Shown piece after piece: positions 1-64,000 of a stretch of 64,000 bases of DNA (its first letter is position 1; every line of letters begins with the position of its first letter). Origin of the DNA: Rhodanobacter sp. (GTDB lineage: Bacteria > Pseudomonadota > Gammaproteobacteria > Xanthomonadales > Rhodanobacteraceae); NCBI GenBank assembly GCA_027450005.1, contig DAIDKO010000096.1, forward strand, positions 1-64,000. The letters run 5' to 3'. The position numbers were made by a program, and so were the translations under genes. Below the pieces are notes generated by a model that was not told the DNA's origin, ran no database searches, and saw nothing but the letters and a program-made list of their open reading frames with translations.

Positions 1-2675
1 CCTTCGCCGGAATTGCTGCGCGCGCCCAGCCGGTTCATCGCGGTGGCCAGCGCCTCGTGCGCCTCCGGCGACAGCGCGCCTAACGACATGCCGGCGGAGT
101 CGAAGCGGCGCAGAATCGCCTCGACCGGCTCGACTTCATCCAATGGCACCGGTGCGCCGAGCGGCTGCACTGCGAGCAGGTCGCGCAATGCCGAGGCCGG
201 GCGATGGTCGACGTGGTGGGCGTAGGCGCGATAGTCGGCGGGATCACCCGAACGCACGGCCCGTTGCAGCGAGGCGATGACCTCCGGGTTGTACATGTGG
301 TATTCGCCGCCATGCATGTACTTGTAGATGCCGCCGGCGCGCAGCGGCTGCGCGGCATTCCAGGCTTCGGCGGCGAGCAGTTGCTGCTCGCGCTCCAGCT
401 CGGCGAAACCGGCACCGCCGATGCGCGAAGGCGTGCCGGGAAAGCACAACGCCACTACCTCGGGCGCGAGGCCGACGATCTCGAACAGCTGCGCGGCGCG
501 ATAGCCGGCGATGGTTGAGATGCCCATCTTCGACAGGATCTTCAGCAGGCCCTTGCGGATGCCGCGGCGGTAGCTGCGACCGATCTCCAGCCGGTCGCCG
601 TCGATATGCCCTTCGCGGCCCAGCTCGAACAGGCTCTGGTAGGCCAGCCACGGATAGATCGCGGTCGCACCGAAGCCCAGCAGGCAGGCGAACTGGTGCG
701 CATCGCGCGGCGTGGCGGTCTCCACGATGAGGTTGCACTGGCAACGCAGGCCCTGCTCCACCAGGTACGCATGCACCGCGCCGGTGGCTAGCAGCGAGTG
801 GACCGGAAGCTTGTCGCGCTCGGGGTAGCGGTCGCTGAGGAACACCAGCGCGTTGCCGCTGCGCACCGAGGCCGCCACGTCCTCGCACAGCTGCCGCAGT
901 GCGGCTTCGAGATGGGTTTGCGCCGGGTCGTACATCAGGTCGAAGCGCGGCGTGTCCGCGTACTGCGGCAGCCCCAGCAATTGGCGGAGCTTGCGCTGGG
1001 AGAGAATGGGCGAATTGATCAGGATCTGCTTGGCGTTCTCGGGCTTGAGCTCGAACACGTTGCCTTCCGGGCCAACCTGGGTAACCAGCGACATCACCAG
1101 CTTTTCGCGCAGCGGGTCGATCGGTGGGTTGGTGACCTGGGCGAAAGCCTGGCGGAAACGGTCGAACAGCGGGCGCACCTGCCGCGACAGCGCGGCAACC
1201 GGCGTGTCGTCGCCCATCGAACCGGTGGCCTCGGCCTCGAGCTCGGCGATCACCTTCAGCACCGTCTCGCGCTCCTCGCGCGAGAGGCCGTAAAGCTTCT
1301 GGTAGCAACGCAACTGTTCCGGCGGCAGCGGCTCGGCGGCCAGCGATGGATCGATCAGGTCGGACTCCAGGTAGCTCACGCCGGCGCGCAGCCAGTCGCG
1401 GTAGGGGGCGCGCTGGCGATTGATGGCATCGATGTCCGCGTCGCGCAGCAGGCGGTGCGCGCGGAAATCCACCGCAATCATCTCGCCCGGCGCGAGACGG
1501 CCCTTGGCGACCACGCGCGCCGAGGGCATGTCCCACAGGCCCGCCTCGGAGGCGATGATGAAATGGTTGTCGTCGGACAGCGCCCAGCGCGCGGGACGCA
1601 GGCCGTTGCGGTCCAGCGTACAGGCGGCGTAGTGGCCGTCGCACATCACCAGGCCGGCGGGACCGTCCCACGGCTCGCTGTGCAGCGCGTAATACTCGTA
1701 GAACGCGGCCAGATCCTCGTCGATGCCCTCGCGCGCGGCGAACGCCGGCGGCACCAGCACGCGCATCGCGGCGAGCAGGTCGAGGCCGCCGGCCAGTAGC
1801 ACCTCCAGCGCGTTGTCGAGGCTTTCCGAATCCGAGCCCTGCTGGCGTACCAGCGGGCCGAGGTCGCCCAGCTCGACGCGAGGCGAGCGCCAGATGGTCT
1901 CGCGCGCCTGCATCCAGCGGCGGTTGGCGCGGATGGTGTTGATCTCGCCGTTGTGCGCCAGCAGGCGGAACGGCTGCGCCAGCCGCCACTGCGGCGTGGT
2001 GTTGGTGGAGAAGCGCTGGTGGAACACCACCGCGTCGGCAACCAGCGCGGGATGGGTGAGATCGACGAACACCTCGCGCAGGCGGCCTGGCGCCGCCATT
2101 GCCTTGTAGCCGACCACCTCGGCCGACAGCGTCACCACGTAGAACGACGGATCGTCCGCCAGCGCGGTCTCGGCTCGGCGGCGCGCGCGGAACAATGCGC
2201 GCTCGAACGCCTCGTCGCCCATACCTTCGGCGGCTTCGGCGAACAGCTGCCGCACGCGCGGACGCGCGGCGGCGGCCAGCGGGCCGCAAGCCGCTTCGTT
2301 CACTTCCACGTCGCGCCAGCCCGCCACGCGCACACCTTCCTCGACGAGGTGCCGCTCCAGCACTTTCGCCGCGGAATCATCGGAAGAATCGAGGAACACC
2401 AAGCCTGCCGCGAAACGCTCACCGAGGACCAGGCCCGCTCCGCTCGCCAACGCGCGCAGCCACGCCTGCGGCCGGCGAATCAGCACACCGCAACCGTCAC
2501 CGCTCACGCCATCGGCATTCACCGCACCACGGTGCGAGAGTTTCGCCAGGGCGTCGAAGGCGGTATCGACCACCCATGCGCTGGCGCGACCGTCGATCTG
2601 CGCCACCAGGCCGAAACCGCAGCTGTCGTGCTCGAACGCCGCGTCGTACAGGGTTGTTCCACTGGACTGCTTCAT
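1..2675 (-). CDS. gltB: Glutamate synthase (NADPH) large subunit, 3' end outside window
   Basis: Makes glutamate from glutamine and 2-oxoglutarate together with the small subunit GltD. The frame stays open from an ATG at 2675 to the window edge, about 891 of roughly 1480 expected residues, so the ORF track missed it. The start of the protein reads HDSCGFG; Cys19 fits the N-terminal nucleophile of the class II amidotransferase domain after removal of a short propeptide. Further GltB signatures follow: HRGAVNADG, FHQRFSTNT, HNGEINTI, GSMGDDTP and NPPIDPLRE. The visible part ends in the FMN/2-oxoglutarate domain at MSLGALSPEAHEAL and NSGEG. The FMN and Fe-S C-terminal part lies beyond base 1, where gltD would be expected. 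The long 244..2289 ORF in the track is an out-of-frame shadow of this gene. Confidence 0.97.
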   Translation of the reverse strand, partial: MKQSSGTTLYDAAFEHDSCGFGLVAQIDGRASAWVVDTAFDALAKLSHRGAVNADGVSGDGCGVLIRRPQAWLRALASGAGLVLGERFAAGLVFLDSSDDSAAKVLERHLVEEGVRVAGWRDVEVNEAACGPLAAAARPRVRQLFAEAAEGMGDEAFERALFRARRRAETALADDPSFYVVTLSAEVVGYKAMAAPGRLREVFVDLTHPALVADAVVFHQRFSTNTTPQWRLAQPFRLLAHNGEINTIRANRRWMQARETIWRSPRVELGDLGPLVRQQGSDSESLDNALEVLLAGGLDLLAAMRVLVPPAFAAREGIDEDLAAFYEYYALHSEPWDGPAGLVMCDGHYAACTLDRNGLRPARWALSDDNHFIIASEAGLWDMPSARVVAKGRLAPGEMIAVDFRAHRLLRDADIDAINRQRAPYRDWLRAGVSYLESDLIDPSLAAEPLPPEQLRCYQKLYGLSREERETVLKVIAELEAEATGSMGDDTPVAALSRQVRPLFDRFRQAFAQVTNPPIDPLREKLVMSLVTQVGPEGNVFELKPENAKQILINSPILSQRKLRQLLGLPQYADTPRFDLMYDPAQTHLEAALRQLCEDVAASVRSGNALVFLSDRYPERDKLPVHSLLATGAVHAYLVEQGLRCQCNLIVETATPRDAHQFACLLGFGATAIYPWLAYQSLFELGREGHIDGDRLEIGRSYRRGIRKGLLKILSKMGISTIAGYRAAQLFEIVGLAPEVVALCFPGTPSRIGGAGFAELEREQQLLAAEAWNAAQPLRAGGIYKYMHGGEYHMYNPEVIASLQRAVRSGDPADYRAYAHHVDHRPASALRDLLAVQPLGAPVPLDEVEPVEAILRRFDSAGMSLGALSPEAHEALATAMNRLGARSNSGE

Positions 2676-2755
2676 CTTGCTCACTCGCTGGACGGCAGGA
2701 CACGGAGGCCCGGCGACGCCTTGGCGTCGTGGCGGGCTGCGTGGATTACGGTTCG

Positions 2756-2784
2756 ACTACAGCACACTTGTTGCGACGCGTCAA
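2756..2784 (-). promoter_or_regulatory. Candidate sigma-70 promoter for gltB
   Basis: On the minus strand a TTGACG -35 (5/6 match) is followed after 17 bases by TGTAGT (4/6 match), about 80 bases upstream of the gltB ATG. The leader between them contains a small hairpin with arms GGCGACGCC/GGCGTCG near 2712-2731. The rest of the 2676-3107 gap shows no gene. Inferred from spacing and consensus only. Confidence 0.45.
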
Positions 2785-3107
2785 AGACTTCTATACGTCC
2801 AAATGGAATTTGGCGTTCGAAGACGTAATAGCCGCTTCGGATAGCGTGTCCGTCGCTGCGAAGGGCGACAGTCGCCATGCTTGCTGCTGGCGGATGGCTT
2901 CCCCGACAGCGCACACCGGGCTCGGCGGGTGGCACCGGCGCGAATCGCCAGGCTCACCGAAAAATGATCGCGCCGATATCGCCGCACGGATCGAGCAGGC
3001 GAAGTGCAGGCGGCCTTGTGACGTTGGACCCGACCCGATCCGGAGAACCCGCAGACGCGGCGGCATGGGGGCTGGGACGTGACTGTTGGATAGCGTGTGC
3101 GCCAGCC

Positions 3108-4610
3108 TCAGAGCGCCTCGCCGGGGGCGTCCACGCACGGTCGCGCCGCGTGATGGGAACGACCCGCCGGGCGGGATGAACGCACTTGCGGCAGGGCGCG
3201 CGCGGCGTCCTGGGTGCCAGCGAACGCCAGACTCACTGCCAGGCCTGGCGCGGCGTCTTCCAACTGCAGGGTGGCGCCGTGCAGCTCGGCGACCGAGCGT
3301 ACCAGTGCGAGCCCTAGCCCGTTGCCTTCGGTATGACGGCTGCGGTCCAGGCGCATGAAAGGCTGCAGCACTTCGCCGCGTGACGACGCCGGAATGCCGG
3401 GGCCATCGTCGCGGACGCCCGCGGACACGACCTCGCCGACAGCCGCCAGCCAGACCGTGACGGTCGTCGCCGGCGGCGTGTGGCGAATCGCATTCTCGAT
3501 CAGGTTGACGAAAACCTGCACCAGCAGCTCGCGGTCGCCGTGCACCGGCGGGGACGGACGGATGTCTGCGCGCAGGGTCCGGGACTCGGCCTCGGCGACC
3601 GGGCCGTACGCATCCACCAGTTCCTCCAGCAGCGGCGCGAGGTGCACCGGTGCGAAGCCGCTGCGCGGCTCGCCGGATTCGACCCGGGCGATGCGCAGCA
3701 GCGCCTGGAATATGTTGAGCAATTCGTCGATCTCGCCGAGCGCGCCGTCCACCGCGATCGCCAGCGCGGGATCGTTCGCGGCGGACGGGTGGCGGTGTAT
3801 GCGTTCCAGCCGCTGGCGCAGCCGGGTCAACGGGGTACGCAGGTCGTGCGCGATGTCGGCGCCCAGCCGGCGCACGTCGGCCAGCAATGAGGCGATGCGG
3901 TCCAGCATCCCGTTCACGGTGAGCGCGATCATGTCGAGCTCGTCTCCACTACCGCGCAGTGGCATGCGCTCGGTCAGGTCACCCTCGCTGATCCGTCCGG
4001 CTGCGTCCGACATCGCGCCGACACGGCGCAGGAGCTGCCGTCCGATCAGCCAGCCGACCACCAGCGAACCGGCGACGATCAGCAGTAGGGCCAGTGCAAA
4101 AATGCGCACCGCCACGTCCTGCATCTGGCGGATGTAGTAGCTGTCGCGGCCGACCACCAGCCAGCCGTTGCGCGCGGTTCGCGCGGTGTAGAGCGTCAGC
4201 TGGTGCGAGCGTGGCGCCGGCAGGCGGGTGGTGGCGCGGGGCATGAAGCGTTCCACCGACCAGCCCTCGCGCAGCGGCCGGTTGTCAAGGTTGCCGGCCA
4301 GCTTGACGCCATTGGCGGCGTATAGCGCGTACCAGCGCGGGAGGCCCGCACCGAGGATGGTGCGCTCCTCGATTTCGGTGCTGAGCGCGTCCAGGCCCTG
4401 CTGGTAGGACAACAGCACCAGGTCGCGCGCGTCGGCACGCAGTTCCTCGCGCTGCTCCAGTCGCGCCTCGCGCTCGGTGCCCAGCCACAGCACCGCGGCA
4501 GTCAACACCGAGAACAGCGCGAACAGCCCGGCCAGGATCAGCGCAAGGCGAAACGCGCTGGTCTTCCTATGCCGGGCGCGGCCGGGCCTGGAGCCGATAG
4601 CCGTAGCCAC
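3108..4610 (-). CDS. Two-component sensor histidine kinase
   Basis: Inner-membrane sensor kinase, partner of the regulator encoded immediately upstream, which it overlaps by 44 bases. Layout over 500 residues: transmembrane segment about 20-43, a periplasmic domain of about 120 residues, second transmembrane segment about 167-190, HAMP linker, and a HisKA box ADIAHDLRTPLTRLR with phospho-acceptor His255. The ATPase domain shows NLIENAIRHT (N box), DDGPGIP (G1) and GNGLGLALV (G2). The GTG start at 4610 has only a weak ribosome site. No ATG lies between it and the first membrane helix, so the start is uncertain. The signal sensed is unknown; linkage to a TonB receptor and a secreted phosphodiesterase suggests a nutrient, which is inference. 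Confidence 0.93.
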   Translation of the reverse strand: MATAIGSRPGRARHRKTSAFRLALILAGLFALFSVLTAAVLWLGTEREARLEQREELRADARDLVLLSYQQGLDALSTEIEERTILGAGLPRWYALYAANGVKLAGNLDNRPLREGWSVERFMPRATTRLPAPRSHQLTLYTARTARNGWLVVGRDSYYIRQMQDVAVRIFALALLLIVAGSLVVGWLIGRQLLRRVGAMSDAAGRISEGDLTERMPLRGSGDELDMIALTVNGMLDRIASLLADVRRLGADIAHDLRTPLTRLRQRLERIHRHPSAANDPALAIAVDGALGEIDELLNIFQALLRIARVESGEPRSGFAPVHLAPLLEELVDAYGPVAEAESRTLRADIRPSPPVHGDRELLVQVFVNLIENAIRHTPPATTVTVWLAAVGEVVSAGVRDDGPGIPASSRGEVLQPFMRLDRSRHTEGNGLGLALVRSVAELHGATLQLEDAAPGLAVSLAFAGTQDAARALPQVRSSRPAGRSHHAARPCVDAPGEAL

Positions 4611-5253
4611 GGACCGTCTCGATGAGGCTCTCGCCGCCGTTCACGCGCACCTTGCCGCGCAGCCGCGACATGTGGGTCTCGACTACGCCGGTGCGGGGCT
4701 TGAAGTGGAAATTCCAGACTTGCTCCAGCAGCATCGAGCGCGTCACCACCTTGCCGGCATGGCGCATCAGGATCTCGAACAGGCGGAATTCGGTAGGCGT
4801 GAGGTCCAGCGACTCGCCCATGCAGGTCGCCGAATGCCGGGTCAGGTCAAGCACCAGCGGGCCCCACTCCAGCGACGACGATTCGCGGCTGAGCGCGGGC
4901 CGGCGCGACAGCGCGCGCAGCCGCGCCACCAGTTCCGCCATCGCGAACGGTTTGCCGAGGTAGTCGTCGGCGCCGGCATCCAAGCCCTCGATGCGCTGGT
5001 GGGTTTCGCACAGCGCGGTGAGCATGATGATGCTGGACCGCACGTTGGCGCTGCGCACGGCACGAATGAAGCTGATTCCGTCGAGGCCAGGGAGCTTGCG
5101 ATCGACGACTATGCCGTCGTAATCGCCCTGCACGGCCATCGCTACGCCCTCGCGGCCGTCGCCGACCGCGTGCGTAGCATAGCCCTCCTCCAGCAACCCG
5201 CTGTCGATCCATTCGCGGGTCTCGCGGTCGTCCTCGACGATCAGAACACGCAA
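4567..5253 (-). CDS. OmpR/PhoB-family response regulator
   Basis: DNA-binding response regulator of 228 residues. The receiver domain begins MRVLIVEDD, with acidic pair Asp8/Asp9, phospho-acceptor Asp51 in VVDRKLPGLDG, and the conserved Lys in DDYLGKPFA. The C-terminal winged helix includes LTPTEFRLFEIL, the linker VVTRSMLLEQVW, and the ending TVRGYGYRL. I chose a TTG start at 5253 because GGAGG sits five bases before it and this gives the family's usual length. The track's longer 5358 start adds 35 residues unlike any receiver domain. Its 3' end overlaps the sensor kinase gene, so the two are translationally linked. Confidence 0.93.
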   Translation of the reverse strand: MRVLIVEDDRETREWIDSGLLEEGYATHAVGDGREGVAMAVQGDYDGIVVDRKLPGLDGISFIRAVRSANVRSSIIMLTALCETHQRIEGLDAGADDYLGKPFAMAELVARLRALSRRPALSRESSSLEWGPLVLDLTRHSATCMGESLDLTPTEFRLFEILMRHAGKVVTRSMLLEQVWNFHFKPRTGVVETHMSRLRGKVRVNGGESLIETVRGYGYRLQARPRPA

Positions 5254-5358
5254 GGCAGCCTCCGGCTCGAATCCGTCGGAACCAGGATCATGCCCGGCGC
5301 CGACATCAGAATCTTCTACGGTAGGCAGCGATTGTGACGGTACGGTGAACCTCGGCAT

Positions 5359-6876
5359 TCAGCGCCCCGGACCACCGTGACGGCCGCGCAGCCGGTTCCA
5401 TGCCACGCCTGGCAGCAACGGGGTCTGCTGCTCGCGCACCGCCTGCAGGGCGTCCGGATCGAGGCCGAGTGCCGAGAGCATGGTCGGCGCCACCTCGGTG
5501 GTCGACACCGGCATGTCCAGCCGCCGGCCAGGTTCGGGCAGCATGGGCCCGGACACCAGCAGGGCCACGCGGGTGTCGTCCGAGTCGAAGCCGCCGTGTT
5601 CGGCGCGCTTGGTGGCGCCAGCCTTGGCGTAGATCACGCCCGGCCGGGGAATCACGATCAGGTCCGGCGTGCGCGCGTCGTGCGCCGGCGAGGGGAAAAG
5701 CAGCGCCAGCCGGCGCCCCCACAGCACGCGCTCGATGCCCAGCCGCTTGCGGTCGGCCAGCAGGGTATGAGCTACCGTGCCGGTGGTGCGCTGGTCGTGC
5801 AGCCAGATCAGCGCGCTGCGGTCGGTGGTCAACTGGGCCGGCTCACCATCCGCCGCCGCCGCGATCACCGCGCGCAGCCAGCCGGATGGCACATGGCGGA
5901 GCTGGTCCGGGTCGATCGGTCCGTTGCCGTGCTTGGCGGTGACGATCACCAGCGTGTCGTGGTCGAGATGGCGCTTCCCCAGCGCGTCCATCAGCTGGCC
6001 GATCAGGTTGTCGACATGGGTCAACGCCGCATCCAGCGACGGCGTCGGCGTGCCGTCCGCGCTCTGGTAGCCGGCGAGCTTCTCGGCCACGTTTACACTC
6101 TGTAGGTTGAGACCGAACAAGGTGGGCACCGGCGCGCGGGCGTGTCCGTCGTGGCGGTAACCTTCCACCTCGCGGATGACCGCCTCCATCTTGCCGGTAT
6201 CGTAGGTCTCGGTGCGGGCGATCGAGGCGGTGACCGCGTCGGTATCGGGGTGGCCTTCGCCGTCCACACCGATTTCCGGTGTGTAGAGGTCGCTGACACC
6301 GTTGCCGGACGGGCCTTGCACGATCGCGTATGCAGGGTGCTTGTCCGCCCACGCAGTGTAGCCGCCGGCGGCATGTACCACGTTGAACACGGTGTTCACG
6401 CGCAGATACTGCCAGGGATAGACCGGGCGGCAGCCATGCGCGGGGTCGCGCGGCAGCTTGGCCGCATCGATGCGCTGGCCGCCGGACGCATCCACCGCCG
6501 CGTTGTAGAGCACGTGTGCGCCGATGGCGTTGCAGGGGCCGGTCGGCGGCGCCAGCGAACGATCCCAGCTGCTGTCGTAGTAGACGCCGGTGACGGCGGG
6601 GGTGCCGCCGGTCAACAGGGCGAGCAGACCCGGGAACGAGTCGGCCGGCACTACCGTGTCGGCATGGGTGTACTCGATGCCACGCGCGGCCAGTGCGGCC
6701 AAGTGCGAATCGGGATGGATCTCGATGTAGGTGCGCAGGTCCAGCGCGTGTAGGCCATCGACGCTGATCAGCAGAACGTGCTTGACGGGGCCGGCCGCGG
6801 CCGGCGCGGCAAGGGCAGTGCCGCCGCACAGGCCGAGGAGGACCACGGCGGATCGGATCGCTTTCGCTAGGGACAT
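5359..6876 (-). CDS. Secreted alkaline-phosphatase-superfamily phosphodiesterase
   Basis: Likely periplasmic type I phosphodiesterase/nucleotide pyrophosphatase-like hydrolase of about 505 residues. An N-terminal signal peptide (AVVLLGLCGGTALA) is followed by HVLLISVDGLHALDL, the first metal-binding strand with its Asp. Next comes the region DTVVPADSFPGLLALLTGG, which holds the nucleophile Ser/Thr. Later segments, VTAKHGNGPID and RAEHGGFDSDDTRVALLVSGP, carry the metal-binding His and Asp residues of the superfamily. The ATG at 6876 is preferred over the GTG at 6900. It lies 91 bases downstream of the TonB receptor stop, in the same orientation, and 105 bases ahead of the response regulator. 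The substrate is not evident; release of a phosphorylated ligand for the receptor is an inference. Confidence 0.85.
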   Translation of the reverse strand: MSLAKAIRSAVVLLGLCGGTALAAPAAAGPVKHVLLISVDGLHALDLRTYIEIHPDSHLAALAARGIEYTHADTVVPADSFPGLLALLTGGTPAVTGVYYDSSWDRSLAPPTGPCNAIGAHVLYNAAVDASGGQRIDAAKLPRDPAHGCRPVYPWQYLRVNTVFNVVHAAGGYTAWADKHPAYAIVQGPSGNGVSDLYTPEIGVDGEGHPDTDAVTASIARTETYDTGKMEAVIREVEGYRHDGHARAPVPTLFGLNLQSVNVAEKLAGYQSADGTPTPSLDAALTHVDNLIGQLMDALGKRHLDHDTLVIVTAKHGNGPIDPDQLRHVPSGWLRAVIAAAADGEPAQLTTDRSALIWLHDQRTTGTVAHTLLADRKRLGIERVLWGRRLALLFPSPAHDARTPDLIVIPRPGVIYAKAGATKRAEHGGFDSDDTRVALLVSGPMLPEPGRRLDMPVSTTEVAPTMLSALGLDPDALQAVREQQTPLLPGVAWNRLRGRHGGPGR

Positions 6877-6967
6877 GAAGCGGACTCGCAGGGAAGACAC
6901 CCGCCGTAGCTGCCGGCGAGCGTCCGTAAGGAAGTCGGGACGGCGCCACGGCGCCGTCCCGCGGACA

Positions 6968-9361
6968 TCAGCGCACCGGGATGTCGAAGTTGAACATCAC
7001 GCTACGGCCGGCCTGGGTGAAGAACAGTGGCACGCCGTTGCCGGTGTAGCCGCCCAGGTCATTCAGCGACTTGTTGTCGGCCAGGTTGTGGACCTGCAGA
7101 CTCAGCTTGGTGCCGCGCGGCAGCACCGCAGCGGTTGGCAGGGTGTAGTTCAGCGCGAGGCTGGTCAGGGTTGACGGGCTGAAGCGATAGATGCCGATCG
7201 CGTTGCCCTGCGCGTCCTGAGCAATGTCACCGAATTCGGCGCCGACGTACTTGGCGATCACCGATGCGCTCCAGGCGCCCTGGTGGTAGATGATGCCGGC
7301 GGCGCCGGTGTACCGCGGCACCATCGCCAGTTGCAGGCCGTTGGAGTTCTGCGTGGCCTTGTTGTAGCTGGCATTGCCGTACAGGCTAAAACCACCGCCG
7401 ACCAGGTAGCTGGCTTCGATCTCGCCGCCACGGTACTTGGTGCCGCCGAGGTTCGAGAAAATCGTCACGCTGCCGATCTTGTGTTTAGTCACCTGGTTGG
7501 TGAAGTTGATCGCGTACAGGTCGGCGGACAAGCTGAGTCGATCGCTCTGCCATACCGTGCCGAGCTGGTAGTTGGTCGTCGACTGCGGCTGGACGTTCTG
7601 GTCAGCGACCAGCGGATTCGGCACGTAGAACAAGTTCTCGTTCGGCGCCAGGTAACCCTTGGCCGCCTGCAGGTAAGCGGTCCAACCCGACTGGATCTGG
7701 TAGTGCAGGTCGATCGCCGGCAGCAGGGTTCGCCAGCTCTGCGCATAGTTCTGCGCCGCGCCCACCTTCTGCTGCACGGGGGCCACATCGTGGCGACGGA
7801 AGTAGACATACTTCAGCCCGGGCGTGACGGTGAATGCATCCGTGACGTGCCAGGCGTACTCCAGGTAAGGCTGCATGGTGAGGAAAGTACCGTCGATGCG
7901 ACGGTCGGTCGCCGCCAGCGGCGTCGCCGCGTTGTAGGCCCAGCCATTGCTGAAGTCGATCTCGGCTTGGTAGCGGTGATAGAGCTGCTTGTTCACCCAC
8001 AGGCCATAGTGCAGCTCGCCGGGCCCGAAGTCCTGGCTCAGGCGCAGCATGTCACCCCAGTTACGGTACAGGTTGTACATCTTCTGGCCGGGTACGTTGT
8101 TGGCGCCGTAGATCGTGCCATTGGTGCTGCCCGCACCGGCCGGGAAGGTACCGTCACCGGCCGAACCCGCCGGACCGTTGAGGCTGCCGTAATCGTAGTT
8201 GCCGCCGTTCGGGTCCCCGCCATTCCAGCCGTGGTGATAGTACGCGTAGGTGTAGAGCTTGTTGTCCAGCGTTACGTCGCCAAGCCGGCTGTGCAGGTCG
8301 ACATACTCGAAATCGGAGTTGATCGTGTCGCCGTTGTAGTTGGCGAACGCCTGGCTGTTCGGGTTGCTGGAAAAGCCGTAGTTCATGCCGAGCTGCTGCA
8401 TCTGGCCCTGCATGCTGCTGGTGAACGGCGGCGTGCCGTTGTTGACTGCCACGTAGGGGTACGAGGTGGCACCGACGATCGCCGCGTTGGTGCCCGAATT
8501 CTGGTTGGTCATCGCCACCACGGTCAGCTGGGTATGTTCGCCCAGCGGCTTGACCGCCTTCATGAAGAAGTTCTTGCGGTCCATGTTGGCGCCGGTCAGG
8601 TAACCGTTGGACTTCAACTGGCGATAGTCCACGAAAGCCCTCATGTCGCCGAAGTCATGCATCGTGCCGGTATCGAAGGAGCCTCCCAGCATGCGCGTGG
8701 CGAAGCTGCCGTAGCTGCCGTAGACGTGACCGATAGCCTCGGCCGCCGGCGCGCGCGTGTCCATGCTCACGGTGCCGCCGAAGGTGGCGAAGCCCACCGT
8801 GGAGGCGTTGCCCGGACCACGGTCGACCGTGATCGAACCCAGGTCCTGCGACATGAAGTAATCGGGCGAATGATGGGTGAAATCGTTGGGATCACCAACC
8901 GGAATTCCATCCATGGTGAGGTTGAACTCGCCGTCCCTGAAGCCGCGGATGCTCATGTCGCGGCTTTCGGTCAGACCGGCGCCGTTCGGATCATGCTGGC
9001 TCACGCTGGGCGTGATGTTGATGATGTCGGCATAGGTAGCGCCCGGCGAGGTATTGTCGAGTATGTAGTTGCGGTCGATCACCGAGGTAGGCTGAATCAC
9101 GTCCAGCGGCGTGGTCGCCGGAACGCGGGGAAGTGCCAGCGTCGCAGCGGTCACTGTCATCCCCGACATCTGCACGACCTTGTGCTTGCGGACGGTATCG
9201 GGCGAGAAGTCCGAACTGGCGGCGGCGCCACTCGAGCTGTTGCTGCCGGTCGCGGCGGAGGCGGCAGGCTGGGTGGCGGCCGTGGCGGCGATGGGCAGCA
9301 GTACGCAACCGATGGCCAGCGCCAACACGGTGTGGGACGGATAGCGACGACGCAACGACAT
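6968..9361 (-). CDS. TonB-dependent outer-membrane receptor
   Basis: Outer-membrane active transporter of about 797 residues. The ATG at 9361 has GGAG eight bases upstream and begins a signal peptide (LALAIGCVLLPIAATAA). The track's start at 9904 is too long. A low-complexity spacer leads to the plug domain, with IQPTSVIDRNYI, MSIRGFRDGEFNLTMDGIPVGDPND and LGSITVDRGPGNAS. The beta-barrel region ends RSVMFNFDIPVR with the terminal aromatic-rich strand typical of the family. First gene of an apparent unit with the phosphodiesterase and two-component system, so its ligand may be the signal or product they handle. The ligand cannot be read from the sequence. Confidence 0.93.
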   Translation of the reverse strand: MSLRRRYPSHTVLALAIGCVLLPIAATAATQPAASAATGSNSSSGAAASSDFSPDTVRKHKVVQMSGMTVTAATLALPRVPATTPLDVIQPTSVIDRNYILDNTSPGATYADIINITPSVSQHDPNGAGLTESRDMSIRGFRDGEFNLTMDGIPVGDPNDFTHHSPDYFMSQDLGSITVDRGPGNASTVGFATFGGTVSMDTRAPAAEAIGHVYGSYGSFATRMLGGSFDTGTMHDFGDMRAFVDYRQLKSNGYLTGANMDRKNFFMKAVKPLGEHTQLTVVAMTNQNSGTNAAIVGATSYPYVAVNNGTPPFTSSMQGQMQQLGMNYGFSSNPNSQAFANYNGDTINSDFEYVDLHSRLGDVTLDNKLYTYAYYHHGWNGGDPNGGNYDYGSLNGPAGSAGDGTFPAGAGSTNGTIYGANNVPGQKMYNLYRNWGDMLRLSQDFGPGELHYGLWVNKQLYHRYQAEIDFSNGWAYNAATPLAATDRRIDGTFLTMQPYLEYAWHVTDAFTVTPGLKYVYFRRHDVAPVQQKVGAAQNYAQSWRTLLPAIDLHYQIQSGWTAYLQAAKGYLAPNENLFYVPNPLVADQNVQPQSTTNYQLGTVWQSDRLSLSADLYAINFTNQVTKHKIGSVTIFSNLGGTKYRGGEIEASYLVGGGFSLYGNASYNKATQNSNGLQLAMVPRYTGAAGIIYHQGAWSASVIAKYVGAEFGDIAQDAQGNAIGIYRFSPSTLTSLALNYTLPTAAVLPRGTKLSLQVHNLADNKSLNDLGGYTGNGVPLFFTQAGRSVMFNFDIPVR

Positions 9362-9614
9362 GGGAAAGTCTCCGGGAGGGGCGCAAGAATTCCCGGCATG
9401 TTGATCATGCGGTATGGCGGCGGCTTTACCGTGGGCTGCCGATCCCCCCACGAAAACCTTGCGGAATCGCAAGATGGCTACCGCCTCACCGTCGCATCGG
9501 CGGTCGCCTGCCGGACGATCCCCTCTGCGGCACGCGCGCCGCCGCGCAAGTCGCTCCGACTGCCTGCGCCGCGGGCGGCTCGCCGCCGTCCGCGGGCTCG
9601 GCGATAATCGGCCG

Positions 9615-10814
9615 ATGCCCAGCTCCCTTCGCGTCGCCAGCCTCACCGTCCTCCCTGTCCTGGCACTGAGCGCCGCACTCGCTGGTGCGCCGGCGCAGGC
9701 ACGGCAGGACAAGAGCCAGGCCGAGCAGGCCGCAGCGAAGCAGAAGCTGAGCAACCTGCACCAGCAGCTGCAGGCCCTGGACAAGCGCCAGGCCGCCACC
9801 GCCGCACGCCGCGACCAGCTCAATGCCGAACTGGCGAAGGAGACCACCGCACTGGCTGCCGCCGCGCGCGCGCTGCGCGAGACCGACGCCGCGATCGCTG
9901 CCAAGCAACAGCAACTCCAGCAGTTGCAACAGCAGCGCGCCGACCTCCAGCAGAAGCTGGCCAGTCAGCGCGCCGCCATCGCCGACCTGCTGCGCGCCAG
10001 CTATGCGCTCGGCCACGGCTCCGACCTACGCCTGCTGCTGGACAACGAGGACGTGGGCCGCAGCGCGCGGGCGCTGGTCTACTCGAAATACTTCCAGCAG
10101 GACCGTCTGCAGAAGGTGCAGCAGTTGATGGCCGGGCTCGCCCAGTTGCAGACGCTGGAGCAACAGATCACCGCCGAACAAGAGGCGCTGCAGGTCCAGC
10201 GCGACCAGCGTGAAAAGCAGAGCGCACAACTGGCGCAGCAGCGTGCCGCAGCGCAGAAGCTGGCCGCCGCGGCCGACGCCACCTACCAAAACCAGGCCCA
10301 GCGGCTGGCTGCACTGAAGCAGGACGAGCAGTCGCTGAACTCGCTGGTCGCACGCCTGCAGCAGCAGATCGACCAGGCGATGCGCGAGGCCGCCGAACGA
10401 GCCGCCGCGCGCAGGCACGGCAAGTCGCCGCCCCGCGTCGCCGTGGGCGGCGCCGGCGCCAACATCCGCGGCAACCTGCCTTGGCCGGCCTCGGGCGAGG
10501 TTCACAGCTACGGCAACGGCGTCCTGATCCGCGCGCCCGGCGGCAGCGAAGTGCGTGCCGTGGCCAACGGCCGCGTGGTCTACGCGGGCTTTCTGCGCGG
10601 CTACGGCATGCTGCTGATCCTCAACCACGGCAACGGCTGGATGAGCATGTACGGCAACAACGAGGCGCTGCTGCACAATGTGGGCGACGCGGTGAAGGCG
10701 GGCCAGGCCGTGGGCACCGCCAGCGCGCCCACCGGCGTCAACACCGGCGTGTATTTCGAACTGCGCAAGAATGGCGAGCCAGTCGATCCACGCAGCTGGC
10801 TGAAGTCCCACTGA
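9615..10814 (+). CDS. envC: EnvC-like murein hydrolase activator
   Basis: Periplasmic activator of cell-division amidases, 399 residues. A signal peptide (VLPVLALSAALAGAPAQA) is followed by a long Gln/Ala-rich coiled coil of about residues 30-270. A C-terminal LytM/M23 fold begins GNLPWPASGEVHSYGNG and ends with the family ending VDPRSWLKSH. The zinc ligands of active M23 peptidases are not in place; HGNGWMSMYG stands where an active enzyme has HxH. As in EnvC, it should bind and switch on an amidase rather than cut peptidoglycan. It shares orientation with the S41 protease 104 bases downstream, a common arrangement in proteobacteria. Confidence 0.92.
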   Translation: MPSSLRVASLTVLPVLALSAALAGAPAQARQDKSQAEQAAAKQKLSNLHQQLQALDKRQAATAARRDQLNAELAKETTALAAAARALRETDAAIAAKQQQLQQLQQQRADLQQKLASQRAAIADLLRASYALGHGSDLRLLLDNEDVGRSARALVYSKYFQQDRLQKVQQLMAGLAQLQTLEQQITAEQEALQVQRDQREKQSAQLAQQRAAAQKLAAAADATYQNQAQRLAALKQDEQSLNSLVARLQQQIDQAMREAAERAAARRHGKSPPRVAVGGAGANIRGNLPWPASGEVHSYGNGVLIRAPGGSEVRAVANGRVVYAGFLRGYGMLLILNHGNGWMSMYGNNEALLHNVGDAVKAGQAVGTASAPTGVNTGVYFELRKNGEPVDPRSWLKSH

Positions 10815-10918
10815 TCGCGCGACGCGGCGACGTTGACGGCGGGGCGCCACCGTCGCACGCTGGCAGTATCGAGGCCGGCCGCCTGTGCGGCTTCAACCCA
10901 CTTCCCCGGAGTCGTTCC

Positions 10919-12298
10919 ATGCGGTTTCCCACCTACAGCCTGTGCGCCCTTCTGCTGGCCGCACCGTTCGTGCACGCGCAGACCGCGCCGGCGCCTGCCA
11001 CCAGCGCGCACGAACCGCCCACCGACCTGCCCGCCACCCACGTGCACGCCAACGTACCGGCCAAGGACGCGGACGGCCAACCCAGCCTCGACGACATCCG
11101 CCGCTTCAGCCGCGTCTACGACATCGTGCGCCAGGCCTACGTCGAACCGGTGGGCAACAAGGAGCTGATCAAGGACGCAATCACCGGCATGCTCGCCGCA
11201 CTCGACCCGCACAGCGAATACCTCGACAAGCAGGGCCTCGCCCAGCTCAACGAGGACACCACCGGCCAGTACAGCGGCCTCGGCATCGAGGTGCTGGAAC
11301 AGGACGGTGGCCTGCTGATCGTCACGCCCATCGACGACACGCCCGCCTCGCGCGCCGGCATCAAACCGGGCGACAGCATCGTGAAGATCGACGGCGCGCT
11401 GGTCGACCCGCAGAACGTGGACGCGATGTTCAAGAAGCTGCGCGGCAAGCCCGGCAGCAAGATCACCCTGACCATCGTGCACAAGGGCAGCGACACGCCG
11501 GTGGACATGCACCTGGTGCGCGAGAACATCGCCATCACCAGCGTCAAGGTGCGCCAGCTCGAGCCCGGCTACGACTACATCCGCATCACGCAGTTCCAGA
11601 GCGATACCGCGCCCGACCTCGAACGCAAGCTGGAGGCGCTGGTCGCCAAGGACGGCGCGCCGAAGGGCGCGGTGCTCGACCTGCGCAACAACCCCGGCGG
11701 CCTGCTCACCGCCGCGGTGTCGGTGAGCGACGACTTCCTCGACTCCGGCACCATCGTCACCACCCGCGGCCGCCTGCCCGATTCCAACATGAGCTTCAGC
11801 GCCCACCCCGGCGACCTGCTCGACGGTGCGCCGCTGGTGGTGCTGGTGAACCACGGCACCGCCTCCGCCGCGGAGATCGTCTCCGGCGCGTTGAAGGACA
11901 ACCACCGCGCCCTGCTGATGGGGCAGCGCACCTTCGGCAAGGGCGTGGTGCAGACCGTGCTGCCGCTGGATGCCGACCACGCCGTGAAGATCACCACCGC
12001 GCGCTACTACACGCCCAACGGCACGTCGATCCAGGCCGAGGGCATCAAGCCCGACATCGCGCTGGCCGACATCGACGTGCGCAAGGCCGACACGACGCCC
12101 GCACTGATCGACTCCGAAGCCGACCTGCCGCACCACCTCGCCAACCAGAACGCCAAGGCCGGTGGCAACATCGACAACGACGGCAGCGCCGCCGCCACCA
12201 GGCTCGCCACCAGCGACTACGCGCTGTCGCAGGCACTCAACGTGCTCAAGGGGTTGGCACTGGAGCGCGGCGCGGCGGCCAAGCCGTCGGCCCAATAG
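10919..12298 (+). CDS. S41-family C-terminal processing peptidase
   Basis: Exported carboxyl-terminal protease (CtpA/Prc-type) of 459 residues. It has a signal peptide (SLCALLLAAPFVHA), an N-terminal helical region with ITGMLAALDPHSEYL, a PDZ domain (YSGLGIEVLEQDGGLLIVTPI to HLVRENI), and a catalytic domain with LDLRNNPGGLL. The nucleophile Ser lies in HGTASAAEIVSGAL and the general-base Lys in GQRTFGKGVVQT. The C-terminal tail after PDIALAD is Asp/Asn-rich and not conserved. Co-orientation with envC fits a role in envelope and peptidoglycan enzyme turnover, which is known for the family; the actual target is not visible here. Confidence 0.95.
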   Translation: MRFPTYSLCALLLAAPFVHAQTAPAPATSAHEPPTDLPATHVHANVPAKDADGQPSLDDIRRFSRVYDIVRQAYVEPVGNKELIKDAITGMLAALDPHSEYLDKQGLAQLNEDTTGQYSGLGIEVLEQDGGLLIVTPIDDTPASRAGIKPGDSIVKIDGALVDPQNVDAMFKKLRGKPGSKITLTIVHKGSDTPVDMHLVRENIAITSVKVRQLEPGYDYIRITQFQSDTAPDLERKLEALVAKDGAPKGAVLDLRNNPGGLLTAAVSVSDDFLDSGTIVTTRGRLPDSNMSFSAHPGDLLDGAPLVVLVNHGTASAAEIVSGALKDNHRALLMGQRTFGKGVVQTVLPLDADHAVKITTARYYTPNGTSIQAEGIKPDIALADIDVRKADTTPALIDSEADLPHHLANQNAKAGGNIDNDGSAAATRLATSDYALSQALNVLKGLALERGAAAKPSAQ

Positions 12299-12354
12299 CG
12301 CGCGGCCTCACCAGGAACGTCACCATTCCCAGCCCGCCTCCTGCCGGCGCCGCC

Positions 12355-12705
12355 TTGAACGCCAGGGACATCGCGAAGATCGGCCATTTTTATGCGAACG
12401 TCGCCGGACTTCGGCTCGCGGTCGTATAACAGGATCACCTCGGGCTGGAATCGGATGCGTTCCAGCTCTCAGTCATCGCGATACCAAGCGAGCGGGCGGC
12501 ACCCATCGCCATCGAGGAGCCGCCGCAGCGGCGTGAAAACAAGGCCATCAAGCTGGTTTTCCCGGTCGCCAGCCTTGTCGCAGCGCGCCAGGCGGCGCCG
12601 CTGCACGGCGGCGGACTCAAGGCCCCTCTAAGCGAGTGGCTGTTCCAGGGCTCGCGCCTCTGCGACGGCCACGACCCGCAAGGGAATGTCGTGCAGCTTC
12701 GTTAA
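12355..12705 (+). pseudogene. VOC/glyoxalase-family gene broken by an in-frame stop
   Basis: A single reading frame encodes a glyoxalase/bleomycin-resistance fold: LNARDIAKIGHFYANVAGLRL, then VFPVASLVAAR, and the closing WLFQGSRLCDGHDPQGNVVQLR typical of VOC proteins. It is interrupted by TAA at 12427-12429. The N-terminal Met is also missing, with homology starting directly at a TTG. No ORF-track line covers the whole. Both ends of the domain are preserved and only one stop interrupts it, so decay looks recent. It lies 56 bases after the S41 protease stop. Confidence 0.75.
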
Positions 12706-12754
12706 CGCGCACGCTGACGTCCCGATGCAGCCGGCAGCGTGGCCGCATCGCTGA

Positions 12755-13948
12755 TTACAGCCGCCCGCCCTGGTCGGCGGCCAGCAGCTCGGCCGGCAGC
12801 GGCAGCAGGTCGAGGCCGCGCGCGAACAGCATCGCCTGGAAGCGTTCGCCCATCTGGTCGGGCAGCGTGAGCCGCTTCACCTCCTGGGCCAGGCGATAGC
12901 GCGCCGCCTCGTCGGCGGCCTGCGCATGGGCGCTCTCGAACGCCTGCTGCAGGCCGCTGGCAATCAGGAACTGTGCCTGCGACAGGTACGCGGCCACACC
13001 GAACCCAGCGTGGTTGCCGGCTTCGGCCAGGGCGGTGAAATCCACCGAGGCGGTGAGGTCGTTGAGACCGGGCAACCACAACGGATCGCTGTGCGCGTGA
13101 TGGCGGTAGTGCGCCATCAGCGTGCCGTCGCGGCGGTCGGGCTGGTAGAACTCGCGGCGCACGTAGCCGTAGTCGACGAACAGCATCACGCCGGCCTCCA
13201 GCGTGCCGGCCACGGCCTGCAGCCAGTACGGCAGTTGCGGCAGCAGCTCGGTGCGGTAGCCATCGGCGAAGTCCTCGCCGAGGTCGCGCTCGACGTGGCG
13301 TACCGCGCCGGCCACCAGCGCGTCGGCGGGTCGATCCACGCGCATCAGCCGGCCTTCGCCGTCCAGTGCCACGTATTCCTCGTAGACCTCGCCTCCCTTC
13401 ATCGCGATGCGCGTGGTAGGCAACGCGTCGATCACCTCGTTGGCGAACAGCACGCCGCGCCAGCCGCGGTCGGGCGGACCGTCCAGCCAGCGGACGCGCG
13501 CGTTGACCTCGGCCGGCAGCGCGGCGGCCAGGCGCTCGCGCTGGCGCTCGCGCAGGTCGGCGCTGGGCTCGAGGATCAGGTAGCGATGCGGCAGGCTGCC
13601 GGCTTCGGCAAGCACCTCCAGTAACGCCTGCGCGAAGGCGCCGCTGCCGCCGCCCAGTTCGAGGAAGTTTGCCTGCTCGCCCAGCGTATCCAGAACCGGC
13701 CCGACCACATTCGCCACGCAGCGCGCAAACAGTTCACCCAGCTCCGGTGCCGTGACGAAGTCGCCGGCCTCGCCGAACTTGGTCTTGCCCGCGCTGTAAT
13801 AGCCCAGCCCCGGCGCATACAGGCAGCGCTCCATGAACTGCGAGAACGGCATCGGGCCGTGCGCGGCGATCAGTTCGCGCAACTGCTGCAGCAGGCGGTC
13901 GGAGTGCGCGCGCTCGTCGGCGCCGGGTTCGGGGAGGCGGGGGGACAT
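12755..13948 (-). CDS. Class I SAM-dependent methyltransferase, NDUFAF7/COG1565 family
   Basis: Predicted protein arginine-type methyltransferase of 397 residues related to mitochondrial NDUFAF7 (MidA). Family signatures: GPMPFSQFMERCLYAPGLGYY at the start, GDFVTAPELGELFARCVA, the SAM-binding FLELGGGSGAFAQALL, VLFANEVIDALP, LFVDYGY and GTLMAHYRHHAHSDPL. I take the ATG at 13948 (MSPRLPEPG); the track's extra 43 residues at the front are unlike the family. The bacterial role is poorly characterised. The gene stands alone between two unrelated units, convergent with the VOC pseudogene. Confidence 0.92.
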   Translation of the reverse strand: MSPRLPEPGADERAHSDRLLQQLRELIAAHGPMPFSQFMERCLYAPGLGYYSAGKTKFGEAGDFVTAPELGELFARCVANVVGPVLDTLGEQANFLELGGGSGAFAQALLEVLAEAGSLPHRYLILEPSADLRERQRERLAAALPAEVNARVRWLDGPPDRGWRGVLFANEVIDALPTTRIAMKGGEVYEEYVALDGEGRLMRVDRPADALVAGAVRHVERDLGEDFADGYRTELLPQLPYWLQAVAGTLEAGVMLFVDYGYVRREFYQPDRRDGTLMAHYRHHAHSDPLWLPGLNDLTASVDFTALAEAGNHAGFGVAAYLSQAQFLIASGLQQAFESAHAQAADEAARYRLAQEVKRLTLPDQMGERFQAMLFARGLDLLPLPAELLAADQGGRL

Positions 13949-14088
13949 ACGATCTGCCGTCGTCTGCAAAGGCTTCAAGGATAGCCGATGCGTCCGTGCA
14001 GCCCGCGCGGACGGGAGAGGGCTCCCCACCCGGCCGTGCCCTTGAGAGGTTGCGTCGGCGGCCGGGTGGACGTCCAAGGCGCGGACGA

Positions 14089-16296
14089 TCAGAAATCCTT
14101 CTGCAGGCTCAGGTACAGGCCGCGGCGCGGCCCGAACTGCGGTGCGCCCACGCCGATGCCGGTGCCATCGCGCAACTGGTAGCTGCGATCCAGCGCATTG
14201 ATGACCGCCACCTGGGCATGCAGCTTGCCGAAACGGACGACCCGGAAGTCACGCGAGACGCTTAGGTTGAGCTGGAAATACCCTGGCATGCGGGCGCCGT
14301 TGGGCACCGCGCCGGCGCGACGCAGGCCGCTGCCGAACAGATAGTCGGCACCCAGCTTGGTGCCGTCGCCCAGTGCGTAGCTGATGCCGCCGGAAGAGGT
14401 ATATTTCTGGTCGTGGTCGAGATGGATGTAGTTGTTCGCGATGTAGGCCAGGTCGGCGGGGCTGAAGTTGTACTGGCTGGTGACCACGTCCTTGCCCATC
14501 GCCTTGCTCCACGCAAAGTTGAAGTAGCCGGCCCATGGGCCGTTGTCGTAGTCGGCGGTGAACTCGGTGCCAGCCACCCGCCCGTACTTGTAGTTGAACG
14601 TGGAATAGACCAGCGCGGCGCCGAATTGGCCCTGATCCTGCAGGTCGTGCACCTCGCGGTAATAGGAGTCCAGGCCCAGCGTCCAATGGCTACCGATGTT
14701 TTGCGAAATCCCGGCATCGAAGTAGTTGGAGCGCTCGGCCAGCGGCTTGTTGTCGCCGTAGTTCTTCACCGCGTTGGTGGTGCCGGCGAAGGCCGCGATG
14801 TTCGCGGCAGTGATCATCTCGGTGGCCGGCGGCGTGAAGTAGCGCGAATAGCCGGCATGCACGGTGGTACTGCCAGTGGCCTGCCAGACCACGCCCACGC
14901 GCGGGCTGAGCTGGCTCTGGGTGGTGCCGAATGCCTTGTAGGCGTCGCCGCGCAGGCCGTAGTTCACCGTCCAGTCCTCGCCGAGGCTCCATTCGTCCTG
15001 CACGTAGGCGGACCACGTCCTGGCGACGATCGGGGCGCTGGTGAGGATGCCGAGCGGCACCGTGCTGGACTGGTTGCCGTTCGCATCGACCGGGAACACC
15101 AGCGAATTGGTCGTGGTGAGGGCGCGGTCGTCACTGTCGTACAAGCCGTAGCGCAGGGTATTGGTGTCGTTCAGCGGCGTGGAGAAATCCGCCTGCAACG
15201 TGCTGGCACGATCGGCCTGGCGGATGCTGCCGGCCACGCCGTTGAACATCAGGTCGCCGATGTTATCGGGCAGGTACAGCAGTCCGCTGTAGCGCTGACC
15301 CAGCGAAACCTGGTAATCGGTCTTGCCCGACTTGCCCTGCAGCGAGAGCACGCCGAAGCGGGTCTGCTCGTTCTGCCGTTCGTTCAAGCGGGCCGAATTG
15401 AAGCTGGTGAGGCCGAGGTAACCGAACTGCGGCGCCTGCCCAGGGTTGTTCGGGATCTGGAAGCGGTTGTTGGCGAAGCCAAACATGAAACTCAACCGCA
15501 TGTCGTTGTCGATCAGGTAGGAAATATCGCCGAAGCCCTTGACCTGGTTGGTATGGTCGTGGATCGGCGTGCGACTGGCGGTGGGATTCTCGATGCCGAC
15601 GTCGTTCTGCAGGTAGTTGGCGGTGAAGTAGGCGCTCCATCGGCCGCTGTTGCCCCACAGCGAAAGGTTCGGGTTGAAGGCGCCGAAAGACCCTCCGGTA
15701 AGGCCGACGCTGCCGCCGTTGCCGAGGTCGGCGCCGCTCTTGGTGGTGATATCCACCACGGCCGCGGTACGCAAGCCGTATTCCGCGGGCAGGGCGCCGT
15801 CCAGCAGGTTCATGCTCTGGATCGCGCGCGCGTCCAACGTCTGGCCAAAGCCGGAGATCGACTCGGGAATGATCACGCCGTCGATGCGGTACTGCAGGTT
15901 CGCGTGGTCGCCACGCACGTGCAGGCCGCCGTAGGAGTCCTGCACCACGCCCGGAGCCTGCAACACCACCTGGTTCAGCGGCGTGGAGGCACCCAGCGGC
16001 AACGCCTGGATGTCCTTTGCGTCGATCACGTATTGGCTGGAACCGGTGTCCGGTGACAGCGCGTTGCGCGCCTGGTCCAACACCGCGCTGACGCTGACCG
16101 CACCAAGGTCCCGCACCTTCGGCGCGCGCCGGTCGCGCGCGGCTTCCGGTTTGCTGTCACCGTCCGCCGACGGGCTGGCGTTGGCACCGCCGGTCGCAGC
16201 CGCGGCGGAAGGAGGCGCGACCTCATCGGCGTGGGCATGGGCGGGGATCACGCACAGAGCGGCGGCGAGACTCAGGGCAAGCGGGGAAAGCTTCAT
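14089..16296 (-). CDS. TonB-dependent receptor, possibly metal-regulated
   Basis: Outer-membrane receptor of 735 residues. The ATG at 16296 starts the signal peptide LSPLALSLAAALCVIPAHAHA. The plug domain contains SQYVIDAKDIQALPLG, QAPGVVQDSYGGLHVRGDHANLQYRIDG and LRTAAVVDITTKSG. The barrel ends RRGLYLSLQKDF, a classical C-terminal Phe strand. The ligand is unknown. A near-perfect inverted repeat resembling a Zur box lies 53-76 bases before the ATG, which would make this a zinc-starvation receptor (ZnuD-like role). The short HAHADE stretch straddles the signal cleavage region and is not a strong metal motif. The function is inferred from the operator only. Confidence 0.92.
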   Translation of the reverse strand: MKLSPLALSLAAALCVIPAHAHADEVAPPSAAAATGGANASPSADGDSKPEAARDRRAPKVRDLGAVSVSAVLDQARNALSPDTGSSQYVIDAKDIQALPLGASTPLNQVVLQAPGVVQDSYGGLHVRGDHANLQYRIDGVIIPESISGFGQTLDARAIQSMNLLDGALPAEYGLRTAAVVDITTKSGADLGNGGSVGLTGGSFGAFNPNLSLWGNSGRWSAYFTANYLQNDVGIENPTASRTPIHDHTNQVKGFGDISYLIDNDMRLSFMFGFANNRFQIPNNPGQAPQFGYLGLTSFNSARLNERQNEQTRFGVLSLQGKSGKTDYQVSLGQRYSGLLYLPDNIGDLMFNGVAGSIRQADRASTLQADFSTPLNDTNTLRYGLYDSDDRALTTTNSLVFPVDANGNQSSTVPLGILTSAPIVARTWSAYVQDEWSLGEDWTVNYGLRGDAYKAFGTTQSQLSPRVGVVWQATGSTTVHAGYSRYFTPPATEMITAANIAAFAGTTNAVKNYGDNKPLAERSNYFDAGISQNIGSHWTLGLDSYYREVHDLQDQGQFGAALVYSTFNYKYGRVAGTEFTADYDNGPWAGYFNFAWSKAMGKDVVTSQYNFSPADLAYIANNYIHLDHDQKYTSSGGISYALGDGTKLGADYLFGSGLRRAGAVPNGARMPGYFQLNLSVSRDFRVVRFGKLHAQVAVINALDRSYQLRDGTGIGVGAPQFGPRRGLYLSLQKDF

Positions 16297-16348
16297 GGGG
16301 TCGGGTTCCGATTCCGGGTGGGCAATCCGGCGCATCCGCCGGATGATC

Positions 16349-16372
16349 AATGTAATGTTATATCATTACATT
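16349..16372. promoter_or_regulatory. Zur-like inverted repeat upstream of TonB receptor
   Basis: Arms AATGTAATG and CATTACATT surround TTATAT, giving nine perfectly paired bases on each side in a strikingly AT-rich patch of a GC-rich region. The core AATGTTATATCATTACATT matches the enterobacterial Zur pattern AATGTTATANTATAACATT at 17 of 19 positions. A TATAAC -10-like hexamer on the minus strand lies inside it, so a bound repressor would block the receptor promoter. Confidence 0.5.
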
Positions 16373-16471
16373 CAAAGCGATCGAATCGACCGGGCCACAG
16401 GTCATGGCTCCTGGTCAGCCCGTTGATCCCCGCTTCAGGCCCAGGACCTAGACTGGTCGCTCACTCCGCCC

Positions 16472-17215
16472 TTGCTGGCATCCCGGAGCTGCGCTACGAG
16501 CCATCCCGACACATTCGGCGGCAGCCGCCAGGTACCCGCCGTGATCGGCGGCCAGGAAGAGGCGAACCGGGTTACCCAGGCTATCCTCGACTTCGTCAGC
16601 CGCATTCCCGGCAGCAAGGTGGACGGCACCGCCGATCCGCTGGCGCAGGCGCGCCAGATCGCCAGCCGTGCCGCCCAGCGCGCCGCGCTCACCTCCGGCA
16701 CGCTGGCGCTGCCGCCGGGGCCGCTGGGCTGGCTCACCGTGTTGCCGGAGCTGATGGCGATCTGGCGGATCCAGGCGCAGATGGTCAGCGACATCGCCGC
16801 CGCCTATGGCCGCCACGCCGAACTCGGCCGCGAACAGATGCTGTATTGCCTGTTTCGCCACACCGCGGCGCAGGCCTTCCGCGACCTGGTGGTGCGCATG
16901 GGCGATCGCCTGCTGTTCCGCCGCATGTCGTACACGGTGGCGGAGCGCGTGGCCAAGCAGCTCGGCGTGAAACTGAGCCGCCGTACCGTGGGCGAAGGCC
17001 TGTCGCGCTGGCTGCCAGTGATCGGCGCCTTGGGCGTGGGCGCCTACGCCTACTACGACACCGGGCAGGTCGCCGCCACCACCATCGAGTTGTTCAGCCG
17101 CGGCATCGACCATGAAGTCCATGGCGATCTCGACGAAGCGCCTCCGCCGCACAGGCGCGGCGGCGCGGCGGCCAAAGCCATTGCGCCCAAGCGCCATCCG
17201 TCCAGCGACGCATGA
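16472..17215 (+). CDS. EcsC-family protein
   Basis: Resembles the EcsC domain family of unknown biochemical role. It has a conserved core from RVTQAILDFVSRIPGSKVDGT, a hydrophobic hairpin LPPGPLGWLTVLPELMAIWRIQAQMVSDIAAAYG, and a later amphipathic segment ending WLPVIGALGVGAYAYYDT. The C terminus is basic and low complexity. The start is uncertain: the frame is closed upstream by TGA at 16424, the track uses TTG at 16472, and a GTG at 16541 is an equally possible start close to the recognisable domain. It ends 60 bases before the pteridine reductase start and may be co-transcribed with it. Confidence 0.75.
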   Translation: MLASRSCATSHPDTFGGSRQVPAVIGGQEEANRVTQAILDFVSRIPGSKVDGTADPLAQARQIASRAAQRAALTSGTLALPPGPLGWLTVLPELMAIWRIQAQMVSDIAAAYGRHAELGREQMLYCLFRHTAAQAFRDLVVRMGDRLLFRRMSYTVAERVAKQLGVKLSRRTVGEGLSRWLPVIGALGVGAYAYYDTGQVAATTIELFSRGIDHEVHGDLDEAPPPHRRGGAAAKAIAPKRHPSSDA

Positions 17216-17275
17216 GTGACGCGCCGGCAGCGATCCGGCAAGCTCTCGTTATCCGAATCGCGCAGGAACCATCGC

Positions 17276-18019
17276 ATGCCACCTCGTCACGACAGCCCCG
17301 TCGCACTGATTACCGGCGCAGGCAAGCGCGTGGGCGCGGTGATCGCGCGTATGCTACACGCGGCTGGTTACGACCTCGCCCTGCACTGCCGCCGCTCGGT
17401 GGCGGAAGCCGAGGCGCTGGCCGCCGAGCTGGAGCAGGCACGCACCGGCAGTGCCCTGGTGCTGCAGGCCGAGCTGGCCAATCCGCATACGCTACCGGCA
17501 CTGGTCGATACCACGCTGGCCCGCTACGGCCGGCTGGACGCGCTGGTCAACAATGCCTCGGCGTTCCTGACCGCGGATCTCCCGGCAACGAACCCATTAC
17601 AGTGGGACGAACTGTTCGCCGTGAACGTGCGTGCACCGTTCTTCCTGGCACAGGCCGCGGCCGCGGCGCTGCGCGAAAGGCGCGGCGCGATCGTCAACCT
17701 AGTGGACATCTATGCCGCGCGTCCACGCTCCGACCTGCTCGCCTATGCCAGCTCCAAGGCCGCACTGATCTCACTCACCCGGGGGCTGGCCACGGCGCTG
17801 GCTCCCGAGATACGCGTCAATGCGATAGCGCCAGGCGCCATCCTCTGGCCGGAAACGGCACTGTCCGACGAGGTGCAGACGGCTCTCATGGCAAAAACGC
17901 CGCTGGCCCGTATCGGCACGCCGGAAGAGGTGGCTAAGGCTGTGCTTTGGCTGCTGCGCGATGCGACTTACTGCACAGGCGAGACGCTGCACGTCGACGG
18001 CGGCCGGGCGGTTGCCTGA
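17276..18019 (+). CDS. Pteridine reductase (short-chain dehydrogenase, FolM/PTR1 type)
   Basis: NADPH-dependent reductase of 247 residues acting on dihydropterins or dihydrofolate. The nucleotide-binding motif is ITGAGKRVGAVIA, with the Arg that marks pteridine reductases rather than the plain SDR GxxxGxG. It has NNASAF, and the catalytic set Asp (NLVDIYAARP) then YASSK instead of Ser-Tyr-Lys, as in FolM/PTR1. The sequence ends GETLHVDGGRAVA. The ATG at 17276 follows CAGGA and removes 20 out-of-family residues from the track's start. folK and folB lie within 3 kb, which supports a role in tetrahydrofolate or tetrahydromonapterin synthesis. Confidence 0.88.
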   Translation: MPPRHDSPVALITGAGKRVGAVIARMLHAAGYDLALHCRRSVAEAEALAAELEQARTGSALVLQAELANPHTLPALVDTTLARYGRLDALVNNASAFLTADLPATNPLQWDELFAVNVRAPFFLAQAAAAALRERRGAIVNLVDIYAARPRSDLLAYASSKAALISLTRGLATALAPEIRVNAIAPGAILWPETALSDEVQTALMAKTPLARIGTPEEVAKAVLWLLRDATYCTGETLHVDGGRAVA

Positions 18020-18480
18020 GCTTGGCATGCGGTCAGCCACTGGTTGCGCAATTCGATACACCGACGCCGGAACGCCCCGCTGTAAACGAAGCCCTCGATC
18101 AACTCGAACACCTCGGGATCGCGAACCAATGAAGTCATCGTCCGCTCGCAGCTCTGCAGGGCATCGGGGTGCATGTTACCGTTGGTAGTAGAAGTCCAAG
18201 CCGCTTCCAACGGATTGAGCAACATGTAGGCCAACCATCGCTTGCGCTTGGTGAGACGATCCTGGCCGTGCGCGTCCGGATGGATCATGGCATCGAGGAG
18301 GTCGAGGTTTTCCTCGTTGTCCAGCGCGGCCTGATCAATGGCAATCCAGGCATCCTTGATGCCGCGGTCCTGCTCCATCCGCCCCACGTTCCGGCCCGCC
18401 TTCTGCACAGAATGGGCGATGTAGAGCGTCACCAGCACGTTGCCCATGCTCACCAAGACACCCAGCCACTCTACCGACAC
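17968..18480 (-). CDS. Small membrane-anchored protein of unknown function
   Basis: A 170-residue protein with one N-terminal transmembrane helix (VEWLGVLVSMGNVLVTLYIAHSV) followed by a soluble, acidic, helical region. I recognise no family. The start is GTG at 18480: AGGGGG lies seven bases upstream, and this Shine-Dalgarno sequence is swallowed by the track's TTG start at 18501. It is convergent with the pteridine reductase and the 3' ends overlap by 52 bases. Third-position GC is lower than in neighbours over part of the gene, which may mean a more recently acquired gene. Confidence 0.65.
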   Translation of the reverse strand: MSVEWLGVLVSMGNVLVTLYIAHSVQKAGRNVGRMEQDRGIKDAWIAIDQAALDNEENLDLLDAMIHPDAHGQDRLTKRKRWLAYMLLNPLEAAWTSTTNGNMHPDALQSCERTMTSLVRDPEVFELIEGFVYSGAFRRRCIELRNQWLTACQAQATARPPSTCSVSPVQ

Positions 18481-18516
18481 GCTGTTTCCCCCTTTTAGCA
18501 ATTCGAATACGAAAGA

Positions 18517-19035
18517 TCAGTCGCCGAGCTTTGATCCGGCGTCCATCAGCGCCTCTGGCTTCGTCCAGATGGACCCCGCTACATTGTCGGAATGCACCGC
18601 CCAGCACTCGGCCAGGGATCGGCCATCTCCCGGAATGATGGCCTGCGGCGCGATGTCGGCCAGCGGCTTCAGCACGAAGGCGTGCCGCAGCTCCTTGCGC
18701 GGGATCTGCAGGTGGCCGGGACCATCGATCACCTGCTCGTCGTACAGCACGATGTCCACGTCCAGCGTGCGGTCCGAGTAGCGCGGCACGTCGCGCCGGC
18801 GGCCGTGGCGGTCCTCCAGCGCATGCAGCCAGTCGTTGAGTGCCTCGGGGCCGAGTTCGGTATCCAGTCCCACCGCGAGGTTGACGAAATCCGCGCCCTC
18901 GAAGCCCACCGAGTGGCTGCGATAGGCTGGCGACACCTCGATCGCGCCGAAGCGCGCGCGCAGCTCGTCCAGCGCGGCGCGCAGGTAGCGGTGCGGTTCG
19001 AGGTTGGAACCAAGGCTGAGGTAAGCGCGTGCCAT
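18517..19035 (-). CDS. folK: 2-amino-4-hydroxy-6-hydroxymethyldihydropteridine pyrophosphokinase
   Basis: Transfers pyrophosphate from ATP to the pterin in folate synthesis. The 172-residue protein shows AYLSLGSNLEPH at the start, the loop VNLAVGLDTELGPEAL, the signature PRYSDRTLDVDIVLYDEQ with its Mg-binding Asp pair, and IPRKELRHAFVLKPLADIAP. It begins at ATG 19035; the TGA of the upstream channel gene shares its A, so translation is coupled (TGATG). The track shows it only as the tail of a 539-residue out-of-frame line. The last 20 or so residues are not conserved. Confidence 0.94.
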   Translation of the reverse strand: MARAYLSLGSNLEPHRYLRAALDELRARFGAIEVSPAYRSHSVGFEGADFVNLAVGLDTELGPEALNDWLHALEDRHGRRRDVPRYSDRTLDVDIVLYDEQVIDGPGHLQIPRKELRHAFVLKPLADIAPQAIIPGDGRSLAECWAVHSDNVAGSIWTKPEALMDAGSKLGD

Positions 19036-20303
19036 CAGGATGCCGCAGGCTGCAAAGAGCGCGATTCTGCCCGGCTGCCGTCCTGCTGCGCCAGTCCGGC
19101 CTGCATGTCGTGGCCGCTGGGCTGCTGGTAGAGGCGCAGGCCGAACTCCGGCAGCAGCGCGAACAGATGGTCGAAGATGTCCGCCTGGATGGTCTCGTAC
19201 TCGGCCCATGCCACCGTGTCGGTAAAGCAGTACAGCTCGAGCGGGATGCCCTGCGGCCCGCTGGCCAGCTGGCGCACCATGCAGGTCAGACCGCGATGAA
19301 TGTGCGGATGCGTATCCAGGTACGTCTGCACGTAGGCGCGGAAGGTACCGAGATTGGTGAGCCGGCGACGATTGGCCGCCACTCCTGCGGCCTCGCCCAG
19401 CGCCCGGTTCCAGTCTTCCACCTCCCGCTGCTTCGCCGGCAGGTAGCCGCCCAGCAGGCGCAGTGTCGCCAGCCGGTCCAGCGCCGCGTCGTCGAGGAAA
19501 CCCACGCTGCCCGCGTCGATGGTGAGCACCCGCTTGATGCGGCGGCCGCCGGTCTCCTGCATGCCGCGCCAGTTCTTGTAGGAGTCGGAGATCAGCCGCC
19601 AGCTGGGGATGGTGGTGATCGTCTTGTCCCAGTTGCGTACCTTCACCGTATGCAGGGCAATGTCGATCACTTCGCCGTCGGCATGGAGCTGGGGCATCTC
19701 GATCCAGTCGCCTACGCGCAGCATGTCGTTGGAGGACAGCTGCACGCCCGCCACGAAGCCGAGGATGGTGTCCTTGAACACCAGCATCAGCACGGCCGAC
19801 ATGGCACCGAGGCCGGACAGCAGAAGGCCAATCCGCTGCCCGGTGAGCGCGGTGACGACGACGAGCCCCGCCACCACGAATAGCACGATCTTCGCCAGCT
19901 GCACCACGCCCTTGATCGAGCGTTCGCGGCCACGCGGCGTCTCCCGGTAGATGTCCTCCAGCGCCGACAGCGCACTGCTTATCGCCATCGCCACGAACAG
20001 CACCAGCAACGCCCTGCTGATGCTGGCGACCAGGTTCTCCACGTCGCCCGGCACGCCCGGCACCAGCGCGATGCCGTACTGCACCACCAGCGTCGGCGCC
20101 ATCCGCGCAAGCCAGGCGAAGCTTTGCCTCCTGCACAGCGCGTCATCCCATTGCCACTCCGTGCGCGCGGCCACGCCCTGTACCGCACGCAGCAGGACGC
20201 TGCGCACCAGCACGCCGACCAGCCACGCCAGCAGCAGCAGGGCCAGCAGGCCCATCGCGGTACGCATGCCGGGCAGATCCAGTAGTTGTTGCAGGGAAGC
20301 CAT
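19035..20303 (-). CDS. MscS-family mechanosensitive channel, YbdG/MscM-like
   Basis: Inner-membrane small-conductance channel of 422 residues, close to E. coli YbdG in length and plan. There are five hydrophobic segments, including TAMGLLALLLLAWLVGVLVRSVLL and LAKIVLFVVAGLVVVTAL. The pore helix LLSGLGAMSAVLMLVFKDTILGFVAGVQL is followed by the beta domain with LRVGDWIEMPQLHADGEVIDIALHTVKVRNWDKTITTIPS. The ATG at 20303 has GAGGAG eight bases upstream. It is followed by folK with a one-base overlap, an odd pairing of an osmotic-stress channel with a folate gene. Confidence 0.93.
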   Translation of the reverse strand: MASLQQLLDLPGMRTAMGLLALLLLAWLVGVLVRSVLLRAVQGVAARTEWQWDDALCRRQSFAWLARMAPTLVVQYGIALVPGVPGDVENLVASISRALLVLFVAMAISSALSALEDIYRETPRGRERSIKGVVQLAKIVLFVVAGLVVVTALTGQRIGLLLSGLGAMSAVLMLVFKDTILGFVAGVQLSSNDMLRVGDWIEMPQLHADGEVIDIALHTVKVRNWDKTITTIPSWRLISDSYKNWRGMQETGGRRIKRVLTIDAGSVGFLDDAALDRLATLRLLGGYLPAKQREVEDWNRALGEAAGVAANRRRLTNLGTFRAYVQTYLDTHPHIHRGLTCMVRQLASGPQGIPLELYCFTDTVAWAEYETIQADIFDHLFALLPEFGLRLYQQPSGHDMQAGLAQQDGSRAESRSLQPAAS

Positions 20304-20396
20304 TCGCTTCGCTCCTCGGGGTCGGACCGGCGCGCGCGGCACGCCGGCAGGCCGGATAACCTTCGCCGCAAGCAGGGCAAAACCCCGCGGAAGACG

Positions 20397-20753
20397 CTAG
20401 GGCCGCGTGCCGCGTTCGATGCGTACGCCCACCGCCTTCGCACCACGCACCGCGCCAGGCTTGGACAGCTTCAGGCGCACCCAACGCACGCCGAACTCCT
20501 CGCGGATGATCGCGGCGCAGCGCTCGGCCAGGGTTTCCACCAGGCCAAAGCTGGAGGCGCCCACGTAGTCGATCAGCCGCTTGGACACGTCCTTGTAGTT
20601 CAGGGTGTGCGCGATGTCGTCGCTGGCGGCCGGCGCGGTGTTGTCGAACGCCATCTCGATATCGAAGGCCAGCGTTTGGCGCACGCGGCGCTCCCAGTCG
20701 TAGATGCCGATCACGGCGTCGATGCGCAAATCCTCGATGAAGACGATGTCCAT
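20397..20753 (-). CDS. folB: Dihydroneopterin aldolase
   Basis: Cleaves dihydroneopterin in folate synthesis. The 118-residue protein has the family start IVFIEDLRIDAVIGIYDWER with the catalytic Tyr, then LNYKDVSKRLIDYVGASSFGLVETLAERCAAII and the final conserved VRLKLSKPGAVRGAKAVGVRIER with the catalytic Lys. It is divergent from the broken OsmC gene and lies 93 bases upstream of the MscS/folK pair in the same direction, probably one transcript. Confidence 0.95.
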   Translation of the reverse strand: MDIVFIEDLRIDAVIGIYDWERRVRQTLAFDIEMAFDNTAPAASDDIAHTLNYKDVSKRLIDYVGASSFGLVETLAERCAAIIREEFGVRWVRLKLSKPGAVRGAKAVGVRIERGTRP

Positions 20754-20895
20754 GGCAGCACGTTCGTTGGAACAGGGGCCTTACAGGGTCGGTGACCGCA
20801 GGCGCAGATGCAAGCCGGTGCATTTCACGCCGAGCGCGCGCAAGCCGGCGTGCGACGCGCTAGAGGTGGATCCCCACCCCTCGACAGGATCCGCC

Positions 20896-21306
20896 ATGAG
20901 TACCCCCGCCAACGTGACGGCCGCCATCGCCAGCACCCCCTACACCGTTCGCCTGGAGGACGACCATGGCCACCAGTGGCTGGGCGACGAGCCGACCGAG
21001 CTGCACGGCGCCGACGCCGGACCGGATCCGCATCGCCTGCTGCTCTCCAGCCTCGGTGCCTGCACCTCGATCACGCTGAAGATGTATGCCGAACGCAAGG
21101 GGCGGCCGCTGGAAGGCGTCGAAGTGGCGCTGGATTTCAATTCCTAAGGCGTGCCCGCGGCCGGCACCAACCTGATCCGGCGGCGTATCGCCCTGTACGG
21201 CCAGCTGGACGGGCAGCAACGCGAACGCCTGCTGCAGATCGCCAACGCCTGCCCGATCCACAAGGTACCGAGCGGCGAGATCCGCATCGATACGGCCTTG
21301 GAATAG
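20896..21306 (+). pseudogene. OsmC-family (YhfA-like) gene with in-frame TAA
   Basis: Two halves of one OsmC-type peroxide/redox protein are read in the same frame. The first half, MSTPANVTAA to EVALDFNS, contains DPHRLLLSSLGACTSITLKMYAERKG, with the first active-site Cys. TAA at 21145-21147 stops it. The frame then continues GVPAAGTNLIRRRIALYG to QIANACPIHKVPSGEIRI, which holds the second Cys of the pair. Without the second half the protein would lack a catalytic Cys, so it is probably inactive unless the stop is read through or is an assembly error. The track shows only the first half. Confidence 0.82.
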
Positions 21307-21340
21307 GCACGTTGCGGCAGCAGAGATGCGATCATGGCGC

Positions 21341-22732
21341 ATGACCGCCTTCGCCACGCTCCCGCTCAAGCCCGCCCTGCTCGCCAGCCTCGAAACCCTC
21401 GGCTATGCGGAGATGACGCCGGTGCAAGCGCAAAGCCTGCCGCCAATGCTGGCAGGCCGCGACGTGATCGCGCAGGCGCAGACCGGCAGTGGCAAGACCG
21501 CCGCGTTCGGCCTCGCGCTGCTGCAGGCCCTGCAGCCGGAAACCATCCGCCTGCAGGCGCTGGTGCTGTGCCCCACGCGCGAACTCGCCGACCAGGTGAG
21601 CAAGTCCCTGCGCAAGCTCGCCGCCAACATCCCCAACGTGAAGCTGCTGACGCTGTGCGGCGGCATGCCGCTGGGCCCGCAACTCGCGTCCCTGCAGCAC
21701 GATCCGCACATCGTGGTCGGCACGCCAGGCCGCGTGCAGGAGCACCTCAAGCGCGGCAGCCTGCACGGCGGCGGCATCCAGATGCTGGTGCTGGACGAGG
21801 CCGACCGCATGCTGGACATGGGTTTCAGCGAGGCGATCGACGACATCGTCGGGCGCATCGCGAAGCACCACCAGACGCTGCTGTTTTCAGCCACCTACGC
21901 CGACGGGATCCGCGAGGCGAGCAAACGCCTGCAGCGCGAGCCGGTGGCGGTGACGGTGGAGGCGCCCCGCGAGGAAACCACGATCGAGCAGCGTTTTCAC
22001 GAGGTGGACCCGGCGCAAAAGCTGGACGCCCTCGCGCAGTTGCTCGGCAAGGGCACGCTCAGCGCCGAGCGGGCGCAACACGCGCTGGTGTTCTGCAATA
22101 TGCGCAAGGACGTGGACGCGGTGGCGCAGGAACTCGACCGCCGCGGCTTCTCCGCGCTCGCCCTGCACGGCGACATGGAACAGCGCGACCGCGACGAGGT
22201 ACTGGTGCAATTCGCCAACCGCAGCTGCTGCATCCTGGTGGCCACCGACGTGGCCGCACGTGGCCTGGATATCGCGGCACTGCCGCTGGTGGTGAGCTAC
22301 GACATCGCGCACGATCCGGACACGCACACGCACCGCATTGGCCGTACCGGCCGCGCTGGCGAGAGCGGCCTCGCGATCACCCTGGTCACGCCGCGCGAAC
22401 GGCCCAAGGCACAGAACATCGAGGCGCAGCTCGGCCAACCGCTGCCGTGGCACCCACTGCGCGTATCGCCGCCACGCGGCAAGCAACTCAACCTCGCGCC
22501 GATGAAGACCCTGGTGATCGACGCCGGCCGCCAGGACAAGCTGCGCCCCGGCGACATCCTCGGCGCGCTCACCGGCGACGCCGGGCTGGCCGCAAAGGAC
22601 ATCGGCAAGATCGACGTATTCGCCACCCGTGCCTACGTGGCGATCAGCCGCGCCTTGGCGAACAAGGCGCTGGACCGGTTGCGCGCGGGGCGCATCAAGG
22701 GGCGGAATTTTCGCGTGCGGGCGCTCGGTTGA
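21341..22732 (+). CDS. dbpA: ATP-dependent RNA helicase DbpA
   Basis: DEAD-box helicase of 463 residues acting on 23S rRNA during ribosome assembly. Motifs in order: Q motif YAEMTPVQAQSLP, AQTGSGKT (Walker A), PTRELADQ, TPGRVQEHL, DEAD in VLDEADRMLDMG, SAT in LLFSATYADG, ARGLDIAALPLVVSYD and HRIGRTGRAGE. The C-terminal RNA-binding domain specific to DbpA is present (KTLVIDAGRQDKLRPGDILGALTGDAGL and the ending GRNFRVRALG). ATG 21341 is used rather than 21326. It starts 35 bases after the OsmC pseudogene. Confidence 0.96.
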   Translation: MTAFATLPLKPALLASLETLGYAEMTPVQAQSLPPMLAGRDVIAQAQTGSGKTAAFGLALLQALQPETIRLQALVLCPTRELADQVSKSLRKLAANIPNVKLLTLCGGMPLGPQLASLQHDPHIVVGTPGRVQEHLKRGSLHGGGIQMLVLDEADRMLDMGFSEAIDDIVGRIAKHHQTLLFSATYADGIREASKRLQREPVAVTVEAPREETTIEQRFHEVDPAQKLDALAQLLGKGTLSAERAQHALVFCNMRKDVDAVAQELDRRGFSALALHGDMEQRDRDEVLVQFANRSCCILVATDVAARGLDIAALPLVVSYDIAHDPDTHTHRIGRTGRAGESGLAITLVTPRERPKAQNIEAQLGQPLPWHPLRVSPPRGKQLNLAPMKTLVIDAGRQDKLRPGDILGALTGDAGLAAKDIGKIDVFATRAYVAISRALANKALDRLRAGRIKGRNFRVRALG

Positions 22733-22849
22733 GCTTTGTTCCATTTCCCTGTTGGGATGCGGGCTTGCTCTTTTTGCTTTCGCAAGCCACAAAGCGGTTT
22801 CGGTCGCCTGCCGGCGGCCGAGTTTGCAGCGATGGTGACTTGCCCAGGC

Positions 22850-24097
22850 TCAACCGTGCGCCTGGCGCTGCAGTAAACGCGCCGCACCGCGCCCCGCCAG
22901 CAATCCGCTGGCAAGACATGCAGTCAGCAGATACCCCCCGGTAGGCGCCTCCCAGTCCAGCATCTCCCCGGCGCAGAATGTACCCGGCCGCGCCTTCAGC
23001 ATCAGGTGTTCGTCCAGCGCTTCCAGGCGCACGCCACCCGCGGTGCTGATTGCCTCGTCCAGTGGACGCGGCGCGCGCAGCGTCAGCGGCAGCGCCTTGA
23101 TCCGTGCCGCGAGCGCGGACGGATCCGCAAGCACCGCCTTGTCGGCGCCCTCGAACACCAGCGCGCATTTCGCCGTGTCGAGATGCGCACGACGGCGTAG
23201 CCAGTCGCCGAGACTGTGCTTGCCGCGCGGCGCGGCGAGGCGTTCGGCCAGCACCGCCGGCGCGATGCCCGGCACCAGGTCGAGTTGCAGTTGCGCCTCG
23301 CCGTCCCGGGCGATCCGCTCGCGCAGATCCGCGCCGATCGCATAAACCAAGCTGCCCTCGATGCCGTAGTCGCTTATCACGCATTCGCCCTGGCGCGATC
23401 GGTGGACCTCGTGCCGATCGACCCAGTGCGCCTTCACTGCCTTCAACGGTACGCCGGCGAAGCGGCTGCGCAGGTGCTCGCTCCATGCAACCTCGAACCC
23501 GCAGTTGGCGCTCTGCAACGGCGCAACGTCGATACCGGCGGCACGCAGTGGCGCCGCCCAAGCGCCATCGGAACCCAGCTTCGGCCAGCTCGCGCCGCCC
23601 AGCGCCAGCACGGTCGCGGCGGGGGTGACGGTGCGTTCGCCTTCCGGCGTGGCGAAGCGCAATACGCCATCATCGCGCCAGCCCAGCCAACGGTGGTGCA
23701 CGTGGAAGACCACGCCCGCGGCGCGCAGCCGGTGCAGCCAGCGACGCAGCAGGGGCGCGGCCTTCATGTCGGCGGGGAATACCCGGCCCGAACTGCCCAC
23801 GAAGGTTTCCACGCCCAGGCCGCGCGCCCAGTCGCGCAGTGCATCGGCATCGAAGGCACGCAGCCAGTTCGCGACTTCCTCCTGCCGCTCGCCGTAACGC
23901 CCAACGAAGCGTTCGAACGACTCGCCATGGGTGAGGTTAAGTCCGCCCTTGCCGGCGAGCAGGAACTTCCTGCCCACCGAGCCCATGGCGTCGTAGAGGT
24001 CAACGGCGATGCCTGCGGCGCAAGCCGCCTCGGCCGCCATCAGGCCGGCCGGGCCACCGCCGATAATCGCCACGTGCGCAGAAGTGCTCGTCATCAT
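22850..24097 (-). CDS. NAD(P)/FAD-dependent oxidoreductase, HI0933/YhiN-like
   Basis: Flavoprotein of 415 residues. The FAD-binding start is VAIIGGGPAGLMAAEAACAAG, followed by GRKFLLAGKGGLNLTH, the hallmark of the BaiN/HI0933 family. Later motifs are GVETFVGSSGRVFP, VLALGGASWPKLGSDG and the C-terminal FCAGEMLDWEAPTGGYLLTACLASGLLAG. The reaction in the cell is unknown; relatives are described as hydroxysteroid or general dehydrogenases. The start is one of two tandem ATG codons at 24097/24094; the track's longer start at 24145 adds 16 residues that do not fit. Hairpin-forming sequence GGCTTGC/GCAAGCC lies in the gap to dbpA and may end either gene. Confidence 0.9.
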   Translation of the reverse strand: MMTSTSAHVAIIGGGPAGLMAAEAACAAGIAVDLYDAMGSVGRKFLLAGKGGLNLTHGESFERFVGRYGERQEEVANWLRAFDADALRDWARGLGVETFVGSSGRVFPADMKAAPLLRRWLHRLRAAGVVFHVHHRWLGWRDDGVLRFATPEGERTVTPAATVLALGGASWPKLGSDGAWAAPLRAAGIDVAPLQSANCGFEVAWSEHLRSRFAGVPLKAVKAHWVDRHEVHRSRQGECVISDYGIEGSLVYAIGADLRERIARDGEAQLQLDLVPGIAPAVLAERLAAPRGKHSLGDWLRRRAHLDTAKCALVFEGADKAVLADPSALAARIKALPLTLRAPRPLDEAISTAGGVRLEALDEHLMLKARPGTFCAGEMLDWEAPTGGYLLTACLASGLLAGRGAARLLQRQAHG

Positions 24098-24206
24098 CCG
24101 CCCATGGTCGCACGCCGCATGGACACCGACGCCAACGATTCCCACCCCCGGGGCGGCGCGACATCGCGTCAGCGATGGCCCACAGCATGGCCGCGGGGAT
24201 CATGCG

Positions 24207-24240
24207 CAAAAATAAAGGCCCAGCCGGCGCCGGCTGGGCC
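24207..24240 (-). terminator. Intrinsic terminator of the shorter HExxE gene
   Basis: A fully self-complementary GC stretch with 12-base arms (GGCCCAGCCGGC and its complement) is followed on the minus strand by TTTATTTTT, 49 bases past the stop codon at 24289. This is a textbook Rho-independent terminator. Confidence 0.85.
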
Positions 24241-24288
24241 AAGTGGAGTCAGCGTGCGGTGCGTTCTCCTTGCCCCGCACGAAGGGCC

Positions 24289-25371
24289 TCAGTGCAGGAT
24301 CACGTGCGTGATCGCACAGGAATTGGTGTCGTTCGACCAGCTTGCCTGCTCGGTGAACGTGCCCGTACCCATCACCACGTTCGCCGCGCCGCCCGGCTGA
24401 CCCGCCGCGATCCAGGCGCACTCGTCGGAGTTCTCCGCGCCGGTGGAGGGGTTGGTCCAGCCGCCTGCCGGATAAGTATCCGACATCATCTCGTGCCACT
24501 CGTGGCCCAGTGTCATCGTCCAGCCGTCTAGGTAACCGGCGGAGCCGGAGTTCACGAAGTTCACGCCGCAGCTCGTACCCAGGTCCATGTTGTACGGCTG
24601 GTTGCTATAGGCGATGTCGCCGTACGACGAGGTCGTGTAGTTGTGCCACGCGCAATAGCCCTGGGTCGGGCTCTGGTAGTTGTCCGGGTCGGAACCGTGT
24701 GGCGACATGATGATGTAGTACGTGTAGCGGTTCGAGCCCTGCGCCGTGTTGCCGAAGTGCGCCGCCGCCTTGATCGCCTCGTTCGCCAGGTCGGTCGCGG
24801 TCGGTGCGCTGGGTGCGGCCGAGTTGTCGTACCAGGAGCCCGCGTACACGCCGCCGGTCTGGTACGGCACGAAGTTCGCGGTCGATGGGCAGCTGGTGGC
24901 GCCCCTCGCAACGCCTGCACCATCGCACCACTGGGTCAGGTCGGCCGACCACAGCTCGTTACCGGTACCGATGCCCTTGAACATCTCCTCCGCTACCGCC
25001 GCGGCGCCGTAGGAGTCGTTGGAGAACACATCGTCACCCTTGGCATTGAGGGTCTGCGTGCCCCAGCCGCTGCCGTAGTACACGACGTAGACCTTTACAT
25101 GGTTGTCCATCACGCCCACACCACTGGTGCCACCGCCATAGGCGAGCGTGTTCGAGGCTTTGCGCCTGGCGGTATGCCCAGCCTCGTATCTGTGGATCAA
25201 CTCCAGTACTGGGAGGGTGGGTATCGCACCATGGCGATAGGCGTGCCCGCTGGCAGGTGCGTAAGGGTTTAATTCCGACGAATTGCCATTGGCGGACTGG
25301 GCCAGCAGCGAGCTCGAGCCAAGGCCGAGCAGGATGGATGCTGCGATGGCTTTCAACACGATTGACTTCAT
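24289..25371 (-). CDS. Secreted HExxE-motif protein, short paralogue
   Basis: Exported protein of 360 residues with signal peptide SIVLKAIAASILLGLGSSSLLAQ and no accessory domains. The core contains NHVKVYVVYYGSGWG, YYIIMSPHG, and GHEWHEMMSDTYPAGGW followed by ENSDECAW. The order HE-x-x-E, then SD, then GW, then D-x-C resembles the putative zinc-protease family that includes bacterial relatives of plant EXORDIUM/phosphate-induced protein. It is not a standard HExxH zincin, because His occupies the fourth position. Six Cys suggest disulphides outside the cytoplasm. It is more than 85% identical by eye to the core of the next gene upstream. Protease activity is a guess from the motif. Confidence 0.72.
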   Translation of the reverse strand: MKSIVLKAIAASILLGLGSSSLLAQSANGNSSELNPYAPASGHAYRHGAIPTLPVLELIHRYEAGHTARRKASNTLAYGGGTSGVGVMDNHVKVYVVYYGSGWGTQTLNAKGDDVFSNDSYGAAAVAEEMFKGIGTGNELWSADLTQWCDGAGVARGATSCPSTANFVPYQTGGVYAGSWYDNSAAPSAPTATDLANEAIKAAAHFGNTAQGSNRYTYYIIMSPHGSDPDNYQSPTQGYCAWHNYTTSSYGDIAYSNQPYNMDLGTSCGVNFVNSGSAGYLDGWTMTLGHEWHEMMSDTYPAGGWTNPSTGAENSDECAWIAAGQPGGAANVVMGTGTFTEQASWSNDTNSCAITHVILH

Positions 25372-25428
25372 GTGCACTCCCCAAGTGGTGGGTTTGGTTG
25401 CGCGACATGCGCCCGCACGCCGCGGATT

Positions 25429-25509
25429 GCACGTCCCATGTCGAACATCCGGGGCATAAAGCAGGAATCCGCACCTCGGACGAAAACGGCGCGCATCCCT
25501 GCGCGCCGT
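25429..25509. repeat. Intergenic repeat copy 1 (between HExxE paralogues)
   Basis: An approximately 80-base segment starting GCACGTCCCATGTCGAACAT and ending in the terminator hairpin. It recurs with scattered changes at 27328-27406. It lies upstream of each paralogue, showing that leader and terminator were duplicated with the gene. Confidence 0.75.
25486..25509 (-). terminator. Intrinsic terminator of the long HExxE gene
   Basis: Arms ACGGCGCGCA/TGCGCGCCGT with a TCCC loop, followed on the minus strand by TTTTCG, nine bases beyond the 25518 stop. It also lies in the leader region of the downstream paralogue, separating the two transcripts. Confidence 0.75.
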
Positions 25510-25517
25510 GTCTTTCC

Positions 25518-27254
25518 TCAGAACGTCAGGCTCCAGCTGTTGAGCGTGCCGGTATCGCCGCTGTACCAGGGATCGTTGTCGATCACCTGCAGCTGCCAGG
25601 TGCCTGCGGCCGCATTCGCGGAGGCATCCACCGTGTAGGTGGTGTTGATGTTGCCGTCATTGTTGTAGTCCGGCGACTGCAGGGTGTACGAGGTACCGTC
25701 GGGCGCGATCAGATCGATCTCCAGGTCGCCCGACCAGTTATGGGTGATGTTGACGTTCACCTTCAAGGTGGACGGCGCATTGCCGGAGACTCCGCTCACC
25801 ACGATGCCGTCCTGGATGGTGGCGTTATCGCCGATCGTCACCGGTGTATCGGTGCTGCTGAAGGTACCGCCACCGCCGCCGCTGCTTGCGACAGTCACCG
25901 AGGCGGTCGTGCTGCTCTTTGCGCCGGTGCTGTCGGTCACGGTCTCGGTCACGTTGTAGGTACCCGCCGCCGCATAGGTGTGAGTCGGGCTCGCCGCGGT
26001 CGAGGTGCCACCGTCACCGAAAGTCCACGCGTACGAGCTGATCGTTCCACCCGTGTCGGTCGACGCATCCGTGAAGTTCACCGTCAGCCCGCTCACTGTG
26101 TCGGTGAAGTTTGCCACCGGCGTGCTACCGCCGCCGCCGCCGCCACCGCCGCTGCTGCTTCCGTTGACGATCGGGTGCGAGATTGCGCAGGAATTGGTGT
26201 CGTTAGACCAGCTCGCCTGCTCGGTGAACGTGCCCGTGCCCATCGCCACGTTCGCTGCACCGCCCGGCTGGCCCGCCGCGATCCAGGCGCACTCGTCGGA
26301 GTTCTCTGAACCGCTGCTGGTGTTCGTCCAGCCACCTGCCGGGTAGGTGTCCGACATCATCTCGTGCCATTCGTGGCCCAGCGTCATCGTCCAGCCGTCC
26401 AGGTTACCTGCCGAGCCCGAGTTCACGAAGTCCACGCCGCAACTCGAGCCCATGTCCATGTTGTACGGCTGGTTGCTGTAGGCGATGTCGCCGTACGACG
26501 AGGTCGTGTAGTTGTGCCATGCGCAGTAGCCCTGGGTCGGACTCTGGTAGTTGTCCGGGTCCGTGCCATGCGGCGACATGATGATGTAGTAGGTGTAGCG
26601 GTTCGAGCCTTGCGCCGTGTTGCCGAAGTGCGCCGCTGCCTTGATCGCCTCGTTCGCCAGGTCGGTCGCGGTCGGTGCGCTGGGCGCCGCTGCCGAGTTG
26701 TCATACCAGGAGCCCGCGTACACGCCGCCGGTCTGGTACGGCACGAAGTTCGCGTTCGACGGGCAACTGGTGGCGCCCGACGCCACGTTCGGACCGTCAC
26801 ACCACTGCGTCAGATCCGCCGACCACAGCTCGTTACCGGTACCGATGCCCTTGAACATCTCTTCCGCCACCGCTGCGGCGCCGTAGGAGTCGCCGCTGAA
26901 CACGTCGTCACCGTTGGCGTTGGTGGTTTGCGTCCCCCACTGGCTGCCGTAGTAAACGATGTAGACCTTCACATGGCCGTCCATCACGCCCACGCCGTCG
27001 ATGCCACCGTTGTAGGTCAGCGTGTTCGAGCTGGTTGCCGTGGTCGCCGTCGACGCATGCGTGTCGCGGTAGTGCTTCATCTTCTGGTGCACTTCGCGCG
27101 TCGGTATCGCGCCGTGGCGATAGCTGTGGCCGTAGGCAGGCGCATACGGATTGAGCTCCGACGGCTTGCCACCATTGTTGTGCGCCAGCGCCGGCCCTGC
27201 CGCCAGTCCGATCAGGACCGACGCAACCAGCGTCTTCAAAACGATCTGCTTCAT
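25518..27254 (-). CDS. Secreted HExxE-motif protein with PKD and P domains
   Basis: Long paralogue of the downstream gene, 578 residues, ATG 27254 with GGGGAG ahead of it. It has a signal peptide (TLVASVLIGLAAGPALA) and the same core of about residues 25-375, including GHEWHEMMSDTYPAGGW and ENSDECAW. A Ser/Gly linker with eight Gly leads to a PKD domain (about 390-470, SYAWTFGDGGTSTAASPTHTY). A second Gly linker leads to a C-terminal P/Homo-B domain (about 485-578) with ITHNWSGDLEIDLIAPDGTSY and the ending SGDTGTLNSWSLTF. PKD and P domains are common on secreted bacterial hydrolases, for folding or substrate binding. Whether the core is an active metalloenzyme is not established. Confidence 0.8.
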   Translation of the reverse strand: MKQIVLKTLVASVLIGLAAGPALAHNNGGKPSELNPYAPAYGHSYRHGAIPTREVHQKMKHYRDTHASTATTATSSNTLTYNGGIDGVGVMDGHVKVYIVYYGSQWGTQTTNANGDDVFSGDSYGAAAVAEEMFKGIGTGNELWSADLTQWCDGPNVASGATSCPSNANFVPYQTGGVYAGSWYDNSAAAPSAPTATDLANEAIKAAAHFGNTAQGSNRYTYYIIMSPHGTDPDNYQSPTQGYCAWHNYTTSSYGDIAYSNQPYNMDMGSSCGVDFVNSGSAGNLDGWTMTLGHEWHEMMSDTYPAGGWTNTSSGSENSDECAWIAAGQPGGAANVAMGTGTFTEQASWSNDTNSCAISHPIVNGSSSGGGGGGGGSTPVANFTDTVSGLTVNFTDASTDTGGTISSYAWTFGDGGTSTAASPTHTYAAAGTYNVTETVTDSTGAKSSTTASVTVASSGGGGGTFSSTDTPVTIGDNATIQDGIVVSGVSGNAPSTLKVNVNITHNWSGDLEIDLIAPDGTSYTLQSPDYNNDGNINTTYTVDASANAAAGTWQLQVIDNDPWYSGDTGTLNSWSLTF

Positions 27255-27327
27255 GCTAGCTCCCCGAATGGTGCTGTTGAGTGTCCGGGTACCTGGCCCC
27301 CGCTCAGGCATCGGAATGAGATTGGTC

Positions 27328-27406
27328 GCACGTCCCATGTCGAACATCCGGAGGCGCTAAGCAGGATTCACGCCTCTAGCTACAAACGGCACGCATCCTG
27401 CGCGCC
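27328..27406. repeat. Intergenic repeat copy 2 (upstream of the long HExxE gene)
   Basis: Diverged second copy of the leader/terminator segment. The first 24 bases are identical to copy 1. The hairpin is degraded (GGCACGCA/TGCGCGCC). Its presence here, with no intact gene beyond it, suggests that a further upstream copy once existed. Confidence 0.65.
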
Positions 27407-27410
27407 ACAT

Positions 27411-28686
27411 CGCTCGTCAAAACCAGTAATTCATGCCGTCGAGCACCCGGCCTCATTGCCGTACCAGACGTGCACATGCGAAACGGGAACCAACTCGTCG
27501 CTACGGCTGGCGACCACGGCAAGCTGGCTACGCGATTGAAGGGTAGGGTTGGTGCTATCCGGCCTCACGGGGAAATCCGTGCTCTGGTCGGCATGCCTCC
27601 CGGACGAGGCGCGCACGTCATCCACCCGGGTCAGCGCACCCCGATACGTCCCATCGGCCACCCCGTTCGAGCCGGCACGCGCCGATATAGCGACCCTAAA
27701 CCGGACAGCAGTGGCATCCGAGACACTTGGAGGAACTTCAGGTCGCACGGACGATTCCCCAGTTTTAGGCGCGAGCGAGGCTTACGCGGCCTCGTGGCCC
27801 CGTGGCAAAGACGAATGCCGCATACGCATGCGGCGACGGTTTCTACTTGCCAGACGATTCCCGAGCGTCCATCTGCAGCGACCGTTCCCCTGGGAGAATC
27901 CCTCTCACGGCCTGCCCTGGACTTTGCTCGACGACCCCCGCCCCCACGGTTGCCGCTCGGAACCTGTCGCCACACTCCCCGTGACGAACTCTTGAAACCT
28001 ACGCAATGGAATTCGCACGCGTCAAGACATGGAAATGGAAACCTCCAGCAATAATGCATTTTTCATTCATGTTTCCTTCATATTGCATTTCAACGAAGGC
28101 ACCCTGGCGCAAGGACGCAATATGTTGCGCATCACCAAGAAACCGGGATCAATGCCATCCCGACTGGTGTCGACCCGGCAGACGGCGGCTTCGGAGCTGC
28201 ACAGGATCCGCCCGAAGGCGACGCTTTCCCTCGAAATCGAAAGTTCTTGAAATTGGCGCGCCGCGGAGAATGTTCCGGGGACTTAAATCGAGGCAGGCGT
28301 TTCAGGCGAATGAATCGACCAAGGCATCCAGCCGCGGATGAGTCAGGGACGACGAAGACCCCGCCGGCCTAGGGAGTCGAATCGGAGCGTGTCGCGCCGC
28401 GACCGGCAGGCAGCCACTCAGGCGATCGTGCCGAGCGAGGGGGACGTCCGGCGGCCATGAGCCCTGATCTCAACCGCTGCGACGGTCGGGTTGCACGATA
28501 GGCGCCTCGTGCTATCGGTGAGGCCGTGACTACCCCATCCCCCGCCACCCTCGAGCGTGCGTACCGCGTGCGGCTGCGGCGGCTGCACCGGCGACGGCAG
28601 CTTCAGCCGCCCCACCGTGAGCAGCAACCTGTGCGGCGCGACGAATGCATCGCGCGCAGGGTGAGCCACGGCGATCCCGGCATGCT
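27411..28686. other. 1.3 kb without a convincing gene
   Basis: No ORF here has recognisable domains, sensible start sites or the codon bias of neighbours. The minus-strand frame 27748-27431 (105 codons) ends VSHVHVWYGNEAG. A one-base shift near its end would give a WYGNEAG...NYWF ending, loosely like the P-domain ending of the adjacent paralogue, so it may be a decayed exported protein. The stretch 28000-28330 is poorer in GC than the surroundings. A strong tatABC terminator is not obvious. I see no RNA gene. Confidence 0.5.
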
Positions 28687-29442
28687 TCAATCCGCCGCCT
28701 TCTTCGGCAGCAGCCAGCGCACCGCCAGGATGCCCAACTCATAGAGCAGGCACATCGGTATCGCCAGCAGGACCATCGAAGTGATATCCGGCGGCGTGAT
28801 CAGCGCGGCGACCGCAAAGGCGGCCACGATGGCGTAACGCCGCACGTTGCGCAGCTTGGCGATATCCACGATCCCCACCGCGGCAAGGATCACCACCGCC
28901 ACCGGAACCTCGAAGCACAACCCGAAAGCGAAGAACATCAGCATCACGAAATCGAGGTAGTGCGTGATGTCGGTCATCATCTCCACGCCCGCGGGGGTCA
29001 CCGCAGTAAGGAAGCGGAATGCTGCCGGCAACACCAGGAAGTACGCGAACGCGCAGCCGCAATAGAACAGCAGCAGGGAAGCGACCAGCAGCGGCCGCGC
29101 CAGACGCTTCTCGTGCTTGTACAAACCGGGGCTGATGAAGGCCCAGAGCTGGTAGAGGATCACCGGCATGCTGATGAACAGCGCGGCATAAAACGCGAGC
29201 TTCAGCGGCGTGATGAAGGGGCTGGCAACCTCGGTGGCGATCAGGTGCGCACCCTGCGGCAGCCGCGCCACCAGCGGCGCGGCCAGTTCCGAATACAACC
29301 GGTTGGCGAACGGCACCAGCGCGACCAGCACGAGCAGCACGCAGGCGACCGCCTTGAGCAGGCGCGAACGCAGCTCGATCAGGTGCGAAAACAAGCCCTG
29401 CTGCAGGTCGTCGCCAAGGTCATCGGGCTCAGTGGTCGCCAC
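28687..29442 (-). CDS. tatC: Sec-independent protein translocase TatC
   Basis: Multi-span core of the twin-arginine translocase that binds signal peptides. 251 residues with six predicted helices. Family motifs: LFSHLIELRSRLLKAVACVLL near the N terminus, SPFITPLKLAFYAALFISMPVILYQLWAFISPGLY, the periplasmic FLTAVTPAGVEMMTDITHYLDF, and the C-terminal FAVAALITPPDITSMVLLAIPMCLLYELG. It overlaps tatB by 14 bases and ends the tatABC operon. Confidence 0.97.
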   Translation of the reverse strand: MATTEPDDLGDDLQQGLFSHLIELRSRLLKAVACVLLVLVALVPFANRLYSELAAPLVARLPQGAHLIATEVASPFITPLKLAFYAALFISMPVILYQLWAFISPGLYKHEKRLARPLLVASLLLFYCGCAFAYFLVLPAAFRFLTAVTPAGVEMMTDITHYLDFVMLMFFAFGLCFEVPVAVVILAAVGIVDIAKLRNVRRYAIVAAFAVAALITPPDITSMVLLAIPMCLLYELGILAVRWLLPKKAAD

Positions 29443-29836
29443 GCGTCGACTCCTCCGCGTCCCCGGTCGCCGGCGGGTCCGCCAGCGGCAGCGACGGCTG
29501 CGCTTCGGGCCGGATTTCCGCGGCGGCTGCCGCCGATGCGCCCGCGGACTTCAGCGCCTCCGCAGCGTCCTTCATAGGCTCGCGCACCTGCTGCAGGCTT
29601 TCCTTGAACTCGTCCTGCGCCGCCTCGGCACGCGCGGCGGCTTCGCGGGCCGCACGCCGGATCTCCTCCACCTCGAGTTCGCGCTCCACTTCGGCGCGCA
29701 CACTGTCCCAGCCGCTGCGCACGCGGCGCAGCAAGGCTCCCGCCGTGCGGGCCGCGCCGGGCAGCTTCTCCGGGCCAAGCACGATCAACGCGATCAGCGC
29801 GAGCAGCAGCAGCTTGCCGAAGCTGATCTCGATCAT
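29429..29836 (-). CDS. tatB: Sec-independent protein translocase TatB
   Basis: Single-helix Tat component of 135 residues: N-terminal helix MIEISFGKLLLLALIALIVLGPEKLPGAAR, with the Glu and GPEKLP hinge diagnostic of TatB, then an amphipathic helix and a long charged, Ala-rich tail. ATG 29836 is preferred to the preceding GTG. Lies between tatA (21-base gap) and tatC (14-base overlap). Confidence 0.95.
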   Translation of the reverse strand: MIEISFGKLLLLALIALIVLGPEKLPGAARTAGALLRRVRSGWDSVRAEVERELEVEEIRRAAREAAARAEAAQDEFKESLQQVREPMKDAAEALKSAGASAAAAAEIRPEAQPSLPLADPPATGDAEESTRGDH

Positions 29837-29857
29837 CACCCAGACACCGAGCCGTGC

Positions 29858-30112
29858 TTACTTCGACTCGTGCGAGTCGCGCTGATCCTGCGTGCTGGCG
29901 CTCGCCGACGAAGCCGGCGGATCGGCACGCAGTTGCTCCTTCGCCTGCGACAAATCTCTCGGCTTCTCGTCCTCGTCGCCGTGCATGGCCTTCTTGAAGC
30001 CGCGCACGGCGTTGCCGAGATCCGAGCCGACGTTGCCGAGCTTCTTGGTACCGAAGATCAGCAGCACGATGACCAAGAGCAGGAGCCAGTGCCAAATGCT
30101 GTCAAAACCCAT
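29858..30112 (-). CDS. tatA: Sec-independent protein translocase TatA
   Basis: Pore-forming Tat subunit of 84 residues: [25 protein letters not shown], with the FGxKKL hinge, then the amphipathic helix [21 protein letters not shown] and a polar tail. First gene of tatABC. Confidence 0.96.
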
Positions 30113-30181
30113 GATGTTCCTCGCGGCGCCCCGGGACGGAAACGGCTCCGCCCACGAACCGCCGATTTTCGCACAGGGCGG

Positions 30182-30877
30182 TTACCTCGAAGTGTACTCT
30201 TCCAGCGCGTCGCGGAACTTCACCACGGACGGTGGCACGTTGCTCACGCCGCCCTCGAAGATGCGCCGCGGCGTGATGCCGGGACCGTACACAGCTGCAT
30301 TGGCGTCGTAGTCGATCTTGAGCACTGAGCCGTCCAGCGCCACGCCAGCGAAAAGCCCGCGCGAGCGCGAGTAGGAATAGATCTCCGCCTTCAGCTGCTG
30401 GTCGGTGGCCGCCGCGGCGGTACGCCCCACCGGGCCGGCCGCGGCGCTGGCGTCGGCGCCGATGGTGAACTTGCCGTTGACGATGGAGTCCACGCCGCGC
30501 TGGGTACGGAACACCAGGATCACGTCGGTGGACGACACCCCGATCTGGAAGCCCACGCTGCCACCGCCGAAGGAGATGAAGCTCGGGTTGGACCAGGTGC
30601 CGTCCGGACGCTTCACCGAAATCAGCCCCTCGCCGCGGCGGCCGCCGAACACGAAGCCAACCTTCAGCACGTCGGGAATCACCGCGATCGCCTTCGCGTC
30701 CCGGAGCAGATCGCTGGGGATGGCCTTGTCCGGCGCCTGCTCGATCTCGTTGAGCACGCGCACCGCGTTCTGAGCACGCATCTCCGGCGTGCTGTCGTCG
30801 GCATGGGCGGCCATCGTTGGCAGCATAAGCGCCGCGCCGAGCAGCAGGAATCGATACAGAGATGTCTTCTTCAACAT
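30182..30877 (-). CDS. Lipid-binding SYLF domain protein
   Basis: Exported protein of 231 residues. Signal peptide YRFLLLGAALMLPTMAAHA, then a Ysc84/SYLF fold: AKAIAVIPDVLKVGFVFGGRRGEGLISVK, WSNPSFISFGGGSVGFQIGVSSTDVILVF, and YSYSRSRGLFAGVALDGSVLKID. Relatives bind phosphoinositide-type or other lipids in eukaryotes; the bacterial role is unclear. ATG 30877 with GGAG six bases ahead is clearly better than the track start at 30961. Divergent from hemH with 85 bases between. Confidence 0.92.
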   Translation of the reverse strand: MLKKTSLYRFLLLGAALMLPTMAAHADDSTPEMRAQNAVRVLNEIEQAPDKAIPSDLLRDAKAIAVIPDVLKVGFVFGGRRGEGLISVKRPDGTWSNPSFISFGGGSVGFQIGVSSTDVILVFRTQRGVDSIVNGKFTIGADASAAAGPVGRTAAAATDQQLKAEIYSYSRSRGLFAGVALDGSVLKIDYDANAAVYGPGITPRRIFEGGVSNVPPSVVKFRDALEEYTSR

Positions 30878-30962
30878 GGGCAGCTCCGTCGTTGAGTGGG
30901 GGCCATAGGATGGGGAATGGCAGTTATGGCAGACTCGCGGCAGTCTCTCCGCCAGCACCACG

Positions 30963-32006
30963 ATGCCTAGCCACGACCACTATACCGGCCCCGCAGGCCA
31001 CCACGATCCCGCCGCCACGGCATCCGTTCAGACAGGGGTATTGCTGGTGAACCTCGGCACGCCCGCCGCGCCCACGGCGAGAGCGCTGCGCCCCTGGCTC
31101 GCCGAATTCCTGTCCGACCGTCGCGTGATCGACTACCCGCGCTGGCTGTGGTGGCCGATCCTGCATGGCGTGATCCTGCGCGTGCGTCCGCGACGCTCCG
31201 CTCACGCCTATGCGCGCATCTGGGACGAGCAAGGCTCGCCGCTCCGCTGGCGCAGCGAGTCGCTGACGAAATTGCTGCAGGCCGAACTCGGTCCGGGAGT
31301 GCGCGCGGCACTGGCGATGCGCTACGGCGAGCCGACCGTGGCAGAGGTCATCGCGCAGCTGCAGCGCGTCGGCGTGCGCCGCCTGCTGGTGTTGCCGCTG
31401 TATCCCCAGTACTCCGCCACCTCCACCGGCTCGGTGATCGACGCCGTAGCCGACGCGATGAAGGTGTTGCGCTGGCCGCCGGAGCTGCGCATCGTCAACG
31501 ACTATCACGACGAACCGGGCCACATCGATGCGCTGGCCACCAGCATCGAAAGCTGGTGGGACAGGCATGGCCGTGGCGACAAGCTGCTGCTTTCCTTCCA
31601 TGGCATACCTGAGCGCTACGTGCGCCTCGGCGATCCGTACGCCGACCAGTGCCGCGCCACCGCGCGCCTGCTGCGCGAGCGGCTGCGGCTGGACGAATCG
31701 CAACTGGTGCTGAGCTTCCAGTCGCGGGTCGGTCGCGAACGCTGGCTGGAACCCTATACCGACGCCACCGTGCGCCGCCTGGCCGGCGATGGCGTGAAGC
31801 GGCTGGACGTGGCCTGCCCCGGCTTTGCGGTGGATTGCCTGGAAACGCTGGAAGAAATCGCACTGCAGAACCGTGAGTTCTTCATCGCCGCCGGCGGCGA
31901 GGACCTGCGCTACATCCCGGCGCTCAATGACGGCCCCGAACAGGTGCGCAGCCTAGCCACGCTGGCACGCCGCCAGCTGAGTGGCTGGCCCGGCTTCGAC
32001 ACGTGA
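30963..32006 (+). CDS. hemH: Ferrochelatase
   Basis: Inserts ferrous iron into protoporphyrin IX, the last step of protohaem synthesis. 347 residues. TGVLLVNLGTPAAPT is the family N-terminal motif. YPQYSATSTGSV follows, then the catalytic His in LLLSFHGIPERYVRLGDPY and the Glu-containing LSFQSRVGRERWLEPYTD, ending with VACPGFAVDCLETLEEI. The first 20 residues are His-rich and non-conserved. It overlaps the downstream hydrolase by four bases (GTGA). Supplies haem for the oxidase genes further along the window. Confidence 0.96.
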   Translation: MPSHDHYTGPAGHHDPAATASVQTGVLLVNLGTPAAPTARALRPWLAEFLSDRRVIDYPRWLWWPILHGVILRVRPRRSAHAYARIWDEQGSPLRWRSESLTKLLQAELGPGVRAALAMRYGEPTVAEVIAQLQRVGVRRLLVLPLYPQYSATSTGSVIDAVADAMKVLRWPPELRIVNDYHDEPGHIDALATSIESWWDRHGRGDKLLLSFHGIPERYVRLGDPYADQCRATARLLRERLRLDESQLVLSFQSRVGRERWLEPYTDATVRRLAGDGVKRLDVACPGFAVDCLETLEEIALQNREFFIAAGGEDLRYIPALNDGPEQVRSLATLARRQLSGWPGFDT

Positions 32007-32854
32007 GCGGTCCACGCATACGGCACCTCTCGCTGCCACAACTTACGCTCGCCGCGCTGGAATGGGGCGAGCCGGACGCCCCGCCGCTGCTCGCGCTGCA
32101 CGGCTGGCTGGACAACGCCGCCAGTTTCGCCACGCTGGCCCCGCTGCTCGCTCGGCAGAGCCGAGTGATCGCGCTGGACCTGCCCGGGCACGGCCACTCA
32201 AACCACCTGCCGGCCGGCGCCAATTATCACCCCATCGAACAGGCACGCACCGTGCTGGCCGCGCTCGATACGCTGGAACTGCCGCGCTGCCGCATGCTGG
32301 GCCATTCGCTGGGCGCCGGCATTGCGTCGCTGGTCGCGGCGGCCGCGCCAGCGCGCATCGAGCACCTGCATCTGATCGAAGGGCTGGGCCCGCTGGGCGA
32401 CGATGGCACGCACACGCTGCAGCGCTATCGCGATGCGCTGGCCGCGCCGCCGGCCAGCGGCAAGACGCTGCGCGTTTTCCGCAGCATCGACCAAGCTGCC
32501 AGTGCCCGGGCCATCGCCAGCGGCCTCCCCGCCGAGCTCGCGCGCCCGATCATCGAACGCGGTCTGTGCAAAACCGATGGCGGCTGGCAATGGCGCAGCG
32601 ACCCCCGCCTCGTACGCCCCACCGCGGTGCGGTTGGCCGAAACGCAGATCCGCGCCCTGCTGGCAGGCATCGAAGCACCGACCTCCCTGCTGCTTTCGCA
32701 ACCCGCCACGCCCTACCTGCCCACGCCGCAGATGCAGGCACGTGCCACCTGCGTGCCTCGCATCACCGTCGAGCACCTGGCCGGTGGCCACCACCTGCAG
32801 CTCGAGCATCCGCAGGCGGTGGCGCAATGGATGCTGCGCCACGCAGCGGGCTGA
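32003..32854 (+). CDS. Alpha/beta hydrolase
   Basis: Soluble alpha/beta hydrolase of 283 residues: LLALHGWLDNAASFATLAPLL, VIALDLPGHGHS, nucleophile elbow LGHSLGAG, and the final His in LAGGHHLQLEHP. It resembles MhpC/serum-hydrolase-like enzymes of unknown substrate. It starts with GTG inside the hemH stop (GTGA), so the two are translated together. It is convergent with the ABC permease gene. Confidence 0.9.
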   Translation: MSGPRIRHLSLPQLTLAALEWGEPDAPPLLALHGWLDNAASFATLAPLLARQSRVIALDLPGHGHSNHLPAGANYHPIEQARTVLAALDTLELPRCRMLGHSLGAGIASLVAAAAPARIEHLHLIEGLGPLGDDGTHTLQRYRDALAAPPASGKTLRVFRSIDQAASARAIASGLPAELARPIIERGLCKTDGGWQWRSDPRLVRPTAVRLAETQIRALLAGIEAPTSLLLSQPATPYLPTPQMQARATCVPRITVEHLAGGHHLQLEHPQAVAQWMLRHAAG

Positions 32855-32872
32855 CCTTGCCGCGCCGGCAGG

Positions 32873-34078
32873 TCAGCCGGAAATCGCCAGCCGCTCCGAG
32901 CGGTACATCTGCACCGTGACGCCGATCGCGACCGCTGCCGCCGACAGCGTGCCAGCGAGGCACAGCCCAAGCTGCGCGGCGCCGACGCCGTCGCCGCGCA
33001 GCTGCCGCATGATGCCGAGGTTCTGGCCCAGCAGTGGCACCGCATACATCCAGGCCCGCGCCTTGATCGGCAGGAAGGCCAGCAAGGCGCTCGGGATCAG
33101 CGGCACCATCATCAGCAGCGAAACGTAGGTCTGCGCCTCACGGTAGCTCTTGGCGAACGCCGCGACCAGGGTCTGCAGCGAAGCCAGCAGCAGCACCAGC
33201 GGCAGCATCAGCAAGAGGACGATGCCAGCGAAGCGCCAGCCCAGGTCCAGCTCCATGCCCAGCTTCTCGGCAGGAATCAGGTGCCCCACCACCGCGAATG
33301 CGAGCAGGGTGATCGCGAGGCTGGCCAGCGAGAACAGGCAGATCGCCGCGAGCTTGCCGAACAGGATCTTCCATCGCGCCACCGGGTTGGCGAACAGCGG
33401 CTCCAGCGACTGCCGCTCGCGCTCGCCGGCGGTGAGGTCGATGGCGAGGTACATGCCGCCCATGAAGAGGGTGATCACGAAGAAGTACGGCAGGATCGCA
33501 AACAGCAGTGCCGCGCGCGACTGCGGAGTAGCCTGATCTCGCTTGGCCACCTGCACCGGCCAGGCCGTACCCGGCGACAGGCCGCGCGCCACCAGCCGCA
33601 TCGCGCCCTGCTGCCGGGCGTAGGCCTCCACCAGCTTCTGCACGCGCTCCACCGCGCTGCTGGTGTCTTGCCGCGAGGAGTCGTAGAACATCTCCACCTG
33701 CACCGGCTCGCCCTGGCGCCAGGCCTTGCCGTAGCCGGCGCCGATGCGCAGCACCACGTCGGCATCCTGCTTGCGCACTGCCGTGCCGGGGTCGGCCACC
33801 GGCGCGTCAGGCACGATGCCTCCTTCCTCCAGCGCATCGAGCAGATGGGGTGCATACTGCGCGCCGATTACCGGTACGTGCAATGGCTTGTCGGCCTTGT
33901 CTAACTGCTGGTTGATCTGCACGTTGACCAGCATGACGAACAGCAGCGGCCCCAGCAGCGGACCGGTAAAGAATGCGCTTAGCAAGGTGCGGCGGTCACG
34001 CAGGTTTTCGCGTACTTCCTTGAGGAACACGGTGAACGCGGCGCTGCGGCGAAGGTTTTTCGTGATGACGGCGTTCAT
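32873..34078 (-). CDS. ABC-2 type transporter permease, NatB-like
   Basis: Membrane subunit of an exporter, 401 residues. It has an N-terminal helix after the cytoplasmic FTVFLKEVRENLRDRRTLLSA and a large extracytoplasmic domain of about residues 60-180. Five or so helices follow, with the GERERQSLEPLFANPVARWKILFGKLAAI coupling region characteristic of NatB/ABC-2 permeases. It overlaps the ATPase by four bases (ATGA). Last gene of the six-gene operon. NatAB in Bacillus exports sodium; the substrate here is unknown. Confidence 0.93.
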   Translation of the reverse strand: MNAVITKNLRRSAAFTVFLKEVRENLRDRRTLLSAFFTGPLLGPLLFVMLVNVQINQQLDKADKPLHVPVIGAQYAPHLLDALEEGGIVPDAPVADPGTAVRKQDADVVLRIGAGYGKAWRQGEPVQVEMFYDSSRQDTSSAVERVQKLVEAYARQQGAMRLVARGLSPGTAWPVQVAKRDQATPQSRAALLFAILPYFFVITLFMGGMYLAIDLTAGERERQSLEPLFANPVARWKILFGKLAAICLFSLASLAITLLAFAVVGHLIPAEKLGMELDLGWRFAGIVLLLMLPLVLLLASLQTLVAAFAKSYREAQTYVSLLMMVPLIPSALLAFLPIKARAWMYAVPLLGQNLGIMRQLRGDGVGAAQLGLCLAGTLSAAAVAIGVTVQMYRSERLAISG

Positions 34079-34809
34079 GCGGCAAGTCCCTCGTCGGTTC
34101 CGATGACTTTCACGAACGCCTCCTCCAGGTTGGCCTCGCCGGTTTGCACGCGCAGCGCGTCGGGTGTTGCGTCGGCCACCACGCGGCCGTGTGCGATCAC
34201 CACGATGCGGTCACACAGCGCCGCCACCTCCTGCATGATGTGGCTGGAGAACAGCACGCAGCGACCCTCCGCCTTCAACTGTTGCATGAAGCGCCGCAGG
34301 CCACGCGTAGCCATCACGTCGAGTCCGTTGGTGGGCTCGTCCAGGATCACGTTGCGCGGATCGTGGATCAGCGCGCGGGCGATGGCGGTCTTCACGCGCT
34401 GGCCCTGCGAGAAACCTTCGGTCCGGCGATCGAGGATGTCGCGCATCTCCAGCGCATCGACCAGCGCGTCGTGCCGGGCCCACAGCATGGCTTCGTCGAG
34501 GCCATGCAGGCGCGCGAAGTATTCGATGTTCTCGCGCGCGGTGAGCCGCTTGTATAGGCCGCGCGCGTCCGGCAGTACCCCCAGCGCACGACGGACGCTG
34601 AGCGGATCGGTGGCGGCATCCACGCCATCCACCAGCACTTGGCCGCAGTCGGGTTTCATCAAGGTGTAGAGCATGCGCAGCGTGGTGGTCTTACCTGCCC
34701 CGTTGGGACCGAGCAGGCCGGTGATTTCGCCGTCGCGCGCGCTGAAACCGACGCCGTCCACCGCCTTCACTGCGCCGAAGGCCTTATGCAGGTTCCTGAC
34801 TTCGATCAC
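34075..34809 (-). CDS. ABC transporter ATP-binding protein, NatA-like
   Basis: ATPase subunit of 244 residues: Walker A GLLGPNGAGKTTTLRML, Q-loop followed by GVLPDARGLYKRLTARENIEYFARLHGL, signature FSQGQRVKTAIARALI (variant of LSGGQ), Walker B NVILDEPTNGLD and the switch His in LFSSHIMQEV. It starts at GTG 34809 (VIEVRNLHKAFG); the ORF-track line begins far upstream in a non-coding frame. Its GTG shares four bases with the stop of the 57-residue ORF upstream, and its end overlaps the permease start. Confidence 0.94.
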   Translation of the reverse strand: MIEVRNLHKAFGAVKAVDGVGFSARDGEITGLLGPNGAGKTTTLRMLYTLMKPDCGQVLVDGVDAATDPLSVRRALGVLPDARGLYKRLTARENIEYFARLHGLDEAMLWARHDALVDALEMRDILDRRTEGFSQGQRVKTAIARALIHDPRNVILDEPTNGLDVMATRGLRRFMQQLKAEGRCVLFSSHIMQEVAALCDRIVVIAHGRVVADATPDALRVQTGEANLEEAFVKVIGTDEGLAA

Positions 34810-34979
34810 GGCAGGCCACTCCAGTTGAGGCACATCCCATGGCCGACTACGCACATCGACAACATGGCCAGCAGCACCAGCACAATCACGGCGAGCACGT
34901 GCGGCGGCGCGGGCGCGGCCGCCGCAAGCAGCACGGCTGCCCATGGCATCGGCTTTGCCAGCAGGTAAGGCCTGTTCAT
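34806..34979 (-). CDS. 57-residue membrane peptide in NatAB operon
   Basis: Too short for the ORF track. Its ATG at 34979 overlaps the upstream hydrolase stop (ATGA) and its TGA overlaps the natA GTG (GTGA), so both ends are fitted exactly into the operon. The product begins MNRPYLLAKPMPWAAVLL and has a hydrophobic helix VLAVIVLVLLAMLSMCVVG, then a short tail HGMCLNWSGLP with two Cys in total. It could be a small subunit of the ABC transporter, a regulatory peptide or an exported substrate. None of these is shown by sequence alone. Coding is supported mainly by the overlap pattern. Confidence 0.7.
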   Translation of the reverse strand: MNRPYLLAKPMPWAAVLLAAAAPAPPHVLAVIVLVLLAMLSMCVVGHGMCLNWSGLP

Positions 34980-36547
34980 GGCGTGGCTCCGTTGAAGTCG
35001 ATGAAGAAGGGCGTGTCGTGGAGGCGGTCGAGGCAGCTCGCATCCATGGTTTTCGGGTCGAGCTTTTCGACGAAGTGCTGCACCAGTTGCGGCCCGCATC
35101 CTGCCGATAGCACGCCGTGGCCCTGGCCCTTGAACACCAGCACCCGCGCGTCCGGCAGGTATTTCGCCACTTCCTCGGCATAGCGCGGGGGCGTGACCGG
35201 ATCGTACTGGCCGGCCAGCAAAAGCACGGGCTTGTCGATCTTCAGCGGCTGACGGAAGTCCGCGGGACGGGTACCCTTCGGCCATGCGGAACAGATCGCC
35301 TTGTAAGCGTCGATCATGTGCGTGCCGAGCAGGGTACCGGCGTCCTGCGGGCGCGCGGTAAGCAGGTCGGCGTCCTCGCTGCAGATCACCGAATAGGACA
35401 TGCCACTGCCGGCAAGGTCGGCCATGTCCACGGTGAGCAGCTTCGCCTGCCCGAGCAACGGTCCGACGTCGCCATGCGCAGCCGCGTCGATGGACAGCGG
35501 CAGCAGGGCGGCCGTGACCGGCGAATAGGCGAACATCCGCACCACGCCGACCAGCGAATCTTCGCTGAGCACGCGCTGCACCGTGCGGTAGCTTTGCGGG
35601 TCGCGGAAGCTGACCGGATGCGGGTTCGCGCGCAACGCATCGCGCAGCTGGATCAAGGTCTGGTACGGATTGCCGAAGCGCTGCTTGCAGGCCGCATCGG
35701 CGTCGCAACGCGCGAACTGGGCTTTCAGCGCATCATCGAGGTTCTGCGCGAAGTCCTCGCCCAGTACGACGTCGTTCGGCACCGTGCTGTCCAGCACGAT
35801 GCTGCGTACCGCGTCGGGGTAGCGCATCGCGTATTGCTGTGCCACGCGCGTGCCGTAGGAGACGCCGACCAGGTCGAACTGCGGCACGCCCAGCGCCTTA
35901 CGTACGTCGTCCAGGTCCTGCACCGCGTCGGTGGTGGTGTAGTAGCGCGGATCAGCATGCGACTGCACCTGCTTCAGGCAGTCGGCGGCCGCGGCGCGCA
36001 GCTTGGCCGGGTCGAAGCCGGTGTCATCGTCCGCCGAGGCCTTACCCCCGGCCTTGCAGTCCAGCGCATTCGACCCACCAACACCGCGCTGGTCGACCAG
36101 CAGGATGTCGCGATGGGCGCGCAGCGGCGCCAGCATGGCGCCGATCTGGCCGGCATACTCAGTGGCCGCCTGCCCCGGGCCGCCGGCGAGGAAGGCGAGC
36201 ATGTCCGGCCTGGCCACCTGCGCGCCGGAACGCAGTACCGCGAGCTTCAACGGGATCTTGCGGCCCTGCGGATCGGCGCGGTTCTCCGGCACGGTCAACG
36301 AGCCGCACCACGCCGCCGTGCTCAGGCCGCTATTCGGCTGGCCAAGTTCGCAGGCGGTGAGCGTTAGCCTACCCAGCCGCCAGGTGCGCGCAGGCGCGGG
36401 CTTCACACGGACCGGTGCGGAGGCCCCGCTTCGCGCCGGCGCCGTTGGCTGGTGACGAGGCGACGGCCGCCCTGCGAGGGTCGCTGCGATGACCGCTGCG
36501 GTCAGCGCAACGATCATGCCCATGCGCTTCCTCCGTTTCATGCTCAT
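34976..36547 (-). CDS. Exported alpha/beta hydrolase, TAP-like aminopeptidase
   Basis: Protein of 523 residues with an N-terminal signal/anchor (MIVALTAAVIAATLAG) and a Pro/Ala-rich spacer. The hydrolase contains FLAGGPGQAATEY (oxyanion region), DILLVDQRGVGGS, nucleophile LVGVSYGTRVAQQYA, a TAP-like C-terminal domain with LLLAGQYDPVTPP (acid) and FKGQGHGV (His). Similar to Streptomyces tripeptidyl aminopeptidases and proline iminopeptidases. Seven or more Cys suggest disulphides and a periplasmic location. It overlaps the XRE gene upstream and the 57-residue ORF downstream by four bases each. Confidence 0.9.
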   Translation of the reverse strand: MSMKRRKRMGMIVALTAAVIAATLAGRPSPRHQPTAPARSGASAPVRVKPAPARTWRLGRLTLTACELGQPNSGLSTAAWCGSLTVPENRADPQGRKIPLKLAVLRSGAQVARPDMLAFLAGGPGQAATEYAGQIGAMLAPLRAHRDILLVDQRGVGGSNALDCKAGGKASADDDTGFDPAKLRAAAADCLKQVQSHADPRYYTTTDAVQDLDDVRKALGVPQFDLVGVSYGTRVAQQYAMRYPDAVRSIVLDSTVPNDVVLGEDFAQNLDDALKAQFARCDADAACKQRFGNPYQTLIQLRDALRANPHPVSFRDPQSYRTVQRVLSEDSLVGVVRMFAYSPVTAALLPLSIDAAAHGDVGPLLGQAKLLTVDMADLAGSGMSYSVICSEDADLLTARPQDAGTLLGTHMIDAYKAICSAWPKGTRPADFRQPLKIDKPVLLLAGQYDPVTPPRYAEEVAKYLPDARVLVFKGQGHGVLSAGCGPQLVQHFVEKLDPKTMDASCLDRLHDTPFFIDFNGATP

Positions 36548-36744
36548 GCATCGCCTCCTGGTTCGAAGATGGATTCGATCGGACGTCCAAACAACTTGGC
36601 GATCTTGAAGGCCAGCGGCAGGCTGGGGTCGTACTTGCCGGTCTCGATGGCGTTAATCGTCTGCCGCGACACCTCGAGCCGCTCGGCGAGGTCTGCCTGT
36701 GACCAACCCTGCCTGCTACGCAGTTCGCGCACGTGGTTGTTCAT
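36544..36744 (-). CDS. XRE-family regulator, YgzD-like
   Basis: A 66-residue one-domain repressor: helix-turn-helix MNNHVRELRSRQGWSQADLAERLEVSRQTINAIETGKYDPSLPLAFKIAKLFG, ending PIESIFEPG. This length and the RQTINAIETGKYDPSL segment mark the small stand-alone type that usually pairs with a membrane protein gene, as here. Its stop overlaps the hydrolase start (ATGA). It is the likely reader of the two palindromes at 37381 and 37427. Confidence 0.93.
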   Translation of the reverse strand: MNNHVRELRSRQGWSQADLAERLEVSRQTINAIETGKYDPSLPLAFKIAKLFGRPIESIFEPGGDA

Positions 36745-36760
36745 GCGTTGCGCCAGCCAC

Positions 36761-37363
36761 TCACGTCGCGTTCCCCGACCTGCGTCGATGAAGGATCGTC
36801 ATCAGCACGGCGCCGACCGCCAGCGATGTCGTGAGGCCGATGAGCAGACCGCGCTGCCAGTCGCTCAACACGTGCCAGCCCAGCAGCAGAATCAACCCGA
36901 ATACCGCAGCGGCGATACCTATCTGCCAGCGACGCGACAAGCCATCGTCGCAGGCCGCGATCCAATCGCCGCCGTAACGCCGAGCCGCCCAACCGCGGCC
37001 CAGCGCATGCAGCACCACCATCATCGGCCAGACGCCGAGGAGCACCGAGCCATCCAGTCGGATCACTTTGGCAGCCACCAGGAAGCCGCCGACCAGGCAC
37101 AGCGTACCCACCACCGTGCCAGCGAGGGCCAGGCCGATCAGGTTCGTGCGCTGCTCCAGTTCATAGCTGCCCATCACCAGCCGGAACATCGCGCGGGTTA
37201 CCAGCAGCACCGGCGCGACCGGCAACAGGGCCAGTGCGGCACGCGCCCACATGCTCTGCATATGCCCAACCATTGGCCAGACCAGCAGCATGATCAGGAT
37301 GCAGGCCAGCATCGGCGGCCAGAACTCGCGCGCATAGCGACGCTGGTTTGCGTTCATCGACAT
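36761..37363 (-). CDS. Multi-span membrane protein, first gene of NatAB operon
   Basis: A 200-residue protein with about six transmembrane helices (PPMLACILIMLLVWPMVG, AALALLPVAPVLLVTRAMF, GLALAGTVVGTLCLVGGFLVAA and more) and little outside them. No family recognised with confidence. ATG 37363 has GGAGAAGG upstream; the track's TTG start at 37390 is inside the operator. It lies 16 bases before the XRE gene. Membrane proteins in this position may sense a signal for the XRE regulator, which is inference. Confidence 0.85.
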   Translation of the reverse strand: MSMNANQRRYAREFWPPMLACILIMLLVWPMVGHMQSMWARAALALLPVAPVLLVTRAMFRLVMGSYELEQRTNLIGLALAGTVVGTLCLVGGFLVAAKVIRLDGSVLLGVWPMMVVLHALGRGWAARRYGGDWIAACDDGLSRRWQIGIAAAVFGLILLLGWHVLSDWQRGLLIGLTTSLAVGAVLMTILHRRRSGNAT

Positions 37364-37380
37364 GAGTGCCTTCTCCCGAT

Positions 37381-37398
37381 TGTAAAGCAAACTTTACA
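37381..37398. promoter_or_regulatory. Operator 1 of NatAB operon
   Basis: Perfect inverted repeat TGTAAAGCAAACTTTACA (arms TGTAAAG/CTTTACA, four-base centre), 18-35 bases before the first ATG of the operon, probably in the 5' leader or at the transcription start. Same plan as operator 2. Confidence 0.6.
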
Positions 37399-37426
37399 TT
37401 GGAGGCTAAAACCGGAGCCCCTGGAA

Positions 37427-37444
37427 TGTCAAGTACACTTGACA
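37427..37444. promoter_or_regulatory. Operator 2 and -35 of NatAB operon
   Basis: Perfect inverted repeat TGTCAAGTACACTTGACA, same 7-4-7 plan as operator 1 and 46 bases from it. Read on the minus strand it contains TTGACA, the consensus -35 hexamer, pointing at the operon. A bound XRE dimer would therefore cover the promoter. The -10 match (TTTAGC region) is poor. Confidence 0.6.
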
Positions 37445-37929
37445 AACGGACTAACCGATACGGGTAAAGCCACGTCAAAGTTGTGACGGTAGGTCATTTT
37501 TCGACGCTACAGGGCAGCTAACGCGTCCCGTAGGCACCTCCAGCGGCCATTTGGCGGGACTTTGACCATGTAATAACGAGTGTCTCGACCGACGGGTGCA
37601 CAGGTGCTGTCGACGCTATCGACAATGTACTATATTCATGTAAATTATAGTTTTAAGATGCAAATCAACAAAAATACATTCAATATGACCCGTAAGTAGC
37701 GCCGTAATTGCAATCCATTGGTCGTCGAACATCTGACGCCAAGTCGAAAAGTCCGCATCATCGCCGGTTGCAACGAGACCTGGAGCACGTCTTGGCCTGT
37801 TAGTTGCTTGGCGCTGCCTCGAACGGCTCGCCGCGTCGCCTGATGGACGGCTAATGCGCGGATTCGCGAAGGAACACCAGCAAGCCGTGCTCGCTTACAT
37901 CACTGTCCCGGAAGTCCAAAGGAAAGATC
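37445..37929. other. AT-rich regulatory gap before the fimbrial operon
   Basis: No gene seen in 485 bases. A conspicuously AT-rich island at about 37625-37690 contains TATATT and long A/T runs, unlike the rest of the window. It is preceded by the inverted repeat TGTCGACGCTATCGACA (37608-37624). Such islands often bind H-NS-type or other fimbrial regulators. The transcription start of the pilin gene probably lies here or closer to 37930. Confidence 0.4.
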
Positions 37930-38463
37930 ATGAAAAAGACTTTGCTCTCCGCTGCCCTCGTCGCCACTCTTGGCGCGTTGTCCTTCTTGCCGGCGGCGTC
38001 CGCAGCAACCGCTCCTACGAACACTGGCACCATCCAATTCAACGGCAAGGTGTTGGCAGATACCTGCACGGTAAGCATCAACGGTTCGGGCACCACCGTG
38101 ACGCTGACGCCGGTGATGGCCACCAGCCTGGCTACTGCAGGCGCGACTGCTGGTGCGACTCCCTTCACCCTGGACCTGACCAACTGCGACACGAATGCCG
38201 CTCAGGCGACGTTGAGTTTTGCGAGCGGTTCGCACAACGCCACCGACGGCAACCTCACGAATACCGGTACTGCCGGCAACGTCGAGGTTGAATTGCTCTC
38301 GGGCAGCACCCCCATCAATGTCACCACGGCAAACGGGGGGCCTGTCGTTCAGCTTAGTAACGGCGCAGGTAGCACGAGTATGACCGCGGAGTACTACGCC
38401 ACGGGTGCAGCGACACCGGGCCTGGTCAGCACCAGCGCCAGCGTTACCTTCACCTATCAGTAA
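37930..38463 (+). CDS. Type 1 fimbrial major pilin
   Basis: Secreted structural subunit of 177 residues. Signal peptide KKTLLSAALVATLGALSFLPAASA, donor-strand region TNTGTIQFNGKVLADTCTVSI with the first conserved Cys and TNCDTNAAQATLSFASG with the second, and the C-terminal pilin strand SASVTFTYQ. GGAAAG precedes the ATG. First gene of a pilin-chaperone-usher-tip operon. Confidence 0.93.
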   Translation: MKKTLLSAALVATLGALSFLPAASAATAPTNTGTIQFNGKVLADTCTVSINGSGTTVTLTPVMATSLATAGATAGATPFTLDLTNCDTNAAQATLSFASGSHNATDGNLTNTGTAGNVEVELLSGSTPINVTTANGGPVVQLSNGAGSTSMTAEYYATGAATPGLVSTSASVTFTYQ

Positions 38464-38471
38464 GCAATACC

Positions 38472-38507
38472 GCGTGCCGTGGCGGCCCAGGGGTCGCTGC
38501 GGCACGC
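38472..38507 (+). terminator. Intercistronic hairpin after the pilin gene
   Basis: Arms GCGTGCCG/CGGCACGC with a 20-base loop, nine bases after the pilin stop. No T run follows, so it may act as a partial terminator or mRNA stabiliser that keeps pilin more abundant than chaperone and usher. Confidence 0.4.
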
Positions 38508-38550
38508 CACCGCGCGCCCTGGGGCGTCCCGTCCGGCGGGGATATTTCCG

Positions 38551-39297
38551 ATGAAAAATTTCCTCTGCACCTTCGGCGGCGCTTTGGCAGTGCTGGTCGT
38601 CGGCATCGGCATGGCGCGCGCCAGCGTGGTGGTCGGTGGCACTCGGGTGGTACTGCCTGCCCAGCAGGGAGAGGTTACCGTGCGCCTGTCCAACGAAGGC
38701 AACCATCCGGCGCTGGTCGAGGCATGGATCGACAGCGGCAACCTGAATTCGACGCCAGACACCGCACATTCGCCCTTTCTGATCACGCCGCCGCTGTTCC
38801 GCATGGAGCCGCAGAAGGACCAGAGCCTGCGAATCATTTACACCCAAGGCGCCCAGCCGCTGCCGACCGACCGCGAATCGCTGTTTTGGCTAAACGTGTT
38901 GGAAATTCCGCCCAAGCCCAGCGGGCCACAAACCGCCAGCCGCAACTACCTGCAGTTCGCGATACGCTCCCGGCTGAAGCTGTTCTATCGCCCGGGCAGC
39001 CTGCCCGGTGAAGCCATCACGGCACCCGACAAGCTGGTTTTCAAGGCTAGTCAGGGGGCGCCTGCGGCATTGATCGTTCACAATCCCACGCCGTACTACA
39101 TCACCATCAGCAAGCTTGCGCTCGGCACCGATGGGAAGCAGGTTGACGGCGCCCGCGGCATGGTGGCGCCCTTCGGTGAGCTGCGCCTTCCACTCAGCCG
39201 CATGGCGCAGCCGCCCGCGGCCGGCACCCCGCTCGGCTTCACCACCATTGACGACTACGGCGCGGCAGACGCGCACAAGGGCACCGTGGCGCAATGA
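38551..39297 (+). CDS. Fimbrial periplasmic chaperone (PapD/FimC family)
   Basis: Folds pilins by donor-strand complementation. 248 residues from ATG 38551. Signal peptide FGGALAVLVVGIGMARA, then SVVVGGTRVVLPAQQGEVTVRLSNEG, with the Arg of the subunit-binding cleft, PALVEAWID, FLITPPLFRMEP, RESLFWLNVLEIPPKP and the cleft Lys in FAIRSRLKLFYRP. The stop overlaps the usher ATG (ATGA). Confidence 0.95.
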   Translation: MKNFLCTFGGALAVLVVGIGMARASVVVGGTRVVLPAQQGEVTVRLSNEGNHPALVEAWIDSGNLNSTPDTAHSPFLITPPLFRMEPQKDQSLRIIYTQGAQPLPTDRESLFWLNVLEIPPKPSGPQTASRNYLQFAIRSRLKLFYRPGSLPGEAITAPDKLVFKASQGAPAALIVHNPTPYYITISKLALGTDGKQVDGARGMVAPFGELRLPLSRMAQPPAAGTPLGFTTIDDYGAADAHKGTVAQ

Positions 39298-42053
39298 CGC
39301 GGCTGCGCGACAGGCTCGGGCAGCTGACCGGGCGCCGCGTGGCGCTTGGGATGGCGTGTGGCTTGGCCGCGAGCGCCGCCATGGGCTGCCCGCGCACCGC
39401 CTGGGCCGATGGCGAGGCCGCATCAGCCGGCGCAAGCGCGGAAGGTAGCTTCGCCAACTTCGACCGCAGCATGCTGGCCGGCGCCGGACATGGGACAGCG
39501 GACCTTTCGCGGTTCGAGCATGGTAACCCCGTGCTGCCAGGGATCTACAACCTCGACATCTACCTAAATAAGCATTGGGTGGGTCGCATGGACGTGCGCT
39601 TTGCCGCGCCCGCTGCCAATACCAACGCGGTTCCCTGCGTCGACAGCCGCTTGCTCGACCGCATGGGCGTCGCTCCCGCCAAGACCGCCACCGCGGCAGC
39701 AGCGGCCGCAAAATTGGCATCGTCAGCCTGCATCGGCTTGGGCGACCTCATCCCGGGCGCCACGTTGACGGTCGACATGTCCAGTCTGCGCGTCAACGCC
39801 AGCATACCGCAGGCCTTCATGAACCAACGGCCGCGGGGGTGGGTGAACCCCGCTTCGTGGGACGCCGGCGTAACGTCGTTCCTTCTCAACTACAACATCA
39901 ACAGTTACCGGACTACGACCAGCGGGCGATACCTGGACAGCGCGTACCTCGGTCTGCGTGCCGGCTTCAACCTCGGCTTGTGGCAATTCCGCCAGGACAG
40001 TACCGCCTCGCAGGAATCGGGTACGAACCAGACCAGTCGGCGCCACTGGCACAACATCGACGCGTACGTGCAGCGGGCGCTTCCCGGGATACGCGCCGTA
40101 CTGAGCCTGGGCGATAGCTACACCGACGGCGCGGTTTTCGACAGTTACGGTCTGCGCGGCGCGCAACTGGCCACCGACGACCGAATGCTTCCCCAGTCAC
40201 TGCGCGGCTATGCACCCGTGGTGCATGGCATCGCCTACACCAACGCCAAGGTCACGGTCACCCAGAACGGCGTGCAGATCTACCAGACGACGGTCGCGCC
40301 CGGTCCGTTCGTGATCAATGATCTTTACCCCACCGGCTACGGCGGTGATCTGGCGGTGAACGTGACGGAGGCCGATGGTCGCAAGCATAGTTTCACCGTG
40401 CCCTACGCTTCGTTGGCGCAACTGATGCGCCCTGGCGTCACCCGTTTCGACATCGCCGTCGGCCAACTGCGCGACAGCTTTCCTCAGAGCCGTCCCGACG
40501 TAATCCAGGCCTCGTTGCAGCATGGCTTCAGCAACCGCATCAGCGGCTATGCCGGAGTGCAGGGTTCGGCGGGATACGGCGCGGCGCTGGTCGGCGCTGC
40601 ACTCAACACACCATACGGGGCGCTGGCGCTGGACATCACGCAGGCCCATGCCAGCATACCGCGCTATGGAAGTTACAACGGACAAAGCTACCGAGTCAGC
40701 TACAACAGGGTCCTTCCCGAAAGCGGTACCTCGCTGACCGTGGCTGCCGACCGCTACTCCACCAGCGGCTTCCTGAGCCTGAGTGACGCTGAAACCGCGC
40801 GCGATTTCGCCCGGCAAGGCATGAATGCCCTTCAGTATCAGCCCGCGAGCGTACTGACGATCGATGGGTTACCCGTCCAGAGCCTGCTCACGCCTGCCCA
40901 GCTTGCTGCACTGACCGGAACGGTCTACAACAGTGGTGGTCTTTACACCGCGCGCGGCCTGCTGCAACAGCGCAACCGCTTCACTCTGACGCTCAACCAG
41001 CGCTTGGGAAGCGACGGTGGCTCGCTGTACGCCAACGCCTCGGTCAGCGACTACTGGAACCATCCCGGCAATGACACACAGTTTCAAGTCGGCTACGACA
41101 ACCACCTCGGGCGACTGGCTTACAGCATCTCCGCCAGCCGCGGACGCATCGCCCTGGGCGGCTACGACAATCAGGTGTCCCTCAACGCCAGCCTGCCGCT
41201 GGGTGACACGGCACACGCTCCGAGTATCTCCTTCAACCTTGGCCACGATAGCAACAGCGGCAACCAAGCGGAGAGCACCCTCAATGGCGCGCTTGGCGAA
41301 TGGAACCAGTTCAACTATGGCGCCACGGCCTCGCACACCGGCAACGGCACCGGCAATGCCTACGACGTGAACGTCGGCTACAACAGCCGCTATGCCGTAT
41401 TTGACGCCAGTGCCGGCGGCGGCCGTGGCTACTCGCAGGCATCCGTCGGTGCCAGCGGTGCGGTGGTCGCCCATCCCGGCGGCATCACTTTCGGTCAGCC
41501 GACCGGTGACACCGTCGCCATCGTGCACATGCCCGGCGCTACGGGCGCCCACATCCTCAATGCCCCCGGCCTGAGCGTGGACCGCCACGGCTATGCGCTG
41601 GTGCCTTACTTGACGCCCTACCAGCGCGATACCATCGAGGTCGACCCGCAAGGCCTGCCGCTGGGCGTGCAGTTGGCAGCCACCAGCGCCGACGTCGCGC
41701 CCTATGCCGGTGCGACAGTGATGGTGAACTTCAAGAGTACGTCAGGTCGGGCCGTGATCGTACGCATCCGCCTTGCGGACGGCCAGCCCCCTCCTTTCGG
41801 CGCGCAGGTGTTCGACGCAAAATACCGGCCGCTCGGCGTGGTCGGCCAGGGCGGCCTGTCACTGCTGCGGGGCGTTGGGGCCAACGGGAAGCTCAGCGTC
41901 CAGTGGGACGATGACCGCGGCGCGGCGCATACCTGCGGATTCACCTATGCTTTGCCGGCAATCGGTCGATCTTCTGCGGCGTATCAGCAGATGCAGGCGA
42001 CATGCGCTCACGAAAGCGCCGCGTCGCCGTCACAGAAGGAAAACCGCACATGA
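39294..42053 (+). CDS. Outer-membrane fimbrial usher
   Basis: Assembly platform and secretion pore for the fimbria, 919 residues. It contains a signal peptide, an N-terminal chaperone-binding domain (FDRSMLAGAGHGTADLSRFEHGNPVLPGIYNLDIYLN), a 24-strand barrel with SLGDSYTDGAVFDSYGLRGAQLATDDRMLPQSLRGYAPVVHG, the plug region VTVTQNGVQIYQTTVAPGPFVINDLYPTGYGGDL, and C-terminal domains ending with DDRGAAHTCGFTYALP. Start and stop both share four bases (ATGA) with neighbours. Confidence 0.96.
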   Translation: MTRLRDRLGQLTGRRVALGMACGLAASAAMGCPRTAWADGEAASAGASAEGSFANFDRSMLAGAGHGTADLSRFEHGNPVLPGIYNLDIYLNKHWVGRMDVRFAAPAANTNAVPCVDSRLLDRMGVAPAKTATAAAAAAKLASSACIGLGDLIPGATLTVDMSSLRVNASIPQAFMNQRPRGWVNPASWDAGVTSFLLNYNINSYRTTTSGRYLDSAYLGLRAGFNLGLWQFRQDSTASQESGTNQTSRRHWHNIDAYVQRALPGIRAVLSLGDSYTDGAVFDSYGLRGAQLATDDRMLPQSLRGYAPVVHGIAYTNAKVTVTQNGVQIYQTTVAPGPFVINDLYPTGYGGDLAVNVTEADGRKHSFTVPYASLAQLMRPGVTRFDIAVGQLRDSFPQSRPDVIQASLQHGFSNRISGYAGVQGSAGYGAALVGAALNTPYGALALDITQAHASIPRYGSYNGQSYRVSYNRVLPESGTSLTVAADRYSTSGFLSLSDAETARDFARQGMNALQYQPASVLTIDGLPVQSLLTPAQLAALTGTVYNSGGLYTARGLLQQRNRFTLTLNQRLGSDGGSLYANASVSDYWNHPGNDTQFQVGYDNHLGRLAYSISASRGRIALGGYDNQVSLNASLPLGDTAHAPSISFNLGHDSNSGNQAESTLNGALGEWNQFNYGATASHTGNGTGNAYDVNVGYNSRYAVFDASAGGGRGYSQASVGASGAVVAHPGGITFGQPTGDTVAIVHMPGATGAHILNAPGLSVDRHGYALVPYLTPYQRDTIEVDPQGLPLGVQLAATSADVAPYAGATVMVNFKSTSGRAVIVRIRLADGQPPPFGAQVFDAKYRPLGVVGQGGLSLLRGVGANGKLSVQWDDDRGAAHTCGFTYALPAIGRSSAAYQQMQATCAHESAASPSQKENRT

Positions 42054-43192
42054 CCTGTCACGCTGCGATACACCTGTGGCGGCCAACCATGAAGATCATC
42101 CAGGCGCTGCAGCTGCTGGCAATCCTGCTGCTGTTCGCGATCGTGCGACCCGCCATGGCCGCCCAGTCGCCAGCCTGTGTCCCTTCGGCGTCCACCGCAA
42201 GCATCACGCTGCCCGCAACCGGCATTTCCCCCGGGCAGAGCAATGGTCTGATCGGTTCACCCGGGACGGCAACGATCACGTTCAATTGCTCGACACCGTT
42301 TCTAAACGACACGAACTTTGAAGACGACTTCGCCCTGATGACCGGCAATCTTGCGTCGATGGATACGATGACGGTCCCGCCCGGTGGCTCCGGCGGCATC
42401 ATGTTCACCACCAACTTGCCGGGCATCGAAGTTCAACTCACCGCCGCCCAAGTGCAAGCCAGCGGTGGCAACAATGGCCCGAATGGCGGGCCCGGCTGGA
42501 ACATGGGAGCCATCGACTGCATCAGCTTCACCCAGACCTCCCGCAACTGGTACTGCACCCCCGCTAATACGTTGACCGTGGCGTTCACAGCGCAACTCGT
42601 CAAGACTGGCTCGGTCACTCCCGGTCTCGGCACAGTGAACAGTATCAACCTACTCAACTTCTTCGATCAGGACACCTATACCCTCTACACGTGCATTAAA
42701 AAAAAGTGCTCTGTCTCCAGCCCGCAGACCGACTCACCAACGAATATTGGCACCCTCACCCTCAACGCGGTGACGGTCTCCGTGACCGCGTGCTCGGTTG
42801 CGATCGACCCAACTGTGGTGACCTTGCCGACAATAGCGACCGCCGCGCTCACCGGTACCGGTGCGACGACCGGCAAGCAACCGTTTAGCGTGCAACTTAA
42901 CTGCCCCGCGGGCGCCAACCTCTCCATTACGCTTGCCACGTCAAACCCTCAGGCCGGGGTCACGGGCGTGATTGCACCGACCACGGGCAGCGGCTATGCG
43001 CAGAACGTGGGGGTACAGTTGCTCAGGTCCGACGGCACGACTCCCGTGCCTTTCGGCACAGCCATCTCGGAAGGCACGACGACTGGCGGCATCATCAGCC
43101 TGCCGTTTTACGCTCAGTACTTCCAGACCGGTACATCGGCGAGTGCTGGAAATGTGACCGCGACGGCCACCTACACGCTTACTTACCAGTAG
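42050..43192 (+). CDS. Fimbrial tip-type subunit/adhesin
   Basis: Two-domain exported protein of 380 residues; ATG 42050 overlaps the usher stop. The signal helix starts at the second Met (IIQALQLLAILLLFAIVRPAMA). The first half has Cys pairs and Gly/Pro-rich loops (NNGPNGGPGWNMGAIDC). The second half has a pilin-like fold with VTVSVTACSVAIDPTVVTLP, QLNCPAGANLSITL and the pilin C-terminal strand VTATATYTLTYQ. A lectin-like first domain with a pilin second domain is the layout of tip adhesins, so it probably sits at the fibre tip. The receptor is unknown. Confidence 0.82.
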   Translation: MTCHAAIHLWRPTMKIIQALQLLAILLLFAIVRPAMAAQSPACVPSASTASITLPATGISPGQSNGLIGSPGTATITFNCSTPFLNDTNFEDDFALMTGNLASMDTMTVPPGGSGGIMFTTNLPGIEVQLTAAQVQASGGNNGPNGGPGWNMGAIDCISFTQTSRNWYCTPANTLTVAFTAQLVKTGSVTPGLGTVNSINLLNFFDQDTYTLYTCIKKKCSVSSPQTDSPTNIGTLTLNAVTVSVTACSVAIDPTVVTLPTIATAALTGTGATTGKQPFSVQLNCPAGANLSITLATSNPQAGVTGVIAPTTGSGYAQNVGVQLLRSDGTTPVPFGTAISEGTTTGGIISLPFYAQYFQTGTSASAGNVTATATYTLTYQ

Positions 43193-43272
43193 CTTTACCC
43201 GCTTCACGGCCTCGCGATGCGAACGATCGACCCACCCCGTGAGCCGCCCCAAGGACTACCTCCGGCTATCCG

Positions 43273-43614
43273 TCAATCGTAGGTGTTCACGATTACGCCC
43301 GTTGCCGGCCTGCCTTTGGGTCCGAAAGTCGCGTAGCTGTTGAAGTAGGCCAGCAGGCGATCGTTGGCGATCGCGGTGGCACTGAGGCTGACGACGCTGC
43401 GGGAGTAGCTCCGACCGACGTCGGCTGCATCGTGCCCGCAGGTGCGGTGGATCGGCGCTTGGCCGATCGACGCAGCGGTCGACTGGGATGTGTTGATGAC
43501 GCAGGTGGGCTCCAGTACGGCACCGCTGAAATTGATACGTCCGCCCTCAGCCCATGCGCCCTGGGCCACCAGCGCCATCAGCAAACCGAAGAACCAGCGG
43601 TCTCGACCGAGCAT
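43273..43614 (-). CDS. Mini-pilin-like exported protein
   Basis: A 113-residue product with signal peptide FFGLLMALVAQGAWA and a pilin-like first strand GGRINFSGAVLEPTCVINT. A middle section shorter than any normal pilin follows, then a C-terminal segment FNSYATFGPKGRPATGVIVNTYD resembling the last pilin strand. Two Cys remain. It is convergent with the fimbrial operon. It may be a terminator or regulatory subunit, or an internally deleted pilin. Confidence 0.6.
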   Translation of the reverse strand: MLGRDRWFFGLLMALVAQGAWAEGGRINFSGAVLEPTCVINTSQSTAASIGQAPIHRTCGHDAADVGRSYSRSVVSLSATAIANDRLLAYFNSYATFGPKGRPATGVIVNTYD

Positions 43615-43837
43615 CACGCCTCTCCCGACACGCAGGGGTTTACGTGCCTTGGAATAGCTGTCGGCGCCTTTGGAGGGAACTTAACGGCGAGCGGAGGCCC
43701 AGTCCGTCAAACTGTGATTGTCGTCACTATTTGTCCACCGGGTAACTTCTTGGGGCCGAGGCAGGACGACACACGTGCCACCGGCAAAGAGGATATCGGC
43801 ATCACAACAGCCTTCTGAAGAGCGCTGCGGCCGATCC

Positions 43838-44737
43838 TCATACCACCCGACGGAATGCCAGACCCTGATGCAAAGGCTCGGCGAGCCAATGATCGGCCAG
43901 CAGGAATGCGAACAATGCCATGAGGTAGATGATCGAGTACCTGAACACGCGCATCGCGAAGAACTCGTCCGGCGGATTCAATAGCCGAATGGCGTAATAG
44001 AGAAACCCAACGCCAAGCACTGCCGCCCCCCCCAGGTACAGCCAGCCGCAGTGCCCGGTGATCGCCGGCAGCAGGCTGACCACTACCAGCAGCACGGTAT
44101 AGAACAGCACCTGCCAGCGCGTATACGCCACGCCGTGGGTCACCGGCAGCATCGGCACACCGGCGCGCGCATAGTCCTCCCGGCGGAAGATCGCTAGTGC
44201 CCAGAAATGCGGCGGCGTCCACACAAAGATGATCAGGCAAAGCTGCAGCGCGAACGGGTGCAGCGCGCCGGTCACCGCGGTCCAGCCCAGCACCGGGGGG
44301 ATCGCCCCGGCAAGGCCGCCGATCACAATGTTTTGCGGCGTGGCCCGCTTCAGGTAGGCGGTGTAGACCAGCGCGTAGCCGATCAGGCCGCCAAAGGTAA
44401 GCCAGGCGGTGAGCCCGTTCACCTCCAATGCCAACACCAGCATCGAGGCAATACCGATGACGATGGCGAACACCAGCACCTGCCACGGCTGCAGATGCCC
44501 GGTGGCCAGCGGACGCCGTGCGGTGCGCGCCATCAGCTTGTCAATGCGCTGGTCGATCAGGTGGTTGAACGCCGCCGCCGAAGCGGAGGCCAACCAGATG
44601 CCCAGCGTGCCCCATACCAGTGCGCGCCACGGCGGGATGCCCGGCACCGCGAGGAACATGCCGATCACGGCGCAGAACACCAACAACGCAACCACGCGCG
44701 GCTTGGTCAGCTGCAGGTATTCGCCCAGCACGCTCAT
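43838..44737 (-). CDS. cyoE: Protohaem IX farnesyltransferase (haem O synthase)
   Basis: UbiA-family membrane prenyltransferase, 299 residues, nine predicted helices. The active-site motif is [23 protein letters not shown] with the Asp-rich loop, then [36 protein letters not shown]. Converts haem B to haem O, the substrate of the next enzyme. Overlaps ctaA by four bases (ATGA). Confidence 0.96.
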
Positions 44738-45897
44738 GCCGCCGCCCCTGCCGCGCCCAGCCTACGTTGCGTGCGCGCCAGCGCAGCCACCAAGGTGAAC
44801 AGCAGCAGCGCCGCCATGCCGTTGTGCGCGGTCGCCACCGGCAAGGGCAGGCCGAAATGCACGTTGCTGATACCCAGCAGCACCTGGCAGACCAGGGCCA
44901 CGGCCACCGCAATGCCGAACGGGCGCAGGCCGCACCGCACCAGTCGGTGGGACAGCCAGCCGAGATAGCAGAACACCACGAGGGCGCCGATGCGGTGCGT
45001 CATCTGGATCGCGGTGCGTGCGGCCCCGTCGAGGATGCCACCCTCGTAGTCCACCCCGACGCCACGCCACAGGATAAAGCCCTGGTGGAAATCGGCGACA
45101 GGCCACCACTGGCCCGAACACTTGGGAAAGGCCGCATCGCCGAAGCCACAGGCCAGCGCGGCATAGTTCGAGGACGTCCAGCCGCCCAGCGCGATCTGGC
45201 AGGCCAGCAGCACGATGCCGACGACCACCAGGCGGCGCAGCCCCACCAAGGCGTCGTCGGCCGCCCCCACGCCAGCCAGACGCAGCGCCGCGTAACCGAG
45301 CAGCGCGAACGTGGTCATGCCACCTAGCAGGTGCCCGGTGACCACGATGGGCTTCAGGAGCAGGGTCACGGTCCACATGCCCAGCATGGCCTGGAAGATG
45401 ATCACCGCCAACGCCAGCACGACGATCCGATTGGCGCCGTCGCTGCGCAATCGCCAAGCGCCCTGCATCGGCAACAGGATCGCCATGACGGACAGCGCCG
45501 ACGAAACCACGTGTTCGCCGCGCATGTACATCGTCACGCCGACCGCCGCGCACAGGGCGCCAACGATCACTTTCACGCGCGTTCTGTAGTCGCGCCACGC
45601 AGCGATCAGCGCCATCGCCAGCACCAGCATGCCCAGCGTGCCGGCCAGCATGCGATGCACCTGCTCACGCCAGGCCTTGGGTGCCTCGTAAGGCCGATCG
45701 GGAAATTCAGCGTCGGCCTTCGCCACCGCCGCTGCATGGTGCGGCCAGGTCGCCTGCCCGTAGCAGGTGGGCCAGTCCGGGCAGGACAGCCCGGCGTTGG
45801 ATAGGCGCACGAAGGCGCCGAACATCACCAGCCCGAATGCAAACACGGTGGCCAGCAGCGCCAACCAGCGCAGGATTCTTCGCACTCGAAACGACAT
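44734..45897 (-). CDS. ctaA: Haem A synthase (COX15/CtaA)
   Basis: Oxidises haem O to haem A for the aa3 oxidase. 387 residues, eight helices. [27 protein letters not shown] is the type II CtaA motif with the Cys pair; haem-ligand His residues occur in [34 protein letters not shown] and [11 protein letters not shown]. Its ATG overlaps the stop of the SCO-like gene by one base and its stop overlaps cyoE. Confidence 0.95.
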
Positions 45898-46469
45898 TAC
45901 TTGATGACCCTCTTCAGATCCCGGAGCAGCCCGGAGGCATCGAAACCGGCAGGATAGCTCGCCAGTGCCGTGCCATCGGATTCCACCAGCAGCGCGCCCA
46001 CGCTATCGGCCTGCCGCGGGCGCCACTGTGCCAGCTTTCCGTCCGCGTCCTGGCCGACCTGCCAATAGTTCGCCATGCCGGCGCGCCGCCGCGGGTCGGC
46101 TGGCGGCGTGCCCACGTACAGCAGGCGCAAGCGCGACTGGTTGCCATTGAGCATCACGCGGCTCTTGGCCATCGCGGTCAGCCCCGCGTAGCAGCGCGCG
46201 GCGCAGTCCGGCCCAGGCAACGCGACCAGGGTGAGCCGCGGCCTGCTGTCGCGCCACGCCCACAGGCCACCATCGGCCATGCGCACCGGCAGCTGCTCAT
46301 GCGCGAAATTGCGCTGTGGCGTGATCGGCAGGCCGTTGCCTTTCGCTGCAGGTTGCCAACCGGCCAGCACGAGCACCATCGCCACCACGAACGGCGCGGC
46401 AAACACCGAGGCGACCAGCAGCAGTTTCAGGCGGCTCTTGCGCTGCATGGCGGGGTCGACAGCTTTCAT
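45897..46469 (-). CDS. SCO/thioredoxin-like membrane-anchored protein
   Basis: A 190-residue protein with one N-terminal helix (LLLVASVFAAPFVVAMVLVLAGW) and a periplasmic thioredoxin-like domain. LVALPGPDCAARCYAGL carries a C-x-x-x-C pair at the position of the copper-binding Cys of SCO proteins, and LRLLYVGTPP follows. Position between SURF1 and ctaA supports a role in delivering copper or reducing the CuA site. Sequence similarity to classical Sco1 is weak, so the function is inferred. Confidence 0.75.
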   Translation of the reverse strand: MKAVDPAMQRKSRLKLLLVASVFAAPFVVAMVLVLAGWQPAAKGNGLPITPQRNFAHEQLPVRMADGGLWAWRDSRPRLTLVALPGPDCAARCYAGLTAMAKSRVMLNGNQSRLRLLYVGTPPADPRRRAGMANYWQVGQDADGKLAQWRPRQADSVGALLVESDGTALASYPAGFDASGLLRDLKRVIK

Positions 46470-46482
46470 CGTCAGTCCAAGA

Positions 46483-47217
46483 TCAGGAACGGCGCGAACC
46501 GGGCTTGCGGTTCAGCACCAGCAGGATCACCACCACGGCGATGGCGAAGGAAAACCACTGGAACGCGTAGGCTCGATGCCGCGCCGGCGGCATGTCACCG
46601 AAATCCAGCACGTGCTCGCGCACGTAGATCGAGGACGGGTCGGCATCCAGCGCCAGCACACGCGGGTAGAGCTTTTGGCCGAGGTCGGCGGACACCTGGC
46701 CGAGATCGAGGTAGATGGTTTTCTTCGGCCACGCCGTCTGGCGCGCCAGCGCGTTGCCGCCCATCTCGAAGCCGTGTCCTGGCGGGGGCTCGTAGAGGCC
46801 ACGCAAGCCCTGCTCGCCATCCGGCAACGGCGGCAACTGCGGTGTCTGGTCGGTGCCGTCGCCGGGCAGGAAGCCAAGATCGACCAGCAACAGGCGATCC
46901 CCGCCCTGGGGCCGGAACGGGACATAGACCTCTACCCCACCGCGGTCATCGTGTTTCGGGTTGTCCAGCAGGTAGATACGTCCGGATACGTAGCGACCCT
47001 GCACCATCACGCGCGGATAGGCGTCCTGCGGCGGGTGCAGCGCCACGGGAATAAAATCCTGCGGAGTCGCGACGGCGGCCGCGGCATAGCGTCGCAGCAG
47101 ATCGTCCTTGTAGGCGGCGCGATGCAGCTGCCAGAAGCCCAAACGCACGAAAAGCACGGCGGCGCAGGCTGTTAGCAGGATCGCCCACCAGGGCGGCCGA
47201 CGGAATCCGCCTAGCAC
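46483..47217 (-). CDS. SURF1-family oxidase assembly protein
   Basis: Inner-membrane assembly factor of 244 residues. First helix PPWWAILLTACAAVLFVRLGFWQLHRAAYK contains the family GFWQLxRAxxK motif. VQGRYVSGRIYLLDNPKHDDRGGVEVYVPF and LLVDLGFLP follow, with a second helix at the C terminus (AYAFQWFSFAIAVVVILLVLNRK). GTG start. Helps place haem A in subunit I. Divergent from the DUF2909 gene. Confidence 0.93.
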   Translation of the reverse strand: MLGGFRRPPWWAILLTACAAVLFVRLGFWQLHRAAYKDDLLRRYAAAAVATPQDFIPVALHPPQDAYPRVMVQGRYVSGRIYLLDNPKHDDRGGVEVYVPFRPQGGDRLLLVDLGFLPGDGTDQTPQLPPLPDGEQGLRGLYEPPPGHGFEMGGNALARQTAWPKKTIYLDLGQVSADLGQKLYPRVLALDADPSSIYVREHVLDFGDMPPARHRAYAFQWFSFAIAVVVILLVLNRKPGSRRS

Positions 47218-47273
47218 GATGCGTGCACCCCGGTCGCTATACTCAAGACAACAAAATCAACCGGATCGATCAC

Positions 47274-47489
47274 GTGGGCCCCATCTACAAATACGCGGTG
47301 GTGGTGGTGCTGCTGGTGGTGATTTTCAGCCTCGGCCAGGCGCTCTACTACATGATGACCGACAAGGACAACGACAAACGCATGGCCTGGGCATTGACCC
47401 GCCGCATCGGGCTGTCGCTGCTGCTGATCGGCATGGTCGCATTCGGCATCTGGATGGGCTGGCTGCAACCGCATGGCGTCGGCCAGTGA
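47274..47489 (+). CDS. DUF2909-type twin-transmembrane protein
   Basis: A 71-residue protein with two helices: YAVVVVLLVVIFSLGQALYYMMTDKDNDKRMAWALTRRIGLSLLLIGMVAFGIWMGWL. DUF2909 proteins are regularly encoded beside cytochrome oxidase genes; the function is not known. GTG at 47274 (MGPIYKYAV) is taken as start; the track's GTG at 47223 would add 17 residues that do not fit. Divergent from SURF1, convergent with subunit III. Confidence 0.8.
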   Translation: MGPIYKYAVVVVLLVVIFSLGQALYYMMTDKDNDKRMAWALTRRIGLSLLLIGMVAFGIWMGWLQPHGVGQ

Positions 47490-47530
47490 TTGTAGCCTCC
47501 CTGGATCTGAATGTTCCCCCTGGATACGAA

Positions 47531-47554
47531 GAAGCCCGCCGGTTGGCGGGCTTC
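47531..47554. terminator. Terminator between DUF2909 gene and subunit III
   Basis: Ten-base perfect arms GAAGCCCGCC/GGCGGGCTTC with a GGTT loop in the space between two convergent genes. T-rich sequence follows on both strands, so it may serve both. Confidence 0.7.
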
Positions 47555-47659
47555 TCGTTGTTTCCGGGAGCTCGGCTCGAAGCGCCGCCTCCTTGAAGAG
47601 TCCGGCCAAGGATGGCCGGTTCTTGGTCTTGGCTCTCCGCGACAGGACGTCGCGTAAAG

Positions 47660-48547
47660 TCAAAGTATGTAGACGAACAGGAACAGGCACAGCCACACCA
47701 CGTCGACGAAGTGCCAGTACCACGCCACCGCCTCGAAGCCGAAGTGGTGGTCCTTATTGAAATGCCCTTTCAGCACGCGGAACCAGATCACCGCCAGCAT
47801 GATGGTGCCCAGCGTCACGTGTAGACCGTGGAATCCGGTGAGCATGAAGAAGGTGGAGCCGTACACGCCACTGTGCAGGGTGAGGTTCAGCTCCTTGTAG
47901 GCCTCCATGTACTCGTGCGCCTGGCAGTACAGGAAGGTCGCACCCAGCAGCACGGTGAGGCCGAGGAACACCAGGATCTTGCCGCGATGGCCCGCGCGCA
48001 GCGCGTGGTGCGCGATGGTCACGGTGACACTGGAGGTGAGCAGAATCAGCGTGTTCAGCAGCGGCAGGCCCCATGGCACCACGGTGCTGAAGGCGCCACC
48101 CACATGCATCGGCCCATTGCCGCCCTCGGCACCCCACGAAGCACTGTAGTTGTCGTAGAGGAACCGGTGGGTGAGCACGCCATGGCCAGCCCCGCCGAGC
48201 CACGGAATCGAGAAGTTGCGGATGTAGAACAACGCGCCGAAGAACGCGCCGAAGAACATCACTTCCGAGAAGATGAACCACATCATGCCCATGCGGAACG
48301 AGGTGTCCACCTGGGGGTTGTACATGCCTGCCAGCGATTCCTTGATCACCGAATGGAACCAGCCGAAGAACATGCCGATGATGCCGATCGCGCCGACCGT
48401 GATTACCGTCTTGCCAAAACCGGACTCACCGGGCTCCGCATTGAGCCAGTGCGCCGCGCCGAACACGGTGAGGAACATCACCACCGCGGCCACGATGGGC
48501 CACTGGCTCTTGCTCGGAACGTAGTAGGTGTCGTGCTGCTGGGACAT
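47660..48547 (-). CDS. Cytochrome c oxidase subunit III
   Basis: Seven-helix core subunit of the aa3 oxidase, 295 residues from ATG 48547. Motifs: WPIVAAVVMFLTVFGAAHWL, FRMGMMWFIFSEVMFFGAFFGALFY with the conserved Glu, LYCQAHEYMEA, STFFMLTGFHGLHVTLG and the ending FEAVAWYWHFVDVVWLCLFLFVYIL. It is last in the cox operon; the 44-residue ORF lies just upstream. Confidence 0.96.
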   Translation of the reverse strand: MSQQHDTYYVPSKSQWPIVAAVVMFLTVFGAAHWLNAEPGESGFGKTVITVGAIGIIGMFFGWFHSVIKESLAGMYNPQVDTSFRMGMMWFIFSEVMFFGAFFGALFYIRNFSIPWLGGAGHGVLTHRFLYDNYSASWGAEGGNGPMHVGGAFSTVVPWGLPLLNTLILLTSSVTVTIAHHALRAGHRGKILVFLGLTVLLGATFLYCQAHEYMEAYKELNLTLHSGVYGSTFFMLTGFHGLHVTLGTIMLAVIWFRVLKGHFNKDHHFGFEAVAWYWHFVDVVWLCLFLFVYIL

Positions 48548-48625
48548 GCTGAGACTCCGTGGAGTTTCCCCGTGGGCGAAGGATGCCGTGACCGCCTTAC
48601 CAAACGGCGACGGCAACCACCGCGA

Positions 48626-48760
48626 CTACTTCATCAACAGAATTTGCGCGAATGACAACAGGTAGAACCCACCGACCACGACGGCCAGCACCCTCAAGGT
48701 CCGACGTACACCAAGGCGCCGCCTCCGTTCGAATTCCTCATCCGCATGCAGACTGGCCAT
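48626..48760 (-). CDS. 44-residue membrane protein between oxidase subunits I and III
   Basis: Below the ORF-track cut-off. ATG 48760, 19 bases after the subunit I stop. The product starts MASLHADEEFERRRRLGVRR and has one helix, TLRVLAVVVGGFYLLSFAQILLMK. Basic N terminus then helix gives an inside-to-outside anchor. It occupies the place where many proteobacteria carry cox11/ctaG or small oxidase assembly proteins. Coding is inferred from position, fit and membrane plan. Confidence 0.6.
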   Translation of the reverse strand: MASLHADEEFERRRRLGVRRTLRVLAVVVGGFYLLSFAQILLMK

Positions 48761-48779
48761 GCTTGCGCTCCCGTACCGA

Positions 48780-50393
48780 TCAATCGTTCACGTGGCCGTG
48801 CGCGAGCTCCTCGTCGTGCACCACCGGAGGGACTTCGAAGGTGTGGTGCGGCGCCGGCGAAGGCACCGTCCACTCCAGGCCCTTGGCGCTTTCCCACACG
48901 CGGTCGGCGGCCTTCTTCTTCGAGAAGAACACGCAATGCACGATCACGCCGAGGAAGATCAGCTGCGACGCGCCGAACAGGAAGCCGCCGATCGAACTGA
49001 TCATGTTGAAGTTGGCGAACGCCACGTTGTAGTCAGGGATGCGCCGCGGCATGCCGGCCAGCCCCAGGAAGTGCTGCGGGAAGAACAGCACGTTGACGAA
49101 CACCACGCTGCACCAGAAGTGCACCTTGCCCCAGAACTCGCTGTACATGTGTCCGGTCCACTTCGGCAGCCAGTAGTACGTGGCTGCCATGATCGCGAAC
49201 GCCGCGCCGGTCACCAGCACGTAGTGGAAGTGCGCGACCACGAAGTAGGTGTCGTGGTACTGGAAGTCCGCCGGCACCAGCGCCAGCATCAGGCCGGAGA
49301 AGCCGCCGATGGTGAACAGGATGATGAAGGCGATCGCGAACAGCATCGGCGTCTCGAACGTCATCGAGCCGCCCCACATCGTGGCCACCCAGTTGAACAC
49401 CTTCACGCCGGTCGGCACCGCGATCAGCATCGTCGCGTACATGAAGAAGATGTCCGCGCCCAGCGGCAGACCCACCGCGAACATGTGGTGCGCCCACACG
49501 ATGAACGACAGGAAGGCGATGCTGGCGATCGCATACACCATCGCCTTGTAGCCAAAGATCGGCTTGCGCGCGAAGGTCGGCACGATCTCCGAGATGATCC
49601 CGAACGCCGGCAGGATCATGATGTAGACCTCGGGGTGGCCGAAGAACCAGAACACGTGCTGGTACAGCACGGGGTCGCCGCCGCCGTGCGGATTGAAGAA
49701 GCTGGTGCCGAAGTACTTGTCGGTGAGCAGCATGGTCACCGCGCCAGCCAGCACCGGCATCACCGCGATCAGCAGGAACGCCGTGATCAGCCAACTCCAC
49801 ACGAACACCGGCATCTTCAGCAGGTCCATGCCGGGTGCGCGCATGTTGAGGATGGTGGCGATGATGTTGATCGCGCCCATGATCGAGCTGATGCCCATCA
49901 GGTGTATCGCGAACACCACGTAGGCCAGCGAATCGCTCTGCAGCGACAGCGGCGGATACATCGTCCAGCCGCCTGCCGGGCCACCACCCGGCAGGAACAG
50001 CGTGGACAGCAATAGCGTGAAGGCGAACGGCAGGATCCAGAACGAGAGGTTGTTCATGCGCGGCAGCGCCATGTCCGGCGCGCCGATCATCAGCGGGATC
50101 ATCCAGTTACCGAGGCCGACGAAGGCCGGCATGATCGCGCCGAAGATCATCACCAGCGCATGCATGGTGGTCATCTCGTTGAAGAACGCCGGCTGCACCA
50201 GCTGGAGGCCCGGCTTGAACAGCTCGGCGCGTATCACCATCGCGAAGCTGCCGCCGACGAAGAACATCGTCAGCGAGAAGATCAGGTAGAGCGTGCCGAT
50301 GTCCTTGTGGTTGGTGGACATCACCCAGCGCTGGAAGAACCCCTGCGGTGCGTGGTGGTGGTCGTGGTGATCGTGGGTGGCTTCGTGGGCCAT
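48780..50393 (-). CDS. ctaD: Cytochrome c oxidase subunit I
   Basis: Catalytic subunit with haem a and the haem a3-CuB centre, 537 residues, twelve helices. ATG 50393 ([14 protein letters not shown]) with GAGGTG upstream. Key motifs: [20 protein letters not shown] with the haem a His, [14 protein letters not shown] with the His-Tyr cross-link pair, WAHHMFAVG with two CuB His, and [12 protein letters not shown] with haem a3 and haem a ligands. The His-rich N terminus is unusual but short. The tail ends [12 protein letters not shown]. Confidence 0.97.
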
Positions 50394-50484
50394 GGCCTTG
50401 CACCTCTGCCTCAAGTCTGACGATGGCGCGGCCGGATGTGGCCGCTCCCGGAAATCCGTGGTTGCCGCGCGAGGCGGCGCCGGT

Positions 50485-51477
50485 TCAGCCGTTGCCGCCC
50501 TGTACCGAAGCCACCGCGACAGGCGCCGCGGCGCTGGAGGCTGCGGCCGGTGGCGCGGCGGGTGCCGGCGCGGACGCCTGCTCCTGCTTCGCCAGCCACT
50601 TCGCGAAGTCCGCACGCGAAACGGCCTTTACCACGATCGGCATGAAGCCGTGGTCCTGGCCGCACAGTTCGGCGCACTGGCCGCGGTAGGTACCCGGCAC
50701 GTTGATGTTGGTCCACGCCGTGTTGACGATGCCGGGGATGGCGTCCATCTTCCAGCCGAACGCCGGCACGAACCACGAGTGGATCACGTCGTCGCTGGTG
50801 ATCACAAAGCGGACCTTGGTGTGGATCGGCAGTACCAGCGGCTTGTCCACGTTCAGCAGGTAGGTGTTCTCGTTGCCGGTCTTCACGGCGTACGGGTCCA
50901 GCCCCGAGCCCAACTGGCGCGTCTTGTCGGAGAGCGCGTCGAGCTTGGACATAAAGCCGACCTTGCTGATCGGCTTGCCCTGGTAATCGACGTAGTCGTA
51001 GCGCCACTTCCACTGGTAGCCAGTGACCTTCACCGTCATCTGCGCGCCGGTGGTGTTCGCGAACGACACCAGGCCGCGGGTGGCCAGGTAGGCCAGCACC
51101 ATCAGGATGATCACCGGAATCGTGGTCCAGACGATTTCCACCGTGGTGTTGTGCGACCACTTCTCGGGTACCGCGCCGCGCGATTTGCGGAAGCGGAACA
51201 TGGCGATGAACATCGCGCCGAACACCAGCACGCCGATCACCACGCACACGCCGAACGCGACGTTGTTTAGGAAGTAAGGCTCGCCGGACCAGGTGGTCAC
51301 GCCCCGTGTGAGGTTGAGTTGCCACGGGTGGGGATCGGCCTGCGCAATACCGGCGCCCAGCGCCAGCACGATGGCCATCGACGCCACCAAGGCACGCCTG
51401 ATGCCGGTGATCCTGCCGCGGCTGGATCGGCCTCGCCCCGGCCGGGCCCCGTCAGTCCTGATGCTGCCAGATGTCAT
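50485..51477 (-). CDS. coxB: Cytochrome c oxidase subunit II
   Basis: Electron-entry subunit with the CuA centre, 330 residues from ATG 51477. It has a signal segment ([19 protein letters not shown]), two membrane helices, and a cupredoxin domain with [20 protein letters not shown] and [19 protein letters not shown], which hold the two Cys, His and Met CuA ligands. No cytochrome c domain is fused. The Ala/Pro-rich tail is low complexity. Lies 91 bases ahead of subunit I. Confidence 0.96.
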
Positions 51478-51497
51478 GCTCTCGCCCTTTGTTGAAC

Positions 51498-51986
51498 CTA
51501 TCCGCGCCGCCGGCCATTGACCTGATCCAGCAGCAGCTCGAGTTTCCGCAACAGCTCCACACGTTCCCGTTCGGCAAGGAACCGGCCGATTTCCAACTCG
51601 CGCCCGTGCGACGACAGCAGCAGGCGGCGACATCCGTTACCCCCTTCGTGCAACCGCACCCGCACCCAGCCAGGCTGGAAACTGGTGCGCTGTCGGCCCG
51701 GCAGCGATTGCACCACCAGCGACGCGTCGTCGAGGGTGATGCGCTCGCTGCGGTCGCCGGCACGCCAGGCCACGCAAAGGGCGATGGCCACGGCAGACGA
51801 TTCGACCAGGGCGAACAGCGGAGCGAATACATTCCCCACCCACGCGCCCAGAGCGGCGGTCGTCAGCGCCAGCGACGCCAGAAGCATGATGAGCCGGCCT
51901 AAGCCGCGGCGGCTTAGCGTGCGATTGGGCCTGAGCCAAATCGACACGCTGGGCAAGCCGGCAGCGGCTGGTCGTAGCACGATCAT
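51498..51986 (-). CDS. DUF2244 protein
   Basis: A 162-residue membrane protein; ATG 51986 (MIVLRPAAAG) used. It shows the DUF2244 pattern: a leading SIWLRPNRTLSRRGLGRLIMLLASLALTTAALGAWVG with a helix pair, then a soluble beta-rich part including ITLDDASLVVQ and SSHGRELEIGRFLAERERVELLRKL. These proteins are commonly the first gene before coxB, as here with a 20-base gap, and their role is unknown. Divergent from putA. Confidence 0.88.
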   Translation of the reverse strand: MIVLRPAAAGLPSVSIWLRPNRTLSRRGLGRLIMLLASLALTTAALGAWVGNVFAPLFALVESSAVAIALCVAWRAGDRSERITLDDASLVVQSLPGRQRTSFQPGWVRVRLHEGGNGCRRLLLSSHGRELEIGRFLAERERVELLRKLELLLDQVNGRRRG

Positions 51987-52138
51987 GGAGATCCGGCGTG
52001 CCAAGAGCGGTTCGATAATAGGTCGCAAGTTGGCAAGGGGCAAGAATGTCGCAGGGGCCCGCGCAAGGTCGACCCGGAAGCGGCGGCCCGGCGGCGCACG
52101 GCGTACAATCCGGCGTTCCCTTCTGCTCCCGTCCTGCC

Positions 52139-55100
52139 GTGACCCAGCCCATTCTCAGCCCCGAACTCCCCACCGGCGCCGAGCCGGCCCGTGCGCGCAT
52201 CACCGCCGCCTGGCTGCGCGACGAAACCGAAGCGGTCAACGACCTGCTCGCCCAGGCCACCCTGCCGCCAGCCGAGCGCGAGCAGGTGATCGACGTCGCC
52301 GCCGGCCTGGTCACCCGCGTGCGCGCCCGCGCCACGGACCAGAGCGCAGTGGAATCCTTCATGCGCCAGTACGATCTGTCCAGCGAGGAGGGCGTGCTGC
52401 TGATGTGCGTGGCCGAGGCGCTGCTGCGCATCCCGGACAAGGCCACCGCCGACAAGCTGATCCGCGACAAGCTGGGCGATGCCGACTGGAAGAAGCACCT
52501 CGGCCAGAGCGAATCGCTGTTCGTCAACGCCAGCACTTGGGGTCTGATGCTCACCGGCCGCTTGGTGAACCTGGCCGAGGAGACCCGCCGCGACTTCACC
52601 GGCGCGCTGAAGCGCCTGGCCGGTCGCGCCGGCGAGCCGGCGATCCGTCTCGCGGTGCGCCAGGCGATGCGCATCATGGGCCACCAGTTCGTGATGGGGC
52701 AGACCATCGACGAGGCCCTGGACCGCTGCGCCAGGAAGGAATACGCGGTTTACCGCTACTCCTACGACATGCTGGGCGAATCCGCGCTCACCGCGGAGAC
52801 CGCCGAGCGTTACCAAGAGGACTACCGCCGCGCGATTGCCCGCATCGGCGCGCGCGGTCCGTTCGCCAACCACACCGACGCGCCGTCAATCTCGGTGAAG
52901 CTGTCCGCGCTGCACCCGCGCTACGAGGTAGCCAAGCGCGCCATCGCCCGCCGCGACCTCACCGCCAAGCTGCTGGAGCTGTCGCAACTGGCGATGAAGG
53001 AGGGCATCGCACTCTCCGTGGATGCCGAGGAGGCCGACCGCCTCGAGCTCTCGCTGGACATCATCGGCGACGTGTTCGCGCACCCCTCGCTGGCCGGCTG
53101 GAACGGCCTCGGCATCGTGGTGCAGGCCTACTCCAAGCGCACCCCGTTCGTGATCGACTGGCTGATCGAAACCGCACGTGCGGCAAATCGTCGCTGGTAC
53201 GTGCGCCTGGTGAAGGGCGCCTATTGGGACGCCGAGATCAAGCGCGCGCAGGAACAAGGCCTGGCCGGCTACCCGCTTTACACGCGCAAGCCGAACACCG
53301 ACGTCTCCTACCTGGCCTGTGCACGCAAGTTGTTCGACGCCGGCAGCGAGCTGATCTACCCGCAGTTCGCCACCCACAACGCGCACAGCATCGCCGCCGT
53401 GCACCACATCGCGCGCGGCCGCCCGTTCGAGTTCCAGCGCCTGCACGGCATGGGCACCGACCTCTACGCCGAGGTGATCGGCACGCAGAACCTCAACGTG
53501 CCCTGCCGCGTGTACGCGCCGGTGGGCACGCACGAGGACCTGCTGCCCTACCTGGTGCGTCGCCTGCTCGAGAACGGCGCCAACACCAGCTTCGTCAACC
53601 GCGTGGTGGACGAGACCCTGCCGGTGCGCGAGCTCGTGGCCGATCCCTGCGAAACGGTGCGCCGCTTCGCCTCCATTCCCCACCCGCGCATCCCCCTGCC
53701 GGTCAACCTCTTTGGCGAACTGCGGAAGAATTCCATGGGCATCAACTTCTCCAACGACAACGAACTGAAGGCCACCGCCGAGGCCGTCAACGCCAAGTCC
53801 GGCCCGTGGAACGCCGCGCCGCTGGTGCCGGGCGGCCAGGGCAACGGCCCCGCCGTGCAGGTGACCAACCCGGCCGACCGCCGCCAGGTCGTGGGCAGCT
53901 ACGTCAGCGCCGACGCCGCGCTGGTGGACAAGGCGTTGGCCAATGCCGTCGCCGCCCAGCCCGACTGGGACCGCCTGCCCGCCGCCAGCCGCGCCGCCAT
54001 CCTGGAGCATGCGGCCGAACAGCTCGAGGCGCGCCGCGCCGAATTCATCGCGCTGTGCGTCCGCGAAGCCGGCAAGAGCCTGCCCGATGCCATCGCCGAG
54101 ATCCGCGAGGCCGCCGATTTCCTGCGCTATTACGCCACGATGGCGCGCCGCCTGTTCGGCCAGCCCGAGCAGCTGCCCGGCCCCACCGGCGAGAGCAACC
54201 AGCTGTTCCTCAATGGCCGCGGCGTGTTCGTCTGCATCAGCCCGTGGAACTTCCCGCTGGCGATCTTCCTAGGCCAGGTCAGCGCCGCGCTCGCGGCCGG
54301 CAACAGCGTGATCGCCAAGCCTGCCGAGCAGACCAGCCTGATCGGCCACGCCGCGGTGAAGCTGCTGCACGACGCCGGCGTGCCGGAGGCCGTGCTGCAG
54401 TACCTGCCCGGCGACGGTGCCGTGGTCGGCGCCGCGCTGACCCGCGACCCGCGCGTGGCCGGCGTGGCCTTCACCGGCTCCACCGAAACCGCCTGGGCGA
54501 TCAACCGTGCGCTGGCCGCGCGCAACGCGCCGATCGCCGCCCTGGTGGCCGAGACGGGCGGCCAGAACGCAATGATCGCCGACTCCTCCGCCCTGCCCGA
54601 GCAGATCGTCAAGGACGTGATCGCCTCGGCGTTCCAGTCCGCCGGCCAGCGCTGCTCGGCCGCGCGCGTGCTTTTCGTGCAGGAGGACATCGCCGACAAG
54701 GTGATCGGCATGCTCGCCGGCGCGATGGCTGAGCTGAAGGTGGGCGACCCCGGCCAGCTCTCGACCGATGTGGGCCCGGTGATCGACGAGGACGCGAAGA
54801 AGATCCTGGTCGACCATGCCGCGCGCATGGACAAAGAGGCGAAGAAGATCGCCGAAGTGGCGCTCGACCCGGCCGCGACCGCACACGGCACCTTCTTCGC
54901 GCCGCGCGCCTACGAGATTCCGGCACTGTCCACGCTCACCCGCGAGGTGTTCGGCCCGGTGCTGCACGTGCTGCGCTGGAAGGGCAGCGAGTTGAAGCAG
55001 GTGGTCGAACAAATCAACGCCACCGGCTACGGCCTCACCCTCGGCGTGCACAGCCGCATCGACGACACCGTGGAATACATCCGCAGCCACGCCCGCGTCG

Positions 55101-55294
55101 GCAACTGCTACGTCAACCGCAACCAGATCGGCGCGGTGGTCGGCGTGCAGCCATTCGGCGGCGAAAGCCTCTCGGGCACCGGCCCGAAGGCCGGCGGCCC
55201 GCACTACCTGTTGCGCTTCGCCGGCGAACGCACGCTCACTATCAACACCACCGCCGCTGGCGGCAATGCTTCACTGCTGACGATCGGCGAGTGA
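52139..55294 (+). CDS. putA: Bifunctional proline dehydrogenase / P5C dehydrogenase PutA
   Basis: Oxidises proline to glutamate in two steps, about 1051 residues. The PRODH half contains SVDAEEADRLELSLDII, GLGIVVQAYSKRTPFVIDWL, VRLVKGAYWDAEIKRAQ, FATHNAHSIAAV and EFQRLHGMGTDLY. The aldehyde dehydrogenase half has CISPWNFPLAIFLGQVSAALAAGN, AFTGSTETAW, VAETGGQNAMI (Glu) and SAFQSAGQRCSAARVLFVQ (catalytic Cys), ending VVGVQPFGGESLSGTGPKAGGPHYL. No ribbon-helix-helix repressor domain, so it cannot autoregulate like E. coli PutA. GTG 52139 is chosen because TACAAT, a -10-like box, lies upstream at 52104 within the track's longer version. This remains uncertain. Confidence 0.95.
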   Translation: MTQPILSPELPTGAEPARARITAAWLRDETEAVNDLLAQATLPPAEREQVIDVAAGLVTRVRARATDQSAVESFMRQYDLSSEEGVLLMCVAEALLRIPDKATADKLIRDKLGDADWKKHLGQSESLFVNASTWGLMLTGRLVNLAEETRRDFTGALKRLAGRAGEPAIRLAVRQAMRIMGHQFVMGQTIDEALDRCARKEYAVYRYSYDMLGESALTAETAERYQEDYRRAIARIGARGPFANHTDAPSISVKLSALHPRYEVAKRAIARRDLTAKLLELSQLAMKEGIALSVDAEEADRLELSLDIIGDVFAHPSLAGWNGLGIVVQAYSKRTPFVIDWLIETARAANRRWYVRLVKGAYWDAEIKRAQEQGLAGYPLYTRKPNTDVSYLACARKLFDAGSELIYPQFATHNAHSIAAVHHIARGRPFEFQRLHGMGTDLYAEVIGTQNLNVPCRVYAPVGTHEDLLPYLVRRLLENGANTSFVNRVVDETLPVRELVADPCETVRRFASIPHPRIPLPVNLFGELRKNSMGINFSNDNELKATAEAVNAKSGPWNAAPLVPGGQGNGPAVQVTNPADRRQVVGSYVSADAALVDKALANAVAAQPDWDRLPAASRAAILEHAAEQLEARRAEFIALCVREAGKSLPDAIAEIREAADFLRYYATMARRLFGQPEQLPGPTGESNQLFLNGRGVFVCISPWNFPLAIFLGQVSAALAAGNSVIAKPAEQTSLIGHAAVKLLHDAGVPEAVLQYLPGDGAVVGAALTRDPRVAGVAFTGSTETAWAINRALAARNAPIAALVAETGGQNAMIADSSALPEQIVKDVIASAFQSAGQRCSAARVLFVQEDIADKVIGMLAGAMAELKVGDPGQLSTDVGPVIDEDAKKILVDHAARMDKEAKKIAEVALDPAATAHGTFFAPRAYEIPALSTLTREVFGPVLHVLRWKGSELKQVVEQINATGYGLTLGVHSRIDDTVEYIRSHARVGNCYVNRNQIGAVVGVQPFGGESLSGTGPKAGGPHYLLRFAGERTLTINTTAAGGNASLLTIGE

Positions 55295-55305
55295 GCCATC
55301 GCCGC

Positions 55306-55337
55306 GCCCACGCTCCCAATCCGTTGGGAGCGTGGGC
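55306..55337 (+). terminator. putA terminator-like hairpin
   Basis: Perfect 14-base arms GCCCACGCTCCCAA/TTGGGAGCGTGGGC with a TCCG loop, 12 bases after the putA stop. No T tract follows. Confidence 0.65.
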
Positions 55338-55420
55338 TGAGGCGAAGGGGAAATGCTTTTCGGCATTGGCGTGATGCCGACGCAGCGAGTCGCTTCGCGC
55401 CATGGCTCAGGAGCGCCTGC

Positions 55421-56302
55421 ATGGCAAGACAACAGCGGAGAGGGCAAGCCGAAGTCACCCGCTGGATGGGGCCGTTGCTCGACTGCTTGCGCGCACTCGG
55501 TGGTTCGGCCAAGCCGCAGGAAGTATCACGGTGGATCGCGCACGAACAGCATCTGTCTCGCGAAATTACCGAAGCCACTCTCAAATCCGGCGCCAATCGT
55601 TTCCATAACCAGGTGCAATGGGCACGCCAGTACTTGGTGTGGGAAGGCTTGCTGGATGACAGCCGCCGCGGTATCTGGACGCTGACTCCATTGGGTTGGA
55701 AAACCCATCTCGACGAGGATGCGTCGCACGGTCTCTTTCTCAATCGAGCGAAGACCAATCAGGCCGAACGCAAGCAGCACGCGGAAACAGCACCGCACGC
55801 CGAACCCGAACTGGCCGAGACCCAGCCACCCGGAGAAGCCCGCGATCTGGACCTGCTCGACATCCTCAAGTCCCTGCCGCCGCACGGCTTCGAGCTGATC
55901 TGCGGTCGCCTCCTGCGCGAGCACGGATTCGAGGACGTGGAAGTCACCCAGCGCTCGCGCGACGGAGGCATCGACGGCTATGGCCTGCTACGTCTCAGCC
56001 CCTTCGTGAGCCTGCGTGTCGCGTTCCAGGCCAAACGCTACAAGGATGTCGTCGCACGAAGCGCCGTAGGCGAATTCCGCAATGCACTGCTGGGCCGAGC
56101 CGAGAAGGGGGTGTTCATCACCACTGGACGGTTCACGCAAGACGCTGAATCCGAAGCGACGCGCGATGGCGTGGTGCCAATCGAGCTCATCGACGGCGAG
56201 CAACTGGTGGAACTGTTCCAGGACAAGCTCATCGGCGTAAAGCCCAGGACGATCTTTGAGATCGACCACGCATTCTTCAACGAATTCCGCCGCGAAGCCT
56301 GA
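55421..56302 (+). CDS. Mrr-type restriction endonuclease
   Basis: A 293-residue protein with the Mrr plan. An N-terminal winged-helix domain of about 1-110 (WMGPLLDCLRALGGSAKPQEVSRWIA, WARQYLVWEGLLDDSRRGIWTLTPLGW) leads through a charged linker to a C-terminal nuclease of about 150-290 (DILKSLPPHGFELICGRLLREHGFEDVEVTQRSRDGGIDGYGLL then VAFQAKRY). The D-G-G-I-D-G and Q-A-K residues form the PD-(D/E)xK catalytic set. Mrr enzymes cut methylated foreign DNA. It stands alone, without a methyltransferase, next to a recombination scar, so it may have arrived horizontally. Confidence 0.88.
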   Translation: MARQQRRGQAEVTRWMGPLLDCLRALGGSAKPQEVSRWIAHEQHLSREITEATLKSGANRFHNQVQWARQYLVWEGLLDDSRRGIWTLTPLGWKTHLDEDASHGLFLNRAKTNQAERKQHAETAPHAEPELAETQPPGEARDLDLLDILKSLPPHGFELICGRLLREHGFEDVEVTQRSRDGGIDGYGLLRLSPFVSLRVAFQAKRYKDVVARSAVGEFRNALLGRAEKGVFITTGRFTQDAESEATRDGVVPIELIDGEQLVELFQDKLIGVKPRTIFEIDHAFFNEFRREA

Positions 56303-56393
56303 GGCAAGACGGCGCACCCACGTACGCGCCATGCTGGCAAGAGTAATTAACTGATGCTTGATATGTGCTCATACCTATCTATAAATACTCACG

Positions 56394-56588
56394 ATGAGCA
56401 ATCAATATCGGATAAGCGAATTCGCCCAACGTATCGGTCGAGCGACGAGCACGATTCGTCGCTGGGAACGAGAGGGCAAACTGACCGCCAAGCACCTTCC
56501 ATCCGGCCAGCGTTATTTTGACGAATCGGGAAGAGCGTCAAGAGGCTTCAGTTGGGCGGCGAAAGCCGCGTCAACGAAGTGCGGATAA
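56394..56588 (+). pseudogene. Fragment of IS607-type MerR/serine-recombinase gene
   Basis: First 45 or so residues, MSNQYRISEFAQRIGRATST then IRRWEREGKLTAKHLPSGQRYF, match the MerR-like helix-turn-helix head of IS607 TnpA recombinases. After DES the sequence departs into unrelated codons and stops; the catalytic resolvase domain and the tnpB partner are missing. AT content is higher than around it. Either a deleted IS607 remnant or, less likely, a short stand-alone excisionase-type protein. Confidence 0.65.
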
Positions 56589-56619
56589 ATCCTATGAGCA
56601 ACTTTGCTCAAGTGTATAG

Positions 56620-57054
56620 GAACAGCACTACCGCAAGCAGTTCGACGTCAACGTACTGGGGCTGCTGCTGACCACCCAGGCGGCAGCGAAACATCTGGGC
56701 CAGGGCGGTAGCATCATCAACATCGGCTCGCTGGTCAGCCGCATCACCCCGCCGGCTTCGGCGGTGTACACGGCCACCAAGTCGGCGGTGGAAGGCATCA
56801 CCGGCGCGCTGGCACGTGAACTGGGCCCGCGCGGCATAAGCGTCAACGCGCTGTACCCGGGCCTGGTCGAAACGGAAGGCACGCACAGCGCCGGCTTTAT
56901 CGGCTCCGACTTCCACACCCAAGCCGCGTCGGAGACGCCGCTGGGCCGTATTGGCCAGCCGCAGGACATTGCCTCCATCGCGGTCTTCCTCGCATCCGAC
57001 GACGCCGGCTGGCTCACCGGCGAAAAGCTCTACGCCAGCGGAGGCCTGCGCTGA
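56620..57054 (+). pseudogene. 5'-truncated short-chain dehydrogenase
   Basis: The frame carries the second half of an SDR: HYRKQFDVNVLGLLLTTQAA, INIGSLVSRITPPASAVYTATKSAVEGI with catalytic Ser-Tyr-Lys, ISVNALYPGLVETEG and GRIGQPQDIASIAVFLASDDAGWLTGEKLYASGGLR. The NAD-binding TGxxxGIG and NNAG parts are absent; an in-frame TAG at 56617 immediately precedes the homology. The break coincides with the end of the IS607-like fragment, so an insertion or deletion removed the front. The track's ATG at 56764 would give only a non-functional tail. Confidence 0.82.
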
Positions 57055-57100
57055 CCGCCATCGGCGGCAACGTACTGGGGGCGTCGGCGACGTGACCTGT

Positions 57101-57135
57101 GACCGCCCGCTTGCGCAATACGCGAGCGGGCGGTC
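57101..57135. terminator. Hairpin after the SDR remnant
   Basis: Arms GACCGCCCGCT/AGCGGGCGGTC with a 13-base loop in the gap between the SDR remnant and the aldehyde dehydrogenase. No T run. Probably the original SDR terminator. Confidence 0.5.
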
Positions 57136-57269
57136 GCGTCGACGCACCGCGAATCCGCGGCATAGGCAGGCGCTCGGTTGCGTTGGCGTTTCGTCGCCGG
57201 ATCGCCGCCCCGCGCCGGCATCACGCCACCGGGCATGTGGAGCGTTGAACTTCGCGTAAGATTCCCACC

Positions 57270-58670
57270 ATGACAGATCTCGACCATAGCCTGAGCCGCC
57301 TGCGCGAGGCGCAGGCGCGCGAACCGTTGCCGGCCTGGGCGCCACGTGTCGAACGCCTTCGCGCGCTGGAACGCCTGCTGCTGGCGCACCGCGCGGAGAT
57401 CGCCGCGGCAATCCACGCCGACTTCGGCAACCGCCCGATGGAGGAAACCGAGCTCCTGGAGGTCTTCCCCAGCCTCTCGGCGGTGCGCCACGCATTGCGC
57501 CATGGCAAGCGCTGGATGCGGCCGAAGCGGCGTTTCGCCGACCTGCTGTTCCTGCCCGCGCATATCGAACTGCGTCCGCAGCCGCTGGGCGTGGTCGGCA
57601 TCATCGTGCCGTGGAACTACCCGCTCTACCTCGCCGTGGGGCCGCTGGTCGACGCGCTGGCGGCAGGCAACCGCGCGATGCTGAAAATGAGCGAATACAC
57701 GCCGGGTTTCTCCGCGCTGTTCGCCGAACTCGTGGCCAAATACTTTCGCAACGACGAAGTGTGGGTGGTGAATGGCGATGCCGCCGTGGGCCAAGCGTTC
57801 GCCGCGCTGCCGTTCGACCACCTGCTGTTCACCGGCTCCACCGCGGTGGGCCATCACGTGATGCGCGCCGCCTCGGCCAACCTGACCCCGGTAACGCTGG
57901 AGTTGGGCGGCAAGTCGCCGGCGCTGATCGGCCCCGGGGCGCGACTTGAGCACGCGGCCGAGCGCATCGTGTTCGGCAAACTGATCAACGCCGGACAGAC
58001 CTGCATAGCTCCCGACTACGTGCTGCTGCCGCGCGCGCGCGTGGCGGAATTCACCGCCGCCGCGCGGGCCGCGGCGGCGCGCCTGTACCCTGATCTGGCG
58101 CGCAATGCGCAATACGCCAGCATCGCCACCGAGCGCCACTACGCGCGGCTGTCCACGCTACGCGACGAGGCGAAGGCCGCCGGCGCCATCGTCGAGCCGC
58201 TGTCCGACGCCGCGCCCGACGCTGGGCGCCGCCTGCTGCCGCCCGTCATGCTGGCTGACGTGCGCGACGACATGACGGTGATGCAGGAGGAAATCTTCGG
58301 CCCGTTGCTGCCGTTGGTGCCCTATGACACGTTGGACGAGGCGATCGCCTTCGTCCGCGCGCGCCCGCATCCGCTTGCGCTGTACCTGTTCGAGACCGAA
58401 CAGAAGCTGATCGACCGCGTGCTCGCAGGCACCCACGCCGGCGGCGTCACCGTCAACGACACGCTCTACCACATCGCCCAGCACGGCCTGCCGTTCGGCG
58501 GCGTCGGCGCTTCCGGCATGGGGGGTTACCACGGCGAAGCGGGCTTCCGCACCTTCTCGCACCTGAAGCCCGTGTTCCGCCAAGCGCGCTGGAACGGCGT
58601 GGGGCTACTCAACCCGCCTTATGGAGTGCGTTTCAAGCGCATGCTGGCGCTGATGCTTAAGCGCGGTTGA
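57270..58670 (+). CDS. Coniferyl-aldehyde-type dehydrogenase
   Basis: NAD(P)-dependent aldehyde dehydrogenase of 466 residues in the subgroup with coniferyl aldehyde dehydrogenase and membrane-associated fatty aldehyde dehydrogenases. LGVVGIIVPWNYPLYLAVGPLVDALAAGN, FTGSTAVGHHVM, VTLELGGKSPALIG (Glu), INAGQTCIAPDYVLLP (catalytic Cys) and QEEIFGPLLPLVPYDTLDEAI. The C-terminal NPPYGVRFKRMLALMLKRG is characteristic of this subgroup. The true substrate could be aromatic or long-chain aldehydes; a FadL porin lies next to it, convergent. Confidence 0.92.
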   Translation: MTDLDHSLSRLREAQAREPLPAWAPRVERLRALERLLLAHRAEIAAAIHADFGNRPMEETELLEVFPSLSAVRHALRHGKRWMRPKRRFADLLFLPAHIELRPQPLGVVGIIVPWNYPLYLAVGPLVDALAAGNRAMLKMSEYTPGFSALFAELVAKYFRNDEVWVVNGDAAVGQAFAALPFDHLLFTGSTAVGHHVMRAASANLTPVTLELGGKSPALIGPGARLEHAAERIVFGKLINAGQTCIAPDYVLLPRARVAEFTAAARAAAARLYPDLARNAQYASIATERHYARLSTLRDEAKAAGAIVEPLSDAAPDAGRRLLPPVMLADVRDDMTVMQEEIFGPLLPLVPYDTLDEAIAFVRARPHPLALYLFETEQKLIDRVLAGTHAGGVTVNDTLYHIAQHGLPFGGVGASGMGGYHGEAGFRTFSHLKPVFRQARWNGVGLLNPPYGVRFKRMLALMLKRG

Positions 58671-58685
58671 AGCCAGCAGGCCTAC

Positions 58686-58723
58686 GAAAAGGCCTCCCCG
58701 AGAACTTACGGAGAGGCCTTTTC
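58686..58723. terminator. Bidirectional terminator
   Basis: Fifteen-base arms GAAAAGGCCTCCCCG/CGGAGAGGCCTTTTC with one wobble pair, T4 runs on both strands, between the convergent aldehyde dehydrogenase and FadL genes. The remaining 58724-58901 shows nothing else. Confidence 0.85.
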
Positions 58724-58901
58724 AAATCAAATGCAGAAACGCCTGTCTGAGGGCGGAAAAGTGCTGTCATTCACTTTCCTGACTCGTCGAATCCGGACCG
58801 CGCCGACCTCGGCTCCGCGGGTTGGTCGCTGACGCGCTCGGCACACGAGCGATCCATCCTTGGATCGCGCTTTCAGGCCGTCTTGCGCCGGCCGGAAGTC
58901 A

Positions 58902-60428
58902 TCAGAACTTGTACTGCGCGGACAGGCTGAGCAGGTTGCCGTAGTCGTTGAAGCTGCCGGTGAGCACGTCGCCGGTGGCGCTGACGGCGCCGTCCACACC
59001 CGCATGGCTCACGAAGATGTGGGCGTACGAGGCGTTGATCTCGAAGTTCTTGCTGGCCTTGTACCCGATACCGAACGCGAGCATGCGGCGGGCGCCGTCG
59101 GGCACGCGCGGGTCACGGTTGCTGGCCGTCATCGGAGCCTGGTCGACCGAGACGCCGGCGCGCAGGGTCAGCCGGCTGGTCGCGTAGTACTCGCCGCCCA
59201 CCGCGATGTAATAGGTGTCGCGCCAGTTGAACGGCAACACGGTGGCAGGCTGCCCCGCATTGGCGTAGTTCAGCGTGAGGCTGCGCATCACGCTCCACTG
59301 CGTCCACGACACGTCGGCGCCGAGGCCGAACTTGTCTTCCTGATGCCAGTAGCTCAACGTGGCGACGGCCGGATTGGTGAGGCGCGCGGTGCCCTCGGTG
59401 TGCTGGAACGGCGGAATGCTGCCGGAAAGCTGCGGGTTCGCCAGCAACAGGTCGTAGCCGGCCGTGGTGGTGAAGTTGGCGGTGCCATGGATGTCATGGC
59501 TGATGCGCGAGCGATAATTCAGGCCCACGCGATCGTTGGCGGTCGGCTTCCAGTACGTGCCCACCTGCCAGCCCCAGGCCCACTTGTGGCCCTTGACGGC
59601 GGCGTAGCCGTCCACTCCGGGCGGAGTCAACGCGGCCACGCCTGCCGCAGCGGCACCCGCCTGCTGCTGGGCCTGCGCCGAGATCATCGCGATCTGCGCC
59701 TGGGCCGCTGCCGGCGTCATTACGCCAGCCGCTACCGCGGCCTGGATCTGTGCAACCGCCGCCGCCACCTGCGTGGCCGCGTTGGTGGCGATACCTTGCT
59801 GGATGCCCAAGCCAACGGCATTGAAGTTGATCGCGTTGGTCAGGTCGGCATCGGTGCGCTCGGCGATGGCACTGGCGCCGACGCTCCACTCGTCGTTGAC
59901 CTTGAACGAAGCCGACAGAGTGGCGTCGGAGGACCTCAGCGAGGTCTTGATGGCGTCGTAGCGGCCCATCCAATTGTTGTTGTACTCGGTCTGGAAGCCG
60001 AACGGCACGCCGAGCGCGAAGCCGAGGTTGACCCGATCGCTGACCTTGGTGGCGATGGCCAGCGCCGGCACCGGCAGCGTGGTGCCGGCATCGCCACCGT
60101 TGCCGCCACTGATCGGCTGGCCGGTCACGTCGTGCGCACTGCCGCTGAACCTGGCGCTGAAGTTGATTGCGGTGATGTCGGCCTGCATATGGGTGCCGTT
60201 GAGGTCGCTCATCGCCGCCGGATTGTTCTCCACCACCGATACGTCACCGCCGGCCGTGGTGGAGCCCGCATAGGCGCGCCCCATGCCCTGAGCACTGTTC
60301 TCATGCAGTTGGAAGGCGCTGGCGTGGGCCATGCCCGGCGCAACCAGAGCGCCCGCAACGGCCGCGCTGAGCGCAGCGAGCGCCAATGGACGGGAGCCGT
60401 TCGGGAGGAAACGATTGGACTTGTGCAT
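58902..60428 (-). CDS. FadL/OmpP1/TodX outer-membrane channel
   Basis: Hydrophobic-substrate channel of 508 residues, probably for long-chain fatty acids or aromatics. ATG 60428 has AGGAG upstream. It has a signal peptide ending GMAHA, then the N-terminal hatch segment SAFQLHENSAQGMGRAYAGSTTAGGDVSVVENNPAAM, which carries the FadL NPA motif. The beta-barrel closes with LLSLSAQYKF. Odd feature: about 70 residues of Ala/Gln-rich helical sequence (NAATQVAAAVAQIQAAVAAG onward) inserted before GYAAVKGHKWAWGW. Convergent with the aldehyde dehydrogenase. Confidence 0.92.
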   Translation of the reverse strand: MHKSNRFLPNGSRPLALAALSAAVAGALVAPGMAHASAFQLHENSAQGMGRAYAGSTTAGGDVSVVENNPAAMSDLNGTHMQADITAINFSARFSGSAHDVTGQPISGGNGGDAGTTLPVPALAIATKVSDRVNLGFALGVPFGFQTEYNNNWMGRYDAIKTSLRSSDATLSASFKVNDEWSVGASAIAERTDADLTNAINFNAVGLGIQQGIATNAATQVAAAVAQIQAAVAAGVMTPAAAQAQIAMISAQAQQQAGAAAAGVAALTPPGVDGYAAVKGHKWAWGWQVGTYWKPTANDRVGLNYRSRISHDIHGTANFTTTAGYDLLLANPQLSGSIPPFQHTEGTARLTNPAVATLSYWHQEDKFGLGADVSWTQWSVMRSLTLNYANAGQPATVLPFNWRDTYYIAVGGEYYATSRLTLRAGVSVDQAPMTASNRDPRVPDGARRMLAFGIGYKASKNFEINASYAHIFVSHAGVDGAVSATGDVLTGSFNDYGNLLSLSAQYKF

Positions 60429-60613
60429 GACGCACTCCTGCAGCTCAGGCAAATGGGCTAGTGTGGGTGGGTCGCATAAAATTCAAACGACTGTTTAACA
60501 TTCGCGACCGCACTGTGCCTGCCTGTTCCGAGGTTTGCAAGGGCCGGCGCAGCAAACGGCGCGGCCGTTGCGGGGATAATGCGCGCCGACGCAAACGCTG
60601 CCGGGGACCCATC

Positions 60614-60907
60614 ATGCAATGCTACGTCTACGCCAGCTGCCGCAAGCCGGATGCCTATCTGTGGCTGGCCAAACGCGACGGTTTCGACGTGCTGCCCGAG
60701 TCTTTGCGCGAGGCGCTTGGCAAGCTGCGCTTCGCACTCGAGCTGCAACTGGATGTGCGGCGTCGCCTGCCCCGCGAAGACACCGCACAGGTGCTGGCGC
60801 ACCTGCGCGAGCGGGGCTGGCACCTGCAGCTGCCACCGGAAGGCGCGCTCGCCGGCGCGAACCATCCCGCCTACGGCGCCGCCCTGCATGATGCGCCGGG
60901 CGATTGA
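60614..60907 (+). CDS. YcgL-domain protein
   Basis: A 97-residue protein of the YcgL family: MQCYVYASCRKPDAYLWLAKRDGFDVLPESL, then the helical part and RGWHLQLPPEG. Function unknown; the family is widespread in gammaproteobacteria, often beside rnd. ATG 60614 gives the family length; the track's start at 60461 adds 51 unrelated residues. Followed after 59 bases by the ankyrin gene. Confidence 0.93.
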   Translation: MQCYVYASCRKPDAYLWLAKRDGFDVLPESLREALGKLRFALELQLDVRRRLPREDTAQVLAHLRERGWHLQLPPEGALAGANHPAYGAALHDAPGD

Positions 60908-60966
60908 TCAAGCCGCGTTAACGTGAGGTTACCGTCTGGCATCCTCACGCTTCCTATACTGTCTGG

Positions 60967-63900
60967 ATGACCCAAACCCATTCGCGCCGACGCCCCACGT
61001 TCCTGCAGGCACTCGCCTGGTTCATTCCCGGTCTGCTCGCCGTGGCGCTGGCCGGCCTGGTGGCCCACCCGCTGACCCTGATCCCGTTGCTGCTGGCAAA
61101 CGCGCTGACCATGGCCGCTGTGTGCCACGCGATCGGCTTCGAGCCCGAGCCCAGCTTCTCGCGCACCGTCCTGCGTCGCGGCGCTGCGCATCTGGTGATG
61201 CTCACCGGCTACGCGGTGATCGTGTTCGCGCTGGTGGCATGGCCGATGCTCTCGCTGTCGCAATCGCACAGCCTGTCCGCCACGCTGGCGCTGGTCGCCA
61301 CCCTGGTGCTGGCGCTGGCCGTCCTGTGGCGCCCATGGCCCGCCTTCGGCCTGGTGTTCGTGTGGGACGACGCGTACCCGGCCCGCCACGACGGCTCGTG
61401 GATTTTCACCGCCACGCTGCGCAGCCTGATGTTCGGCCGCCATCTCGCGCGCGAGGAGCGCTTCTTCAGCCACTTCCTGCCCGCCTCGCTGGCCTTGCTG
61501 GCGATGACCTGGTGCGCCATCGCGCTGAGCGGCCTGTACGGCATGCTGCCGCCGGAAATCCGGACCGCCGCGCTCGCGCTGTATGGCGTGCTGGTGTTGC
61601 CGCTGGGTTGCCTGGTGCTGGCCAACCGCACCTTGCGCGCCTTGCTGTGCGCGCAGCATGACCGCCATCGTCGGCGGGTCGAGCACGCCGCTGAGATGGC
61701 TGCCACCCCAGTCGAAGTCACGCTACTGACCGAGCGGGAACGCACTGCCGGCGCGCCCGAACAGGCTGCTGCGCTGCTCGCCGCCACCCGCGACGGCGAC
61801 ATCGAGCGTGCGCTGGCACTGGTCGAAGCCGGTGCCGATCCAGCGACCGCGCCGCCCGCCGGCGACCGCGACCAGCGTCCGGTGCTGATGCTCGCCGCGC
61901 TGCTGCCGGACACCCGGCTACTACGTACGCTGATCGCCAAGGGCGCCGACGTCAACCACGCCACGGGCGGGCTCACGCCGCTGCTGGCCGCCACCCGCGA
62001 CAGCGTGCATGGCCGCGCCGAAGCGGTGATGACACTACTGGCCAACGGCGCCGATCCGCTCGCCGCCGATGCCGAAGGCCGCACCGCCCTGCACGGCGCG
62101 GTGCTGTGCGAGGAGCCGATGGTGGCGGCGATGCTGCTGGATGCCGGCGCACCGGTCAACGCGCTGGACCAGGCCGGCGCCAGTCCGCTCGCGGTGGCCT
62201 GCCGCGCCGCCAACTGGCCGCTAGCGAAATTCCTGCTGGAGCACGGCGCAAAGCCCGCACCGGCCAACGGCGAGCCTGCGCTGGTCGCTGCCGCCGGTAT
62301 CGCCGACGATGATCCCGCCGGGGTGAAGCTTCTGCTCAAGCACCGTGCTGCCGTGAACGCGGTGGACGCACTTCGCCGCAGTGCATTGATCGCCGCCGCC
62401 GCCGAAGGCCACGAACAGATCGCCCGCGCGCTGTGCGCCGCCGGTGCCGATGTCATGCTGGCCGACCATCGCGGCAGCACCGCACTAATGGAAGCCGCGC
62501 GTGCCGGCGCGGTGGGCATCGTGCAGCGATTGGCCGAGGCGCAGCCCGATGCTCGCGTGCGCGACAGCCATGGCCGCGACGCGCTCACCCTTGCCTGCCA
62601 GTCGCCGCGCGCGCATGCCGATACCGTGCGCGCCCTGCTCGCACTGGGCGCCGAGCCGAAAACGCCCGGCAACGATGGCCGCAGCGCGCTCGACCATGCC
62701 GCCGCTGCCGGTCGCTGGGACCTGGTCGCCCTGCTCGATCCGGAAACCCCGCTGCCGGCCAGCCTCGGCCGGGCGGCGCTGTCCAGCGGCTCCGATACGC
62801 CGTCGCACCTGCTCGATGCGCTGCGATTCGGACACTGGGCCATCGTTTCCGGCTTCGCCGCGCGCGTGCGCGAGTGGCCGCAGGCGCAGCTTGCCCAGCT
62901 TTATCTCGACCTGGCCCAGCCCGGCCTAGGCCAGGCGCGACGCTGGTTGCTGGATCACGGCCTGGCCGCCGAGGCACGCCTGGCCGCGCAACAGCCCGAC
63001 GACGAACAGGGTGACGAAGTGGCCGACGACGGCGAGCGCGCCGCGCTGCCGCCGCTGGGGCGCCGACTGTTCGATGCCTTGCTGCTACAGCTTCCTGCTT
63101 CCACCGAAGCCGTCGAGGACCTGCTGCAGGCCGGTGCCACGCCCGCTGGCGCCGGCCTGCTCGCGCAGGCGCTGCAACGCCTCGGTGGCTCTGCGCAGGG
63201 TGCGGCCTTGCTGCTGACGCTGCTGGAGCGCGGCGCCGATCCGTTCGGCCCCGATGCGCGCGAGCGCACGCCGCTGCACCTTGCCGCGGCGAACGGGCAA
63301 ACGGAGGTACTGCAGGTGCTGCTGGCACGCGGCTGCAATCCGAACGCCTGCGATCGCGACGGCCGCACGCCGCTGTTCGCCGCTCTGGAGCACGGCGAAG
63401 CCTCGCTGCCGCTGGTGCGCGCGCTGATCGCCCACGGCGCTGATGCCGAGTCCAGCGACGCCAACGGCGAGACTCCGCTGGGCCTGGCGCTGGAGCATCC
63501 GGCTGTCGAGCGCTGGCTGAACTGGGACCGCTGGCCGCGCCCACGCCGTCCATTGCGCGCCGACGACCTGCCCGCGGCAGCGCAGGCCGGTGCGCTGGTC
63601 GCCGTGCAGCGATTGCTGGAACTGGGTTTTGCCGTCGACACCGTCGACGCGCACGGCGCCAGCGCACTGTTGCACGCCTGCGGCGCGGGCCACCGCGAAA
63701 TCGCCGCCTGCCTGCTCGAAGCCGGTGCCGATACCGCGCTGGCTGCTGCCAACGGCATCACCCCGCTAGCCGCCGCGGTGACCGGCGGTCGCGAGAGCAC
63801 GGTAACGCTGCTCCTGCAGCACAAGGCCGAGATCGACCAGCGCCTGCCGAACCAGAGCACCGCGTTGATGGTGGCCGCCGCGATGGGTCGCCCCGAACTG

Positions 63901-64000
63901 GTCGAGGCGCTGCTGGCTGCCGGCGCCGCGGTCGATGCCGTGGATGCGCACGGCCACAGTGCGCTGCATGCGGCCGCGCAGTTCGGCTTCGAGCATAACG
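60967..64000 (+). CDS. Long ankyrin-repeat membrane protein, 3' end outside window
   Basis: Open from ATG 60967 to the window edge, at least 1011 residues, so it is absent from the track. The first 235 or so residues hold five hydrophobic segments (FLQALAWFIPGLLAVALAGLVA, MLTGYAVIVFALVAWPML and others). From about residue 255 there are ankyrin repeats with LLxxGADxN and GxTxLxxA patterns (LIAKGADVNHATGGLTPLLAA, LLERGADPFGPDARERTPLHLAA, LLEAGADTALAAANGITPLAAA), probably fifteen or more. A repeat-poor region of about 615-710 splits them into two blocks. A membrane-anchored scaffold for protein contacts in the cytoplasm is the likely role; the partner is unknown. Confidence 0.92.
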   Translation, partial: MTQTHSRRRPTFLQALAWFIPGLLAVALAGLVAHPLTLIPLLLANALTMAAVCHAIGFEPEPSFSRTVLRRGAAHLVMLTGYAVIVFALVAWPMLSLSQSHSLSATLALVATLVLALAVLWRPWPAFGLVFVWDDAYPARHDGSWIFTATLRSLMFGRHLAREERFFSHFLPASLALLAMTWCAIALSGLYGMLPPEIRTAALALYGVLVLPLGCLVLANRTLRALLCAQHDRHRRRVEHAAEMAATPVEVTLLTERERTAGAPEQAAALLAATRDGDIERALALVEAGADPATAPPAGDRDQRPVLMLAALLPDTRLLRTLIAKGADVNHATGGLTPLLAATRDSVHGRAEAVMTLLANGADPLAADAEGRTALHGAVLCEEPMVAAMLLDAGAPVNALDQAGASPLAVACRAANWPLAKFLLEHGAKPAPANGEPALVAAAGIADDDPAGVKLLLKHRAAVNAVDALRRSALIAAAAEGHEQIARALCAAGADVMLADHRGSTALMEAARAGAVGIVQRLAEAQPDARVRDSHGRDALTLACQSPRAHADTVRALLALGAEPKTPGNDGRSALDHAAAAGRWDLVALLDPETPLPASLGRAALSSGSDTPSHLLDALRFGHWAIVSGFAARVREWPQAQLAQLYLDLAQPGLGQARRWLLDHGLAAEARLAAQQPDDEQGDEVADDGERAALPPLGRRLFDALLLQLPASTEAVEDLLQAGATPAGAGLLAQALQRLGGSAQGAALLLTLLERGADPFGPDARERTPLHLAAANGQTEVLQVLLARGCNPNACDRDGRTPLFAALEHGEASLPLVRALIAHGADAESSDANGETPLGLALEHPAVERWLNWDRWPRPRRPLRADDLPAAAQAGALVAVQRLLELGFAVDTVDAHGASALLHACGAGHREIAACLLEAGADTALAAANGITPLAAAVTGGRESTVTLLLQHKAEIDQRLPNQSTALMVAAAMGRPELVEALLAAGAAVDAVDAHGHSALHAAAQFGFEHN

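What the first reader, a model, noticed from the sequence alone, without database searches (positions are those of the whole stretch)
32873..37363. Six-gene coupled operon: membrane protein, XRE, TAP-like hydrolase, 57-residue peptide, NatAB
Five successive genes, 36744 to 32873, are joined by four-base ATGA/GTGA overlaps, and the first gene sits only 16 bases ahead. Such packing suggests near-equimolar products acting together. An exported peptidase, a tiny membrane peptide and an ABC exporter under a dedicated repressor could form a peptide export/processing, immunity or detoxification unit. The function is inferred; the parts and overlaps are read directly.
Basis: partly seen in the sequence, partly recalled or inferred. 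Interest (0 to 1): 0.72.

Follow-up and report, generated by a model that had tools for sequence, protein, structure and literature searches.

The report
Switch-controlled exporter with tethered peptidase
This soil bacterium carries a conserved set of genes that pairs a membrane exporter with an enzyme anchored outside the inner membrane, controlled by a small repressor and an undescribed membrane protein through two nearly invariant DNA sites; the pairing and its switch are widespread but their job is still unknown.

Summary
The six ORFs and their junctions are real (four 4-base overlaps, one 16-base gap), in a Rhodanobacter-type genome. Comparison with relatives splits the unit into three layers. 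(1) The core is a membrane-tethered TAP-like serine hydrolase plus NatA and NatB. It is far older than the rest: in 185 class-wide genomes the same 8 hold both hydrolase and NatB, side by side in each, and in 299 phylum-wide genomes 15 of 15 hydrolase-positive genomes have NatA-NatB adjacent. (2) In Xanthomonadales this core is mostly led by a regulatory pair: a membrane protein without a Pfam family and a 66-residue repressor related to the cytolysin repressor CylR2. The first palindrome contains the -35 box (43/43). The pair with its operators also occurs alone elsewhere, so it is a portable switch. (3) The 57-residue peptide is genuine but recent and dispensable: most close relatives have it; other genera mostly lack it. 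Best reading: a repressed, membrane-signal-inducible envelope exporter/peptidase, probably for detoxification. Substrate and inducer are not shown.

The parts
37427..37444 (-). Operator 1, TGTCAAGTGTACTTGACA; its right half holds the -35 box TTGACA
   Evidence: conserved at this place in 43 distinct promoters; unique in own genome together with operator 2
37403..37408 (-). Probable -10 element (TAGCCT, 18 bases after TTGACA)
   Evidence: TAnnnT at spacing 17 or 18 from TTGACA in 34 of 43 promoters
37381..37398 (-). Operator 2, TGTAAAGTTTGCTTTACA, over the expected transcription start
   Evidence: start-to-start distance from operator 1 is 46 bp here, 42-47 in all
36761..37363 (-). MEM: six-helix membrane protein, no Pfam/NCBIfam family; proposed sensor partner of XRE
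   Evidence: pairs with XRE in other families too
36544..36744 (-). XRE: 66-aa HTH_3 repressor, CylR2-like
34976..36547 (-). HYD: membrane-tethered TAP-like alpha/beta serine hydrolase; triad S230/D449/H477, 10 invariant Cys
34806..34979 (-). PEP: 57-aa two-helix membrane peptide, lineage-restricted
34075..34809 (-). NatA: ABC ATPase, GTG start
32873..34078 (-). NatB: ABC-2 permease with large extracytoplasmic loop between helices 1 and 2

Best explanation
An inducible envelope exporter/peptidase operon. XRE dimers bind two palindromes that cover the -35 box and the transcription start, silencing the whole operon including their own gene. MEM, a multi-helix inner-membrane protein, is the partner that perceives an envelope or extracellular signal and relieves repression, much as CylR1 is thought to do for CylR2. 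Derepression makes NatAB, an ABC exporter with an extracytoplasmic domain, and HYD, a serine peptidase held on the periplasmic face beside it. The most likely job is to remove and cleave a harmful peptide or peptide-like compound. PEP, where present, is most likely a small membrane accessory of NatAB. Shown: gene content, conserved linkage, operators, catalytic residues, tethering signals. Inferred: repression, sensing by MEM, peptidase activity, detoxification, role of PEP.
For: Linkage: the same 8 of 185 class-wide genomes carry both HYD (E<=1e-50) and NatB (E<=1e-40), adjacent in each; 15 of 15 HYD-positive genomes of 299 in the phylum sample have NatA-NatB next door. Regulation: strict double operator in 43 distinct promoters of XRE-positive loci, none in the 9 XRE-less loci with full upstream coverage, none elsewhere in 520 kb, none for the reversed motif; TTGACA in 43/43; single expected sites in the own genome 0.007, found exactly these two. 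The double operator plus MEM-XRE occurs without HYD-NatAB in an AT-rich genome of another family, again 44 bp apart (L166), which ties the sites to MEM-XRE. XRE matches CylR2 over residues 3-61, E 1.2e-13; the CylR1/CylR2 model is in PMC3709268. HYD has an invariant triad and Cys set, an N-terminal helix here and a lipobox-like cysteine in Lysobacter/Xanthomonas forms, and its fold neighbours are TnmK1/K2 and Hip1. NatAB-type exporters carry large extracellular domains (PMC11466899).
Against: No experiment, no known inducer or substrate. MEM was not compared with CylR1 by sequence; it has six predicted helices against three reported for CylR1, and its fold matched nothing solved. The core also exists without MEM-XRE, so this kind of control is not needed for its function. 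PADLOC lists a TAP-like candidate defence protein, but that alone says little about the substrate.
Confidence: 0.6

Rival explanations
1. Maturation rather than detoxification: NatAB exports a self-made peptide or lipid-linked product and the tethered hydrolase trims it outside, with MEM-XRE as a quorum-type feedback loop on that product.
For: Exporter plus extracytoplasmic peptidase plus CylR1/R2-like regulators matches the logic of the cytolysin locus. Some loci add a second exported alpha/beta hydrolase as first gene.
Against: No precursor peptide or modification enzyme is conserved in the operon; the only small ORF is a two-helix hydrophobic peptide absent from most loci. The core is conserved across many families without any linked precursor seen.
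Confidence: 0.2
2. Sodium or general envelope homeostasis: NatAB extrudes Na+ or helps the membrane under stress, and HYD is a housekeeping envelope peptidase that happens to be co-transcribed.
For: NatAB of Bacillus subtilis is annotated as sodium export (PMC11466899).
Against: HYD and NatB co-occur in exactly the same genomes and always adjacent, too tight for chance co-transcription; similarity is to a broad ABC-2 family, not a sodium-specific one.
Confidence: 0.15
3. The 57-residue ORF is a secreted bacteriocin or signal and the rest its immunity/export system.
For: Small, fast-evolving ORF between protease and exporter; the window copy differs from its sister far more than the neighbours do (pN 0.246 against 0.015 for HYD).
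Against: No leader or double-glycine signature seen; two hydrophobic helices with basic ends in relatives suggest a resident membrane peptide; absent from most operons that keep everything else.
Confidence: 0.05

Closest known systems
CylR1/CylR2 regulatory pair of the Enterococcus faecalis cytolysin locus
   Same: A 66-aa HTH repressor of the same sequence family encoded beside a multi-helix membrane protein; no phosphorelay
   Different: MEM has six predicted helices (CylR1 three, PMC3709268); genes lead the operon they control instead of being divergent; no lantibiotic genes; two operators with a fixed spacing
Hip1/CaeA and TnmK1/TnmK2 TAP-like serine hydrolases
   Same: Fold and full-length alignment (TM 0.61-0.65 by query), serine triad
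   Different: About 20% identical; tethered by a helix here; always beside NatAB
NatAB-type ABC exporters (Bacillus subtilis NatAB; related architecture LnrLMN)
   Same: ABC ATPase plus ABC-2 permease with a large extracytoplasmic domain
   Different: Constant neighbour of a TAP-like hydrolase; substrate unknown
NF041647 ABC permease/CPBP protease fusions
   Same: NatB matches the permease half, 240 bits
   Different: No CPBP protease domain; the hydrolase is a separate, unrelated protein

Membership tests
CylR1/CylR2-type pair | 66-aa repressor homologous to CylR2 | tested here: met
   phmmer E 1.2e-13, residues 3-61
CylR1/CylR2-type pair | Adjacent membrane protein | tested here: met
   MEM, six helices; kept beside XRE in other families
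CylR1/CylR2-type pair | Membrane protein homologous to CylR1 | not tested
   CylR1 sequence was not fetched; no Pfam family for MEM
CylR1/CylR2-type pair | Controls a lantibiotic operon, divergent arrangement | tested here: not met
   No lantibiotic genes; same-strand arrangement
TAP-like (S33-type) serine hydrolase | Abhydrolase_1 and TAP-like C-terminal domains above cut-off | tested here: met
   89.5 bits vs 25.8; 64.6 bits vs 21
TAP-like (S33-type) serine hydrolase | Ser-Asp-His triad | tested here: met
   S230, D449, H477 invariant
NatAB-type exporter | ABC ATPase plus ABC-2 permease with large extracytoplasmic loop | tested here: met
   PF00005, PF12698; helices 33-51 and 189-207
NatAB-type exporter | Sodium export | not testable with these tools
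   Needs transport assay
ABC permease/CPBP fusion (NF041647) | C-terminal CPBP protease domain; score above 435 bits | tested here: not met
   240 bits, only positions 3-397 of 636

The most novel reading that the evidence does not exclude
MEM-XRE with its double operator is a portable membrane-to-promoter switch without phosphorelay, a Gram-negative counterpart of CylR1/CylR2, that has been attached to an ancient exporter-peptidase pair in Xanthomonadales, to an exported alpha/beta hydrolase elsewhere, and also stands alone.
Probability: 0.45. Interest if true: 0.7.

Novelty: new variant of a known kind. Interest (0 to 1): 0.55.

Why it matters
How CylR1 passes an outside signal to CylR2 is stated to be unresolved (PMC3709268). 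Here is a large, easily aligned set of operons with a like repressor, a membrane partner with no described family and a near-invariant pair of operators, in tractable soil bacteria. The tight HYD-NatAB linkage also predicts a joint function for an exporter and an outside hydrolase whose substrate can be looked for by deletion and chemical screens.

Tried and rejected
Peptide as conserved sixth member: rejected, lineage-restricted. Peptide as a chance ORF: rejected. Operator shared by a wide regulon: rejected for the own genome, only these two sites; only 1 of 274 class genomes carries the commonest form of the double site. MEM as a known family: no hit above a curated cut-off in Pfam for the window protein and homologues; sub-threshold hits are scattered over unrelated families, and no fold match. 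Defence system: HYD hits a TAP-like PADLOC candidate and the XRE and ATPase hit generic models; not enough to claim. Literature searches for NatAB with this hydrolase or for the regulatory pair outside lantibiotics found nothing in the open library, which is a limited library; a search for TnmK1/TnmK2 papers found none. The cytolysin locus was not fetched for comparison because it is a toxin locus; the paper on the CylR2 operator is not held.

Full report
Observation. All six ORFs, the 16-base gap and the four 4-base overlaps are as described. The genome is a Rhodanobacter-type draft: its nearest named relatives by the hydrolase are a metagenome bin at 97% and Rhodanobacter isolates at 83-86%. 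Four-base overlaps are ordinary in bacteria (general knowledge), and relatives show that these particular junctions come and go, so they do not by themselves argue for equal amounts of product.

What the parts are. The first gene (MEM) codes for a membrane protein with six predicted helices; AlphaFold gives the same helices (mean pLDDT 85), and neither Pfam, NCBIfam nor a fold search against solved structures names it. A core of about 130 residues is shared by all copies, and some operons carry two copies. The XRE protein is a bare HTH_3 domain whose closest solved relatives are a PbsX-family regulator (9k3w, E 2e-22) and CylR2 (E 1e-13). The hydrolase is TAP-like (PF00561, PF08386), with Ser230, Asp449 and His477 and ten cysteines invariant in nine aligned relatives; TnmK1/K2 and Hip1 are its nearest folds. 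It begins with a hydrophobic helix here and with a lipobox-like cysteine in Lysobacter and Xanthomonas forms, so tethering to the membrane seems to be kept while the means differ. NatA and NatB are an ABC ATPase and an ABC-2 permease with about 140 residues between helices 1 and 2, the layout described for NatAB-type exporters (PMC11466899).

Layer 1, the core. In 185 genomes spread over the class, the hydrolase (E<=1e-50) and NatB (E<=1e-40) were found in exactly the same 8 genomes and next to each other in each. If genomes were independent, such a coincidence would have a probability near 3e-14; they are not fully independent (three of the eight are of the same order), but five come from other families. 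In 299 genomes of the phylum, all 15 with the hydrolase had NatA-NatB adjacent, one of them in another class. NatB relatives without the hydrolase are only weak matches. Hydrolase and exporter therefore very probably act together.

Layer 2, the switch. The promoter holds two perfect palindromes, TGTCAAGTGTACTTGACA and TGTAAAGTTTGCTTTACA. With up to two mismatches they are the only such places in the 2.9-Mb draft; about 0.007 strict matches would be expected. Over 64 distinct loci, the strict double site occurs in 43, always ahead of the regulated operon and 42-47 bp apart; XRE-positive loci without it are those whose fetched sequence ends too soon, plus L028 and L042, which have one strict site and one with a single-base variant. 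None of the 9 XRE-less loci with full upstream coverage has it, and there was none in 520 kb of other sequence. In 43 of 43 the right half of site 1 ends in TTGACA, and a TAnnnT follows at 17-18 bases in 34, so site 1 covers the -35 box and site 2 the start. This is the layout of a repressor. The pair is portable: double operator-MEM-XRE stands alone in a genome of another family with low GC (L166: sites 44 bp apart, MEM and XRE overlapping by four bases), and in another genome the operators precede an exported alpha/beta hydrolase whose likely continuation on a separate contig is followed by MEM and XRE (L128, L165; that the two contigs join is inferred). The same extra hydrolase is the first gene of six operons found here in full.

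Layer 3, the peptide. The 57-codon ORF is present at 56-58 codons in 14 aligned loci and damaged at its end in one more (L050), nearly all of genus g1 or close to it; it is missing in all Dyella, Stenotrophomonas, Thermomonas, Lysobacter, Pseudoxanthomonas and Xanthomonas loci named in the collection search. It is coding (fixed length, pN below pS) but evolves fast: median pN/pS 0.68, against 0.40 for HYD, 0.21 for NatA and 0.14 for XRE. Two hydrophobic stretches and basic ends in most copies suggest a hairpin in the inner membrane. A small accessory of NatAB is the simplest reading, at modest confidence.

Mechanism. Shown: linkage, operators, catalytic residues, tethering signals. Inferred from the layout and from CylR2: repression by XRE. 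Inferred from the pairing and from CylR1: sensing by MEM. Inferred from fold neighbours and exporter type: removal and cleavage of a peptide-like compound. The CylR1/R2 mechanism itself is not settled in the source used.

Membership and novelty. The parts belong to known families except MEM. The regulatory pair works like CylR1/CylR2 as far as anatomy tells, but is not filed as a member because homology of MEM to CylR1 was not tested and the cargo and gene arrangement differ. The hydrolase-NatAB module and the double-operator switch were not found described in the open library, which is incomplete. I rate it a new variant of a known kind.

Noticed in passing
window 37930-42053, + strand: Divergent neighbour is a chaperone-usher-like fimbrial cluster (secreted subunit-like ORF, periplasmic chaperone-like ORF, 919-aa usher-like ORF), read from the translations only.
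   Followed up: no
window 34806-34979 and loci L033, L035, L039, L041: The peptide's sequence types do not follow the hydrolase relationships: the L033 copy, and less clearly the window copy, resemble L035/L039/L041 rather than L005/L006/L037; and the window copy is strikingly diverged from its sister. Could be exchange or diversifying selection.
   Followed up: partly
L057 and L031, about 5863-7449 in L057: In Dyella silvatica the hydrolase frame is interrupted by a TAG stop while NatA-NatB stay intact.
   Followed up: no
L043, 5189-5857: Frateuria sp. Soil773 has about 660 bases between XRE and the hydrolase, possibly an extra gene that was not identified.
   Followed up: no
L063, L065, L067, L070, L074, L078: XRE-less loci keep hydrolase-NatA-NatB just downstream of a conserved oxidoreductase-like ORF (ferredoxin reductase-like by eye), perhaps the ancestral place.
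   Followed up: partly
L037:4046-4990, L048:3948-4910: Some operons start with a second exported alpha/beta hydrolase (Abhydrolase_6/1); the window's own genome lacks a close copy.
   Followed up: partly
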